Source: Alphaproteobacteria bacterium
Lineage (GTDB): Bacteria > Pseudomonadota > Alphaproteobacteria > Sphingomonadales > Sphingomonadaceae
Reading direction: 5' to 3'
DNA: 44,238 nucleotides
NCBI GenBank assembly: GCA_018823905.1
Contig: JAHJHL010000197.1
Span: forward strand, 1 to 44,238
Numbering within the stretch: the stretch's first letter is position 1; each line of letters opens with the position of its first letter. Under the pieces are notes generated by a model. The model was not told where the DNA came from. It did not search any database and worked only from the letters and a program-made list of their open reading frames with translations. Of the stretch, positions 1 through 44,238 are shown in pieces. A program made the translations under genes and the position numbers.

Positions 1-615
1 CCGATGGTACTCGACGCGCTGATCAAGATGAAGAGCGAGCAGGATTCGTCGCTGACCTTCCGCCGCTCGTGCCGCGAGGGCATCTGCGGCAGCTGTTCGA
101 TGAACATGAACGGCAAGAACGGCCTCGCCTGCACCACCGCGATCGAGGACCTGAAGGGCAATATCACGATCACCCCGCTGCCGGCGATGGACGTGATCAA
201 GGATTTGGTTCCCGACTTCACCCATTTCTATGCGCAATATGCGTCGATCGAACCGTGGCTGAAGACCAAGACGACGACGCCGAGCGGCAAGGAGCGCCTC
301 CAGTCGCCCGCCGAGCGCGAAAAGCTCGACGGGCTGTACGAGTGCATCTTGTGCGCTTGCTGCTCGACCAGCTGCCCCAGCTATTGGTGGAACAGCGACA
401 AGTTCCTCGGCCCCGCGATCCTGCTCCAGGCGTATCGCTGGCTCGCCGACAGCCGCGACGAAATGACCGGCGAGCGGCTCGACGAGCTGGAAGACCCCTT
501 CCGCCTCTATCGCTGCCACACGATCATGAACTGCGCCAACGCATGTCCGAAGGGGCTGAACCCGGCGCGCGCGATTGCCGAGATCAAGAAGATGGAAGCC
601 GAGCGGCAGGTGTGA
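1..615 (+). CDS. sdhB: Succinate dehydrogenase iron-sulfur subunit, 5' end missing
   Basis: Iron-sulfur subunit of complex II, passing electrons from the FAD of SdhA to quinone at the inner membrane. The reading frame is open from the first base, so the N-terminus lies outside the window; about 204 codons remain of a usual ~260. Counting from the Met at base 4, Cys23, Cys28, Cys31 and Cys43 ([10 protein letters not shown]...AC) form the [2Fe-2S] site. [12 protein letters not shown] and [17 protein letters not shown] supply the Cys ligands of the [4Fe-4S] and [3Fe-4S] clusters. The stop TGA overlaps the GTG start of the next gene (GTGA), so the two are probably translationally coupled. Identity is certain from the three cluster motifs. 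Confidence 0.97.
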
Positions 616-1109
616 ACGACGGGATCGAGGAGCCACGCCGCGCCGAGCACTTTAGCGCCGAAGAAACGGGCGATGGATGGCTGAGCTGGGATCTCAAGGA
701 CGCGACGCGCTTCAACAGCTTTATCGAACCGCTGACCGTGCGGGTCGAGCCGCCGACGCCCGATGGCCGCCCCTGCGCGCGCGTTCGGATGGTCCCTGAA
801 CGCAAACACAGCAACCTGGGCGACAACGTCCATGGCGCGGTGACGCTGGCGCTGGTCGATATTGCGCTGTTCGCCGCGTCGCACCAGTTCGGTTCGCTCA
901 ACGCCGGTCATTCGGTGACGCTCGACCTGTCGACGCAGTTTGTTGGCGCGGGACGGGTCGGCGAGCCGCTCGATGCTGTGGTCGAACTGGTGCGTGAGAC
1001 CGGGCGGCTGATCTTCCTGCGCGGGCTGGTGGTGCAGGGCGAGGGCGACAGCCATATTGTGCTGAGCTTTGCCGGCACCATTCGCAAGGCGAGCAAGGAT
1101 CGCGGCTGA
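612..1109 (+). CDS. Hot-dog fold thioesterase (PaaI-like)
   Basis: A 165-residue protein resembling PaaI/YbgC-type acyl-CoA thioesterases. The segment [19 protein letters not shown] matches the HGG...D helix region of the hot-dog fold, with His-Gly and a downstream Asp as likely active-site elements, followed by beta strands ([19 protein letters not shown]) typical of the family. The open frame extends far upstream inside sdhB, but only the GTG at 612 makes sense, overlapping the sdhB stop in a GTGA junction. The stop overlaps the ATG of the zapE-like gene by one base. Substrate is unknown; the coupling to sdhB is positional only. Fold assignment is fairly sure, specificity is not. Confidence 0.85.
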
Positions 1110-2245
1110 TGGCGGTGCTGGCGGCCTATGATGCGCTCGTCGCGGGCGGTGAACTCCGCCCCGATGCCGAACAGCGCGCCGCCGCCGAGCGGCTGAACAT
1201 ATTACAGGCCGAACTGGAGTCGGTGCCGCCGCGTGGCAGTTTGCTGTGGCGGTTGACCGGCCGCAAGCCCGATGCGCCGCGCGGGGTCTATCTGTGGGGC
1301 GCGGTCGGGCGCGGCAAATCGATGCTGATGGACCTGTTCTACGACCAGCTCCACATCCAGCGCAAACGGCGCGTCCATTTCCACGCTTTCATGCTCGACG
1401 TTCATGCGCGGATGCGCGAGGTGCGCAAAAGCGAGGCGGGCGATCCGATCCCGCTGGTTGCCGAAGCACTGGTCGCCGACGTTCGCTGTCTGGCGTTCGA
1501 CGAGATGGTGGTGAACAACAGCGCCGATGCGATGATCCTCTCGCGCCTGTTCACTGCATTGATCGATCGCGGGGTGACGGTGATTGCGACCTCGAACCGC
1601 CCGCCGTCTGACCTCTACAAGGACGGGCTGAACCGCGAGCATTTCCTGCCGTTCATTGCGCTGGTCGAGGCGAAGCTCGACGTCATGGGATTGAACGGTC
1701 CGACCGATTATCGCCGCGACCGGCTGGGTGATGGCGCGCGCTGGTTCGTCCCTGCCGACGAGACGGCGAGCGCAGCGCTGTCGGCGGCGTTTTTCCGGCT
1801 GACCGACTATCCGCCGGAGGATCGCGCGCATGTCCCGACGCTCGATCTCGATCTGGGCGGCGGGCGGACGCTGCATGTGCCGAAGGCGCTGAAGGGCGTC
1901 GCGGTCTTTTCGTTCAAGCGGCTGTGCGCCGAAGCGCGTGGGGCACCCGACTATTTGGCGGTCGCGCGGCATTTCCACACCGTCATCATTGTCGGCATCC
2001 CGCGCATGGGGCCGGAGAACCGCAACGAAGCGGCGCGCTTCGTTACGCTGATCGATGCGCTGTACGAATATAAGGTCAAGCTGCTCGCGAGCGCGGCGGC
2101 GATGCCCGATGATCTGTACGTCGCGGGCGACGGCGCGTTCGAGTTCGAGCGCACCGCGAGCCGCTTGTCCGAAATGCAGTCGGACGAGTATTTGGCGCTA
2201 GGCCATGGCCAACAGGACGCCGCTGGCAATCTTTCCCCAGCGTGA
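1109..2245 (+). CDS. zapE: ZapE / AFG1-family P-loop ATPase
   Basis: A 378-residue AFG1/ZapE-type ATPase. In E. coli ZapE acts on the division machinery; the mitochondrial homologue AFG1/LACE1 helps quality control of respiratory complexes. Walker A is GAVGRGKS at residues 64-71, Walker B is LAFDEM around Asp131-Glu132, and ATSNRPP fits the sensor-1 region. Length is usual for the family. The start ATG overlaps the thioesterase stop (TGATG). Following sdhB is a recurrent location in alphaproteobacteria, consistent with a role at the membrane. The last 48 bases overlap the 3' end of the convergent deacetylase gene. Confidence 0.93.
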   Translation: MAVLAAYDALVAGGELRPDAEQRAAAERLNILQAELESVPPRGSLLWRLTGRKPDAPRGVYLWGAVGRGKSMLMDLFYDQLHIQRKRRVHFHAFMLDVHARMREVRKSEAGDPIPLVAEALVADVRCLAFDEMVVNNSADAMILSRLFTALIDRGVTVIATSNRPPSDLYKDGLNREHFLPFIALVEAKLDVMGLNGPTDYRRDRLGDGARWFVPADETASAALSAAFFRLTDYPPEDRAHVPTLDLDLGGGRTLHVPKALKGVAVFSFKRLCAEARGAPDYLAVARHFHTVIIVGIPRMGPENRNEAARFVTLIDALYEYKVKLLASAAAMPDDLYVAGDGAFEFERTASRLSEMQSDEYLALGHGQQDAAGNLSPA

Positions 2246-3241
2246 CGAGTTGATCGTCACCGCAATGACGTCGCGAACATAGCGCACCTCATGGGCAAGA
2301 TGCCCGAACCCCTGTTGAATGACACGGCGCAAGGTGCGGAGCGGCCGCGGCGCCGGAACATGGATCCGCGCCGGACGCGCGGGCGGCGCGGGCAGGGAGG
2401 CCAGCCCGCCGCTGGTCACGCGCGGATCGTCGGCGACAGCGCGGCACAGCGCCTCCATCCGCGCAATGGCGAGCCGGTTGGCGACCTTGCGATCGCGGCT
2501 AAGCAACTCAAAGCTATGGCTGAACGCCGAAAACTGGATCGCACCGCTGGCGGCCGCATGATCCAGCGCATCACTCATTTCTTCTTCGGACATCGCGCAT
2601 AGCTGAGCGGGGCGAAAGCGGCTGGCGCGGTCCATCAGCCCGCTGACCGGCACTTCGACCACGCCATGATGCTCGCGCATGCCCATATTGCCCGCATCGA
2701 GCGAGATGGCACAGCCGTGGCCCAGATAGGCGCCGTTGAAACTGCTGTCGAAACGAAAGCCCAGCGCGGCGAGCGCGCGCAGCGTATCGTCGTTGGCGCC
2801 GAAATTGCCGGCGCGGAAGGCGGTCGGCTTAGGCGCGCCCGCGCCCACCAATATGTCCCGCGCCAGCGCGATCAGCTTCTTTTGCGCGGGCAGCGGGAAA
2901 TCGCCGATGTTGCGGCCGGTCAGCCGTCCCACCGGGTTGAAACGTGCGAAGGCCAGCCATTCGGTATGGATATGCACCTGCACCTCGTGCCCACGCTCGA
3001 CGACGGGGCGCACGATCGCGTCGATGACTTCGGGGCCGTACACCAGCGCCGGCATCGGATCGATGAAGAACACTCCCGTCAGGCCATAGCGTTCGAGCAT
3101 GTCCATCTGGAAATGGATGCCGAAATCGCCGTCGCGGCACCGTCCGAGGATTGAGCTTTCGAAATTGGCGCGCGCATCGGCGCCGCGCTGGTACAGCCCG
3201 GCGGACAGCTCGGTATCGAAACTGATGATTGCCCGCGTCAT
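2198..3241 (-). CDS. Polysaccharide deacetylase-like protein (WalW-type)
   Basis: A 347-residue protein with a carbohydrate-esterase-4-like barrel. SFDTE near the N-terminus stands where classical members have TFDDG, and VHIHTEW supplies the His pair of motif 2; FRAGNFGAND and SFSHSFEL-like segments follow. The FDTE/HIHTEW variant resembles the WalW subfamily linked to surface polysaccharide or LPS loci, rather than chitin or peptidoglycan deacetylases. I chose the ATG at 3241 (MTRAIISFDTE) because the conserved core begins at once; an upstream extension to 3346 has no support. No signal peptide is evident. The 3' end overlaps the zapE-like gene by 48 bases convergently. Exact substrate unknown. 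Confidence 0.8.
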   Translation of the reverse strand: MTRAIISFDTELSAGLYQRGADARANFESSILGRCRDGDFGIHFQMDMLERYGLTGVFFIDPMPALVYGPEVIDAIVRPVVERGHEVQVHIHTEWLAFARFNPVGRLTGRNIGDFPLPAQKKLIALARDILVGAGAPKPTAFRAGNFGANDDTLRALAALGFRFDSSFNGAYLGHGCAISLDAGNMGMREHHGVVEVPVSGLMDRASRFRPAQLCAMSEEEMSDALDHAAASGAIQFSAFSHSFELLSRDRKVANRLAIARMEALCRAVADDPRVTSGGLASLPAPPARPARIHVPAPRPLRTLRRVIQQGFGHLAHEVRYVRDVIAVTINSSRWGKIASGVLLAMA

Positions 3242-5058
<1,817 letters not shown>

Positions 5059-5114
5059 ATTAATCACGCCGATCGTCATCGGTTATACCAGACAAGTCAT
5101 TTGGAGAATTTTAG

Positions 5115-6005
5115 ATGTCCATTCTCATCGACAAGAATACCAAGGTCATCACGCAAGGGATGACGGGTGCCACCGGCACCTTCCACACCGAACAGGCGCT
5201 CGCTTATGGCACGCAGATGGTCGGCGGCGTGACGCCGGGTAAGGGCGGCACGACGCATATCGGCCTGCCGAACTTCAACACCGTCGAGGAAGCCAAGGCC
5301 GCGACCGGCGCGACCGCGAGCTGCATCTACGTCCCGCCGCCGTTCGCCGCGGACTCGATCCTCGAGGCGATCGATGCCGAGATGGAGCTGATCGTCTGCA
5401 TCACCGAAGGCATTCCGGTGCTCGACATGGTCAAGGTGAAGCGCGCCCTCAGCGGCTCGAAGTCGCGTCTGATCGGCCCCAACTGCCCGGGCGTGCTGAC
5501 CCCCGGCGAATGCAAGATCGGCATCATGCCCGGCAGCATTTTTTCGAAGGGCAGCGTCGGCGTCGTCTCGCGCTCGGGCACGCTCACCTATGAAGCGGTG
5601 TTCCAGACGACCAATGCGGGGCTGGGTCAGACGACCGCGGTCGGCATCGGCGGCGATCCCGTCAACGGCACCAACTTCATCGACGTGCTAGAGCTGTTCC
5701 TCGCCGACGAAGCCACCAAGTCGATCATCATGATCGGTGAGATCGGTGGCGACGCCGAGGAACAGGCGGCGCAGTTCCTGATCGACGAAGCCAAGCGCGG
5801 CCGCAAGAAGCCGATGGCGGGCTTCATCGCGGGCCGCACCGCACCTCCGGGCCGCCGCATGGGCCATGCCGGGGCGATCGTGTCGGGCGGCAAGGGCGAC
5901 GCCGAAAGCAAGATCGCGGCGATGGAAGCGGCGGGCATCACCATGTCAGCCAGCCCGTCCGAACTCGGCACGACGCTGGTCGAAGTGCTGAAAGAACGCG
6001 TGTGA
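5115..6005 (+). CDS. sucD: Succinyl-CoA synthetase subunit alpha
   Basis: Alpha subunit of succinyl-CoA ligase, interconverting succinyl-CoA and succinate with nucleotide phosphorylation; works with SucC (beta). 296 residues. Early residues [20 protein letters not shown] match the CoA-binding domain, and the phosphorylated His is His251 in [21 protein letters not shown] at about 5102 precedes the ATG. sucC is not adjacent: upstream lies an unrelated exported protein. Downstream a hairpin separates it from sucA. Confidence 0.97.
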
Positions 6006-6012
6006 TTTAAGC

Positions 6013-6042
6013 GCCCGCTGGCAACAGTCGTTGTTAGCGGGC
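6013..6042 (+). terminator. Hairpin between sucD and sucA
   Basis: GCCCGCT (6013-6019) pairs with AGCGGGC (6036-6042); AACA and TGTT inside extend the stem. No U-tract follows, so it may be a weak attenuator or an mRNA-stability hairpin rather than a true terminator; it could set the sucA:sucD expression ratio. Confidence 0.45.
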
Positions 6043-6083
6043 GTTGCTCCCATATCCTCCCCGGAGCCATTTCTCTTTCGAGA

Positions 6084-8918
6084 ATGGAAAAGACAATGAA
6101 CCTCGAACGACAAAGCTTTGACATCGACGAGCCGCAGGCTGGTCCCAGCTGGGCGCCGAAGAACTGGCCGCAGGTCGACAGTGACGACCTGACCGCCGCG
6201 CTCGACCCGCAGCAGATGCAGGTTGCGGTCAAGGCTGCCGCCGCCAAGGGTGGCGCGCCGTTGTCGAGCGCCGAAGTCGAACGCGCCGCGAACGATTCGA
6301 TCCGCGCGATGATGCTGATCCGCACCTATCGCGTGCGCGGGCATCTCGCCGCCAATCTCGACCCACTGGGGCTCAGCCAGCGCGAACTGCCCGCCGATCT
6401 GACCCCCGAATATCACGGCTTTGTCGGTGCCGATCAGGACCGGCCAGTCTGGCTCGGCGGCACTTTGGGCTTTGAGCGTGCGACGGTGCGCGAACTCGTC
6501 GCGGTCCTGCGCGCCAATTATTGCGGCAATGTCGGCCTCGAATATATGCACATCGCCGACCTGAAGGAGCGCCAATTCCTGCAGGAGCGGATGGAAGGCG
6601 CCGACAAGATCATCGAATTTTCGGTCGAAGGCAAACGCGCCATCCTGAACAAGGTGATCGAGGCCGAGGAGTGGGAAAAATTCCTCGCCAAAAAATATGT
6701 CGGAACCAAGCGGTTCGGCCTCGACGGCGGTGAGAGCATGATCCCCGCGATGGAAGCCATCATCAAATATGGCGGCCAGTACGGGGTCAAGGAAATCGTC
6801 TATGGCATGGCGCATCGCGGGCGCCTCAACATGCTCGCGAACGTCATGGCCAAGCCGTACAAGATCATCTTCCACGAATTTGCCGGCGGATCGGCGAACC
6901 CCGACGACATCGGTGGCTCGGGCGACGTCAAATATCATCTCGGTACCTCGACCGACCGCGAGTTCGGCGGCGCGTCGGTGCATATGTCGCTGGTTCCGAA
7001 CCCGTCGCACCTCGAAGCCGTCGATCCGGTCGTGCTCGGCAAGGTGCGCGCGCAGCAGGTGGTGCGCGACGATCTGACCAAGCATGAACAGGTGCTGCCG
7101 GTGCTGATCCACGGCGACGCGGCGTTTGCGGGGCAGGGGATCGTGTGGGAATGCCTCGGCTTTTCCGGGATCAAAGGTTACAACACCGGCGGCTGCATCC
7201 ACTTCATCGTCAACAACCAGATCGGTTTTACCACTAGCCCGCAATATGCGCGCTCGTCGCCCTATCCGTCGGACGTCGCGAAGGGCGTGATGGCGCCGAT
7301 CCTGCACGTCAATGGCGACGATCCCGAAGCGGTGACCTTTGCCTGCAAGCTCGCGATCGATTTCCGCCAGCAGTTCAAGCGCGACGTCGTCATCGACATG
7401 TGGTGCTATCGCCGCTTCGGCCATAATGAGGGCGACGAACCGTCGTTCACCCAGCCGTTGATGTATGCGCGCATCCGCCAGCATCCGCCGGTGTCGCAGC
7501 TATGCGCCGCCAAGCTCGAAAGCGAAGGCGTGATCGACGCCGGTTGGGCCGACGCCCGCCGCGCCGAGTTTATCGCGCGGCTCGAAGATGATTTCGAGGG
7601 CGCCAAAAGCTACAAGCCGAACAAAGCCGACTGGTTCGCCGGGCGCTGGTCGGGGCTGCACGCCCCCGCCGATCCGGAAAATTCCCGCCGCAATATCTCC
7701 ACCGGGGTCAGCGAGAAGCTGTTCGATTCGATCGGCCGGATCATGACCACGGTTCCCGACGACCTCGACGTCCACAAGACGCTGCGCCGGGTCATCGACG
7801 CGCGCGGCGCGATGTTCGCCGACAAGAGCGACAAGGAAGTGTTCGACTGGGCGACCGCCGAAAGCCTCGCGTTCGGCACCTTGCTCAGCGAGGGCTATCA
7901 GGTGCGCCTGTCGGGGCAGGATTCGGGGCGCGGCACCTTCAGCCAGCGCCATGCTGTCTGGGTCGACCAGAAGGACGAGCGCAAATATGTGCCGCTGACC
8001 ACCGTGCCGCACGGTCGGTTCGAAGTGCTCGACAGCCCGCTGTCGGAATATGGCGTGCTCGGGTTCGAATATGGCTATGCGATGGCCGATCCGAAGAGTC
8101 TGGTGCTCTGGGAAGCGCAGTTCGGCGATTTCGCCAATGGCGCGCAGATCATGATCGACCAGTTCATCGCGTCGGGCGAAGCCAAGTGGCTGCGCGCCAA
8201 TGGCCTCGTGCTGCTGCTGCCGCATGGTTATGAAGGGCAGGGGCCGGAACATAGCTCGGCGCGTCTCGAACGCTTCCTGCAACTGTGCGCGGGCGACAAT
8301 ATCCAGGTGTGCAATATTTCGACCCCGTCGAACTATTTCCATGTCCTGCGCCGCCAGATGCTGCGTCCGTTCCGCAAGCCGCTGATCATCATGACCCCCA
8401 AGTCGCTGCTCCGTCACAAGCTGGCGGTGTCGCAGCGCAGCGACTTCATCGGGGAGGCGCATTTCCGCCGCATCATGTCCGACCGTACCCCGCCGACCGA
8501 CGCTGACATCAAGCGCGTCGTGCTCTGTTCGGGCAAGGTCGGTTACGACCTGATGGAAGCCCGCGACGCTGCGGGGCTGACCGACACGACGGTGATCCGC
8601 ATCGAACAGCTCTACCCCTTCCCCGGCGAAGCGCTGAGCGTGCGGCTGAAGCGCATGCCGAAGCTGGAAGATGTGGTGTGGGCGCAGGAAGAACCGCGCA
8701 ACAATGGCGGCTGGTCCTTCGTCGAGCCGTTCATCGAGGACGCGCTGACCGCTGCCGGCAAAAAGGGTATGCGGCCGCGCTACGCAGGCCGCACCGCCGC
8801 GGCCTCGCCCGCAACGGGCCTGATGAGCCGCCACCAGACCGAGCAGGCGGCGCTGGTCGCTGATGCGCTGGGGCTGAGTGTCCGCGCCGAAATCCGCCGA
8901 AGCAAAAACAAAGCTTGA
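6084..8918 (+). CDS. sucA: 2-oxoglutarate dehydrogenase E1 component
   Basis: Thiamine-diphosphate-dependent E1 of the 2-oxoglutarate dehydrogenase complex, decarboxylating 2-oxoglutarate and transferring the succinyl group to the lipoyl arm of SucB. 944 residues, usual length. GMAHRGRLN and the run CYRRFGHNEGDEPSFTQP are signature active-site and ThDP/Mg regions; the C-terminal transketolase-like half contains LPHGYEGQGPEHSSARLERF. A second in-frame ATG at 6096 (MNLERQSFD) is an equally plausible start: GGAAAAGA lies just before it, whereas 6084 has no well-spaced ribosome-binding site. The conserved sequence begins only after both. Operon with sucB and lpd. Confidence 0.97.
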   Translation: MEKTMNLERQSFDIDEPQAGPSWAPKNWPQVDSDDLTAALDPQQMQVAVKAAAAKGGAPLSSAEVERAANDSIRAMMLIRTYRVRGHLAANLDPLGLSQRELPADLTPEYHGFVGADQDRPVWLGGTLGFERATVRELVAVLRANYCGNVGLEYMHIADLKERQFLQERMEGADKIIEFSVEGKRAILNKVIEAEEWEKFLAKKYVGTKRFGLDGGESMIPAMEAIIKYGGQYGVKEIVYGMAHRGRLNMLANVMAKPYKIIFHEFAGGSANPDDIGGSGDVKYHLGTSTDREFGGASVHMSLVPNPSHLEAVDPVVLGKVRAQQVVRDDLTKHEQVLPVLIHGDAAFAGQGIVWECLGFSGIKGYNTGGCIHFIVNNQIGFTTSPQYARSSPYPSDVAKGVMAPILHVNGDDPEAVTFACKLAIDFRQQFKRDVVIDMWCYRRFGHNEGDEPSFTQPLMYARIRQHPPVSQLCAAKLESEGVIDAGWADARRAEFIARLEDDFEGAKSYKPNKADWFAGRWSGLHAPADPENSRRNISTGVSEKLFDSIGRIMTTVPDDLDVHKTLRRVIDARGAMFADKSDKEVFDWATAESLAFGTLLSEGYQVRLSGQDSGRGTFSQRHAVWVDQKDERKYVPLTTVPHGRFEVLDSPLSEYGVLGFEYGYAMADPKSLVLWEAQFGDFANGAQIMIDQFIASGEAKWLRANGLVLLLPHGYEGQGPEHSSARLERFLQLCAGDNIQVCNISTPSNYFHVLRRQMLRPFRKPLIIMTPKSLLRHKLAVSQRSDFIGEAHFRRIMSDRTPPTDADIKRVVLCSGKVGYDLMEARDAAGLTDTTVIRIEQLYPFPGEALSVRLKRMPKLEDVVWAQEEPRNNGGWSFVEPFIEDALTAAGKKGMRPRYAGRTAAASPATGLMSRHQTEQAALVADALGLSVRAEIRRSKNKA

Positions 8919-8950
8919 TCCGAGCTTAAGCCTCCCAAGGAACTGCACCT

Positions 8951-10192
8951 ATGAGCACCGAAGTCAAAGTCCCCACGCTGGGCGAAAGTGTCACCGAAGC
9001 GACGATCGGCGAATGGCTGAAACAGCCGGGCGATGCCGTTGCGCTCGACGAGCCGATCGCCAGCCTCGAGACCGACAAGGTCGCGGTCGAGGTTCCTTCG
9101 CCGGTGGCCGGGGTGATGGGCCAGCAGGTCGCCGCGGTCGGCGACACCGTCAATGTCGGCGCGACGATTGCGACGATCGAAGCGGGTGATGGCAAGGCCG
9201 CCGCGCCCGCGGCTGCTCCCGCTGCAAAAGCCGAAGCAGCCGCTCCGGCTCCCGCCGCGACCGCTCCGGCGCCCGCAACTGAGGACAGCGGTGACGGCGT
9301 CACCACCCTGTCGCCCGCGGTGCGCCGTCTCGTGCTCGAACATGGCCTCGACCCGAGCCGGATCAAAGGCACCGGCAAGGATGGACGCCTGACCAAGGAA
9401 GATGTTCTTGCGGCTGCGAACGCGGCGCCTGAGGTACCCGCGGCCGCACCGGCGCCTGCCGTCGCGGCTCCCGCCGCATCTGGCGCCCCGGGCCGCCGCG
9501 AGGAACGCGTCAAGATGACGCGGATGCGCCAGACGATCGCCAAGCGCCTCAAAGCGGCGCAAGATACCGCCGCGATGCTGACGACGTTCAACGACGTCGA
9601 TATGTCGGCGGTGATGGCGACGCGCGAAAAATATCGCGAGACGTTCGAAAAGAAGCATGGCGTCCGCCTCGGCTTCATGAGCTTTTTCACCAAGGCGGTC
9701 GCGCTCGCCGCGCATGACATTCCGGCGGTCAACGCGCGCATCGATGGCGACGAAATCGTCTATCACGACTATCTCGACGTCTCGGTCGCGGTCAGCGCGC
9801 CGAACGGGCTGGTCGTGCCGGTCGTGCGTAACGCCGACGGGCTGAGCTTTGCCGAAATCGAAAAGGCGATCGCCGACCTTGGCAAGCGCGCCAAGGATGG
9901 CACGCTGACCATGGACGACATGACCGGCGGTACTTTCACCATTTCGAACGGCGGCGTGTTCGGCGGTCTGATGTCGACCCCGATCATCAACCCGCCGCAA
10001 TCGGCGGTGCTCGGCCTCCACCGCATCGAGGATCGCCCGGTCGTGCGCAACGGCGAGATCGTGATTCGCCCGATGATGTATCTGGCGCTCAGCTATGACC
10101 ATCGCCTGATCGACGGGCGGGAAGCGGTGACCTTCCTCAAGACGATCAAGGAAGCGATCGAGGATCCGACGCGGTTGCTGATCGATTTGTAG
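8951..10192 (+). CDS. sucB: 2-oxoglutarate dehydrogenase E2, dihydrolipoyl succinyltransferase
   Basis: E2 core of the complex, 413 residues. Domains in order: lipoyl domain (1-78) with the lipoylated Lys43 in ETDKVAVEV; an Ala/Pro-rich swinging linker (about 82-115); peripheral-subunit-binding domain (about 118-155, [32 protein letters not shown] region); a second Ala/Pro linker; and the catalytic acyltransferase domain ending with [13 protein letters not shown], where His384 and Asp388 are catalytic. A single lipoyl domain agrees with SucB rather than multi-lipoyl pyruvate E2s. It starts 32 bases after sucA, preceded by CCAAGGAAC as ribosome-binding site. Confidence 0.97.
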
Positions 10193-10195
10193 TGC

Positions 10196-10279
10196 CGTCG
10201 CCCCAGCGAAAGCTGGGGCCGCTATCCCCCTGGCGCCGCTCTTGGCAGCCAGCGATCCCAGCTTTCGCTGGGATGACGA
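10196..10279. repeat. Paired palindromic repeat between sucB and lpd
   Basis: Two hairpins in mirrored arrangement: CCCCAGCGAAAGCTGGGG (10201-10218) and TCCCAGCTTTCGCTGGGA (10256-10273), with CGTCGC and GATGACG flanks that also pair. This is the REP-like intergenic element common in sphingomonads. It lies inside the E2-E3 operon, so it may act as an mRNA stabiliser or partial attenuator. Confidence 0.8.
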
Positions 10280-10291
10280 ACGGAGTTTGAA

Positions 10292-11689
10292 ATGGCTGAT
10301 TACGACTACGACGTCCTTGTCATCGGTGCCGGCCCCGGCGGTTATGTCGCCGCGATCCGCGCTGCGCAGCTGGGGCTCAAGACTGCGTGTGCCGATGGGC
10401 GCGCGACGCTGGGCGGTACGTGCCTCAACGTCGGCTGTATCCCGTCAAAGGCGATGCTCCACGCGTCGGAATATTATGACGCCGCCGCCAATGGCATGAT
10501 GGCGAAGATGGGGATCGACGTGACCCCCAAGCTCAACCTGCCCGCGATGCACGCGCAGCGCATCGACGCGGTGAAGGGACTGACCGGCGGGATCGAATTC
10601 TTGTTCAAGAAGAATAAGGTCGACTGGCTGAAGGGCTATGCGGCGTTCACCGGCAAGGACAGCGTAGAGGTTGCGGGCAAGACCTATCGCGCCAAGAACA
10701 TCATCATCGCCACCGGCTCGTCGGTCACTCCGCTGCCGGGGGTCGATGTCGACAATGACAAGCAGATCATCGTCGATTCGACCGGCGCGCTCGAACTGGC
10801 CAAGGTGCCGGATCATCTGGTCGTGATCGGCGGCGGCGTGATCGGGCTTGAGCTTGGCAGCGTGTGGCGGCGCCTGGGCGCGAAGGTCACCTGCGTCGAG
10901 TTTCTCGACCAGATCCTGCCCGGCATGGACGCCGACGTCCGCAAGGATGCGAACCGCATCTTCAAGAAGCAGGGCATCGAATTCAAGCTGAAGACCAAGG
11001 TTACCGGCGCGGTGGTCAAGGGAAAGAAGGCGGTGCTGACGCTGGAGCCCGCCGCAGGCGGCGACGCCGAAACGCTCGAAGCCGATGTCGTGCTGGTGTC
11101 GATCGGGCGGCGCCCGAACACTGAGGGGCTGGCACTCGACAAAGCGGGGCTAGTGGTCAACGCGCGTGGTCAGATTGAAACCAACCATGATTTCAGCACG
11201 GAGGTTCCCGGCATCTGGGCGATCGGCGATGTCATCCCCGGCCCGATGCTCGCGCACAAGGCGGAAGACGAGGGCATCGCCTGCGCTGAAAATATCGCGG
11301 GCCAGACGGGCATCGTGAACCATGATGTCATCCCGTCGGTCGTTTACACCTGGCCCGAAATCGCCGGGGTCGGCCTGACCGAGGAACAGGCGAAGGAAAA
11401 GGGCGAGGTCAAGGTCGGCAAGTTCCCGATGGCGGGCAACAGCCGCGCCAAGACCAACCATGAGCCCGACGGCTTTGTGAAGATCATCGCGGACGCGAAA
11501 ACCGACCGCGTGCTCGGGGTGTGGTGCATCGCGAGCGTTGCCGGCACGATGATCGCGCAGGCCGCACAGGCGATGGAATTTGGCGCGACGTCCGAAGACA
11601 TCGCCTACACCTGTCACGCGCACCCGACGCACAGCGAGGCGATCAAGGAAGCGGCGATGGCGGTGACGGGCAAGCCGATCCACATTTGA
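10292..11689 (+). CDS. lpd: Dihydrolipoyl dehydrogenase (E3)
   Basis: FAD-dependent E3 re-oxidising the dihydrolipoyl group of SucB with NAD+. 465 residues. The FAD motif GAGPGGYVAAIRAAQLG lies at residues 12-28, the redox disulfide is Cys44-Cys49 in GGTCLNVGCIPSK, the NAD motif is GGGVIGLELGSV, the FAD GD motif is AIGDVIPG, and the His-Glu catalytic pair is in HAHPTHSEAI. At the end of the second strand the family usually has Glu contacting the FAD ribose (VEK); here the segment reads CADGR, so Asp35 probably takes that role. Start ATG 10292 follows CGGAG. Third gene of the complex operon. Confidence 0.97.
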   Translation: MADYDYDVLVIGAGPGGYVAAIRAAQLGLKTACADGRATLGGTCLNVGCIPSKAMLHASEYYDAAANGMMAKMGIDVTPKLNLPAMHAQRIDAVKGLTGGIEFLFKKNKVDWLKGYAAFTGKDSVEVAGKTYRAKNIIIATGSSVTPLPGVDVDNDKQIIVDSTGALELAKVPDHLVVIGGGVIGLELGSVWRRLGAKVTCVEFLDQILPGMDADVRKDANRIFKKQGIEFKLKTKVTGAVVKGKKAVLTLEPAAGGDAETLEADVVLVSIGRRPNTEGLALDKAGLVVNARGQIETNHDFSTEVPGIWAIGDVIPGPMLAHKAEDEGIACAENIAGQTGIVNHDVIPSVVYTWPEIAGVGLTEEQAKEKGEVKVGKFPMAGNSRAKTNHEPDGFVKIIADAKTDRVLGVWCIASVAGTMIAQAAQAMEFGATSEDIAYTCHAHPTHSEAIKEAAMAVTGKPIHI

Positions 11690-11708
11690 CCACGCAAAGG
11701 AGCGCAGC

Positions 11709-12143
11709 ATGGTCGACGACGAGATCGAGTTTGAGGCGCCGGTCTTTACGTCCTGTGCTTGCTGCGGCAACCGGTCGACCCATCTGGTCCGCTTCGTGAC
11801 GCGCCGCGGCAATGCCTTTGCCGTCTATTACGCCGATTTTGCTGATGGCCATGACATGGTCAGCCTGATCGCCAGCGTCGGCGACTGGAGCGAGGATCTC
11901 GGCGCGGCCTCGCGCCGCACGGCCTTCGCGATGCGGCTGTGGGTCGATGGCGACCGCTACCAGGTCGGGTTGGTCGATGCCGCTGAAAGCGGGTATAGTG
12001 ACGGTTTCCTGGGACATATTCTCGACCGGAACGAAGCGCTCGCACACCCGCTGCGGCAGGAGGCGTTCGACCTTTCGGACCATGCGGTCGCTTGCGACCG
12101 CCCGGTGATCGAGTTTCTCGACAATCAGCCGCGGGGCGGCTGA
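11709..12143 (+). CDS. Hypothetical protein with N-terminal CxxC motif
   Basis: Not recognised. 144 residues, acidic, no signal peptide or membrane segment. An N-terminal CACCGN segment (Cys16, Cys18, Cys19) could bind a metal, although only one further Cys (in DHAVACDRP) follows. The middle section (FAVYYADFADGHDMVSLIASVGDWSED) looks like a compact alpha/beta domain. AAGGAG sits ideally before the ATG, and the gene follows lpd by 19 bases in the same direction, suggesting co-transcription with the 2-oxoglutarate dehydrogenase operon. Coding is well supported; function cannot be stated. Confidence 0.78.
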   Translation: MVDDEIEFEAPVFTSCACCGNRSTHLVRFVTRRGNAFAVYYADFADGHDMVSLIASVGDWSEDLGAASRRTAFAMRLWVDGDRYQVGLVDAAESGYSDGFLGHILDRNEALAHPLRQEAFDLSDHAVACDRPVIEFLDNQPRGG

Positions 12144-12158
12144 GCAGCGGGCTGGGGC

Positions 12159-12782
12159 ATGGACCAAAGCCTGATCGTTCGCTTGCTCGACCTTGCCGGG
12201 ATAGCCGTGTTTGCGCTGTCGGGCGCATTGATGGCGGTGCGGCTGCGGCAGACGCTGGTCACCGCTGCCTTCTTTGCGCTGGTGACCGGCGTCGGCGGCG
12301 GCAGTGTGCGCGACCTGTTGATCGGTGCGCCGGTGTTCTGGGTGCAGGACGGCGCGATTTCGGCGGTGTGCATCGCGATCGCATTGATCGTGTGGCTGAC
12401 CCCCGAGCGCTGGTGGCAGGGGCAATTGCTCGAATGGGCCGACGCCGTCGGGCTGGCGGCTTACGCCGTGTTCGGCACGGCCAAGGCGCTGGCGTGGGGC
12501 GTGCCGCCCGCCCCGGCGCTGCTGATGGGCGTCATCACCGGCTGCGTCGGCGGTACGATCCGCGACATCTTGGCGGGGGTGCCGTCGATCATCGTGCGCC
12601 CTGAAATCTATGTCACCGCGGCGGCGCTCGCGTCGGGGTTGTTCCTGCTGCTCATGTGGCTCGGTGTCGGAACGCCCGTTGCCGCGGTGGTCGGCGCGGT
12701 CGCCGGGTTCATTCTGCGCGGCGCCGCGATCCGCTGGTCGCTGGCGCTGCCCGCCTATCGTGATCCCAAAACAGGGGAATAG
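12159..12782 (+). CDS. TRIC-family (UPF0126/YadS-like) membrane channel
   Basis: Trimeric intracellular cation channel family protein, 207 residues with about seven hydrophobic helices. It has the internal duplication of the family: GGGSVRDLLIG (about residues 47-56) in the first half and GGTIRDILAG (about 130) in the second, each a Gly-rich kink with Arg-Asp. Prokaryotic TRIC proteins conduct monovalent cations through the inner membrane. It lies 15 bases after the CxxC protein gene and may be the last gene of that transcript. Confidence 0.92.
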   Translation: MDQSLIVRLLDLAGIAVFALSGALMAVRLRQTLVTAAFFALVTGVGGGSVRDLLIGAPVFWVQDGAISAVCIAIALIVWLTPERWWQGQLLEWADAVGLAAYAVFGTAKALAWGVPPAPALLMGVITGCVGGTIRDILAGVPSIIVRPEIYVTAAALASGLFLLLMWLGVGTPVAAVVGAVAGFILRGAAIRWSLALPAYRDPKTGE

Positions 12783-12791
12783 GCGCCCTAC

Positions 12792-12807
12792 TTGACGTTC
12801 GCGTCAA
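12792..12807. promoter_or_regulatory. Perfect dyad TTGACG-TTCG-CGTCAA upstream of hydrolase
   Basis: TTGACGTTCGCGTCAA is a 6+6 inverted repeat with a TTCG centre, 43 bases before the hydrolase start. It could be a regulator-binding dyad, a -35 box with symmetrical partner, or a UUCG tetraloop hairpin on RNA. No clear -10 box is found 16-18 bases downstream, so function is uncertain. Confidence 0.35.
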
Positions 12808-12849
12808 CTGCGGCATGGTGCAGGAAATCGACCAGAGGATTTCCGCAGC

Positions 12850-13752
12850 ATGACCATCGCGCAAACGACCGCCAACGGCATCACGCTTACCTATGAAGAC
12901 AAGGGACCAAAAGATGCGCCCGTGATCCTGCTGGTGATGGGGCTGGGCGGGCAGCTGACCTTGTGGCCCGACGAATTCGTCGATGCGCTGAACGCGCACG
13001 GATTCCGCACCATCCGTTACGACAATCGCGACGTCGGCCTGTCGACGCGCTTCGACGCCGCGGGGGTGCCGAACCTGAAGTGGATGTTCGTGAAAGCGGC
13101 GATCGGCTTGCCGGTGCGCCCCGCTTACACGCTGACGGACATGGCCGCCGATGGTATCGCGCTGCTCGACCATCTAGGGATTGCCCGCGCGCATATCGTC
13201 GGGGCGTCGATGGGCGGGATGATTTCGCAGCATATCGCGGCGCGCTACCCCGACCGCACCCTGTCGCTGACCTCGATCATGTCGAGCACGGGCAACCGCC
13301 GCCTGCCCCGTGCGCGCAAGGAAGCGATGCAGGTGCTGGCGAACCGCCCGATGAGCGGCGATCCCGAGGATATGATTGCCTATTCTGTGCGCGCCGCGCG
13401 GGTGATCGGTAGCCCAGCCTATCCCGCCGCCGAGGAGCGCCTACAGCGCCGCGTCCGTGCCGATTTCGAACGCGGCTGGTATCCGCAGGGCGTCGCGCGC
13501 CAGATGGCGGCGATCGTTGCCGATGGTGACCGGCGCGACCTGCTGAAATCGATCACCGCGCCGACTTTGGTTGTACACGGCGAGGATGATCCGCTGGTGC
13601 CGCTGGCCGCGGGGCGCGACACGGCGGATAACATCGCGGGGGCGCGGTTGTTGACGATCCCCGGCATGGGGCATGACCTGCCGCTGGCGCTGGTCGATAC
13701 GCTGGCCGATGCAATTGCGGGGCATGCGAAGGGGGTTGCGGTGGCGGCGTAG
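12850..13752 (+). CDS. Alpha/beta hydrolase
   Basis: 300-residue alpha/beta-hydrolase-fold enzyme. The nucleophile elbow is GASMGG with Ser120, the oxyanion region is VMGLGGQL (about 29-36), the acid is in HGEDDPLVP and the His is in PGMGHDLPL. Cap insertions include a cationic segment (RLPRARKEAMQ). Similar proteins are annotated as esterases or aclacinomycin-methylesterase-like hydrolases; the substrate cannot be told from sequence. AGAGGA precedes the ATG. It stands alone, convergent with sppA. Confidence 0.9.
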   Translation: MTIAQTTANGITLTYEDKGPKDAPVILLVMGLGGQLTLWPDEFVDALNAHGFRTIRYDNRDVGLSTRFDAAGVPNLKWMFVKAAIGLPVRPAYTLTDMAADGIALLDHLGIARAHIVGASMGGMISQHIAARYPDRTLSLTSIMSSTGNRRLPRARKEAMQVLANRPMSGDPEDMIAYSVRAARVIGSPAYPAAEERLQRRVRADFERGWYPQGVARQMAAIVADGDRRDLLKSITAPTLVVHGEDDPLVPLAAGRDTADNIAGARLLTIPGMGHDLPLALVDTLADAIAGHAKGVAVAA

Positions 13753-13758
13753 TCTTCT

Positions 13759-13780
13759 CCCCTCCCGCAAGCGGGAGGGG
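13759..13780. terminator. Strong hairpin between convergent hydrolase and sppA
   Basis: CCCCTCCCGC (13759-13768), AA loop, GCGGGAGGGG (13771-13780), then ATTATTT on the plus strand. A perfect 10-bp stem between convergent genes, probably a bidirectional terminator. The same 22-mer occurs at 26133-26154 and, with a TT loop, at 26040-26061, so it is also a dispersed repeat. Confidence 0.7.
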
Positions 13781-13781
13781 A

Positions 13782-15764
13782 TTATTTGAGCAGCAGCGCC
13801 ATCGTCGCAAAGAACCCCTTTGCCTCGGCCTTGCCCGGGCGCGGCACGGCGGGCAGATAGCCCCGGCAGTCGAGGCACGAGGCCTGCACCGATCCCGTTT
13901 GGGTCAGCAGCGCCATATCCTGCATCAGCCGCCGTTCGGTGAGCTGGCGGTTCATCGCGGCGATGCCGAACCAGCCGCGCGGCGCGGCGGCGGTTTCTTC
14001 CTCGGACTGGCCCCAGCTGGCGAGCATTTTTGAAAACTCGCTCGGCTCGTCCTCATAATATTTGGCGTGGAAATCCCCATCGACCTTGGCGAGCTTCGCC
14101 GCCGCGGCCAGCGCGTCGGGCAAGCCGCCGAACTGATCGACCAAGCCCAGCTGGCGCGCGGTGCCGCCCGCCCAAACGCGCCCTTCGGCAATCGCTTGAA
14201 TCTTGTCGATTGGCTGCTTGCGGCTTTTCGCGACCAGCCCGGTGAAGCGAGCGTAGATGTCCTCGACGCTTGCCTGCGCCAGCGCGTTGAACTCGTCATT
14301 GACGCCGCCGAACACGTCGGGCTGCCCCGACAGCGGCGTTGTCGCGATGCCGTCGGCGGTGACCCCGATTTTGGCGAGCGCCTGTTCGAAGCTGGGTAGG
14401 ATGCCGAACACGCCGATCGAGCCGGTGATCGTCTCGGGCTCGGCAAAAATGCGGTCGGCGGGGGTCGAAACCCAATAGCCGCCCGATGCCGCGACATTGG
14501 CCATCGACACGACGATCGGCAGTTTCTTGGCTTTGGCCGCGAGCAAAGCCTGACGGATTTCTTCGGACGCCAGCACCGACCCACCGGGTGAATCGACGCG
14601 CAAGACAATGGCCTTGGTGCTGCTGTCGGACGCGGCGTCGAGGATATGCTGTGCGACGGTGGTGCCACCCGCGATACCCGTGGGCGCCTCGCCATCGACG
14701 ATCTCGCCGACGACCGGGACGACCGCAATCGCGCTGCCCTTCAGTTCGGGCGGGTTGGCGGCGACCCAGTTTTCGAGCGGGATCGCATTATATTCCCACG
14801 GCTTGCTGTCGTCATAGGCGCCGCTGATTTCGGCGACGCGGGTGTTGAACGCCATGCGGCTGCCAACTTTGTCGATCAGCCCCGCGTCGAGCGATGCCTT
14901 CGACATATCATTGCCCGCCGCGCGCACCGCGGCCGCGGTGTCGGCGATATAGGCGTCGACCTTGGCCGCCGGACGCGCTTTTTTGACGTCGGTCAGCCAA
15001 TTGTCCCACAGCACGCTGGCATAGGCGAGATTGGCCTCTTTCGCTTCGGGCGACTGGTCGCCGCGCAGGAACGGTTCGACCGCGCTTTTGAAAGTGCCGA
15101 CGCGATAGATGTTCGCGGTGATGCCGAGGCGGTCCATCAAGCCTTTGTAATAAAGGCGCGATCCACCGGGACCGGCAATGGCCACGCCGCCGACGCTGTC
15201 CGCCCACACTTCGCTGGCGTGCGAGGCGATCTGGTAGCTGTCGGTGGTGTAGGCGGTGGCAAAGGCCAGCACGGGCTTTTTCTTGGCGCGAACCTTGTCG
15301 ATCGCGCTGCCGATTTCGGCGAGCGAAACCTGGCCGCCGCCGAGGAACCGATCAAGGTCGAGCACGACCGAGGTGATGCGCTTGTCATTCGCGGCGGTTT
15401 CGAGCGAATGAACGACATCGCGGACGCGGATTTCCTTGAGCTGGTCGTTGCCCGACAGCGCGGTGAGTGTATCGACTTCGGCGGGTTGCTCGCTGACGAT
15501 GCCGTCGAGTTCGATCAGCAGCGCGCCCTCGCTGACCGGCAGTCCGGCATTGGGGCGTCCGGCGAGCAGGCCGAACAGCAACACGAAGAACAGCAGCAGG
15601 AAGATCAGCGCGAGCGCGTCCTTGACCCCGACGAGCAGGTTCCACACCTTGCGCGGGAAACTGGTCCGCGACCTTGGCTTGTCGTCGCCGGGCAGCGGGC
15701 GGCGCACGGGGATTGCCCAAGGGCCGGCGGGATCGTTCGGGGTGGTGGCGGTGGTTTCGGTCAT
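13782..15764 (-). CDS. sppA: Signal peptide peptidase SppA, 67K type
   Basis: Membrane-bound serine protease that degrades cleaved signal peptides. 660 residues, somewhat longer than E. coli SppA (618). One N-terminal transmembrane segment (about 47-68) precedes two tandem S49 domains. The catalytic dyad is split between them: Lys226 in VGTFKSAVEPF of the first and Ser427 in NVAASGGYW of the second, next to RVDSPGGSV. I chose the ATG at 15764 (MTETTATTPN); a longer frame to 15824 lacks support. It is followed convergently by the hydrolase; the terminating palindrome lies 2 bases past the stop. Confidence 0.95.
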   Translation of the reverse strand: MTETTATTPNDPAGPWAIPVRRPLPGDDKPRSRTSFPRKVWNLLVGVKDALALIFLLLFFVLLFGLLAGRPNAGLPVSEGALLIELDGIVSEQPAEVDTLTALSGNDQLKEIRVRDVVHSLETAANDKRITSVVLDLDRFLGGGQVSLAEIGSAIDKVRAKKKPVLAFATAYTTDSYQIASHASEVWADSVGGVAIAGPGGSRLYYKGLMDRLGITANIYRVGTFKSAVEPFLRGDQSPEAKEANLAYASVLWDNWLTDVKKARPAAKVDAYIADTAAAVRAAGNDMSKASLDAGLIDKVGSRMAFNTRVAEISGAYDDSKPWEYNAIPLENWVAANPPELKGSAIAVVPVVGEIVDGEAPTGIAGGTTVAQHILDAASDSSTKAIVLRVDSPGGSVLASEEIRQALLAAKAKKLPIVVSMANVAASGGYWVSTPADRIFAEPETITGSIGVFGILPSFEQALAKIGVTADGIATTPLSGQPDVFGGVNDEFNALAQASVEDIYARFTGLVAKSRKQPIDKIQAIAEGRVWAGGTARQLGLVDQFGGLPDALAAAAKLAKVDGDFHAKYYEDEPSEFSKMLASWGQSEEETAAAPRGWFGIAAMNRQLTERRLMQDMALLTQTGSVQASCLDCRGYLPAVPRPGKAEAKGFFATMALLLK

Positions 15765-15856
15765 GTGTGCAAACCTAGGGACGCGGCTCGCCCTTGGCAA
15801 TGCACGCTTCGACCGGCGGGTCACCCAGCCCTATGGACGACCACATTCCCAGATCC

Positions 15857-15936
15857 CCGTTCGCATCGAGCGAAGTCGAGATGCCCATCGGCTGTGCGCG
15901 CCTTCGCGGTGTCTCGACTTCGCTCGACACGAACGG
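15857..15936. repeat. Imperfect inverted repeat (CGAGCGAAGTCGAG family)
   Basis: CCGTTCGCATCGAGCGAAGT at 15857-15876 continues to about 15884 and is matched, inverted with a few mismatches, by 15909-15936 (GTGTCTCGACTTCGCTCGAC, then ACGAACGG). This CGAGCGAAGTCGAG palindrome is a frequent intergenic repeat of sphingomonads. It lies between sppA and the SDR-type gene. Confidence 0.75.
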
Positions 15937-15944
15937 AAACAGGG

Positions 15945-16865
15945 TTAGAGCCAGCCTTCGCGGCGGTACCAGCGCACGGTTTCGGCGAGCGCGTCGTCGG
16001 TGTCGCGCTCTGGGCGCCATAGATCGGCAGGCGGGTGCGCGCCTGCAGTCGCAACCCAGTCCGGGTGCGCGATATAGCGCGCGCGGTCGGGGGTCAGCTT
16101 GGCGCGGCTGCGACGGACCAGTTTGTCGATCCGGCCGCCCGCCTTGAGCACCGACCGTGGGATCGCCAGCGTCGCGACATGGCTGCGTCCCACCGCGCGC
16201 CCGATCGCGCGGGCAAAGCTGCGGTGCGACCAACCGTCCGCGCGACCATCGTCGGGTTCGTAGATCGCCCCGACACTGGTGTCGCGATCGGCGGCGAGCG
16301 CGACGAGCAACCGCGCCAGATCATCGACATAGATTGCCGACATGCGCCCCGTGGGCGGCAACAGCGCGATGCCGCGCCGCGCCATGCGGAACAGATCTAG
16401 CATTTCGGTATCGCCGGGGCCGAACACCGCGGGCGGCCGAACGATCGTCCAGTCGAGGTCGCTGTCCCGCACGATGATTTCGGCGCGTTCCTTTGACCCG
16501 CCATAGTCGGAGAGGCCGGGCTCGCGCGCCGCGAGCGATGAGACGTGGATGAAGCGGGCCACGCCTGCGCCGCGCGCGGCGTCGATGACATGGCCGGTCG
16601 CGGTGGCATTGCCCGCCTCGAACGCAGCGCGGGTCGGGACGTTGACCACCCCGGCGATGTGCATCACGACATCGCTGCCCGCGGCCATTTCGGCAAGGCT
16701 GTCGGGCTGGTCGAGCGCGCCCGCGATCCAGGTTACGCCTTCGCGTTCGGGCTGCGGACGGCGGGTGAGGGCGCGGACATGCCAACCCGCGTCTATCGCC
16801 AGCCGCAGCGTCGTGCCGCCGACGAAGCCCGTCGCGCCGGTCATCGCCAGAACGGGCTGGGTCAC
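15945..16865 (-). CDS. NAD-dependent epimerase/dehydratase family protein
   Basis: 306-residue extended or atypical SDR. The N-terminal TGATGFVGGTTLRLA is the dinucleotide-binding Gly motif; YGGSKERAE contains the Tyr-x3-Lys active-site pair, though the sequence around it and VRPPAVFGPGD resemble atypical NDUFA9-like SDRs. I place the start at GTG 16865, which overlaps the proB stop (GTGA), because the Rossmann strand begins right after; the longer frame to 17165 is a shadow of proB. Coupled to proB, so made from the same transcript; substrate unknown. Confidence 0.87.
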   Translation of the reverse strand: MTQPVLAMTGATGFVGGTTLRLAIDAGWHVRALTRRPQPEREGVTWIAGALDQPDSLAEMAAGSDVVMHIAGVVNVPTRAAFEAGNATATGHVIDAARGAGVARFIHVSSLAAREPGLSDYGGSKERAEIIVRDSDLDWTIVRPPAVFGPGDTEMLDLFRMARRGIALLPPTGRMSAIYVDDLARLLVALAADRDTSVGAIYEPDDGRADGWSHRSFARAIGRAVGRSHVATLAIPRSVLKAGGRIDKLVRRSRAKLTPDRARYIAHPDWVATAGAHPPADLWRPERDTDDALAETVRWYRREGWL

Positions 16866-17965
16866 AGCAGCACCATATGGTCGCGGTGGACCATCGCGCT
16901 GCGCGGTGCGTAGCCGAGCGCCGCTTCCTGCGCGTCGCGGCCGAGGCCGACGATCGTTGCGGCATCGCTTGCGGGATATTCGGAGAGCCCGCGCGCCATG
17001 ACGACACCGTCGGGACCGACGATATCGAGGACGTCGCCGCGCGCGAAGCTGCCCGATGCGGTCTGGACCCCCGCAGCGAGCAGGCTGGCGCCACCGCGCA
17101 GCGCGCGCGCCGCCCCGGCGTCGATCGTCAGCCGGCCCTTTGCGGTCAGTCCACCCGCAAGCCACGCCTTGCGCGCGCTCGCGCCCTTTTCGGCGACGAA
17201 CAGGCTGTGCCGCGCTGCGGTCGACAGCGGCCGGTCGATGCGTCCCGATGCGATCGCCAGATGCGCGCCCGCGGCGTTGGCGATGCGCGCGGCGGCAATC
17301 TTCGACACCATGCCGCCCGATCCCATGCCCGACGCCGATCCGGTATCGGCCATCGCCTCGATAGCCGCGTCGATGCGCTCGATCCGCGCGATATGGTTCG
17401 CGCCGGGCAGCGCCGGGTTCTTGTCGTAAAGTCCGTCGATGTCGGACAGCAGCACGACACCGCCCGCGCCCGCCGCCTGCGCGACGCGCGCCGCCAGCCG
17501 GTCGTTGTCGCCAAAGCGGATTTCCTCGGTCGCGACGCTGTCATTTTCGTTGATGATCGGCACCACCCCCAGGCTGAGCAGCCGGTCCAGCGTCGCCGCG
17601 GCATTCAGATAACGCCGCCGGTCTTCCAGATCGTCGAGCGTCACCAATATCTGCGCCGCGGTCAGTTCTTCGGCCGCCAGCACCTCGGCCCACACCTGCG
17701 ACAGCGCGATCTGTCCCGTAGCGGCGGCTGCCTGCGCGTCCTCCAGCGTCCCGCGCCCGCCCTTCGCCAGTCCCAAGCGCCGCGCGCCGAGCGCGATGGC
17801 GCCCGACGACACGACCGCGACCTGCTGCCCGCTTCGCGTCCGTTCAGCAATGTCGGCGGCGATGCCCGCCAGCCAGTCACGCCGCACCGCGCCGTCGGGA
17901 TCGACGAGCAGCGCCGACCCGATCTTGACGATCAGACGCGCACAGGTGGCGGGCGGGAACAACAT
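16862..17965 (-). CDS. proB: Glutamate 5-kinase
   Basis: First enzyme of proline synthesis, phosphorylating glutamate to gamma-glutamyl phosphate. 367 residues. An amino-acid-kinase domain begins at VKIGSALLV (Lys and Gly phosphate-binding loop), with VSSGAIALG, INENDSVATEEIRFGDND and SDIDGLYDKNP as signature segments and GMGSGGMVSK near the nucleotide site. The final ~90 residues form the PUA domain. The start ATG at 17965 gives the standard N-terminus; longer frames are spurious. It lies 46 bases downstream of the mipA-like gene; obgE-proB adjacency is common in alphaproteobacteria but is here interrupted. Confidence 0.96.
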   Translation of the reverse strand: MLFPPATCARLIVKIGSALLVDPDGAVRRDWLAGIAADIAERTRSGQQVAVVSSGAIALGARRLGLAKGGRGTLEDAQAAAATGQIALSQVWAEVLAAEELTAAQILVTLDDLEDRRRYLNAAATLDRLLSLGVVPIINENDSVATEEIRFGDNDRLAARVAQAAGAGGVVLLSDIDGLYDKNPALPGANHIARIERIDAAIEAMADTGSASGMGSGGMVSKIAAARIANAAGAHLAIASGRIDRPLSTAARHSLFVAEKGASARKAWLAGGLTAKGRLTIDAGAARALRGGASLLAAGVQTASGSFARGDVLDIVGPDGVVMARGLSEYPASDAATIVGLGRDAQEAALGYAPRSAMVHRDHMVLL

Positions 17966-18011
17966 GCTGCCGCCGATAGCGCGCGGCGCCGCCCGCGCCA
18001 ATGCTATTACG

Positions 18012-18818
18012 TCAGCGCCCGCCGCCGAACGTGTAGCTAAGCGCCACGCCGACCGACGGCTGGCTGCGGCTGCCGAGTTGGCGCGTGATGGGGGAGTCGG
18101 CGGCGTCGCCGACCAGGCGGTCGTAGCGGCCGTAGACCGCGACGCCCCAGCGGCGGCTGAGCTGGCGAAGATAACCCGCGGCGACGCCGACCGACTGGAT
18201 GCCGCCATCGACGTCGTACGCGGGAAGACCCGAGGTGGCGGATGCAGCCGGGGTGACGCCGAAATAGGCGGTCTTGTATTTAGCGTCGCCCAGCGTGACG
18301 CGGGGGCCGACCGAAAACAGCCAGTCGTCGCCATGTCGCGCAACATAGTCGGCGCTGATTTCGCCCGCCCAGCCCTTGTGCCCGCTCACCGCCTTGCGGC
18401 CTTCGACCCGCACGCGCACGGCGGGCGTCAGGTTGACTTGCGCGAAGCCGCCGACTTCGAACGAAAAGCCGACTTTCGGCAGGTCGGCGCCAATGTCGGC
18501 GGCGGTGCGGCTACCGATAAAGCCCAGCGCCGGGCCGAAGGCGAAATTGCCGCTGCGGATCAGGGGTGATCCGAAGCTTTCGTCGGGCGCCTCGAATGCA
18601 AAGGGTGCGTCGCCCCGAGCGCGCGAGACATCGACATAGGGGCCGAACGACAGATCTTTCGATCCCGGCCATGACGGCGACAGCTGCGGCCCCAGGATGA
18701 CGCGGGTGCGCTTTTCGGCGCCGCTGGCGGTGTCCTGCGCATGGGCGGGAAGGGCAGCGATGCCGAGAATGGGCGAGGCGCAGAGCAGAAACTTGATCGC
18801 ACGACGGGGAGAGAACAT
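18012..18818 (-). CDS. MipA/OmpV family outer-membrane protein
   Basis: 268-residue protein with an N-terminal Sec signal peptide ending PAHAQD (cleavage about residue 28). The rest alternates like an outer-membrane beta-barrel: VRVILGPQLSPSWPGSKDLSFGPYV-type start, GFSFEVGGFAQVN, VSVGPRVTLGDAKY and a terminal SVGVALSYTF strand followed by GGGR. This matches MipA/OmpV scaffolding or porin-like proteins. It sits between obgE and proB, all on the minus strand; 64 bases separate it from obgE. Ligand or role in this organism is unknown. Confidence 0.88.
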   Translation of the reverse strand: MFSPRRAIKFLLCASPILGIAALPAHAQDTASGAEKRTRVILGPQLSPSWPGSKDLSFGPYVDVSRARGDAPFAFEAPDESFGSPLIRSGNFAFGPALGFIGSRTAADIGADLPKVGFSFEVGGFAQVNLTPAVRVRVEGRKAVSGHKGWAGEISADYVARHGDDWLFSVGPRVTLGDAKYKTAYFGVTPAASATSGLPAYDVDGGIQSVGVAAGYLRQLSRRWGVAVYGRYDRLVGDAADSPITRQLGSRSQPSVGVALSYTFGGGR

Positions 18819-18882
18819 CCGGAATTCCTTGTTGTTTATGCTACAAGGCGCGCGCCCCGTTTAAGTTCCTAAGCTTCTGACT

Positions 18883-20687
<1,805 letters not shown>

Positions 20688-20718
20688 GACCTTCTCCCGC
20701 CCTCCCGGAGAAGCATGG

Positions 20719-20755
20719 AAACGGCGGTCCCGATCATTCGGGGCCGTCGTTTTTA
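20719..20755 (+). terminator. Rho-independent terminator after DUF2383 gene
   Basis: AAACGGCGGTCCCGA pairs with TCGGGGCCGTCGTTT around a TCAT loop, with two G-U pairs, followed by TTTTATTT. The U-tract overlaps the stop codon (TAA, read on the minus strand at 20755-20753) of the convergent tetR gene. Confidence 0.85.
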
Positions 20756-21352
20756 TTTGGGGTTTTGCGCCGCCCAGAAATTTGCGATGCGGCCGGTGAT
20801 CAGTTCGCACGCCAGCGCGCGTGCGGTGTCGCGCGGCAGGCCGAGCGCTTCGGCCATCGCGCCGCCGAGCTGCGCATCGCCGAGCGCCATCAGCACCAGC
20901 GCGAGCGTGTCCTCGTGCATCAGGCGCTTTTCGTGCGCGTCGGGGGCCATGCCGTCGATCAGCTTGTGGATCGCCTCGACGATCGGGTCGAGCGCGTCCT
21001 CATTGCCCGTCGCCGCCATCCAGGTTGCGAGCGCGCCCGCGCCGCCGCTGTCAAACGCGTCAAACGCCAGGTCGACAATTTCGCGCACATTGCGCTCGCC
21101 GGGAGGCGATTCGGCCATCTTTTCGCCGATCGTCGCGCACACGGTTTCGGCGAGATAGGCGGCGAGTGCTTTTTGCAGCCCCGCGGCGCTGCCGAAATGG
21201 TGGAGCAGATTGGCGTGGGTGCGGTCGATGCGGCCCGCGACCGCCTTCAGCGTCACCGCTGCCGGCCCGGTTTCGATCAATATTTCGCGCGCGGCTTGAA
21301 GGGCGACGAACCGGCTCTCCTCAGGACTCAGGCGCTTCTTCACTATTGACAT
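20753..21352 (-). CDS. TetR-family transcriptional regulator
   Basis: 199 residues. The N-terminal helix-turn-helix is visible as ALQAAREILIETGPAAVTLKAVAGRIDRTHANLLHHFGSAAGLQKAL (about residues 18-64, shown here only as key words: TLKAVAGRI, NLLHHFGS). The C-terminal helices form the ligand-binding and dimer domain. It is divergent from the PF10118 hydrolase gene 48 bases away, the usual arrangement for a local repressor. Its start codon overlaps the -35 hexamer of the hydrolase promoter, so TetR bound there would affect both genes. Effector unknown. Confidence 0.93.
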   Translation of the reverse strand: MSIVKKRLSPEESRFVALQAAREILIETGPAAVTLKAVAGRIDRTHANLLHHFGSAAGLQKALAAYLAETVCATIGEKMAESPPGERNVREIVDLAFDAFDSGGAGALATWMAATGNEDALDPIVEAIHKLIDGMAPDAHEKRLMHEDTLALVLMALGDAQLGGAMAEALGLPRDTARALACELITGRIANFWAAQNPK

Positions 21353-21374
21353 GCTTGTAAGTAAACCCTAGATA
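21346..21374 (+). promoter_or_regulatory. Sigma70-type promoter and probable TetR operator
   Basis: TTGACA (21346-21351), a 17-base spacer and TAGATA (21369-21374) form a near-consensus promoter for the hydrolase at 21401 or 21410. The spacer holds GTAAGTAA, a half-site style often bound by TetR proteins. TTGACATGCTTGTAAGTAA agrees at 15 of 19 positions with TTGACATCTATGTCAGTAA at 40160-40178. Confidence 0.6.
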
Positions 21375-21400
21375 TTTCCCCATCGCCCCTTTTCGACGGT

Positions 21401-22300
21401 ATGAACCATATGTCCAGCCTTTCCCTCTCCCCGACCCCCGCCGACCTGTCGATCACCCCGCGCGACATGCGCTTTGGCCGCGACGACCAGCAGGGCCGCT
21501 GGTGGCTGAACGGCGATCCTATAGCGTCGGCATTCCACACCGCGTTGTCGGTGACGTTCCCGCGCGGCGAGGCGATGTTCATCGAGGCGGTAAAGGCGCA
21601 CCGCGAGGGTGTGCCCGACAAGCTGGCGCGCGAGATCCGGGCCTTTACGCAGCAGGAAGTGATCCACAGCCGCGAGCATGTCGTGTTCAACAAGAAGGCG
21701 GCGGAGGCGGGTTACGACCTTTCCGAGCTTGAGGCCGACGTCAACCAGGTGCTCGACCTGATCAAGCAGCGCCCACAGATCGTCAACCTGATGGCGACGA
21801 TCGCGCTCGAACATTATACCGCGATGATGGCATCGGTGATGCTGCGCGACGAGAGCATGTACGCGGGTGCTGAGCCCGAATGGGCCGCGCTGTGGAAATG
21901 GCACGCGATCGAAGAGATCGAGCATAAGGGCGTCGCTTACGACACCTGGCTGCACGCGACGAAGGACTGGAGCCGGTTCAAGCGCTGGCGCGCCAAGTCG
22001 ATCATGATGCTGCTCGTCACCAGCCGTTTCTGGCCGAAGCGGATCAAGGGCATGAAGAATCTGCTCAAGCAGGACGGGCTGACCGGCTGGCGCGTCACGG
22101 CGCGCATCTGGTGGTATCTGCTCGGGTCGCCGGGGGTGCTGCGCAAGAGCTTCCTGCCGTGGCTCAGCTATTTCCTGCCCGGTTTTCACCCGTGGAACCA
22201 CGACGACCGCGCGCTGATCAAGCTGTACGCGAGCGACTATGCCGATGCGGTGATGCCCGCGCAGGCGTCGGGGCCGGAACAAATCCCAGTCGCCGCCTGA
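21401..22300 (+). CDS. Metal-dependent hydrolase family protein (PF10118)
   Basis: 299 residues, matching the predicted metal-dependent hydrolase family PF10118. Helices carry Glu/His pairs placed like a di-metal site: FIEAVKAH, QEVIHSREH, IALEHYTAMM and WHAIEEIEHKGVAYD. A hydrophobic stretch lies in the C-terminal half (IWWYLLGSPGVL..LPWLSYFLPGF). Despite the family name, the pattern resembles ferritin-like di-iron proteins, so oxidation chemistry is possible. A second ATG at 21410 (MSSLSLS) may be the true start. Controlled presumably by the divergent TetR gene. Confidence 0.87.
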   Translation: MNHMSSLSLSPTPADLSITPRDMRFGRDDQQGRWWLNGDPIASAFHTALSVTFPRGEAMFIEAVKAHREGVPDKLAREIRAFTQQEVIHSREHVVFNKKAAEAGYDLSELEADVNQVLDLIKQRPQIVNLMATIALEHYTAMMASVMLRDESMYAGAEPEWAALWKWHAIEEIEHKGVAYDTWLHATKDWSRFKRWRAKSIMMLLVTSRFWPKRIKGMKNLLKQDGLTGWRVTARIWWYLLGSPGVLRKSFLPWLSYFLPGFHPWNHDDRALIKLYASDYADAVMPAQASGPEQIPVAA

Positions 22301-22308
22301 TTGCCTGA

Positions 22309-22402
22309 ATCGTCGCCCCCGCGAAGGCGGGGGCGCTGTCGGGTCACACATCGGTGCAGTAGCAGGACGCTGGCGGCCCCCGCCTTCGCGGGGGGCGATG
22401 GT
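22309..22402. repeat. Paired palindromic repeat
   Basis: GCCCCCGCGAAGGCGGGGGC (22315-22334) and its mirrored partner GCCCCCGCCTTCGCGGGGGG (22376-22395), flanked by ATCGTC and GCGATGG. Same design as the element at 10196-10279: two small hairpins which are also inverted copies of each other. It follows the hydrolase gene and may terminate its transcript. Confidence 0.75.
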
Positions 22403-22495
22403 TAGACGGGTGGTAGCATCTGATCCGAAAGCCGGATCGGGGCAGACTAGACGCCGCGCATCGCGTCCCATATCCCCTTGCGGGTGGAGGGGACC

Positions 22496-23056
22496 ATGCA
22501 ACCACAAATGACCGCTGCGGAGGTCACGCAATTCGAACTGCAACTGGCGGGTTTATCGTCGCTGCTCGAATTCGGCTGCGGCGGCAGCACGCTGGTCGCG
22601 GCGCGGCAGGTGCGGCGGATTGTCAGCATCGACAGCGATCCGGCGTGGTTGGCGAAAGTTCAGGCCGACATTGCGGACGAAGCGGTCGAATTTACACCGG
22701 TCCACATCGACATCGGCCCGGTCGGCGAATGGGGCTATCCGGCCGACGAAAGCCGCCTGCGCGACTGGCCGCGCTATCACAGCCAAATCTGGCGCGGCAT
22801 GGGGGGAAGCCCCGATGCGGTGCTGATCGATGGGCGCTTTCGCGTCGCGTGTTTGTTGCAGGCGATCATTCACTGCAAACCCGACTGCATCCTGCTGTTT
22901 CACGATTTCACCAATCGGCCGTATTATCAGGTCGTGCTGAAGCACGTCGACGTGCTTACCCGCGTCGATAGCCTCGCGGTGATGCGCGCCAAGCAGCAGG
23001 TCGATGGCAAGGCGGTGCTGCACGACCTGTTCGACCATTATCTGATCCCCGATTGA
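22496..23056 (+). CDS. Rossmann-like (class I SAM-dependent methyltransferase-like) protein
   Basis: 186 residues. LLEFGCGGSTLVAA resembles SAM-binding motif I, IVSIDSDPAWLAKV the acidic ribose-binding strand, and DAVLIDGRFRVACLLQAI and ILLFHDFTNRP the later strands. No catalytic signature identifies a substrate; similar proteins are commonly left as hypothetical. GGAGG at 22486-22490 fixes the ATG at 22496 rather than the in-frame TTG at 22478. The stop overlaps a TTG that opens the following GNAT frame. Confidence 0.78.
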   Translation: MQPQMTAAEVTQFELQLAGLSSLLEFGCGGSTLVAARQVRRIVSIDSDPAWLAKVQADIADEAVEFTPVHIDIGPVGEWGYPADESRLRDWPRYHSQIWRGMGGSPDAVLIDGRFRVACLLQAIIHCKPDCILLFHDFTNRPYYQVVLKHVDVLTRVDSLAVMRAKQQVDGKAVLHDLFDHYLIPD

Positions 23057-23088
23057 CCCGCTTCACGCGCTTCGGCACACCGGCGCGC

Positions 23089-23619
23089 ATGTTCAGCATC
23101 GCCCCTGTCATCGAGACCGATCGCCTGCGCCTGCGCCCCGGGCGCCTGTCCGACAAGGACACCCATATCGCGATGTGGGCCGACGCCCGCGTGACGCGCT
23201 TCATCGGCGGCGAACCGCGCGCGCCCGACGTCAGCTGGGGCAAATTCCTGAGCTCTGCGGGGCTGTGGCCGGTGATGGGGTTCGGCTATTGGGTGTTCGC
23301 CGACAAGGCGAGCGACGCGCTCGTCGGAATGGGGGGCTTGAGTTATTTCGGCCGCGGCATAGCTGAACTGGAAGGATTGCCCGAAGCAGGCTGGGCGTTC
23401 GACGCCGACCATTGGGGCGCGGGGTTTGCAACCGAGGCGATGACGGCGGCGCTGAGCTGGGCCGATGCGAATCTGGATGCGGCCGAGGTGCGCTGCATCA
23501 TCGATCCGGGGCATGACGCGTCGGAACGAGTTGCGGCGAAGCTGGGCTTTCGGCGGATCGGCGAAAGCGATGCGCTGGGGCATGTGGTCGGGATTTATGG
23601 GCGCCCAAAGGGCGGATAA
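23089..23619 (+). CDS. GNAT-family N-acetyltransferase (RimJ/RimL type)
   Basis: 176 residues. VIETDRLRLRPGRLSDKD is the usual start of RimJ/RimL-like acetyltransferases, and GWAFDADHWGAGFATEAM with IIDPGHDASERVAAKLGF holds the acetyl-CoA-binding core. The ATG at 23089 gives the family-typical N-terminus, but the frame opens at TTG 23053, which overlaps the previous stop (TTGA), so a 12-residue longer coupled form is possible. Acceptor substrate unknown. Confidence 0.88.
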   Translation: MFSIAPVIETDRLRLRPGRLSDKDTHIAMWADARVTRFIGGEPRAPDVSWGKFLSSAGLWPVMGFGYWVFADKASDALVGMGGLSYFGRGIAELEGLPEAGWAFDADHWGAGFATEAMTAALSWADANLDAAEVRCIIDPGHDASERVAAKLGFRRIGESDALGHVVGIYGRPKGG

Positions 23620-23752
23620 GATCCTCCCCGGAACGGGGAGGGGGACCGCGAAGCGGTGGAGGGGGCTATCGGCATCGAGCGGCGGTTGAAGGACGCGACC
23701 CCCCTCCGTCAGCGGCTACGCCGCTGCCACCTCCCCACAAGTGGGGAGGATC
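23620..23752. repeat. Long intergenic inverted repeat, family B copy 1
   Basis: Ends GATCCTCCCC (23620-23629) and GGGGAGGATC (23743-23752) are perfect inverted repeats. Internal blocks include GGGGGACCGC-GAAGCGGTGG and CCCCTCCGTCAG-CTGCCACCTCCCC. The element at 41012-41143 is the same family in the opposite orientation. It lies between convergent GNAT and nfeD genes. Confidence 0.75.
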
Positions 23753-23759
23753 GGCTTTA

Positions 23760-24206
23760 TCAAGCCGCCTCGACGACCAGCACCCCGCCATCGGCGCTGA
23801 CGACGCGGACCTTGGTCCCCTCGGCAGCATCCGGCCCGCGCACCGGCCATTCGCCGTCGCCGACCTTGGCCCGCCCGCGGCCGTTTTCGATCGCAGTCAC
23901 CAGCGTCAGCACTTCGCCGACCAGCCGTCCGCCGCGCTGGTTGAGCAGCGGGTCGGTCGACACGATGGGGTTGTTCTTGAGCCAGCGGCGCGCGCTGTAG
24001 AGCGCGATGAAGGCGAGCACGGCAAAGACGCCGAGCTGCATCGGGACGCCGATCGGCAGCAGAAAGGCGAGGACGCCGGTCGCAATCGCGGCGACGCCCA
24101 GCCAGACGAGGAAGAACCCCGGCGCGATGATTTCGGCGGCGCACAGCAGCACGCCGACGGTGAGCCATGCCCAATGCGGCGCCATGCCGTTCAGCCATTC
24201 GGTCAT
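23760..24206 (-). CDS. NfeD family membrane protein
   Basis: 148 residues: a hydrophobic N-terminal part with about three transmembrane helices (WAWLTVGVLLCAAEIIAPGFF, VWLGVAAIATGVLAFLL, LGVFAVLAFIALYSARRW as key runs) followed by a soluble OB-fold domain (GRAKVGDGEWPVRG...GTKVRVVSADGGVLVVE). Short NfeD proteins partner SPFH/stomatin proteins encoded next to them, as here: the gene begins one base after the SPFH stop. Probably part of an inner-membrane microdomain complex. Confidence 0.92.
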   Translation of the reverse strand: MTEWLNGMAPHWAWLTVGVLLCAAEIIAPGFFLVWLGVAAIATGVLAFLLPIGVPMQLGVFAVLAFIALYSARRWLKNNPIVSTDPLLNQRGGRLVGEVLTLVTAIENGRGRAKVGDGEWPVRGPDAAEGTKVRVVSADGGVLVVEAA

Positions 24207-24207
24207 G

Positions 24208-25149
24208 TCAGCGCACTCCTGGCGTTATCGGCGGCGTGGGGCCGCGTTCGAAGGCATCCTTGGCAAGCTCGCCGATACCGCCGAGCGTACCGATCAACTG
24301 CGTCGCCTCGACCGGGAACAGGATCGTCTTGCTGTTCGGGCTGGTCGCGAACTGGCTCACCGCCTCGACATATTTTTGCGCGATGAAATAGTTGATCGCC
24401 TGCGCGTTGCCGCCGGCGATCGCGTCGGACACCATCTGCGTCGCCTTGGCTTCCGCCTCGGCTTCGCGTTCGCGGGCTTCGGCGTCGCGGAAGGCGGCTT
24501 CGCGGCGGCCTTCGGCCTGCAGGATCTGGCCCTGCTTTTCACCCTCGGCGCGCAGGATTTCCGACGCCCGCATGCCTTCGGCTTCCAGGATGTTGGCGCG
24601 CTTTTCGCGCTCGGCCTTCATCTGGCGCGCCATCGCGTTCGAAATGTCGGCGGGGGGACGGATGTCCTTGATCTCGACGCGGGTGATCTTGACCCCCCAT
24701 GGCGTCGTGGCCTCATCAACGACGACCAGCAGGCGGGCGTTGATATGGTCGCGCTTCGACAGCGTCTCGTCGAGGTCCATCGATCCCATCACGGTGCGCA
24801 GGTTCGTCGTCGTCAGGTTCATGATCGCCAGATACAGGTCGCTGACTTCATACGCAGCCTTGGCGGCGTCGAGCACCTGGAAGAACACGACGCCGTCGAC
24901 CGCGACCATCGCATTGTCCTTGGTGATGATTTCCTGGCCGGGAATATCGAGCACCTGCTCCATCATATTGACCTTGCGGCCGACGCGATCGAAGATCGGC
25001 ATGATGAAGTTCAGCCCCGGCTGCGCGGTGTGCGTGTAGCGACCGAAGCGTTCGATGGTGTAGCTGAAACCCTGACGAACCGGGGTCAGCGCCCACAGCA
25101 GGAACACCGCCGCCAGCACGACCATTGCGATCGGAAACCAATAGTCCAT
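24208..25149 (-). CDS. SPFH/stomatin-like membrane protein (QmcA-like)
   Basis: 313 residues. One N-terminal transmembrane anchor (about 5-22), the SPFH (band 7) domain with [22 protein letters not shown] and [10 protein letters not shown] segments, then a long charged coiled-coil rich in Glu/Ala/Lys/Arg (about 185-240) and a conserved tail with [17 protein letters not shown]. The pattern fits QmcA/paraslipin proteins that scaffold membrane microdomains and FtsH-type proteases. It is first gene of a two-gene unit with nfeD, and divergent from the CoA-ester lyase gene 81 bases away. Confidence 0.94.
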
Positions 25150-25230
25150 CGAAAATCCCCTCTGCGAACCTGACCGTAAGGCCTCACTCCTTTATTGCGA
25201 GAATGGCCGCCTTGCGCCAGACAAAAGCGC

Positions 25231-26034
25231 ATGACCCAAGACATCTTCGCGCCCCGCTCTTTGCTCTATGTTCCCGGTTCCAATGCCCGTGCGCTCGAAA
25301 AGGCGTCGGGCCTTGCCGCTGACATGCTGATCATCGACCTGGAGGACGCGGTCCCCGCCGACCGCAAGGGCGAAGCGCGCGCCGCGACGCGCGCCGCGGT
25401 GAGGGCGGGCTTTCCGGGCAAGCGCGTCGCGGTGCGGGTCAATGCGACCGGGACGGCGGAGCAGGCGGCAGACATTGATGCGCTCGCCGATCTGACGCTC
25501 GATGCGGTGGTGCTGCCCAAGGTCGATGCGCCCGCCGATCTGGGGCCGGTGCGCGGACTGGGGCTGCCGGTGCTGGCGATGATTGAAACGCCCACGGCGA
25601 TCTATGCCGCGCGCGACATCGGCGCTGATCCGGCCGTCGCCGGACTGATCGCTGGGCTCAACGATCTGGCGCATGAATTGAAGCTGCCGGACGGCATGGA
25701 TCGTGGCGCGATGAGTCACGCGATCCAGGCGATCGTGCTCGCGGCGCGCGCCGCAGGGGTGTGGGGTTTCGACGGTGTCTATAATGCGATTGACGACGCC
25801 GCTGGCTTTGCTGCCGAAGCCGCCGAGGGACGGCGGCTCGGTTTCGATGGCAAGTCGCTGATCCACCCGTCGCAGGTTGATCCGTGCAACGCCGCCTTTG
25901 CCCCATCGGCGCGCGAGGTCGCCGCTGCAGAGGCGTTGGTCGCGGCGGCCACCGGTGGGGCTCAGCGGCACGATGGGCGGATGATCGAGGATATGCACGT
26001 CGCGGCGGCGCGGGCGCTGTTGGCGCGGTGCTGA
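25231..26034 (+). CDS. HpcH/HpaI aldolase / CoA-ester lyase (CitE-like)
   Basis: 267 residues of the citrate-lyase beta / malyl-CoA lyase family: SLLYVPGSNARALEKA binds CoA, DMLIIDLEDAVPADRK holds the acidic Mg ligand, and MIETPTAIYAARDI the catalytic Glu region. Candidates are malyl-CoA or citramalyl-CoA lyase or malyl-CoA thioesterase; neighbours do not decide. I choose ATG 25231 (MTQDIFAPRSLL), since the frame upstream to 25195 overlaps the divergent promoter region. A palindromic element follows at once. Confidence 0.9.
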   Translation: MTQDIFAPRSLLYVPGSNARALEKASGLAADMLIIDLEDAVPADRKGEARAATRAAVRAGFPGKRVAVRVNATGTAEQAADIDALADLTLDAVVLPKVDAPADLGPVRGLGLPVLAMIETPTAIYAARDIGADPAVAGLIAGLNDLAHELKLPDGMDRGAMSHAIQAIVLAARAAGVWGFDGVYNAIDDAAGFAAEAAEGRRLGFDGKSLIHPSQVDPCNAAFAPSAREVAAAEALVAAATGGAQRHDGRMIEDMHVAAARALLARC

Positions 26035-26039
26035 AAGCT

Positions 26040-26154
26040 CCCCTCCCGCTTGCGGGAGGGGTTGGGGGTGGGCAGCGACATCGCATTGGCCCACCCCGCT
26101 GCGACTAGCGAGCAAGCTCGCAAGTCTCGCTGCCCCTCCCGCAAGCGGGAGGGG
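26040..26154. repeat. Composite palindromic element with two CCCCTCCCGC hairpins
   Basis: Hairpins at 26040-26061 (TT loop) and 26133-26154 (AA loop) have the same 10-bp stem CCCCTCCCGC/GCGGGAGGGG as 13759-13780 and mirror each other around an inner pair GTGGGCAGCGA / TCGCTGCCC. Located between the lyase and the M28 peptidase; the frame open across it is not coding. Confidence 0.78.
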
Positions 26155-26205
26155 AGACGTTCGTCGTTCGACGAACGCGCCTTGCCTGAGCGAAACGGAA
26201 ATGCC

Positions 26206-27723
26206 ATGCGGCGCCCCATGAAGATCACTCATTTTCGCACCGCTATCGCGGCCGTCGCCCTCATCGCCAGCCTCCCTGTCGCCACGTCTGCCGCGCCCGC
26301 CAAGGCTGATCCGCCGGTCACCGAGGCGCAGCTCGCCGCGCACATCAAAGTGCTCGCCGACGACGCGTTCGAAGGGCGCGCCCCGGGAACCGACGGCGAG
26401 GATCGCACCATTGCCTATGTCGTCGGCGAATGGGCCAAGGCTGGCCTCGAAGCCGTACCGGGCAGCGCCACCCCGTGGTTGCAGCCGATCCCTTTCGTCG
26501 AGAGCCGCGCCGTTAGCGGCACCGCCAAGTTCAAGGTGCATGGCCGCGATTTCCCGATCGAGGATGACGGCGTCATCCTGACCGGGCGTGAGGCATCGGC
26601 CGCGCTGACCGACGTTCCAGCGGTCTTTGTCGGTTACGGCGTCGATGGCGCGGGCAAGGTCAATGCCGACGTCACCGGCAAGCTGGCGATCATGCTGTTC
26701 GACAATGCGCCGTTCGGCGACAAGCTGCCGCGCTATCGCGAGCGGCGCCAGCTTCTCGCCGACGCGGGCGCCGCTGCGGTGCTGGTGATTGCGACCGATG
26801 CGGTGCCATGGGCGCAACTGCGCGACAGTGCGGGTAGCACCGCGGTACGGCTGGCGAGTGCCACGCCGGGCGCGCCGGTGAGCGGCTTCCTGTCGCTTGA
26901 AGCCGCCGATGCGCTGCTCAAAAAGGCGGGGCAGGATGGCGGCGCGGTGCGTGAGGCGGCAAAGTCGCCCGACTACCGCGGCATCGTACTGCCGGTGACC
27001 GCCGATCTGACCACCCAATCGGCGATCCGGCCCTTCATCAGCAACAATGTCATCGCCAAGCTGTCCGGCGCCAAGCCCGATGGCAAGGCGGTGCTCTTCC
27101 TCGGTCATTGGGATCATCTCGGCATTTGCGGCAAGGACGGTGAGGCGGATCGCATTTGCAATGGCGCGGTCGACAACGCGAGCGGCATCGCGGTGCTGAT
27201 CGAGGTTGCCAAACGGCTGGCGTCGGGTCAGCGCCCCGACCGCGACATTTATTTCCTCGCGACGACGGCGGAAGAAAAGGGTCTGCTCGGCGCGCGCTAT
27301 TTTGCCGATTATCCGGTGGTGCCGCTGACCGACATCACCGTCGCGCTCAACGTCGACACCATCGCGATTTCACCGCGCGGTACGCCCGTCGCAACGATCG
27401 GCCGCGGCAAGCCCGCCTATGATGCGGTGGTGCGCGCCGCGGCGACCAAGCTTGGCCGCAAGCTCGATGAGGATGGTGAGGCCGATGCCTTCATCCAGCG
27501 GCAGGATGGCTGGGCATTGGGCGCCAAGGGCGTGACGTCGCTGATGGTTGGCGGCAGTTTTTCGGACATGCCGCTGCTGGAAGCCTTTTTGAGCAGCGAC
27601 TATCACGGCCCGAACGATTATTTCAGCGACAAGATCCCGCTCGGCGGCGCGGCGGAGGACGCCGATCTGCATGTGGCGTTGGGCCGGGCCTTTGCCGATG
27701 TGAAGGCGTGGCCGGGGAAGTAA
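26206..27723 (+). CDS. Exported M28-family zinc metallopeptidase
   Basis: 505 residues with a Sec signal peptide (MKITHFRTAIAAVALIASLP..., cleavage near TSA-APA). A PA-domain-like insertion (VFVGYGVDGAGKVNADVTGK) precedes the catalytic domain. Two-zinc ligands are visible in order: His and Asp in LGHWDHLG, Asp in GAVDNASG, Glu-Glu in TAEEKGLLG, Asp in LNVDT and a His in SSDYHGPNDYF. Probably a periplasmic aminopeptidase. Starts at 26206 (after GGAAATGCC) or 26218 are both possible; the open frame further upstream lies in a repeat and is rejected. Confidence 0.93.
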   Translation: MRRPMKITHFRTAIAAVALIASLPVATSAAPAKADPPVTEAQLAAHIKVLADDAFEGRAPGTDGEDRTIAYVVGEWAKAGLEAVPGSATPWLQPIPFVESRAVSGTAKFKVHGRDFPIEDDGVILTGREASAALTDVPAVFVGYGVDGAGKVNADVTGKLAIMLFDNAPFGDKLPRYRERRQLLADAGAAAVLVIATDAVPWAQLRDSAGSTAVRLASATPGAPVSGFLSLEAADALLKKAGQDGGAVREAAKSPDYRGIVLPVTADLTTQSAIRPFISNNVIAKLSGAKPDGKAVLFLGHWDHLGICGKDGEADRICNGAVDNASGIAVLIEVAKRLASGQRPDRDIYFLATTAEEKGLLGARYFADYPVVPLTDITVALNVDTIAISPRGTPVATIGRGKPAYDAVVRAAATKLGRKLDEDGEADAFIQRQDGWALGAKGVTSLMVGGSFSDMPLLEAFLSSDYHGPNDYFSDKIPLGGAAEDADLHVALGRAFADVKAWPGK

Positions 27724-27728
27724 CTGCG

Positions 27729-27758
27729 CCGTCGCCCCCGGGATCGCGGGGGCGACGG
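27729..27758. terminator. Hairpin between convergent M28 peptidase and DAHP synthase genes
   Basis: CCGTCGCCCCCG (27729-27740), six-base loop, CGGGGGCGACGG (27747-27758): a perfect 12-bp stem ending both convergent genes. The GTCGCCCCCG wording is shared with the repeat at 22309, so it may be half of that element. No U-tract. Confidence 0.6.
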
Positions 27759-27764
27759 TGAGAG

Positions 27765-29138
27765 CTAAGCCGCCTGCTTCGCCCGCTCGGTCATTTCCTG
27801 ATTGAGCATTTCGGCCAGCAGGAACGCCAGCTCCAGCGACTGCCCGGCGTTCAACCGCGGATCGCAATGCGTGTGATAACGATCGGCCAGATCCATCTGC
27901 GTCACGTCCATCGCGCCGCCGGTGCATTCGGTGACATTCTGGCCGGTCATCTCGATATGGATGCCGCCGCCGTGCGTGCCCTCGGCGCGGTGGACGGCGA
28001 AGAAGCCGCGCACTTCGGCCAGAATGCGCTCGAACGGGCGCGTCTTGTAACCGTTGTTGGTCTTGATGACATTGCCGTGCATCGGGTCGCATGACCAGAC
28101 GACGGGATGCCCCGATTCCTTCACTGCGCGCACAAGCTTCGGCAGATGCGCTTCGATCTTGTCGTGGCCGTAGCGGGTGATCAGCGTCATCCGCCCCGAT
28201 ACATGGTTCGGGTTGAGCGTGTCGAGCAGGCGCAGCAGCACCTCGGGCTCCAGACTCGGCCCGCACTTCATGCCGACCGGATTGCCGATACCGCGCAGAT
28301 ATTCGATATGCGCCGACCCTTCGAAGCGCGTGCGGTCGCCGACCCACAGGAAATGGCCCGAGGTGTCGTACCAGCCGCCGGTCAGGCTGTCCTGACGGGT
28401 GAGCGCCTGCTCATAAGGGAGCAGCAGCGCCTCGTGGCTGGTGTAGAAGCTGGTGCCCTTGATCTGCGGCACCGTCTCCGGCGTCACGCCGCACGCTTCC
28501 ATGAAGGCGAGCGCTTCGGAGATGCGGGCGGCGGTTTCCTGATATTTCTTGGCCCACGGGCTGCGGTCCATGAAGTCGTGCGTCCAGGCGTTGACCTGAT
28601 GCAGATTGGCGTAGCCGCCGTTGGCGAAGGCGCGCAGCAGGTTCAGCGTTGCCGCCGACTGGTTATACGCCTTGACCATGCGCTGCGGGTCGGGCTCGCG
28701 CCCCGCTTCCTCGAACGCGATGTCGTTGATGATGTCGCCGCGGTAGCTCGGCAGCGACACGCCATCGATGTCCTCCATATCGGCCGAGCGCGGCTTGGCG
28801 AACTGGCCCGCCATGCGGCCGAGCTTTACCACCGGCATTTTCGACGCAAAGGTCAGCACGACCGCCATCTGGAGCAGGACGCGGAAGGTGTCGCGGATGT
28901 TGTTCGGATGGAATTCGGCAAAGCTTTCGGCGCAATCGCCACCCTGGAGTAGAAACGCCTTCCCCTCGGCGACGCGGCCGAGATCGGCGGTCAGGTCGCG
29001 CGCTTCGCCGGCGAACACCAGCGGCGGATAATTGCTAAGCTCATGCTCCGCTGCCGCGAGCGCAGCGGCGTCGCGATAGGTGGGCAGCTGGCGGGCCTCG
29101 TGCGAGCGCCAGCTATGCGGTTGCCAATTCTTCGTCAT
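27765..29138 (-). CDS. 3-deoxy-7-phosphoheptulonate synthase, class II
   Basis: Condenses phosphoenolpyruvate with erythrose 4-phosphate, the first step of the shikimate pathway. 457 residues, matching plant-type class II enzymes and much longer than class I AroFGH. Metal ligands are recognisable: Cys69 in GGDCAESF, His in CDPMHGN, Glu in [10 protein letters not shown] and Asp in [23 protein letters not shown] is also conserved. The ATG at 29138 ([17 protein letters not shown]) is the family start; the frame to 29219 is not supported. Monocistronic; no feedback leader is evident. Confidence 0.96.
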
Positions 29139-29394
29139 CTGCCTGTGTCTTCTTGTGTTCGAACCGGGCGCCGCCATGGCGCGAATGTCGGCTGGACGCA
29201 ATGCGCGCCCTTCCTGCAAACGCGAAAATTAGCATTATCGTGACATTTGCGCACCTATGCTTTTCTTGGGGACCAAAAACTGATAGTTTGTTTCGTGGTT
29301 TTGGAATGCAACCGGCGCATCCAAGGCATCTGGCTATCGGCGACGTTATACATGCAACGACCCGATACCGGGTCTCCACGCAAAGCGACTGGCT
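29139..29394. other. Divergent intergenic region, AT-rich
   Basis: 256 bases between the DAHP synthase gene and the cyclic-nucleotide-binding-like gene. Around 29225-29305 the DNA is notably AT-richer, fitting a promoter zone. GTGACATTTGCGCAC (29239-29253) is a weak dyad that only loosely resembles a CRP/FNR site. CCCGATACCGGGT at 29360-29372 can form a small hairpin before the downstream gene. No gene seen. Confidence 0.35.
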
Positions 29395-30072
29395 ATGGCG
29401 AATTTCGAGTCCGCATGGTTTGTATATGGGGCATTGCTGTTGCTGCTGGCGACCAGCTTTGTCGTGCGTATCGACTATGTCCGGATCGGACTCGCCGCGG
29501 CGGCGCTGGTCGCGGTGCCGCTGGTTTTGTTCCGCGAACCCGATGTCGGTTACGGGATGCTGGTGCTGGCGATCCTGGTCGTCAACCTTGGCATCCTGGC
29601 GCGATTGTGGCTGCGCGAACGACAGGTCCGCTTTTCGGCGGAAGAAGAAGCGCTGCGGCGTGAGCATTTCAGTGCGCTCAACCCGATTGCGGCGCGCGGA
29701 CTGATCGATCAGGGCCACTGGATTTCGGCGAAGCGCGGCGAGATATTGATCCGTGAGAATCAGGCGGCGCCGAGTTTATTTTACCTCGCGGAAGGGCAGG
29801 CGGCGATCCAGCGCGACGGCGCCGAGGTCGGAAAATTGTCCGATGGCGCGCTGATCGGTGAAGCGACGGTGCTCGATGGCACCCATGCGACCGGCACCGT
29901 GCTGCTCGGCAGCAATGCGCGGCTGTGGTTTGTTCCGGCGGCGGCACTGCGGGCCTATCTGGCCGCCAACCCCGCGATCGCGAGCACGCTGCACGAAGGC
30001 TTCGCCCGGGCGCTGCGCGGCAAGCTGGCGAGCGCGAACACGCGGCTGGCCGACCGGGCGCCAATCGTGTGA
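29395..30072 (+). CDS. Three-TM protein with cyclic-nucleotide-binding-like domain (Popeye-like architecture)
   Basis: 225 residues. Three hydrophobic helices (about 8-24, 31-46, 53-70) are followed by a charged linker (RERQVRFSAEEEALRRE) and a cNMP-binding jelly roll (about 95-200): RGEILIRENQAAPSLFYLAEGQAAIQ segments, then GALIGEATVLDGTHATGTV in place of the phosphate-binding cassette. The Gly-Glu-Ala is kept (155-157), but the Arg that contacts the cyclic phosphate is missing; His164 or neighbours stand there. The layout is that of Popeye-domain proteins. Ligand binding is therefore uncertain. It could sense a cyclic nucleotide at the membrane or be structural only. Confidence 0.8.
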   Translation: MANFESAWFVYGALLLLLATSFVVRIDYVRIGLAAAALVAVPLVLFREPDVGYGMLVLAILVVNLGILARLWLRERQVRFSAEEEALRREHFSALNPIAARGLIDQGHWISAKRGEILIRENQAAPSLFYLAEGQAAIQRDGAEVGKLSDGALIGEATVLDGTHATGTVLLGSNARLWFVPAAALRAYLAANPAIASTLHEGFARALRGKLASANTRLADRAPIV

Positions 30073-30130
30073 ACCGCATCGCGGCCACGACGCCTCGAAC
30101 TTGTCATCGCCACCTGCTAATCACCGGGCC

Positions 30131-30481
30131 ATGACGATGATTCTCTACGGCATTTCGAATTGCGACACGGTGAAAAAGGCGCGGCGCTGGCTTGACGAGC
30201 AGGGCGTTGCGTACCGCTTTCACGACGTCCGCAAGGACGGGCTCGACGCAGCGCGGCTGCAAAGCTGGATCGACGCATTGGGTTGGGAAAAGCTGCTCAA
30301 CAAGGCGGGAACGACCTTTCGCAAACTGCCCGAGGCGCAGAAGGACGGGCTCGACGCCGCATCGGCCAAGGCCTTGATGCTCGATCAACCCGCAATGATC
30401 CGCCGCCCCGTGGTTGAAGCCGCAGACGAGATCAGCGTCGGCTTTTCGGCGGCCGACTGGCAGGCGCGTTTTGCGGCATGA
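30131..30481 (+). CDS. yffB: YffB/ArsC-family thioredoxin-fold protein
   Basis: 116 residues, close in wording to E. coli YffB: YGISNCDTVKKARRWLDEQG with a single active-site Cys11, RFHDVRKDGLD, LGWEKLLNKAGTTFRKL and PAMIRRPVVE. Lacks the extra Cys set of true arsenate reductases; YffB-type proteins are considered glutathione-dependent thiol reductases rather than arsenic resistance factors. It overlaps the following phosphodiesterase gene by ATGA, so the two are translated together. Confidence 0.92.
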   Translation: MTMILYGISNCDTVKKARRWLDEQGVAYRFHDVRKDGLDAARLQSWIDALGWEKLLNKAGTTFRKLPEAQKDGLDAASAKALMLDQPAMIRRPVVEAADEISVGFSAADWQARFAA

Positions 30482-31542
30482 CCCGGTGGACGCTGGCCTT
30501 GCTGGCCCTGACGCTGCTCGCCGGTTGCTCGGCTGATCCGGTGACCGCGCAATCGACCCTCGACGGCCAGCCGCCGATCGTCATCGCGCATCGCGGCGCG
30601 TCGGGCGAGCGACCCGAGCATACGATCGCCGCCTACCGGCTCGCAATCCAGCAGGGCGCCGACTTTATCGAGCCCGACCTGGTGCTGACCAAAGACGGCG
30701 TGCTGGTGGCGCGGCATGAGAATGAGATTTCGGAGACCACCGACGTCGCCGATCGCCCCGAATTCGCCGATCGCAAAACGACCAAGACGATTGACGGCAG
30801 CAAGGTGACCGGCTGGTTCACCGAAGATTTTACGCTCGCCGAATTGAAGACGCTGCGCGCCCGCGAGCGGCTGCCGAAGCTGCGCTCGACCAACTATGAC
30901 GGCCAATTCGATATTCCGACGTTCGAGGAAATCCTGACGCTGCTGGCAGAGGTGAACGCGGGCCGCGATAAGCCGGTCGGCGTCTATCCCGAGACCAAGC
31001 ACCCCAGTTATTTTACGTCGATCGGCCTGCCGCACGAGGCGCCGCTGCTCGCGCTGCTCGACCGCTTCGGCTATCGCGGCCGCAAGGCGCCGGTCTATAT
31101 CCAGAGCTTCGAGGTCCGGAACCTGATCGACCTGCGCGCCAAAAGCGACCTGCCGCTGATCCAGTTGATGGACGCCGAGGGCGGTCCGCCCGATACGCCC
31201 GAAACCGGCTATGCCGCCATGGCGTCACCCGCGGGACTGAAAACCATTGCATCCTATGCCGACGGGATCGGCCCGAACAAGGCGATGGTGATCCCGCGCG
31301 GCGCGCTGGGGTCGCTGGCCGAACCGACCAGCCTGGTGCGCGACGCGCATGCTGCGGGGCTGAAAGTCCATCCATGGACGTTCCGCCGCGAGAATTATTT
31401 CCTGCCGCTGGGTGACAAGAGCGGGGTCAACCCGGCGGGACATGGCGACCTGGGCGCCGAGATCGCGGCTTATCTGGCTACCGGCATCGACGGACTGTTC
31501 AGTGATAACCCGCGCGAGGCAGTGGGGGCGGTACGACGCTGA
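30478..31542 (+). CDS. glpQ: Lipoprotein glycerophosphodiester phosphodiesterase
   Basis: 354 residues. The lipoprotein signal ends in LLAGC with Cys17. The GDPD TIM barrel shows IAHRGASGERPEHT (His38, Arg39), Glu65 and Asp67 in FIEPDLVLTKDG, and His80 in ARHE, the metal and acid/base residues that hydrolyse glycerophosphodiesters to glycerol 3-phosphate and an alcohol. It includes the GDPD insertion (about 60 residues after His80) typical of GlpQ-type periplasmic enzymes. Symbol is given by family similarity. Coupled to yffB by an ATGA overlap. Confidence 0.92.
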   Translation: MTRWTLALLALTLLAGCSADPVTAQSTLDGQPPIVIAHRGASGERPEHTIAAYRLAIQQGADFIEPDLVLTKDGVLVARHENEISETTDVADRPEFADRKTTKTIDGSKVTGWFTEDFTLAELKTLRARERLPKLRSTNYDGQFDIPTFEEILTLLAEVNAGRDKPVGVYPETKHPSYFTSIGLPHEAPLLALLDRFGYRGRKAPVYIQSFEVRNLIDLRAKSDLPLIQLMDAEGGPPDTPETGYAAMASPAGLKTIASYADGIGPNKAMVIPRGALGSLAEPTSLVRDAHAAGLKVHPWTFRRENYFLPLGDKSGVNPAGHGDLGAEIAAYLATGIDGLFSDNPREAVGAVRR

Positions 31543-31600
31543 GCTCCAGACTGCTGGCCGAATGCCCGCTAGCGACCAATTGCCGACATAAGGCATATTC

Positions 31601-31755
31601 CTCTCTCCCCTTGAGGGAAAGACACGAAGGCTTGGCAGCTTGCTGCCTAGCCGCAGTTGAGAGGGGTTTCTGGCCCGCTGGCGCTCACCCCCTCACCAAG
31701 CTTCGCTAGCTCCTGACGGAGCAAGCTGCGCTATCCTCTCCCTCATGGGGAGAGG
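31601..31755. repeat. Long intergenic inverted repeat (CTCTCCCC family)
   Basis: CTCTCCCC (31603-31610) near the left end pairs with GGGGAGAG (31747-31754) at the right; inner blocks such as GGCAGCTTGCTGCC and AAGCTTCGCTAGCTCCTGACGGAGCAAGCT form further stems (written here in part). It fills most of the 305-base gap between the phosphodiesterase and XRE genes; no gene is seen in the gap. Confidence 0.7.
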
Positions 31756-31786
31756 AGTTCATGTCCGCTTCCCACCCCAGAACAAC

Positions 31787-31828
31787 AAAAACCCGGCCCG
31801 ACGCCCCCGGGGAGAGGCGCGGGCCGGG
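31787..31828 (-). terminator. Rho-independent terminator of the XRE cassette
   Basis: On the minus strand CCCGGCCCG (31828-31820) and CGGGCCGGG (31800-31792) form a perfect 9-bp stem followed by TTTTTGTTGTT. It lies 20 bases after the XRE stop codon. Confidence 0.88.
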
Positions 31829-31847
31829 CCGCGCGGCCGCGCTGTCC

Positions 31848-32066
31848 TTAATCGGTGTCGGTCTCCCATTGGAACACCGCTTCCAGCGGCTTGCCGAACA
31901 CGTGCGCGATGCGGAACGCGACCTCCAGCGACGGCGAATATTTGCCCTGTTCGATCGCGGCGATCGTCTGGCGCGTGACGCCGACCCGATCGCCAAGATC
32001 GCCCTGCGTCATTTCCCCGGCGAGAAAGCGCAGCGTGCGGATATCGTTGGTGAAGGGAAGCGCCAC
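31848..32066 (-). CDS. XRE-family helix-turn-helix regulator (YozG-like)
   Basis: 72 residues, nearly all a Cro/CI helix-turn-helix: MTQGDLGDRVGVTRQTIAAI then EQGKYSPSLEVAFRIAHVFGKPLEAVF (about residues 19-65). The ending LEAVFQWETD is typical of small regulators found beside multi-TM DUF proteins. The gene starts 3 bases after the four-TM protein gene and ends just before a strong terminator, so both form a two-gene unit. It probably represses the unit through the dyad at 32506-32548. Confidence 0.92.
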   Translation of the reverse strand: MALPFTNDIRTLRFLAGEMTQGDLGDRVGVTRQTIAAIEQGKYSPSLEVAFRIAHVFGKPLEAVFQWETDTD

Positions 32067-32069
32067 CGG

Positions 32070-32492
32070 TCAATACCCCCGGCGGTAATAGTAGAGTTGC
32101 GCGCCGACGCGGACGAGTTCGGCCAGCACGACGGTGGCGATCAGAATGTTGAGATAGACGCCGGGCGTGAAGCGATAGAATATGGCGATCATATTCGCCC
32201 AGCAGCCTAGCACCAGCGGATAATAAGCGAGATGGGTGCCGCGCAGGTGGATGCCGCGTTCGCGCTCGTCCTCCTTTACATACACCTCCTTGGGCGCCCG
32301 GATGGCAAAGAACGCCGCGGTTGCCGCCATCGCTGCGATGATGATGATGGTGACCGGCACCAGCATCCCCGCGACTGCGCCGACACCCGCCGGAGTATCG
32401 ATTATGTGCCAGGGATAGGCGACGAAATACCAGCCAAAGGCGGCGAAGATGCCGATGAAGGCCGCCCAGTGGGTCTTTTCCCGAAATGACAT
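32070..32492 (-). CDS. Four-TM membrane protein partnered with XRE regulator
   Basis: 140 residues with four hydrophobic helices (about 9-30, 40-63, 87-104, 108-128) and a charged cytoplasmic loop (APKEVYVKEDERERGIHLRGTH, quoted only for its charge) between helices two and three. Small DUF2178-like membrane proteins of this shape are commonly encoded upstream of an XRE regulator of about 70 residues. Start at ATG 32492 (MSFREKTHW); the longer frame to 32534 runs into the regulatory dyad. Function unknown. Confidence 0.78.
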   Translation of the reverse strand: MSFREKTHWAAFIGIFAAFGWYFVAYPWHIIDTPAGVGAVAGMLVPVTIIIIAAMAATAAFFAIRAPKEVYVKEDERERGIHLRGTHLAYYPLVLGCWANMIAIFYRFTPGVYLNILIATVVLAELVRVGAQLYYYRRGY

Positions 32493-32505
32493 ATGCGAAG
32501 TCTCC

Positions 32506-32548
32506 GATGTTCGTTTAATATGACGCAATGTCAATTATAACGAACATC
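32506..32548. promoter_or_regulatory. 43-bp dyad upstream of XRE/membrane-protein unit
   Basis: GATGTTCGTT (32506-32515) and AACGAACATC (32539-32548) are perfect 10-bp inverted repeats with a common centre at 32527, where inner TGAC (32521-32524) and GTCA (32530-32533) are also symmetrical. A minus-strand TATAAT (32539-32534) and TTGACA (32534-32529) fall inside. This is a likely autoregulatory operator overlapping the promoter. Confidence 0.6.
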
Positions 32549-32620
32549 AAGTCAAGAAGAAATTACATCGCCATGCTTCGCGCTTTCGCGGTCGGGGTTT
32601 AGCCGCTAAGCCACCGCCCC

Positions 32621-33484
32621 ATGTCCACCCTGCCCAAAACGCTCACCTTTGACACCTCGACCAGCCGCGCGAACCCGACGCCGCAGCCGATGAAGCGCCT
32701 GACGGTGCCGCGCATCCGCCAGCGCAAGGGCGGCGAGCCGATCGTGATGCTGACCGCTTACACCGTCCGCATGGCGCAGCTGCTCGACCCGCATTGCGAC
32801 ATGCTGCTGGTCGGCGATTCGCTGGGGCAGGTGATTTACGGGCTGCCGCATACGGTCGGGGTGACGATGGAAATGATGGCGCTGCACGGCGCCGCGGTGG
32901 TGCGCGGCAGCTATCATGCCGCGGTTATCGTCGATATGCCGTTCGGCAGCTATGAAGCCAGCCCCGAACAGGCGTTCACCAACGCCGCGCATTTGCTCAA
33001 GGAAACCGGCGCCGCCGCGGTGAAGCTGGAGGGCGGGCGCGCGCTCGCGCCGACGATCGAGTTTCTGACCCAGCGCGGCATCCCGGTGATGGGGCATGTC
33101 GGGCTGACGCCGCAGGCGGTCAACATCCTCGGCGGCTATGGGGTGCGCGGCAAGAGCGAGGAAGAGGCACGGTCGATCGTCGAGGATTCGGTGGCGGTTG
33201 CGCAGGCGGGCGCCTTTTCGCTGGTGATCGAGGGTGTCCTCGAATCGATCGCGATCGAGGTCACGAACAAGGTCGCCTGTCCGACCATCGGCATCGGCGC
33301 ATCGGCGCAATGCGACGGCCAGGTGCTGGTCACCGAAGACATGCTGGGCATGTTCGAACGCGTTCCGAAGTTCGTGAAACGCTATCAGGACATGGCCGGG
33401 GTCGTCGAAGGCGCGGTCAAGGAATATGCCGAGCAGGTCAGGTCTCGTTCATTCCCGACTGTCGATCAGATCTACGCAGGCTGA
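32621..33484 (+). CDS. panB: 3-methyl-2-oxobutanoate hydroxymethyltransferase
   Basis: First committed enzyme of pantothenate (CoA) synthesis, adding a hydroxymethyl group from methylene-tetrahydrofolate to 2-oxoisovalerate. 287 residues of the PEP-mutase-like barrel: TAYTVRMAQLL, LVGDSLGQVIYG (metal-binding Asp), DMPFGSYE, VKLEGG, VMGHVGLTPQ and LVIEGV with the catalytic Glu, and IGIGAS. Compared with E. coli PanB it has an N-terminal extension of about 25 residues. panC is not adjacent. A perfect terminator follows 22 bases after the stop. Confidence 0.97.
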   Translation: MSTLPKTLTFDTSTSRANPTPQPMKRLTVPRIRQRKGGEPIVMLTAYTVRMAQLLDPHCDMLLVGDSLGQVIYGLPHTVGVTMEMMALHGAAVVRGSYHAAVIVDMPFGSYEASPEQAFTNAAHLLKETGAAAVKLEGGRALAPTIEFLTQRGIPVMGHVGLTPQAVNILGGYGVRGKSEEEARSIVEDSVAVAQAGAFSLVIEGVLESIAIEVTNKVACPTIGIGASAQCDGQVLVTEDMLGMFERVPKFVKRYQDMAGVVEGAVKEYAEQVRSRSFPTVDQIYAG

Positions 33485-33506
33485 CGCGAGCGTATGGCAA
33501 GATCGG

Positions 33507-33532
33507 GGCCAAGTGAAACGCTTGGCCTTTTT
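33507..33532 (+). terminator. Rho-independent terminator after panB
   Basis: GGCCAAG (33507-33513), 7-base loop, CTTGGCC (33521-33527), then TTTTT. Textbook intrinsic terminator on the plus strand. Confidence 0.92.
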
Positions 33533-33601
33533 CTGCGCCGTCGCTAAGGAAGCCGCGGCGGGATCTATGCCCAAAGCCCTGAATGTTAAATGGAGGTTTG
33601 A

Positions 33602-34375
33602 TTGGCCCTGAGCCCGACCAACGATGCCGCGCTGTTGCAGGAAGTCGACGAAGCCGTCCGCAAGGACCGGCTCGACACGATCATGCAGCGCTATGGCCGC
33701 TGGATCATCGGCGGTGTGCTGGCCGCATTGCTGGCGTTCGGCAGTTATTTATACTGGAATCATCGTCAGGATGTCGCGCGCGGCGAGCAGGCTGAAGAGT
33801 TGATCGCTTCGTTCGAGAAGCTGTCGACGAATCAGCCGCGCGCCGCTGCCACCGAACTCGAGAAAATCGCTGCCGAGGGCGGTCCCGCTTATCGCGCGGT
33901 CGCGGTGATGCAGCAGGCGAACATCAAGGCGCAGGCGGGCGACCTGAAAGCTGCCGCCGCGCTGATGGCGAAAGTCGCCGCCGACGCCGAGCTCAACCAG
34001 GCGCTGCGCGATCTGGCGCTGATCCGCCAGACCGCGTTCGAATATGACAGCCTGAAACCCGAAGCGGTGATCGCGCGCATGAAGCCGCTGGTCGATGCCA
34101 AGGATCCGGTGTCGAGCTGGTTTGCCAGCGCCGCCGAACTGTCGGCCACCGCCCATTATCAGCTCGGCCAATATGACCAGGCGGGCGCGCTATATGGCCG
34201 CATCGCCAAGCTGCCCGGCGTCACCAAGTCGCTGCAATCGCGCTCGGTGCAGATGGCGGGCATGCTCGGCGTCGATGCCGTCACCGATCGCGCGGCCGAA
34301 AGCGCCGCGAAGGACCAGAAAGGCAATGCCGCGCCGCAAGCAGTGGCAGCCGCCCCAGTTGAGGAAGCCAATTAA
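33602..34375 (+). CDS. YfgM-like inner-membrane protein with TPR-type domain
   Basis: 257 residues. One transmembrane helix (about 33-52, RWIIGGVLAALLAFGSYLYW) anchors a periplasmic helical-repeat domain (about 60-225) resembling YfgM, an ancillary SecYEG translocon factor cooperating with periplasmic chaperones. The tail is Ala/Lys-rich and low in complexity. The start is an unusual TTG, chosen because GGAGG (33592-33596) is 5 bases upstream and the first conserved residues follow at once. It precedes bamB by 1 base, the same order as yfgM-bamB-der in E. coli. Confidence 0.88.
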   Translation: MALSPTNDAALLQEVDEAVRKDRLDTIMQRYGRWIIGGVLAALLAFGSYLYWNHRQDVARGEQAEELIASFEKLSTNQPRAAATELEKIAAEGGPAYRAVAVMQQANIKAQAGDLKAAAALMAKVAADAELNQALRDLALIRQTAFEYDSLKPEAVIARMKPLVDAKDPVSSWFASAAELSATAHYQLGQYDQAGALYGRIAKLPGVTKSLQSRSVQMAGMLGVDAVTDRAAESAAKDQKGNAAPQAVAAAPVEEAN

Positions 34376-34376
34376 T

Positions 34377-35711
34377 ATGCGGAAGACGCGTTTAGGAATG
34401 ACCGCAGCGCTGCTCGCGCTGTCGCTTGCAGGCTGCGGCGTGTTCAAAGGCGACGGCGGCCCGAAGACGCCGACGATCGGCGATCGCGTGTCGATCCTGT
34501 CGAACGATGCCAGCATCAAGGTCGATCCGGCCACCGCGGCCATCGCCGTCGTCCTGCCCGAACCTGCGGTCAACGCTGCGTGGGCGCAGTCGGGCGGCAA
34601 CGCCGCAAAATCAATGGGCCACCCGGCGCTGGGCGCAACGCGCAGCATGCTGTGGCAGGGCAATATCGCCGGTAGCACCAATAAGCAGCGCCTCGCCGCG
34701 TCGCCGGTGATTGCCGACAATCGCCTGTTCGCCGTCGGCACCGATGCCGTCGTGACCGCGCTCGCCGCCGACACGGGCGCGCCGCTGTGGCGCACCGCAA
34801 TCGGCAGCACTGGTAAGGATTTCAAGGATTCGCTGTTCGGCGGCGGCGCCGGGATCGACGGGTCGGTCGTTTATGCGACCAGCGGTGCGGGCGATGTCGC
34901 GGCGCTGAACGTCGCCGACGGATCGGTAATCTGGAAGGTCAAGCCCGCGGGTCCGCTGCGCGGCGCCCCGACGATTGCCTTTGGCGGTGTTTATGTGATC
35001 ACCCAGGACAACCAGATCATTGCTCTCAACGCCGCCAACGGCGGGGTTTTGTGGCAAGCGACGGCGTCGCTCGAAGCGGGCAGCGTGTTCGGCGCGGCAT
35101 CGCCAGCGGCGGGGCAGGGGACGATTGTCGCCGGTTTTTCGTCGGGCGAGGTTCAGGCTTATCGCTATGAAAACGGCCGCGACCTGTGGGAAGACGCGCT
35201 GGCGCGCACCTCGATGGCGCTGTCGGTATCGACGCTCACCGATGTCGATGCCGATCCGGTCGTCGACAATGGCCGCGTCTTTGCGCTGGGCCAGGGTGGC
35301 CGCATGGCGAGCTATGAACTGCTGACCGGCCAGCGCACGTGGGAAATCTCGATCGCCGGAATTTCGACGCCCTATGTGGTTGGCGAGTGGGTCTATGCGA
35401 TGACCGACGACGGCAAATTGCTGTGCGTCGCGCGCACGTCGGGCAAGGTGCGCTGGCTCCAGCAGCTTTCGCGTTTCCGCATCGAAACTGAAAAGAAGAA
35501 AAAGGATCCGATCCGCTGGAGCGGCCCGATTCTGGCGGGTGGCCGCCTGATCGCCGTCAACAGCGAGGGGATCATGGCAGAATATTCGCCGACCGACGGC
35601 TCGCTGCTTGGCTCGACTGAATTCAAATCGTCGCTGTCGCAGACGCCGGTGGTGGCGAACAATATTTTGTATGTTTTGGCAGACGACGGGCAGATCACGG
35701 CCTGGCGCTGA
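34377..35711 (+). CDS. bamB: Outer-membrane protein assembly factor BamB
   Basis: Lipoprotein of the BAM complex that helps insert outer-membrane barrels. 444 residues. Signal peptide ends in SLAGC with Cys20 as the lipidated residue. The rest is an eight-bladed propeller of PQQ-type blades; repeated segments are visible such as VTALAADTGAPLWRT, VAALNVADGSVIWKV, IIALNAANGGVLWQA, MASYELLTGQRTWEI and LLCVARTSGKVRWLQ. The ATG at 34377 is the start; the frame extending upstream overlaps yfgM. Longer than E. coli BamB (392), mainly through the N-terminal region. A CGGGCC-GGCCCG hairpin at 35720-35736 follows the stop. Confidence 0.94.
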   Translation: MRKTRLGMTAALLALSLAGCGVFKGDGGPKTPTIGDRVSILSNDASIKVDPATAAIAVVLPEPAVNAAWAQSGGNAAKSMGHPALGATRSMLWQGNIAGSTNKQRLAASPVIADNRLFAVGTDAVVTALAADTGAPLWRTAIGSTGKDFKDSLFGGGAGIDGSVVYATSGAGDVAALNVADGSVIWKVKPAGPLRGAPTIAFGGVYVITQDNQIIALNAANGGVLWQATASLEAGSVFGAASPAAGQGTIVAGFSSGEVQAYRYENGRDLWEDALARTSMALSVSTLTDVDADPVVDNGRVFALGQGGRMASYELLTGQRTWEISIAGISTPYVVGEWVYAMTDDGKLLCVARTSGKVRWLQQLSRFRIETEKKKKDPIRWSGPILAGGRLIAVNSEGIMAEYSPTDGSLLGSTEFKSSLSQTPVVANNILYVLADDGQITAWR

Positions 35712-35752
35712 CACGCGTCCGGGCCAGGGCGGCCCGGCGCAACTACAGGGAT

Positions 35753-36022
35753 TTAGGGCCAGACCCTGCTCATAACGCCGCCGAGGTTTGAGGCGATTTT
35801 GTTCAGGGCTAGGAGGCGAGGCGCTGGCATATTGGAATATTCCAAGCCGCGTTGACGCAGCCGTGGACAAAATCGGTCAAATCCCCCAGGGACAGCGAAA
35901 TGGCTTCGATCTCAAACATAAATGTCCTCGGACATAGCAACACTATGCCTGTCGGACATTTATGTCTGATATCTTCGCCATTTCGCTGCCTCGGCGGCGT
36001 TATGAGCAGGGTCTGGCCCTAA
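35753..36022. repeat. 270-bp nested palindromic element with perfect 34-bp inverted ends
   Basis: 35753-35786 and 35989-36022 are perfect 34-bp inverted repeats (outer ends TTAGGGCCAGACCCTGCTCA / inverted). Between them are two further dyads: hairpin A 35795-35874, with GATTTTGTTC pairing to GGACAAAATC and the palindrome TTGGAATATTCCAA (35832-35845) inside; and hairpin B 35893-35988, with arms of about 45 bases around a CAACA loop (CAGCGAAATGGC...GCCATTTCGCTG). As RNA or single-stranded DNA it should fold as a three-way junction. No open reading frame of note and no transposase are inside, and no clear target duplication flanks it. Best described as a non-autonomous repeat or structured regulatory element. 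Confidence 0.85.
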
Positions 36023-36023
36023 C

Positions 36024-37400
36024 ATGTCGCGATTCGCGACGATCGCCATTGTTGGCCGCCCGAATGTGGGCAAATCGACGCTGTTCAACCGGCTGGTCGG
36101 CAAGCGGCTGGCGCTGGTCGACGACCAGCCCGGGGTGACGCGCGACCGCCGCGAAGGCGACGCCAATCTGCTCGGGCTGGAGTTCCGGATCGTCGATACC
36201 GCGGGTTTCGAGGATCAGGATGCCGCGACCCTGCCCGGACGGATGCGCGTCCAGACCGAAAAGGCGGTGCGCGAGGCCGATGCGGCGCTGTTCATGATCG
36301 ATGGCCGCGCCGGGGTTGTCCCGCTCGACGAGGAAATCGCGCGCTGGCTGCGCAGCGAGGACACGCCGATCATCCTCGTGGTGAACAAGGCCGAGGGCAA
36401 GCAGGGCGAAAACGGTCTGATGGAATCCTATTCGCTCGGCTTCGACAATCCGGTCGCGCTCAGCGCCGAGCATGGCGACGGGATGGTCGACCTGTTCGAC
36501 CTGTTGCGCCCGATCGTCGAGCCGTTCGACGAGATCGAAAAGGAAGTTGCCTCGGCGTCCGACGACGAGGACGCCCCGCTCGGCCCGATGAAGCTGGCGA
36601 TTGTCGGGCGTCCGAACGCGGGCAAATCGACGCTGATCAACCGGATGATCGGCGAAGACCGGCTGATCACCGGACCCGAAGCCGGTATTACCCGCGATTC
36701 GATCCGCGTCGACTGGCAATGGGAAGACGACGGCGAGGTTCACGAGATCCAGCTGTTCGACACCGCCGGGATGCGCAAGCGCGCCAAGGTGCAGGACAAG
36801 CTGGAGAAAATGTCGGTCGCTGACGCGCTGCACGCGGTCGATTTTGCCGAGGTTGTCGTGCTGCTGCTCGACGCGACCAAGGGGCTGGAATCGCAGGATT
36901 TGCATATTGCCGACCGGGTTTTGCAGGAAGGCCGCGCGCTGGTCGTTGCGCTCAACAAATGGGACGTCGCCGAAGAGCCGTCGTCGCTGTTCAACGGTGT
37001 CCGCGCCGCGCTCGAAGACGGGCTGAGCCAGGTCAAGGGCGTGCCGGTGCTCACCATCTCGGGCGCGACGGGCAAGGGGATCGACACGCTGGTCCGCGTC
37101 GCGTTCGAACAGCGCGCGATCTGGACCAACCGCGTCTCGACATCGGCGCTCAATCGCTGGTTCGAACGCGCGGTCGATGCGAATCCGCCGCCAGCTCCCG
37201 GTGGCAAGCGCATCAAGCTGCGCTATATCACGCAGGCACGCACGCGGCCGCCGACTTTCGTCGTGTTCGGGACGCGGACGGACTCGTTACCCGGCAGCTA
37301 TGAGCGCTATCTGGTCAACGGCATGCGCAAGGAACTGGGGTTTCAGGGCGTGCCGGTGCGGCTCAATTTCCGCAATTCGCGCAATCCCTATGACGAATGA
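36024..37400 (+). CDS. der: Ribosome biogenesis GTPase Der (EngA)
   Basis: Double-Era-like GTPase needed for 50S maturation. 458 residues: G domain 1 with GRPNVGKST near residue 9 and NKAEG, a linker, G domain 2 with GRPNAGKST near residue 195, DTAGMRKRA and NKWDV, and a C-terminal KH-like domain (IKLRYITQARTRPPTFVVFG). The start ATG lies one base after the right arm of the 270-bp palindrome, so GAGCAGGG in that arm would have to serve as ribosome-binding site; no alternative upstream site exists outside the element. The ATGA end overlaps tusA-like. Confidence 0.97.
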   Translation: MSRFATIAIVGRPNVGKSTLFNRLVGKRLALVDDQPGVTRDRREGDANLLGLEFRIVDTAGFEDQDAATLPGRMRVQTEKAVREADAALFMIDGRAGVVPLDEEIARWLRSEDTPIILVVNKAEGKQGENGLMESYSLGFDNPVALSAEHGDGMVDLFDLLRPIVEPFDEIEKEVASASDDEDAPLGPMKLAIVGRPNAGKSTLINRMIGEDRLITGPEAGITRDSIRVDWQWEDDGEVHEIQLFDTAGMRKRAKVQDKLEKMSVADALHAVDFAEVVVLLLDATKGLESQDLHIADRVLQEGRALVVALNKWDVAEEPSSLFNGVRAALEDGLSQVKGVPVLTISGATGKGIDTLVRVAFEQRAIWTNRVSTSALNRWFERAVDANPPPAPGGKRIKLRYITQARTRPPTFVVFGTRTDSLPGSYERYLVNGMRKELGFQGVPVRLNFRNSRNPYDE

Positions 37401-37627
37401 CCCAAGCTGAGGGGAAGGCGACGCTCGTGGTCGATGCACGCGGGATGCGCTGCCCCTGGCCCGCGCTGCGGCTGGCGCGCGCGATGCGCGACGCCGCCGA
37501 CGTTTTGCTGATCGCCGACGATCTGCAGGCGGGGCGCGAAGTTACGGCGCTGGCTACCGAACATGGCTGGTTGGTCGAGGCTGAAACCGCGGCGGATGAC
37601 GCGGGCCGCTGGCGCGTGCGCCGCTGA
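37397..37627 (+). CDS. TusA-family sulfurtransferase-like protein
   Basis: 76 residues. VVDARGMRCPWPALRLARAM has the Cys-Pro-x-Pro motif with active Cys19, characteristic of TusA/SirA/YedF persulfide carriers, followed by the typical beta-alpha-beta fold. The start overlaps the der stop in an ATGA junction, so it is translated with Der. Which pathway (tRNA thiolation, molybdenum cofactor, other) it serves cannot be told. Confidence 0.9.
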   Translation: MTQAEGKATLVVDARGMRCPWPALRLARAMRDAADVLLIADDLQAGREVTALATEHGWLVEAETAADDAGRWRVRR

Positions 37628-37736
37628 CCCATATTGGGGCGGCTTTGGTGAGAAGCTGCCCACGTCGTAACGTCTTTTTTACCCAATCTGGGCATGGGTC
37701 GGTTGGGACCACGACCGACTTTGCATACCAAGGGAC

Positions 37737-38147
37737 ATGACATTGGACGAAATCCTGGTCGATTGGGATGAATTCCGCGCCACGCGCACTCAGCTGGGCG
37801 CCGCGTTTGTGCGGATTCTGGGCTATTTTCGCGAAGACGGCACCAAGTCGGTGGCGGCGATCGAAGAGGCGATGCGCGCCCGCGATGCGCGCGGCCTCGT
37901 CATGCCCGCGCACACGCTGAAAAGCGAAGCGCGCCAGTTCGGCGGCGAAAAGCTGGGCGCGGTCGCCGAAGATATCGAAATGTTTGCGCGTCACTGCGTC
38001 GAGAGCCAGATCAGCCCGGAAGAATATCTGCCGCGCGTCGTCGAACTGCGGCGGCTGTTCGACGAAACGCTGGGCGCGCTCGAGCGCGAAGCCAATCCGC
38101 TCGTCCAGCGCCGCCCAGCCGGGTTCGGCCGCGCGGTCGGTTACTAG
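37737..38147 (+). CDS. Histidine phosphotransfer (Hpt) domain protein
   Basis: 136 residues. A single Hpt four-helix domain with PAHTLKSEARQFGGEKLG, where His59 is the phospho-accepting residue; the rest is helices (LYFREDGTKSVAAIEEAM, EEYLPRVVELRRLFDETLGALE regions). Free-standing Hpt proteins relay phosphate between hybrid kinases and response regulators, but no kinase or receiver gene is nearby, so its partners are encoded elsewhere. AAGGGAC precedes the ATG. The end overlaps the convergent DUF418 gene by four bases. Confidence 0.9.
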   Translation: MTLDEILVDWDEFRATRTQLGAAFVRILGYFREDGTKSVAAIEEAMRARDARGLVMPAHTLKSEARQFGGEKLGAVAEDIEMFARHCVESQISPEEYLPRVVELRRLFDETLGALEREANPLVQRRPAGFGRAVGY

Positions 38148-39403
38148 GCCGGAGCTGCCTTCCGCATCGGCTGGAGCTGCCAGCGCGACAGGCTGCGCCA
38201 CAGCCATTCGAGCGGTCCATATTGAAAGCGTTCGAGCCACGGCTTCGACCACAGCAGCATCGCGGCCCACATACCGAAGCAGAACAGGTAGAGCGCAGCG
38301 CGCCCGACGCTGCCGAACAGTCCCAGCCCATAGCCGTAGAAAAACGTTGTCATGACGATCGAGGTGACGAGGTAATTGGTGAACGCCATCCGGCCCGTCG
38401 CGGCCAAACGCGCGCGCGCTGCGTCACTGATAGCCGACTTGATCAGCAGCATGATCAGCGCCGTCCAGCCGACGGTCATCAGGATGTCGAAGGGGATCGA
38501 TAGCGCCATCGAAGCGCCAAAAATCGACACCGCGCCATAGCCCGACTGCATTTGGTATAGCGCCAACGCAACCAGCGGCGGGGTCGCGATCAGGAAACAG
38601 ACGACCGCCCATTTGCGATAGCGCGCGAGTTCCCATTCGCCGGTCAGCATCCGCGATTTGAACAGCGCCATGCCGATCAGCATCAGCCCCATCGTCTCCC
38701 ACATGAACATGCCCAGGAAAAAGAGCGGATCGCTCGCCATTTCACCAGTGCGGTGGCCGAGGATGCTGGCGTAGCTGCCGAGATAGAGCGCGGTTTCCTG
38801 CGCATAAAGCGGCGTCGAAGGCCCCATTTCGGCGTTCATCTGGCGCAGCGCCTCCTGCATCCCCGCCGCCGCCTCGGCGGGCAGCGTTCCGGCCTGCGCC
38901 ATCGACAACATCGCCCACAGGCTTGCTGGAATGCCGATGCCGATGAGGAAAAACGGCAGCGACCAGAGCAGCAATGCTTTGACCGACAGGTTGCGAAACA
39001 GGAACAGCAGCAGCCCGCAAATGGCGTAGAGGAACAAGATGTCGCCGAACCAGATCAGGTAGAAATGGGCGAGGCCGAACAGCGCGAGCCAGAACATCCG
39101 CGAATAATGGGCGCCTGCGGAATTACGCCCGGCCATCGCGGCGCTGTCGATCACGAGCAAGGTGCTCGCGCCAAACAGCAGCGAAAACATCCCGCGCATT
39201 TTGGAATCGACAAAGACAAAGTTGAAGAACCAGGTGGCGAGGTCGAGGTCGCCCGGCGGCCCGCCCGCGGCAGGATTGGAATATGCCGGAAAAGGCAGCG
39301 CAAAGGCAACGATGTTCATCGCCAAAATGCCCATCACCGCAACGCCGCGGATCGCGTCGAGGGAAACGAGGCGGCGGGGCAGAACTGGTTGATCTTCGCG
39401 CAT
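38144..39403 (-). CDS. DUF418-family multi-pass membrane protein
   Basis: 419 residues with about ten hydrophobic helices. The N-terminal RLVSLDAIRGVAVMGILAMNI is the typical opening of DUF418 proteins (YeiB-like, distantly related to membrane acyltransferases); RMAFTNYLVTSIVMTTFFYGYGLGLFG near the C-terminus (partially quoted) is the DUF418 domain proper. I choose ATG 39403 because GGAGAG stands 5 bases upstream; ATG 39415 is possible. It lies 28 bases downstream of the nitroreductase gene on the same strand. Function unknown. Confidence 0.9.
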   Translation of the reverse strand: MREDQPVLPRRLVSLDAIRGVAVMGILAMNIVAFALPFPAYSNPAAGGPPGDLDLATWFFNFVFVDSKMRGMFSLLFGASTLLVIDSAAMAGRNSAGAHYSRMFWLALFGLAHFYLIWFGDILFLYAICGLLLFLFRNLSVKALLLWSLPFFLIGIGIPASLWAMLSMAQAGTLPAEAAAGMQEALRQMNAEMGPSTPLYAQETALYLGSYASILGHRTGEMASDPLFFLGMFMWETMGLMLIGMALFKSRMLTGEWELARYRKWAVVCFLIATPPLVALALYQMQSGYGAVSIFGASMALSIPFDILMTVGWTALIMLLIKSAISDAARARLAATGRMAFTNYLVTSIVMTTFFYGYGLGLFGSVGRAALYLFCFGMWAAMLLWSKPWLERFQYGPLEWLWRSLSRWQLQPMRKAAPA

Positions 39404-39431
39404 GCCGCTCTCCATCTGTATTATTTCTATA

Positions 39432-40106
39432 CTACAGCCACGACGTGATCTGGTCGAGCGGCTTTTTACGTGTCGCATAAACCGGAACCGTCGCGTCGGG
39501 CGCAGGGTGGCCGGTGACGATCAGCATCAATGGCTTCTCGTCGGTCGGGCGCCCGCATATCTCGCGCAAAAAGCCCATCGGCGACGGCGTATGGGTCAAT
39601 GTCGCCAGCCCGGCACTGTGGAGCGCGGTGAGCAGCAGGCCGCTGGCGATGCCGACACTTTCGGTGACATAGTAATTCTGGCGCGTGTCACCCGGTTCAA
39701 TGCCGCCGCGACGCTGCCCGAACACAACGATCAACCATGGCGCGACGTCCAGAAAGCGCTTGTCCTCGTCGGTGCCGAGCGGCGCCAACGCCTCCAGCCA
39801 CTCCTGCCCGGCGCGGCTCGCGTAGAATTCGCGTTCCTCCTTTTCGGCAGCGACGCGGATGCGATGCTTGATGTCGGGCGAAGCGATCGCGGCGAAATGC
39901 CAGGGCTGGTGGTTCGCGCCGCTGGGCGCAGTCCCGGCGGCGGCGATGGCTGCTTCGATCACCGCGCGCGGTACCGGGGTGTCGGCAAACATCCGGCACG
40001 TCCGCCGGGTCGCGACATGATCGCGAAACGTCTCCGCCGCGGCGATGCGCTCCGCGTCGGTGATCGCGGGCAGCGCGGTGTAGGGGATGGTGGCGTGCGG
40101 CTTCAT
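39432..40106 (-). CDS. Nitroreductase-family FMN oxidoreductase
   Basis: 224 residues. RRTCRMFADTPVPRAVIEAAI and GTAPSGANHQPWHF are the FMN-binding signatures, followed by NYYVTESVGIASGLLLTALH and a C-terminal KPLDQI. The GANHQPW wording resembles iodotyrosine-deiodinase-like and other small-molecule reductases more than E. coli NfsB. Substrate unknown. Divergent from the Coq4-family gene across a 113-base gap with a regulatory dyad, and followed by the DUF418 gene. Confidence 0.92.
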   Translation of the reverse strand: MKPHATIPYTALPAITDAERIAAAETFRDHVATRRTCRMFADTPVPRAVIEAAIAAAGTAPSGANHQPWHFAAIASPDIKHRIRVAAEKEEREFYASRAGQEWLEALAPLGTDEDKRFLDVAPWLIVVFGQRRGGIEPGDTRQNYYVTESVGIASGLLLTALHSAGLATLTHTPSPMGFLREICGRPTDEKPLMLIVTGHPAPDATVPVYATRKKPLDQITSWL

Positions 40107-40159
40107 GGCGCCGGTCTATCGTGGATGCGAAAATCGCGCCAGCTTCCGTTTACCGACTA

Positions 40160-40190
40160 TTGACATCTATGTCAGTAATGCTATCTGACA
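40160..40190. promoter_or_regulatory. Promoter/operator between nitroreductase and Coq4-family genes
   Basis: TGACATCTATGTCA (40161-40174) is a perfect 6+6 dyad; TGTCAGTAATGCTATCTGACA extends the symmetry (TGTCA / TGACA). TTGACA (40160-40165) with TATCTG 16 bases later can serve as promoter for the gene at 40220. The left part matches the tetR promoter region 21346-21364 at 15 of 19 positions. Confidence 0.55.
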
Positions 40191-40219
40191 ATCCACAACC
40201 GATTCTATCGAGAACCACC

Positions 40220-41002
40220 ATGACCCCGACCATCTTCTCCCATCCCGACCGCAAAATGCCGACCTTTCGTCCGTTCAAGGCGCTGTCGCATTTTCGCAAG
40301 CTGATCAAGGACAAGGAAGACACCGAACAGGTGTTCCACATCTTCGAAAGCCTGCCGCGCAAGGGGTTCATGGACGACGCGCGCGCCTTCGTCGAAAGCG
40401 AAAAGGGCCGCCAGTTGATGGCGAGTGAACCTTATCTGCCCGATATGCTCGACGATCATGCGTGGATCGATGAACTGCCCGAGGGCAGCGTCGGCCACGC
40501 CTATGTCACCTTCATGCGCCGCGAAGGGCTGTCGGCGGCGGGCCTCGTCGCCGAGGCCGACAAGATGGGCCGCCCCAAGTTCGACGACCAAGTGCAATGG
40601 TACGCCAACCGCCTGCGTGACACGCACGACCTGTTCCACATCCTGACCGGCTATGGCCGCGACGCGCTGGGCGAACAGTGCGTGCTCGGCTTTACCTATG
40701 GCCAGACGGGCAATTACGGCAATTTCTTCATCGCCTATGCTGGCGGTTACGAAGTGAAGCGCGGCGTGAAAGCCGACGCCCCGGTGTTCGGCGCGATCCG
40801 TCAGGGTCAGCGCAACGGCAAGGCGTCGCAGGCGATCATCGAACAGGACATCCGCGCCTTGCTCGCCGAGCCGCTCGACGCGGCGCGCGCGCGGCTGGGG
40901 ATTGCCGAACCAACGCTGTATCAGGAAGCACACCGCGCGTACCGTAGCCGCGGGATCGATCCGTATAATTTCCTGGCGTCACAACAGGCGGTGGCGGCCT
41001 GA
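40220..41002 (+). CDS. Coq4-family protein
   Basis: 260 residues with the zinc motif of Coq4: His136-Asp137-x2-His140 and Glu152 (RDTHDLFHILTGYGRDALGE), i.e. HDxxH-x11-E. In eukaryotes Coq4 is needed for ubiquinone biosynthesis; alphaproteobacterial homologues are thought to act in the same pathway. The remaining domain fits (PEGSVGHAYVTFMRREGL, GFTYGQTGNYGNFFIAYAGG regions). ATG 40220 is chosen because the open frame upstream crosses the operator. No other ubi/coq gene lies nearby. Confidence 0.9.
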   Translation: MTPTIFSHPDRKMPTFRPFKALSHFRKLIKDKEDTEQVFHIFESLPRKGFMDDARAFVESEKGRQLMASEPYLPDMLDDHAWIDELPEGSVGHAYVTFMRREGLSAAGLVAEADKMGRPKFDDQVQWYANRLRDTHDLFHILTGYGRDALGEQCVLGFTYGQTGNYGNFFIAYAGGYEVKRGVKADAPVFGAIRQGQRNGKASQAIIEQDIRALLAEPLDAARARLGIAEPTLYQEAHRAYRSRGIDPYNFLASQQAVAA

Positions 41003-41011
41003 CCGCTTAAT

Positions 41012-41143
41012 TCCTCCCTGTGGCGAAGCCATGGGGAGGTGGCAGTCCGAAGGACTGACGGAGGGGCTATCGCGCCACCGTCGCCGCCCCTCCACCACCG
41101 CTTCGCGGCGGTCCCCCTCCCCATCGCTACGCGACAGGGAGGA
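41012..41143. repeat. Long intergenic inverted repeat, family B copy 2
   Basis: TCCTCCCTGT (41012-41021) and ACAGGGAGGA (41134-41143) are perfect inverted ends. Read on the minus strand it follows the same block order as 23620-23752 (GGGGAGGGGGACCGC, GAAGCGGTGG, CCCCTCCGTCAG, CTGCCACCTCCCC), so both are one repeat family. Between convergent Coq4-family and DUF72 genes. Confidence 0.78.
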
Positions 41144-41144
41144 T

Positions 41145-41882
41145 CTATTTTAGCTTGGCGATCAGCGCCTGCGCCGCGGCCGGATTGCGGACTTTCGCGC
41201 CCGAAATGAAGAATAGGAACACATCGCGGTCGCCCTTGGCCCAATCGCGTGCTTGCGTGGCCCAATGGTCGAGCGCCGTGTCGTCATAGCCGGTTTCGAC
41301 GTCCTCCTGCGACCGCTGCAATCGCGCGTAGGTGAAGTCGGCGGTCTGTTCGTCGATGCACGGAAATTCGTCGCTGTCGGCATAGACGATCGCCATGTTC
41401 CGCTCGCGAACCATGGCGACGAACGCCGGGTCGCGGAAGCTTTCGTGCCGCACCTCGATCGCGTGGCGCAGCGGCAGGCCGTCCAGCGTATCGGGCAGCA
41501 GGTCGAGGAAGCCCGCGAAATCGTCGCGCTCGAATTTCTTGGTCGCCATGAACTGCCAGTGGATCGGGCTGAGCCGGTCGCCGAGCCGCGTGAGTCCTTG
41601 CGTCAGGAATTTCTCGATCGATCCGGCGCCATCGGCGAGGGTCTTGCGGTTTGTGGTGAAGCGTGACGCCTTGACGCTGAATTTGAAGCCGTCGGGGACC
41701 GACGCCGCCCAATTGGCGAAGCTCTCGGGCTTCTGGCTGCCATAATAGGTGCCGTTGATCTCGATGCCGGTGAGGTGCTGTCCGGCATATTCGAGCTCGC
41801 GCTTTTGCGGATGCTTGGGCGGATAGAAGGTGCCGCGCCAGGGTTCGAAGGTCCAGCCGCCGATGCCGATATGGATGCTCAT
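41145..41882 (-). CDS. DUF72-family protein (YecE-like)
   Basis: 245 residues, TIM-barrel DUF72. GIGGWTFEPWRGTFYPP is the standard N-terminus, followed by YAGQHLTGIEINGTYYGSQK, FSVKASRFTTN, IHWQFMATKKF, LRHAIEVRHESF and a late YARLQRSQ. The family has no proven activity. The stop lies immediately after a repeat element, and the gene is on the same strand as purL with a 128-base gap containing another repeat. Confidence 0.93.
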   Translation of the reverse strand: MSIHIGIGGWTFEPWRGTFYPPKHPQKRELEYAGQHLTGIEINGTYYGSQKPESFANWAASVPDGFKFSVKASRFTTNRKTLADGAGSIEKFLTQGLTRLGDRLSPIHWQFMATKKFERDDFAGFLDLLPDTLDGLPLRHAIEVRHESFRDPAFVAMVRERNMAIVYADSDEFPCIDEQTADFTYARLQRSQEDVETGYDDTALDHWATQARDWAKGDRDVFLFFISGAKVRNPAAAQALIAKLK

Positions 41883-41913
41883 GGATTCACCCCTCCCTCC
41901 GAAAGCCCCGCCT

Positions 41914-42008
41914 CGTCATTGCGAGGAGCCGAAGGCGACGCGGCGATCTCCAGCTATCGTCCCGAATGGGCGGGGACTGGAGATTGCTTCGCTACGCTCG
42001 CAATGACG
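41914..42008. repeat. Inverted repeat of the CGTCATTGCGAG type
   Basis: CGTCATTGCGAG (41914-41925) is inverted at CTCGCAATGACG (41997-42008), and GATCTCCAG at 41945 pairs with CTGGAGAT near 41977. This CGTCATTGCGAGCG...AGCAATC palindrome is one of the commonest intergenic repeats in sphingomonads. It ends two bases before the purL stop codon, between the purL and DUF72 genes. Confidence 0.85.
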
Positions 42009-42010
42009 AT

Positions 42011-44238
42011 TTAGGCCAGCGCCGCATCGGCACCCATCAACGCCGGGAAGAAGCCTTCATGCGCTTCGCGCAGTTCCGCGAGCGTCACCTCATGGTCGCT
42101 ATCGGGCAGCTCGAACACGATGCGGTCCTTGATCGTGCGACCGACCGGATCGACCGGCACATCGGCGCGTCCCGCGGCGTCGAGGAAGTCGGCGAGGCAG
42201 GTGTCGCAAACGGTGACGAGATACAGCCCCTGATCCTCACCGAAGAAGCTTTCGGCGACGCCGAAGGGCTGTTCTTCGCTCACCAGCACGCCGATGTTCG
42301 ATTTCAGCGCCATTTCGGCGAGCGTGACCGCGATGCCGCCGTCCGACACGTCGTGGCAAGCAGTGATCCACCCGGCGTTGATTGCGTGGCGGATGAAATC
42401 GCCGGTGCGCTTTTCGCAGCGCAGGTTCACCTCGGGCGGCGGGCCTTCCTCGCGGCCGTGGATTTCGCGCAGCCAGATCGACTGGCCGAGATGCCCGGCG
42501 CGTTCGCCGACCGCGAGCACGATGTCGCCGGTGCGCTTGAAGCCGATGCCGACCGCCTTGTTCAAATCCTCGATCACGCCGACGCCGCCGATCGCGGGGG
42601 TCGGCAGGATTGCGCTGCCGCCGCCGGTTGCCTTGCTCTCGTTATAGAGGCTGACATTGCCCGACACGATCGGATAGTCGAGCGCGCGGCGGGCCTGCGC
42701 CATGCCGTCGAGACAGCCGACGATCTGGCCCATGATTTCGGGACGCTGCGGGTTGGCGAAGTTCAGGCAGTTGGTGATCGCGAGCGGGGTCGCGCCGACC
42801 GCGCTGATGTTGCGCCAGGTTTCGGCGACCGCCTGTTTGCCGCCCTCGACCGGGTCGGCGTAGCAATAGCGCGGGGTGCAATCGGTGGTCATCGCGAGTG
42901 CGCGGTTGGTGCCGTGGATGCGGACCAGCGCGGCGTCGCCGCCGATCTGCACGGTGTCGCCGCCGACCTGGCTGTCATATTGTTCCCAGATCCAGCGGCG
43001 GCTGGCGATGTCGGGGGTACCCATCAGCGTCTTGAGGTCCGCCGCGACGTCGGTGGTTTCGGGAACGTTGGTCAGCGCGGGCTGCTTCGGGGTCGGAACA
43101 TGCGGCCGGTCATACAGCGGCGCGTCGTCGGCGAGCGGGCCGAGCGGGATGTCGCAGACGATCTCGCCATGATGTTCCAGCACCATGCGGCCGGTGTCGG
43201 TGACGGTGCCGATGACCGCGAAGTCGAGTTCCCATTTGTGGAAGATCGCGGCGGCGAAATCTTCGCGGCCGGGCTTCAGCACCATCAACATGCGTTCCTG
43301 CGATTCGGACAGCATCATCTCATACGCGGTCATGCCGGTTTCGCGCTGCGGCACATCGTCCATCTTGAGGTGGAGCCCGACGCCGCCCTTCGATGCCATT
43401 TCGACTGACGAGCTGGTGAGGCCCGCGGCGCCCATGTCCTGGATCGCGACGATCGCGTCCGACGCCATCAACTCGAGGCACGCCTCGATCAGCAATTTTT
43501 CGGTGAAGGGGTCGCCAACCTGCACCGTCGGGCGCTTTTCCTCGGCGTCCTCGCCGAAGTCGGCCGATGCCATCGTCGCGCCGTGGATGCCGTCGCGGCC
43601 GGTTTTCGATCCGACATAGACGATCGGATTGCCGATGCCGCTGGCGGCCGAATAGAAAATCTTGTCCTGTTCGGCGATGCCCACGGTCATCGCGTTGACC
43701 AGGATATTGCCGTCATAGGCGGGATGGAAATTGACCTCGCCGCCAACCGTCGGCACGCCGACGCAATTGCCATAGCCGCCGATGCCGCGCACGACGCCCG
43801 AGATCAGATGCTTCATCTTGGGATGATCGGGGCGGCCGAAGCGCAGCGCGTTGAGGTTTGCGACCGGGCGCGCGCCCATCGTGAACACGTCGCGCAGGAT
43901 GCCGCCGACCCCGGTCGCGGCGCCCTGATAGGGTTCGATATACGACGGGTGGTTGTGGCTCTCCATCTTGAAGATCGCGGCGAGCTTCTTGCCGCCTTCG
44001 CCTTCACCGATGTCGATCACGCCGGCATTCTCGCCGGGGCCGCAGATCACCCACGGCGCCTCGGTCGGCAGTTTTTTGAGATGAAGGCGCGAGCTTTTGT
44101 AGCTGCAATGCTCGGACCACATGACCGAGAAGATGCCGAGTTCGACCAGATTGGGCTCGCGCCCGATAGCGTGCAGGACGCGCTCATATTCTTCCGGCGA
44201 CAGGCCGTGGTCGGCGACGACCTGCGGGGTGATGACGG
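42011..44238 (-). CDS. purL: Phosphoribosylformylglycinamidine synthase subunit PurL, N-terminus outside window
   Basis: Small-type PurL of purine synthesis, working with PurQ and PurS to convert FGAR to FGAM. The frame stays open to the right edge (44238), so the start lies outside; the first Met inside the window (44122, [10 protein letters not shown]) is internal since the upstream residues ([25 protein letters not shown], partly) are the conserved N-terminal region. Signature segments: [10 protein letters not shown] (catalytic-loop His), [21 protein letters not shown] (in part), [21 protein letters not shown] in the first half, and [10 protein letters not shown] and YNES in the second. 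About 742 residues are present; a normal alphaproteobacterial PurL is only slightly longer. Confidence 0.97.

What the first reader, a model, noticed from the sequence alone, without database searches (positions are those of the whole stretch)
35753..36022. Nested three-way-junction palindrome between bamB and der
Two perfect 34-bp inverted ends enclose two separate dyads (35795-35874 and 35893-35988), giving 270 bp in which almost every base can pair. Unlike the other intergenic repeats here, which are simple or paired hairpins, it has long TIR-like ends and no ORF. It could be a MITE-type non-autonomous mobile element, a structured RNA, or a recombination/replication site. I do not recognise it as a described family.
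Basis: partly seen in the sequence, partly recalled or inferred. Interest (0 to 1): 0.75.

Follow-up and report, generated by a model that had tools for sequence, protein, structure and literature searches.

The report
Mobile hairpin carrying a translation relay
A 266-bp hairpin-shaped jumping DNA, found across sphingomonad bacteria, sits right in front of the essential gene der; the way its relatives are turned next to genes suggests that it carries a tiny reading frame that hands ribosomes on to the gene whose start it would otherwise cut off.

Summary
The palindrome is real (34-bp perfect arms, two inner dyads, fold z = -16.5). It is one copy of a non-autonomous element of nearly fixed length: 187 of 223 distinct complete copies are exactly 266 bp. 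It occurs in 65 of 80 genomes of the genus and 33 of 96 genera of a family sample. It duplicates TA (one site tested), and some ends match IS5-family (IS427-like) insertion sequences at 18-19 of 20 bases. I call it a MITE of that group; RAYT/REPIN and Rfam RNA are not supported.

The surprise is orientation. At 186 independent loci a host start codon lies 0-30 nt beyond the right arm 65 times, beyond the left arm 4 times; past 30 nt it is 59 to 56. The + strand carries a Shine-Dalgarno-led, about 38-codon ORF ending at the right arm; the - strand mostly lacks one. Where a start codon abuts the arm, the ORF stop lies -4 to +8 nt from it in 29 of 32 copies that have the ORF start (36 in all); other + frames: 2 and 0 of 36. 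Window: TAA-C-ATG(der).

I infer translational coupling that repairs the junction broken by insertion. The peptide shows no codon signature; expression is untested.

The parts
35755..36020 (+). 266-bp element (264 bp plus one base of each TA)
   Evidence: boundaries by comparison with other copies and with empty bamB-der junctions
35754..35755 (.). TA at the left end (presumed target duplication)
   Evidence: TA duplication seen directly at another copy, L100, against four empty sites; here inferred
36020..36021 (.). TA at the right end (presumed target duplication)
   Evidence: as for the left end
35755..35786 (+). left arm of helix P1 (terminal inverted repeat)
   Evidence: 32/32 complementary to the right arm
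35989..36020 (+). right arm of helix P1
35787..35878 (+). helix P2 region, the best conserved part between copies
   Evidence: matches to query 30-161; column entropies
35882..35892 (+). small helix P2b; its 3' side holds the AGGGA Shine-Dalgarno-like sequence (35888-35892) of the mini-ORF
35893..35988 (+). helix P3
35900..36022 (+). mini-ORF, 40 codons plus TAA, start MASIS; stop one base before der
35747..35751 (+). AGGGA, presumed original Shine-Dalgarno of der, now on the far side of the element
   Evidence: kept in 7 of 7 aligned empty junctions, directly before ATG there
36024..37400 (+). der (ribosome biogenesis GTPase Der)
   Evidence: TIGR03594, 535 bits, cut-off 306.7
34095..35711 (+). 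bamB-like gene upstream (start codon uncertain)
   Evidence: TIGR03300 is the best family, 206.6 bits, under its cut-off of 285.2

Best explanation
It is a non-autonomous transposable element (MITE) moved in trans by IS5-family, IS427-like transposases into TA sites, often in stop codons or just before start codons. Shown: family, size, covarying arms, empty sites, shared ends, orientation effect near start codons, position of the mini-ORF. Inferred: between a gene's Shine-Dalgarno (or the upstream stop) and its start codon the insertion breaks translation initiation. In one orientation its own Shine-Dalgarno-led ORF of about 38 codons loads ribosomes; they open the right half of the hairpin, stop within a few nt of the host start codon, and translation restarts there (termination-reinitiation). 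Insertions the other way round lack the relay and are lost. The arms stay complementary through a DNA-level process such as template-switch correction of quasi-palindromes (mechanism recalled, not tested).
For: Family and size. TA duplication at L100 against four empty sites. IS5-family insertion sequences with ends 18-19/20 identical to some copies; of three protein fragments tested one passes the IS5 model NF033580 and two fall just under its cut-off. Start codon 0-30 nt from right versus left arm 65:4, beyond 30 nt 59:56, 186 loci; 12:2 in the 67 loci outside the first set; 10:2, p = 0.039, in other genera. Shine-Dalgarno-led start in the frame of the terminal stop: + 119 and - 13 of 129 Sphingopyxis loci. 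Mini-ORF stop -4 to +8 nt from the abutting host start in 29 of 32, other + frames 2 and 0 of 36. In 17 of 31 abutting copies the upstream gene also ends within 10 nt of the left arm. The modA-modB empty sites are TGATG overlaps in 19 of 19. Starts are genuine for mutM and thrB (profile position 1).
Against: No codon-position signature in the ORF (0.70, 0.73, 0.76 bits). Two antisense frames are nearly as open (94 and 91 against 98 of 104). The ORF is no more often intact near starts than elsewhere (44/54 against 66/74, p = 0.30). The bias also holds at 5-30 nt (29:3), where 73% of 22 loci keep a Shine-Dalgarno-like sequence of their own; a cruder ATG count shows the bias clearly only at 0-4 nt (29:3; 11:6 at 5-30 nt). 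Some abutting copies lack the ORF start (4 of 36) or end it early (L042). In other genera the strand contrast is weaker (35 against 24 of 57; ATG only 33 against 2). No expression data.
Confidence: 0.55

Rival explanations
1. Plain MITE. Mobility as above, but the orientation effect has another cause, for example something on the - strand that harms a gene close by (antisense promoter, termination), and the mini-ORF is incidental.
For: No peptide-level selection; the bias reaches 30 nt.
Against: The bias vanishes beyond 30 nt (59:56), which a promoter or terminator would hardly do; the stop of the mini-ORF lies at the host start far more often than stops of the other + frames.
Confidence: 0.3
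2. Looped-out initiation. The folded element brings the old Shine-Dalgarno on its left next to the start codon on its right, so the ribosome initiates across the base of the hairpin.
For: Shine-Dalgarno-like sequence directly left of copies that abut a start (42% of 31 against 27% of 95 other copies and 18% of background); der keeps AGGGA there.
Against: Both strands fold about equally well, so no orientation bias is expected, yet 36:1 is seen at 0-4 nt; P1 near starts shows no G.U excess (22 G.U, 34 A.C) and is no better paired than elsewhere (95.5% and 95.1%).
Confidence: 0.1
3. Regulatory RNA. The element was kept as a 5'-leader RNA that regulates the downstream genes.
For: Conserved P2 core across genera and helix covariation; in P2 one-sided changes between same-site copies favour G.U (16, against 5 A.C).
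Against: Nothing in Rfam at gathering score (the two sub-threshold hits are microRNA models); in P3 the wobble test points the other way (10 G.U, 38 A.C) and in P1 neither way (18, 14); downstream genes are unrelated in function.
Confidence: 0.05

Closest known systems
MITEs / insertion sequences of the IS5 family, IS427 group
   Same: TA duplication; ends like TAGGCCGTAAACTCATAAAC and TAGGGTC...ACTCA shared with DUF4096-carrying insertion sequences of the genus; 2-bp duplications and about 830-865 bp length are listed for most IS427-group elements of Paracoccus (table passage of PMC3281130)
   Different: No transposase; 32-bp arms that are almost perfectly complementary and vary in concert; nearly fixed 266 bp across genera; strand-specific mini-ORF; orientation effect at start codons. 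The transposase that moves it was not identified.
Integron attI1 ORF-11 and short ORFs in attC sites
   Same: Short ORF with its own Shine-Dalgarno on a mobile-DNA junction, feeding a gene that lacks one by translational coupling, and relief of hairpin barriers (passages of PMC8876359)
   Different: Integron sites are recombined by an integrase and ORF-11 has 11 codons; this is a TA-inserting MITE with about 38 codons running through a hairpin. Coupling is shown by experiment there and only inferred here.
Rickettsia palindromic elements (RPE)
   Same: Palindromic mobile element with an ORF (passage of PMC10969869)
   Different: RPEs often lie in frame inside genes; this one is found at gene junctions. 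One copy, L070, does run in frame into the host gene.
REPIN / REP elements with RAYT transposase
   Same: Palindromic, intergenic, dispersed (recalled)
   Different: Y1_Tnp found in 15 of 80 genomes and not in S. alaskensis, which has at least 15 complete-looking copies; far longer than a REP.

Membership tests
MITE (non-autonomous DNA transposon) | terminal inverted repeats | tested here: met
   25-32 of 32 bases complementary in 238 fetched copies, 15 of them repeats of one place (copies under 22 of 32 were dropped beforehand)
MITE (non-autonomous DNA transposon) | several dispersed copies and empty sites | tested here: met
   empty junctions
MITE (non-autonomous DNA transposon) | target duplication | tested here: met
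   TA at L100 against four empty sites; only this site is clear-cut
MITE (non-autonomous DNA transposon) | no transposase gene, moved by a related autonomous element | tested here: inconclusive
   266 bp hold no transposase; related ends on IS5-family elements, but movement not shown and no longer element with the same 17-nt ends in S. alaskensis
IS5 family, IS427 group (as source of the transposase) | ends shared with the insertion sequence | tested here: met
   best matches 18-19 of 20 for one IS type, 15-16 for another; random TAGG 20-mers of the window mostly 11-13
IS5 family, IS427 group (as source of the transposase) | transposase of the IS5 family | tested here: met
   NF033580 over cut-off for one fragment (141.2 bits) and just under it for two (108.5, 106.8; cut-off 110); group name IS427 rests on TA duplication, size and recall
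REPIN / RAYT | Y1 transposase in genomes with copies | tested here: not met
   15 of 80 genomes; none in G001 (S. alaskensis), which has many copies
Rfam RNA families | score over the gathering threshold | tested here: not met
   0 matches in the whole window
translational-coupling leader ORF (like attI1 ORF-11) | Shine-Dalgarno-led short ORF ending at the next start codon | tested here: met
   29 of 32 copies abutting a start; 4 further abutting copies lack the ORF start
translational-coupling leader ORF (like attI1 ORF-11) | loss of ORF translation lowers expression of the next gene | not testable with these tools
   needs reporters

The most novel reading that the evidence does not exclude
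A transposable element that repairs the translation junction it breaks: it carries a portable stop-to-start relay, so that it can settle between the Shine-Dalgarno or upstream stop and the start codon of even essential genes, in one orientation only.
Probability: 0.5. Interest if true: 0.75.

Novelty: new variant of a known kind. Interest (0 to 1): 0.62.

Why it matters
If the relay is real, it shows how a compact genome can tolerate mobile DNA at the most sensitive point of a gene, and it puts short coupling ORFs like those of integrons into a widespread MITE. It gives a testable case in which translation, rather than transcription, decides which insertions survive. It also bears on how the start regions of conserved genes (der, mutM, thrB, modB and others) should be read in Sphingopyxis. 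The arms, which differ between copies yet stay complementary within each copy without a wobble bias, may be a natural record of DNA-level palindrome correction.

Tried and rejected
RAYT/REPIN: Y1_Tnp in 15 of 80 genomes, none in S. alaskensis. Rfam: nothing at gathering score; two sub-threshold microRNA hits taken as chance. An autonomous copy with the same 17-nt ends: none among the places listed for S. alaskensis, and the element profile found no match in 50 IS loci, some of them one place fetched twice. Looped-out initiation was my first idea; both strands fold alike and the wobble test is flat. Coding selection on the mini-ORF: tested, not seen. Promoter as cause of the orientation effect: set aside because the bias ends at about 30 nt; no promoter scan was run. 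IS630 as source: considered because of the TA, not searched with its own model.

Papers: nine searches (listings). Seen beyond the listing: passages of PMC3281130, PMC8876359 and PMC10969869, and abstract and outline of PMC10666635.

Rows dropped: 7 of 195 loci before the first orientation count (3 incomplete, 4 without a profile hit). One representative per flank cluster was counted (153, later 186 loci); the last member instead of the first gives 65:4 and 56:55.

Full report
Observation. Sequence, inverted-repeat search and folding confirm the nested palindrome: 34-bp perfect arms, two inner dyads, z-scores of -16.5 (+) and -17.4 (-). It lies between a bamB-like gene and der. Der is firm (TIGR03594, 535 bits); BamB is the best family for the upstream gene but under its cut-off.

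A family of nearly fixed length. The window's own genome (95.6% complete) shows this one copy. In the genus 65 of 80 genomes match. The genus is Sphingopyxis by inference: the contig of the nearest copy, in G038, has the length of a contig named Sphingopyxis sp. 2PD, and G001 fits S. alaskensis RB2256 by its 28,543-bp plasmid and the place of the match. The plasmid record, as distributed in this collection, shows no feature at the element. In a 397-genome sample of the family two queries hit 48 and 57 genomes, in 25 and 33 of 96 genera; only two candidates a genome were scored, so copies are undercounted. Of 195 loci in the main analysis 188 gave a complete element; 50 more were all complete. 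Of these 238, 15 repeat a place already held; 187 of the 223 distinct copies are exactly 266 bp.

Arms. In 136 independent 266-bp copies helix P1 is 95.6% Watson-Crick with 3.38 pair types per pair, against 69.7% after shuffling, and its middle columns carry up to 1.7 bits of variation on both sides. In 25 pairs of copies that my flank grouping put at one site, P1 shows 55 compensatory, 46 one-sided and 4 other double changes. The grouping is imperfect: L097/L211, only 62% identical, is probably not one site and gives 17 of the 55. P1 mismatches are G.U 65, A.C 64, other 64. An RNA kept by selection should favour G.U on one strand, so I read P1 as kept complementary at the DNA level. In one-sided changes P2 leans to G.U (16:5) and P3 to A.C (10:38); I cannot explain that.

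Mobility. A joined-flank search gave, by my count of the listed rows, one match across the bamB-der junction in 59 of 80 genomes; G000 and G038 hold the element there and the remaining 19 gave split or partial matches that I did not resolve. Seven of seven aligned empties keep AGGGA shortly before the ATG, so in the window the element stands between that sequence and the start codon. At copy L100 of S. alaskensis four relatives have one TA where the filled site has two. DUF4096 transposases occur in 57 of 80 genomes. Of 50 loci around them, some fetched twice, 43 gave TA-bounded inverted ends. One type (TAGGCCGTAAACTCATAAAC) equals element ends at 18-19 of 20, mostly of copies from other genera; the type present in S. 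alaskensis (TAGGGTC) at 15-16. So the source of the S. alaskensis copies is less certain.

Orientation. A codon-usage gene caller trained on 32 window ORFs was applied alike to both sides. At 153 independent loci a start codon lies 0-30 nt from the right arm in 56 and from the left arm in 3 (p = 1.2e-13), against 27:21 at 31-80 nt and 25:29 beyond. The first 86 loci gave 44:1 and the other 67 gave 12:2, p = 0.013. With the later loci it is 65:4 and 59:56 over 186; Sphingopyxis alone 55:2, other genera 10:2, p = 0.039. Fourteen further loci from S. alaskensis and two relatives have no start within 30 nt on either side; this weakly favours survival over targeting. A cruder ATG count gave 29:3 at 0-4 nt but 11:6 at 5-30 nt, so the effect is firm at 0-4 nt and depends on gene calling further out.

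The mini-ORF. In the first 110 copies AGGGA precedes the start in 100 and ATGG stands at the same place in 106; the frame ends at TGA seven bases before the element end in 71, or at a stop on its last base in 19. In the window it reads TAA-C-ATG(der). A Shine-Dalgarno-led start in the frame of the terminal stop exists on + in 119 and on - in 13 of 129 Sphingopyxis loci; in other genera on 35 and 24 of 57, or 33 and 2 for ATG alone. For copies abutting a start codon (36 loci, 32 with the ORF start) the gap from mini-ORF stop to host start is -4 to +8 nt in 29; the other + frames give 2 and 0 of 36. In 17 of 31 abutting copies the upstream gene also ends within 10 nt of the left arm. At modA-modB all 19 aligned empties read TGATG, the overlap of a coupled pair. 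MutM and ThrB match their profiles from position 1, so those starts are genuine.

Reading. Coupling by termination-reinitiation needs overlaps or very short distances (abstract of PMC10666635), and attI1 ORF-11 serves cassettes without a Shine-Dalgarno in this way (passages of PMC8876359). The element fits that pattern. Against it stand: no codon-position signature, frame openness close to that of two antisense frames, no excess of intact ORFs near starts, and a bias at 5-30 nt where many genes keep their own Shine-Dalgarno. Selection for being translated, without selection on the peptide, would look like this; so would an incidental ORF. I put the MITE assignment at about 0.9 and the relay at about 0.55.

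Noticed in passing
helices P2 and P3 of the element, same-site pairs of copies: One-sided changes favour G.U in P2 (16 against 5 A.C) and A.C in P3 (10 G.U against 38 A.C), as if the two halves were constrained on opposite strands.
   Followed up: no
left ends of 47 of 153 independent loci: The upstream co-directional gene, as called, stays open to the end of the flank, so that a TAG or TAA at the left end of the element may serve as its stop codon.
   Followed up: partly
modA-modB junction in G008, G009, G017, G018, G024, G071, G078: The match is interrupted at the same junction by roughly 100-200 bp that one search does not list as this element; another repeat may sit there.
   Followed up: no
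L070, L227: The mini-ORF runs in frame or unstopped past the element end toward the next gene, a possible fusion.
   Followed up: no
L233, L234, L277, L278: IS5-family insertion sequences of 1062-1072 bp instead of the usual 844-855; the extra stretch has no match to the element profile.
   Followed up: partly
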